5,435 nt of DNA from Candidatus Zhuqueibacterota bacterium (GTDB taxonomy: Bacteria; SM23-31): NCBI GenBank assembly GCA_022562855.1, contig JADFON010000162.1, positions 1 to 5,435 on the forward strand, written 5' to 3'. Position 1 is the stretch's first letter. Every line of letters begins with the position of its first letter. Both the position numbers and the translations under genes were made by a program. Below the pieces are notes generated by a model. That model ran no database searches, was not told the DNA's origin, and was given only the letters and a program-made list of their open reading frames with translations. Positions 1-5,435 of the stretch are shown one piece after another.

Positions 1-343
1 TTTCAACCGTTCCCGACAAATACAAAGAAATTATTTGTCCGTCGAAGTCCATATCAATAGAACCCGTAAGTGAATAATTCTCCGAATCTTCCATTTTGTT
101 GTATTCAATATTTTTTATTGAAAATGTACCCATGTCCATAGCCCAGGAACCTTTTAGAGTATCATTAACCGTTGTGAATGTAAACGTAAAATAAAATGGC
201 TGCCCTTGATAATCGGCGGAACCATCCCATGCACCGACCAGCGCTTCGTATTTACCTTTTTGGGCGAACAGGTTTGAAGCAAATAAGAGAATTGCCATAA
301 GACATAAACAAACACTGAACGCAGAAATTTTTGTTGTTTTCAT
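1..343 (-). CDS. Secreted protein of unknown function, 3' part beyond the window edge
   Basis: I read this frame directly from the reverse strand. It is open from ATG at 343 to the window edge, giving 114 residues without a stop; the C-terminus lies outside. Residues 1-27 form a signal peptide (MKTTK, then a hydrophobic stretch to about 22), with likely signal peptidase I cleavage between FA27 and Q28. Cysteines 12 and 14 sit too early and in poor context for a lipobox. The mature part opens with GAWDGSADY (37-45), followed by alternating strand-like segments (FYFTFTF, DTLKGSW, IDMDFDGQIISLYLSGTV). This looks like a small all-beta domain, perhaps a lipocalin-like or calycin-like sheet, but I cannot place it in a named family. 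It lies 144 bp downstream of the TolC-like operon and has its own promoter candidate, so a functional link is not implied. The start is supported by the signal peptide. Only a weak GGAAA lies about 8 bases upstream of the ATG. Confidence 0.8.
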   Translation of the reverse strand, partial: MKTTKISAFSVCLCLMAILLFASNLFAQKGKYEALVGAWDGSADYQGQPFYFTFTFTTVNDTLKGSWAMDMGTFSIKNIEYNKMEDSENYSLTGSIDMDFDGQIISLYLSGTVE

Positions 344-376
344 AATCAATTTTCCGCATGATTTAACCGAAAATGT

Positions 377-404
377 AATATAAAACAAATTTTCTATTAC
401 ACAA
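377..404 (-). promoter_or_regulatory. Candidate promoter for the secreted-protein gene
   Basis: Read on the minus strand, TTGTGT (399-404) and TATATT (377-382) are 16 bases apart. The -10 matches the sigma70 consensus at 5 of 6 positions, the -35 at only 3 of 6. Transcription would start near 370, giving a leader of about 27 bases before the ATG at 343. The surrounding gap (344-487) is AT-rich and shows no hairpin plus T-run, so I see no intrinsic terminator closing the upstream operon; read-through remains possible. AT-rich DNA gives chance matches, and Bacteroidota use a different promoter consensus. Confidence 0.3.
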
Positions 405-487
405 CGAAAATATTTAATATGAGAATGAGTGTTCTGTGAAGGTAATGTTGAAAAAGCGTAGAAGAGTAGGAGAAAACCGGATATCTA

Positions 488-2035
488 TTAACGAGAGCGC
501 AAATAGTTTCTGAATTTTTCTTTTAGACTGATATTCTTGTCCCAGTCCCAGTAGGTTTTCTGTTGGAAATTTATCCAGTTTGTCTTGTAACTGATAAATG
601 CGCCCAGGTAGAGATTCTGCGCATTTCGGTAATCATCGACAGCACGTGAGAGTTCTTGTGCGGTAATATCATTAGTGCGGAAACTTTCTAAGGATTGGTC
701 GTAGAATTCTTTTGCGAGTGCTATATTTTGTTCCTGTCTTATGACTCTTTGTTGTGACGAGATATAATCTCGCGCGGCTTTTCTGATGTCGTTCTCACGC
801 GACAGCAGGTCATTTTCATATTTAAGTACGGCGTTTTCATAATTTAATTTTGCAGCTTCAATCTCAAATTCTTTCCGACCGTTGTCCCACAATGGAAAAC
901 TGATTTCCAGTTCAATACTGCGGGTCACGTTATAATCGCTGAACATATCGCTGAATTTTTCGTTCAGAACAGGGTTTGTGCTGTTTTCAAATCCATACGT
1001 TGCTCTCAGTTCTGCGCTGAATTCTTTGAGCCTGTGTCCCGCGTTGGATCCGGCGCTTTCTATGTCATCTTTTCTGAACTCAACATCGATTTGGGAGCTT
1101 CGCAGCGAGGGTCTATCCTTCAATCCGATAGCGACTGCTTTCTCAACATCGATTTCTATTTCTTTTATGGAAAGATCCGGGACTAATTCAATAGGCTGGT
1201 CAAAACTCAGACCAAATTTTTGTTTGAATTCAAGTTCCTTTTTGAAGAGTTCCACCTTTTTGCTCAGTAGTTCACTTCGGTTTAATAAATAGTCAACCTC
1301 AAGCCTGATTACGTCGATGGAGTCTATCCTGCCCTCAAGAAACTGTTGACTCGCTTCCTGGAATGCAGAATAGTTGATATCAACGATTAACGAATCGATC
1401 TTGAACTCTTCGGTTTTCCTGTACAGGTCGTAAAACAACCTGTTGAGAGACTGGTAATGTGTCAATATGCTGGAGATACTATTTGCTTCCGTTTTTTCAA
1501 ATTCGAGATCCGCTCTCCAGATCTCCTTTTTCTTTTGGTTTCTTGTAAACAGGGGCTGTTCAAGTTCCATGAATAGTCTATTCTTATATGAGCGGTTCTT
1601 CCCGATCTGATCGAGGGATTCCAGATTCGATTTTATCGAGATCGTTCCATTTGTAATAAAGGGGAAAACAATCGGTTGAGTAATGTCCCAGTTTGCCTTA
1701 AATTGTGTTCTATCTGTTTCCTTTGTAATAAAACTCTCGGTAGAAGAATTATAAATCCTCGTAATTGCCTGGTTCAAACTGGGAAGGTCGACATTAAGGG
1801 TGGAAAACGACCGCAAGCCTGCTTGATCTGCCTGCTTGTTCAAGGAGTTTTTTTGATAGTCCATGCGCCGCTTGTAAATCTCATAGCTGACATCAAAAGC
1901 GTATTCAGCAGCCTGTTCAAACGTAAAACTGATCTTTTGCTGGGCAAAAACTTGGAGAACCTGAGTAATGCAAAAAATGGACACCAGCGCCAGACTAAGA
2001 AGTTGTTTAATAAGCTTATCGGTTTGGTTCTTCAT
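488..2035 (-). CDS. TolC-family outer membrane efflux protein C (third gene of the operon)
   Basis: Predicted outer-membrane channel subunit of 515 aa; TolC-family proteins form trimeric ducts that span the outer membrane and periplasm and dock onto RND, ABC or MFS pumps through an adaptor. Residues 1-31 are a signal peptide, cleaved at VFA31|Q32. OEP repeat 1 covers about 36-275: helix start FTFEQAAEYA, LRS at 74-76, barrel strands with ITQP (118-121) and LEQPLF (158-163), then a long coiled-coil helix turning at LEGRID (233-238). Repeat 2 covers about 295-490, with FPLWDNGRK (380-388), the family's PxxDxGR-type box, and a second tip around RTNDIT (453-458). The C-terminal box TYWDWDKNIS (494-503) is shared with its two neighbours. 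The only cysteine is in the signal peptide. The ATG is 19 bp from the stop of gene B, with no Shine-Dalgarno sequence; translational coupling is possible. The gene ends with tandem stops TAA TAG. Family assignment is firm; substrate and partner pump are unknown. Confidence 0.93.
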   Translation of the reverse strand: MKNQTDKLIKQLLSLALVSIFCITQVLQVFAQQKISFTFEQAAEYAFDVSYEIYKRRMDYQKNSLNKQADQAGLRSFSTLNVDLPSLNQAITRIYNSSTESFITKETDRTQFKANWDITQPIVFPFITNGTISIKSNLESLDQIGKNRSYKNRLFMELEQPLFTRNQKKKEIWRADLEFEKTEANSISSILTHYQSLNRLFYDLYRKTEEFKIDSLIVDINYSAFQEASQQFLEGRIDSIDVIRLEVDYLLNRSELLSKKVELFKKELEFKQKFGLSFDQPIELVPDLSIKEIEIDVEKAVAIGLKDRPSLRSSQIDVEFRKDDIESAGSNAGHRLKEFSAELRATYGFENSTNPVLNEKFSDMFSDYNVTRSIELEISFPLWDNGRKEFEIEAAKLNYENAVLKYENDLLSRENDIRKAARDYISSQQRVIRQEQNIALAKEFYDQSLESFRTNDITAQELSRAVDDYRNAQNLYLGAFISYKTNWINFQQKTYWDWDKNISLKEKFRNYLRSR

Positions 2036-2054
2036 TGTATCGATTCAATAAAAT

Positions 2055-3632
2055 TTAGTTATTGTTATTATTATTGTTAGTTGACTCGAGGATGTTGTTT
2101 ATTTCTTCCTCGGTTACAAAACTGATATCGTTCAGAAAATCCCACATCGTCTTGCTATTCAGGTCGACAACTGCTTTTTGATATTCGACATATGCGTTCA
2201 GCAGGAAGTTGTCGGATGCAATAAACCGGTCCTTGGCTAACCTGAGATCTTGCGACGTTACTTCGCCGTTATTGAACTGGATAAGAGTCAGTTCGTATAT
2301 CCGCTGTGCATCTATGCGAGATCTTCTGGTCAGTGAAAGCCGTTCTAATGTCTCGTTTAAAGTAAAATAAGTGTCGGTAATTTCTTTGCGGATATTACGG
2401 CTCGTGTTGATCTGGGAGTTCTTGGTCCTTTCCAGTGAAACGCTTTTTTCCTGGAGTCTTGCAGAATTTCTTCCCCAGTCAAGGATAGGCATATTGAATT
2501 TTAGCATAATACTTCTGCTGCGGTCATAGTTACGAAATACATCTCCTAACGGGTCGTAGAAATTCCTGTTAAACAATTCTCCGTTGATGCTGTTGTCGAA
2601 TCCGAGCGTAATTTTCAGTTCACCAGTCAATCTTCCTTCTGCTTTTATTTCCTCGATATCGAGTTCCTGCTGCCTTAAGTCGAGTGCAAACCTCCGGATC
2701 TCGACCCGGTTTTCCAACCCTTTTTGTATTGCCTCATCAAGGGACACGTTCACCGGCAGTACACTGAGATTGGCTATTGCATTTATTTCCTGATCTTGAT
2801 TATCATCCTGAAACCCGATGGATTGTTTGAAGGTAGCTTCACGGTTCTGACGGTCGGACCGCAGTTTCAGTAGATCGCTTTGTATATTCGCAAGGTCGAC
2901 TTCGAGATTTAACAACTCTCTTTCATCGAGATTACCTTCTTGAGCCCTTGCCAGAGCGCTGTTGTACGCATTTTCATACTGTTGTGCAAGTTCTCTCTTA
3001 AGCTCGATCTGTTTCTGAAACCGGAACAAATCATAAAAACTTCCCACAAGGAACGATATAGTTCCCGATTTACGTTGCGAATATGAATACCGCGTTCGCG
3101 CCAGATCCATTTCCGATTTTTCAACATTGTTTTTCAGCCGGTTTGGTTGAAGAATCGGTTGTTCGAATTCAAGAAATAACCTGCCGAAATACCTGTCGGA
3201 TTTTCTGTATCTATCGTGGGTTTCGGATAATCCCGGGGTAACTTGACCGGTGTGGGATAAGCTTCCGTTTAATGAAATGTTGCCGCAGCAAAAGCTAATG
3301 GGTTGGCTTATACGTGTTTCGATTTCAAACTTCATCTGCTGGGAGTTTATGAACTGGTATGATTCAGTCACAAAATTATATTGCTCATTTATGGATGCGT
3401 CAAACGCAGGTATTGTTACATCTATCCTGGCGTTCGATCTTAGACCCGCCTTCGAAGCCTGAAGCCGGAAATAACTCGATCTGAAACTATTCTCCTGCTG
3501 TTTAAAGGTGTACCCCTGACGCAATGCCATCTCTATACTTTCGTCATAGGTAAGGTCTATTATCGTCTGTCCGTATAGAAACGGGCAGGAGAGGAGTACA
3601 CAAATAAGGATATATGTTATCTTAAGTTTCAT
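2055..3632 (-). CDS. TolC-family outer membrane efflux protein B (second gene of the operon)
   Basis: Predicted 525-aa trimeric outer-membrane channel subunit. The signal peptide is residues 1-21, with likely cleavage at LYG21|Q22. LLSC16 also fits a loose lipobox, so lipidation at C16 is a less likely alternative. Repeat 1 has the helix start LTYDESIEMAL, KAGLRS (61-66), ISQPI (108-112), a turn with Cys115-Cys116, FEQPIL (156-161), and a helical hairpin turning at QEGNLD (231-236). Repeat 2 starts at VSLDEAIQKGL (296-306). It carries MPILDWGRN (381-389) and a tip at NNGEVT (454-459). The shared C-terminal box is TMWDFLNDIS (495-504), and the protein ends in seven asparagines (519-525). Cys115 and Cys116 are the only cysteines of the mature protein. 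It lies 24 bp after gene A and 19 bp before gene C on the same strand, hence probably co-transcribed. No Shine-Dalgarno sequence precedes its ATG (AATCTAAAACATG). Length and two-repeat layout are normal for the family; specificity cannot be told. Confidence 0.93.
   Translation of the reverse strand: MKLKITYILICVLLSCPFLYGQTIIDLTYDESIEMALRQGYTFKQQENSFRSSYFRLQASKAGLRSNARIDVTIPAFDASINEQYNFVTESYQFINSQQMKFEIETRISQPISFCCGNISLNGSLSHTGQVTPGLSETHDRYRKSDRYFGRLFLEFEQPILQPNRLKNNVEKSEMDLARTRYSYSQRKSGTISFLVGSFYDLFRFQKQIELKRELAQQYENAYNSALARAQEGNLDERELLNLEVDLANIQSDLLKLRSDRQNREATFKQSIGFQDDNQDQEINAIANLSVLPVNVSLDEAIQKGLENRVEIRRFALDLRQQELDIEEIKAEGRLTGELKITLGFDNSINGELFNRNFYDPLGDVFRNYDRSRSIMLKFNMPILDWGRNSARLQEKSVSLERTKNSQINTSRNIRKEITDTYFTLNETLERLSLTRRSRIDAQRIYELTLIQFNNGEVTSQDLRLAKDRFIASDNFLLNAYVEYQKAVVDLNSKTMWDFLNDISFVTEEEINNILESTNNNNNNN
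2058..2078 (-). repeat. (AAY)7 trinucleotide run encoding a C-terminal poly-Asn tail
   Basis: Seven consecutive asparagine codons (AAC AAT AAT AAT AAC AAT AAC) lie directly before the TAA stop of gene B. They extend the protein past the end of its alignable TolC sequence; neither neighbouring paralogue has such a tail. A short AAT/AAC run is prone to replication slippage in steps of three, which would change the number of Asn residues without touching the fold. Confidence 0.85.
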
Positions 3633-3656
3633 GTTTTAGATTATAGTTGATTCATC

Positions 3657-5261
3657 CTATTTTATTATTGAAGCAATAATCGCCTCTAATTCCTCACGTA
3701 TGCTGATATTTTTTTCAAAATCCCATTGTGTCTGGTTTGCTAACTGAATCAATGCAACTTTATGATCGACGAGCAGTTGCAAATATTCTACTTGCGCCTG
3801 ATAGTTCTTTTTTACAGAGAGGATAAGATCCTCGGAAGTAATAGTTTCTTCGATGAATTGCTGGCGCGCGATCAGCATTACTTGTTCAGCCAGGTTCTTT
3901 GCTCTGGTCAACAGGTCTATTCTTTCCTGCATCAGGTTTATTGTGAAAATATGCCCTGTTATCTGGCGTTGTGTATCGAAAATGTCGTTTTTCATTTGCC
4001 TCTTTTTTGTATCCAGGTTGATTTTTGCCGCCTCGAGAAACATATCGTTTCTGCCCCAATCCCAGACGGGTATTTTAAGACCAAGCTTCAGACTTCTCGA
4101 TTGTGAAAATTCATCAAAATAAAGCCTGATCGATTGGTCGGAATTGTTCAACCCGTAGGAACCCGATATGTCACCGGTAATCCTGCCCGTCGACGCCACT
4201 TCATCTATCCGCAAACTGTCCCGAAGAATATCGATATTGAATCCCCTGATTCCAGTGTTGTTCGCGATTCCTTCGGATAGAGCTTTCTTTTCATCGACAA
4301 CAACCGGGTTGTAATCAATAGTATCGATAACCCTGATATTTTCGTCAACGTCTAATCCAAGAAACTGGTTTAGTCCGCGGGTTGACCGGTCTTTTCTCGC
4401 GGCAGATGAAAACAGGGCGTTTTCGCTGTTTGCGAATTCCACACCTATCTGAAGGTTTTCTCTCTCCGACAAAGTGCCGGCATTAAGCCGCTGCTGTGCA
4501 ATGTTTTTTAGATCTTCCCAGATTTCAAAGAATCGGGAGTCAAATTCTAATAGTTTGGTATGTTCGAAAAGTTGGTAATAATTTTGCGAAAGACTTCCGC
4601 CGCCTCTACCGAATCCAGGATTACCGCCACCCCTGCGACCTTCACGGTTGCCTCTAAATTCTCTCATCATAAATTCGCTCATACCGCCAAAGTTTGATCT
4701 TCTGTAGTACGAACGACCATAAATCAGGCTGAGGCGGCGCTGAAGATAGTCGATTTTAGCCTTGTCGAGATTTAACTCCGCCCTGTAAATATCGCGCTGA
4801 AGTTTATTCGGAACAAATATAGGCTGGCTGAAGCTTATAAATAAATTGGTGGTGTACTCAGGATTGTCTCCGGACTGCTTAAAGCGGTCGAGATTAATGT
4901 TTGCCGATATTTTTCCATTTGAAGGGAGAGGTTGGGTTATAGACAATCTGCCGTCATAAGAAATAGTATTAACGGTGAAATTGTTGAAGAGCTGGGTTTC
5001 CTGGTCAAATTTTTCCTCCAGTTCATTTTTTATTTCCGGGGCGGTCATTATCAGGTCGACACGTGACCGCAAACTTGCGCGTGTGGCAATAAAACTGTAA
5101 TTCTTTACACGAAGATCGAGTTCTGTGTCCTGGACAGAAAAACTGTTCCGAATGGCAATTGCTGCAGCTTCTTGAAATGTCAACAAGCGTGATTCTTGCG
5201 CGGCAAGGGAAACCGGCGACAGGATCAATAAAACTGCGAATATTTTGTAAAACTTTGCCAT
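3657..5261 (-). CDS. TolC-family outer membrane efflux protein A with Gly/Arg-rich insertion (first gene of the operon)
   Basis: Predicted outer-membrane channel subunit. I start it at the ATG at 5261 (534 aa), not at the in-frame TTG one codon upstream: AAGGA lies 6 bases before the ATG but only 3 before the TTG. The signal peptide is residues 1-20, with likely cleavage at LAA20|Q21. Repeat 1: LTFQEAAAIAI, ASLRS (62-66), SITQP (107-111), SFSQPIF (143-149), a long helix interrupted by a Gly/Arg-rich stretch at about 187-226, then a hairpin tip at NAGTLSE (260-266). Repeat 2: KIPVWDWGRN (396-405), the typical family box, and a tip at IEETIT (470-475). C-terminal box TQWDFEKNIS (511-520). The protein has no cysteine. 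It differs from B and C mainly by the insertion, and the gene ends with TAG. It heads the probable A-B-C operon and is the only one of the three with a good Shine-Dalgarno sequence. Substrate and partner pump are unknown. Confidence 0.93.
   Translation of the reverse strand: MAKFYKIFAVLLILSPVSLAAQESRLLTFQEAAAIAIRNSFSVQDTELDLRVKNYSFIATRASLRSRVDLIMTAPEIKNELEEKFDQETQLFNNFTVNTISYDGRLSITQPLPSNGKISANINLDRFKQSGDNPEYTTNLFISFSQPIFVPNKLQRDIYRAELNLDKAKIDYLQRRLSLIYGRSYYRRSNFGGMSEFMMREFRGNREGRRGGGNPGFGRGGGSLSQNYYQLFEHTKLLEFDSRFFEIWEDLKNIAQQRLNAGTLSERENLQIGVEFANSENALFSSAARKDRSTRGLNQFLGLDVDENIRVIDTIDYNPVVVDEKKALSEGIANNTGIRGFNIDILRDSLRIDEVASTGRITGDISGSYGLNNSDQSIRLYFDEFSQSRSLKLGLKIPVWDWGRNDMFLEAAKINLDTKKRQMKNDIFDTQRQITGHIFTINLMQERIDLLTRAKNLAEQVMLIARQQFIEETITSEDLILSVKKNYQAQVEYLQLLVDHKVALIQLANQTQWDFEKNISIREELEAIIASIIK
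4584..4703 (-). other. Gly/Arg-rich low-complexity insertion in TolC-like protein A
   Basis: Residues 187-226 of protein A contain 12 Gly and 8 Arg in 40 positions, with short motifs such as GNREGRRGGGN and GFGRGGGS, plus three Met. Alignment by eye between the barrel exit (QPIF / QPIL / QPLF) and the conserved YYQLF / FYDLF / FYDLY motif shows about 41 residues that B and C lack. The reading frame stays open and the family signature resumes at once, so this is an in-frame insertion and not a frameshift. It falls in the long helix, about 35 residues before the periplasmic tip. Confidence 0.75.
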
Positions 5262-5266
5262 CAAAG

Positions 5267-5272
5267 TTCCTT
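5267..5272 (-). promoter_or_regulatory. Ribosome binding site that fixes the start of gene A
   Basis: AAGGAA on the minus strand; its AAGGA core ends 6 bases before the ATG at 5261, an ideal distance. It begins directly after the T-run of the leader hairpin. The last five bases (AGGAA) are also complementary to TTCCT at 5295-5299, in the left arm of that hairpin, so the site could be masked in an alternative fold. Confidence 0.75.
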
Positions 5273-5298
5273 AAAAAAAATATCCTGAATTTTCAGGA
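5273..5298 (-). terminator. Intrinsic-terminator-like hairpin with T8 in the leader of gene A
   Basis: On the minus strand TCCTGA and TCAGGA (5283-5298) form a 6-bp stem with an AAAT loop. TA and eight T follow (5273-5280), then the ribosome binding site at once. This has the form of a weak rho-independent terminator. Only 11 bases lie between the T-run and the ATG, so a promoter for gene A can hardly lie downstream of it; it should be transcribed as part of the leader. It could act as an attenuator, or end an upstream transcript imperfectly. The stem is short, with three G-C pairs, so its strength is doubtful. Confidence 0.45.
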
Positions 5299-5301
5299 AT
5301 A

Positions 5302-5315
5302 ACCCCAATCGGGGT
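5302..5315 (-). other. Small G-C hairpin in the leader of gene A
   Basis: ACCCC and GGGGT flank a four-base loop (GATT on the minus strand), giving a perfect 5-bp stem with four G-C pairs. It lies 3 bases upstream of the terminator-like hairpin and just downstream of the predicted transcription start, so it would sit near the 5' end of the mRNA. A role in mRNA stability or as part of a leader switch is possible but unproven. Confidence 0.4.
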
Positions 5316-5335
5316 GTGTAATATTTCAACCAATA

Positions 5336-5364
5336 ATAGTAAGAACCGGCGTCCAAAATATCAA
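5336..5364 (-). promoter_or_regulatory. Candidate promoter of the three-gene TolC-like operon
   Basis: On the minus strand TTGATA (5359-5364, 5 of 6 matches to the sigma70 -35) and TACTAT (5336-5341, 4 of 6 to the -10) are exactly 17 bases apart. Transcription would start near 5329 and give a leader of about 68 bases containing both hairpins. A Bacteroides-like element (TTTG, then TATTTTGG, close to TAnnTTTG) overlaps the same stretch, but with short spacing. This is the best candidate seen in the 174 bases upstream of gene A. Confidence 0.4.
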
Positions 5365-5376
5365 TACCGATTCTCG

Positions 5377-5393
5377 ACAAAAATTAGTTTTGT
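5377..5393. repeat. Short inverted repeat upstream of the operon promoter candidate
   Basis: ACAAAA and TTTTGT are perfect 6-bp inverted arms separated by five bases (ATTAG). The repeat ends 12 bases upstream of the candidate -35 box, a usual place for an activator or repressor site. It is AT-rich and short, so a chance origin is quite possible, and no regulator gene is visible in the window. Confidence 0.25.
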
Positions 5394-5435
5394 TAACCGT
5401 GCTTACAATGAATACAAATCACAACTATAATCATT

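Follow-up and report, generated by a model that had tools for sequence, protein, structure and literature searches.

A conserved array of three TolC-family channel genes without a linked pump: a candidate detached exit-duct module for a two-adaptor MacB-type exporter

Three complete genes of the TolC/OEP outer-membrane factor family, denoted A, B and C, lie in tandem on the minus strand of the window, the 5,435-nucleotide stretch of DNA analysed here. The same A-B-C order occurs in all three genomes of the family that were examined, which represent three genera, and at none of these loci do the channel genes adjoin an adaptor and a MacB permease, as they would in a MacAB-type exporter operon. 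The three proteins are best read as a set of channel subunits detached from their pump, most likely serving an unlinked exporter built of two adaptors and a MacB-type permease; we put the probability of this reading at roughly one half.

The window is an entire contig (G000:C168) of a fragmented assembly of 491 contigs, 80% complete. The preliminary description had recognized three complete TolC-family genes with gaps of 24 bp (A-B) and 19 bp (B-C), and this is confirmed by the open reading frames and by the scores against PF02321 (OEP), which are 61.7 bits for A, 115 for B and 99.5 for C, all above the curated cut-off of 22 bits. The start of A is placed at the ATG at 5261, the mechanical first start being a TTG at 5264. 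The leader of A features a promoter-like site (5364-5336) and a terminator-like hairpin (5298-5283), both by consensus match only; terminator-like hairpins number 7 in the window and 5.2 in shuffled sequences, i.e. close to the shuffled count. The small secreted protein gene downstream of C matched no Pfam family, and has a distant homologue 1.2 kb after C in one of the relatives, G002 (32% over 68 aa).

Table 1. Coordinates of the genes and protein features in the window
Feature	Position	Strand	Basis and remarks
Gene A, TolC/OEP family, 534 aa	3657..5261	-	ORF; PF02321; orthologues G001:C7 (57%), G002:C209 (45-46%)
Gene B, TolC/OEP family, 525 aa	2055..3632	-	ORF; PF02321; two orthologues, 52% and 47%
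Gene C, TolC/OEP family, 515 aa	488..2035	-	ORF; PF02321; two orthologues, 59% and 46%
Leader of A, non-coding, ends at contig end	5262..5435	-	without ORF of at least 60 aa
Small secreted protein gene, start only, cut by contig end	2..388	-	~100 bp after C; unit membership uncertain
First periplasmic tip of B, EGNLDERELL	2910..2939	-	alignment with operon-linked relatives
First-tip equivalents	A ~4484-4449; C ~1336-1307	-	same alignment
Second periplasmic tip of B, NGEVTSQDLRLA	2235..2270	-	alignment with operon-linked relatives
Second-tip equivalents	A ~3851-3825; C ~676-647	-	same alignment
Arg/Gly-rich insertion, ~40 aa, in descending periplasmic helix of A	4596..4715	-	alignments of A/B/C and orthologues
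Asn-rich C-terminal tail of B	2058..2078	-	in all three B orthologues

All three proteins stay below the thresholds of the two narrower NCBIfam channel families against which they were scored. Against the type I secretion TolC subfamily (TIGR01844) they reach only 27 to 60 bits, with a cut-off of 225, and against the NodT-type efflux subunits (TIGR01845) 18.8 to 29 bits, with a cut-off of 210. A sequence search of the PDB returned no real relative at E values up to 1, so that family and fold searches were needed; a scan of genome contigs with B found a single distant relative only.

Since only about 170 bp precede A in this whole-contig window, whether a pump is missing could be judged only from relatives. 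The sequence beyond position 5435, where the preliminary description would have looked for a pump or adaptor, is out of reach as the contig stops there; its statement that neither lies between or after the three genes is borne out on the longer contigs of the two other genera, G001:C7 (20 kb) and G002:C209 (35 kb). The former has no adaptor or pump match at all. The latter has no adaptor match and no pump adjoining the triplet; its MacB-like genes stand several kb off and are either long permeases of orphan type or part of a Lol-like set. In both relatives the triplet genes are separated by short gaps or almost none. The upstream flanks are not shared, A being preceded by an amino-acid permease in G001 but by a methyltransferase in G002, and the downstream flank is partly shared, in that only the small secreted gene has a nearby homologue, in G002. 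The recurrence of the triplet is thus more than chance, the order being the same in all three genomes while the flanks are little shared; together with the lack of a linked pump, the differing flanks indicate that the triplet is a unit of its own.

The three genes are also clearly distinct from each other. Orthologues are 45-59% identical and paralogues 25-29%; mean identity within the A, B and C groups is 0.50, 0.49 and 0.51, respectively, and 0.26 between groups. In maximum-likelihood trees each orthologue group is supported at 100/99 or better, and the well-supported groups, with identity within them far above that between them, point to an old, maintained unit rather than a recent duplication. 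A 28-row tree weakly groups A, B and C as one clade (80/70), while a 30-row tree leaves this clade without resolution and the clade test is compatible with it (p-AU 0.52). That the genes are merely tandem duplicates of redundant function, persisting by inertia, is improbable: they do share fold and family, and one copy of A carries an in-frame stop, but the groups are ancient and all constrained, with 165-175 invariant columns per orthologue group and 27 common to all nine sequences.

A wide search of 386 genomes with B revealed no further tandem triplet among the best three candidates per genome. The preliminary description had reasoned that a lack of conservation of the triplet in relatives, or a pairing of each gene with its own pump in other genomes, would speak against its proposal; the order is the same in both other genera, and the genomes examined gave no instance of an A, B or C orthologue standing by itself or next to a pump. 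The conserved order in three genera, the near-equal divergence of the groups and the lack of a linked pump make it likely that A, B and C function jointly. That much of the earlier interpretation, which saw in the three either a mixed trimer or a set of alternative exit ducts, holds; conservation and comparable divergence would fit a mixed trimer and three specialised homotrimers alike.

All three proteins appear to retain the two periplasmic helical hairpins that, with barrel strands, mark the family. Structure models built from the three window proteins alone are of low confidence (pLDDT 52 and 46), and were left out of any claim about interfaces; in the models of C and A the hairpins are predicted confidently, with most of the remaining parts below pLDDT 50. 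The best match to the low-confidence C model in a fold search of the PDB is E. coli TolC, which resembles the triplet proteins in family and in predicted helical-hairpin layout; however, it is a single-gene homotrimer serving many pumps, with 12-14% identity in the fold alignment. The tips of A, B and C are unlike each other and unlike those of operon-linked relatives, which are of the GLIPEVEALQ type; inside each orthologue group they are recognisably conserved. Divergence between the paralogues peaks in the long helices (between-group identity ~0.20) and is lowest in the barrel segments (0.32-0.37). The Arg/Gly-rich insertion, which interrupts a predicted helix in the low-confidence model of A, is found in A orthologues only and varies in length; among the three paralogues, the Asn-rich tail is confined to B.

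The same genomes encode the converse arrangement, a pump without a channel. In G001 (C178) and G002 (C263) an operon of adaptor 1, adaptor 2 and a MacB permease carries no channel gene and adjoins dtd-, apt- and acyP-like genes, names that were assigned from the gene sequences. In the genome of the window, the first adaptor lies in the same neighbourhood (G000:C72), where the contig ends; the permease of this exporter was not found in the assembly (~80% complete), in which the exporter is represented by that one truncated gene. The MacB permeases of G001 and G002 are 72% identical to each other and 64% to that of G004:C40, in which a single channel gene of the triplet's subfamily follows the permease. 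A single OEP-family gene closes the same operon in G149:C217, G050:C8, G195 and G083, and the operon is again channel-less in G003, G011, G159 and G298. Most other OEP genes of G000 adjoin an adaptor (C157, C67, C65, C97 and C228). All the genomes compared are fragmented assemblies.

Several further features of these loci were observed. The adaptor-adaptor-MacB permease operons at L084, L085, L086, L087, L040, L048 and L134 contain no ABC ATPase gene, so the ATPase must be encoded elsewhere. Extra adaptor pairs are present in G001 (L092:6103-8988 on C72 and L094:6429-9398 on C277), close to contig ends; no channel or MacB permease gene adjoins them, and a join between the two contigs was sought and not found. 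The 5.3 Mb assembly of G002 shows a very large expansion of MacB/FtsX-type permeases: it has at least 150 such genes, many of them roughly 860-880 aa long, and an initial look had given 363-391 candidates (examples are L037:248-2851 and L038:7825-10443). Finally, a tandem TolC-like pair in G004 (L039:2896-11580, contig C80) is divergent to a gene for a 1793-aa gingipain-type C25 peptidase that carries a T9SS sorting tail; at a comparable locus in G005 (L043) the contig, C129, breaks off within the first channel gene.

The partnership proposed here is suggested above all by two gaps that complement each other, the channel genes lacking a pump and the pump lacking a channel. A, B and C would be a co-transcribed set of three specialised channel subunits that insert in the outer membrane, in an arrangement discussed below. 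Their periplasmic helical tips would dock on the adaptors of the exporter, for which the operon of two HlyD-type adaptors and a MacB-type permease is the likeliest candidate, letting the substrate out; other ABC exporters that lack a channel may perhaps offer their adaptors to the tips in the same way. The case for this partnership is circumstantial. The tree, whose backbone lacks resolution, does not place A, B or C beside the channels of adaptor-adaptor-MacB operons, which counts against it, as do the showing of the exporter in G000 as a single truncated gene and the fragmented state of all the assemblies. Nor is the partner unique, since the triplet genomes contain other channel-less exporters: adaptor plus ATPase (G001:C118 and G002:C118) and MacB/FtsX permeases. 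Compared with two-adaptor exporters of MacAB-TolC type, such as that of G149:C217 (adaptor, adaptor, MacB permease, OEP), the channel family is shared and the triplet genomes have a permease and adaptors of the same kind, but the channel of the triplet is detached from the pump genes, threefold and diverged.

It is quite conceivable, if a little short of an even chance, that A, B and C form three separate homotrimers, each serving another channel-less exporter or substrate and held in one operon for joint regulation. Several such exporters are available (the two-adaptor MacB operon, adaptor plus ATPase, and the adaptor pairs on G001:C72 and C277), and tips that differ among the paralogues yet are kept inside each group would suit different partners. 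A precedent for more than one TolC paralogue per exporter is found in Caulobacter, in which two TolC-like proteins, RsaFa and RsaFb, serve one type I exporter as alternative channels; unlike the triplet, their genes are not in tandem, rsaFb being unlinked, and they are described as alternatives and not as a mixed trimer (PMC3034196). Against separate homotrimers, an orthologue on its own or next to a pump was seen in none of the genomes examined, and there is no one-to-one match of the genes to three pumps.

A stronger form of the detached-module explanation, and compatible with it, is that A, B and C together make one obligate 1:1:1 heterotrimer on an asymmetric ring of two adaptor types. We regard this as rather unlikely. 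The gene count of three matches the trimeric fold, a match that is suggestive; A, B and C are never apart within the family, and their groups have diverged to a comparable extent. The differences between paralogues are largest in the periplasmic helices, and the insertion of A and the tail of B are each restricted to one subunit; the divergence of the helices, however, would be no less expected of homotrimers that each meet a different adaptor. Mixed components are known in tripartite pumps, with paralogues acting together in MdtBC, an RND trimer, and in the adaptors TriA/TriB (PMC4338810, PMC8277102), but in those cases the mixing concerns the inner-membrane transporter or the adaptor and not the outer-membrane channel. 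A review speaks of outer-membrane factors as trimers and calls TolC a homotrimer, and no published TolC heterotrimer was found in open-licence papers. A mild point against an obligate trimer comes from A of G001 (L036:10039-11322 and 9652-9939, G001:C7), whose otherwise conserved frame is interrupted by a single in-frame TAA within the final quarter of the gene. The stop may stem from faulty assembly or be a recent loss, and in the second case it would disrupt an obligate trimer. A mixed trimer of A, B and C is therefore possible on the sequence evidence, and it is doubtful that they represent the first obligate mixed trimer of three paralogues in the TolC family, docking on an unlinked two-adaptor exporter.

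Channels of the TolC family are regarded as homotrimers, and an ancient, conserved, pump-free operon of three diverged channel genes is a natural test for asymmetry; asymmetric outer-membrane factors would parallel the asymmetry of some RND transporters and adaptors. The triplet also offers a plausible partner for the channel-less MacB-type exporters that several of the lineages examined carry.
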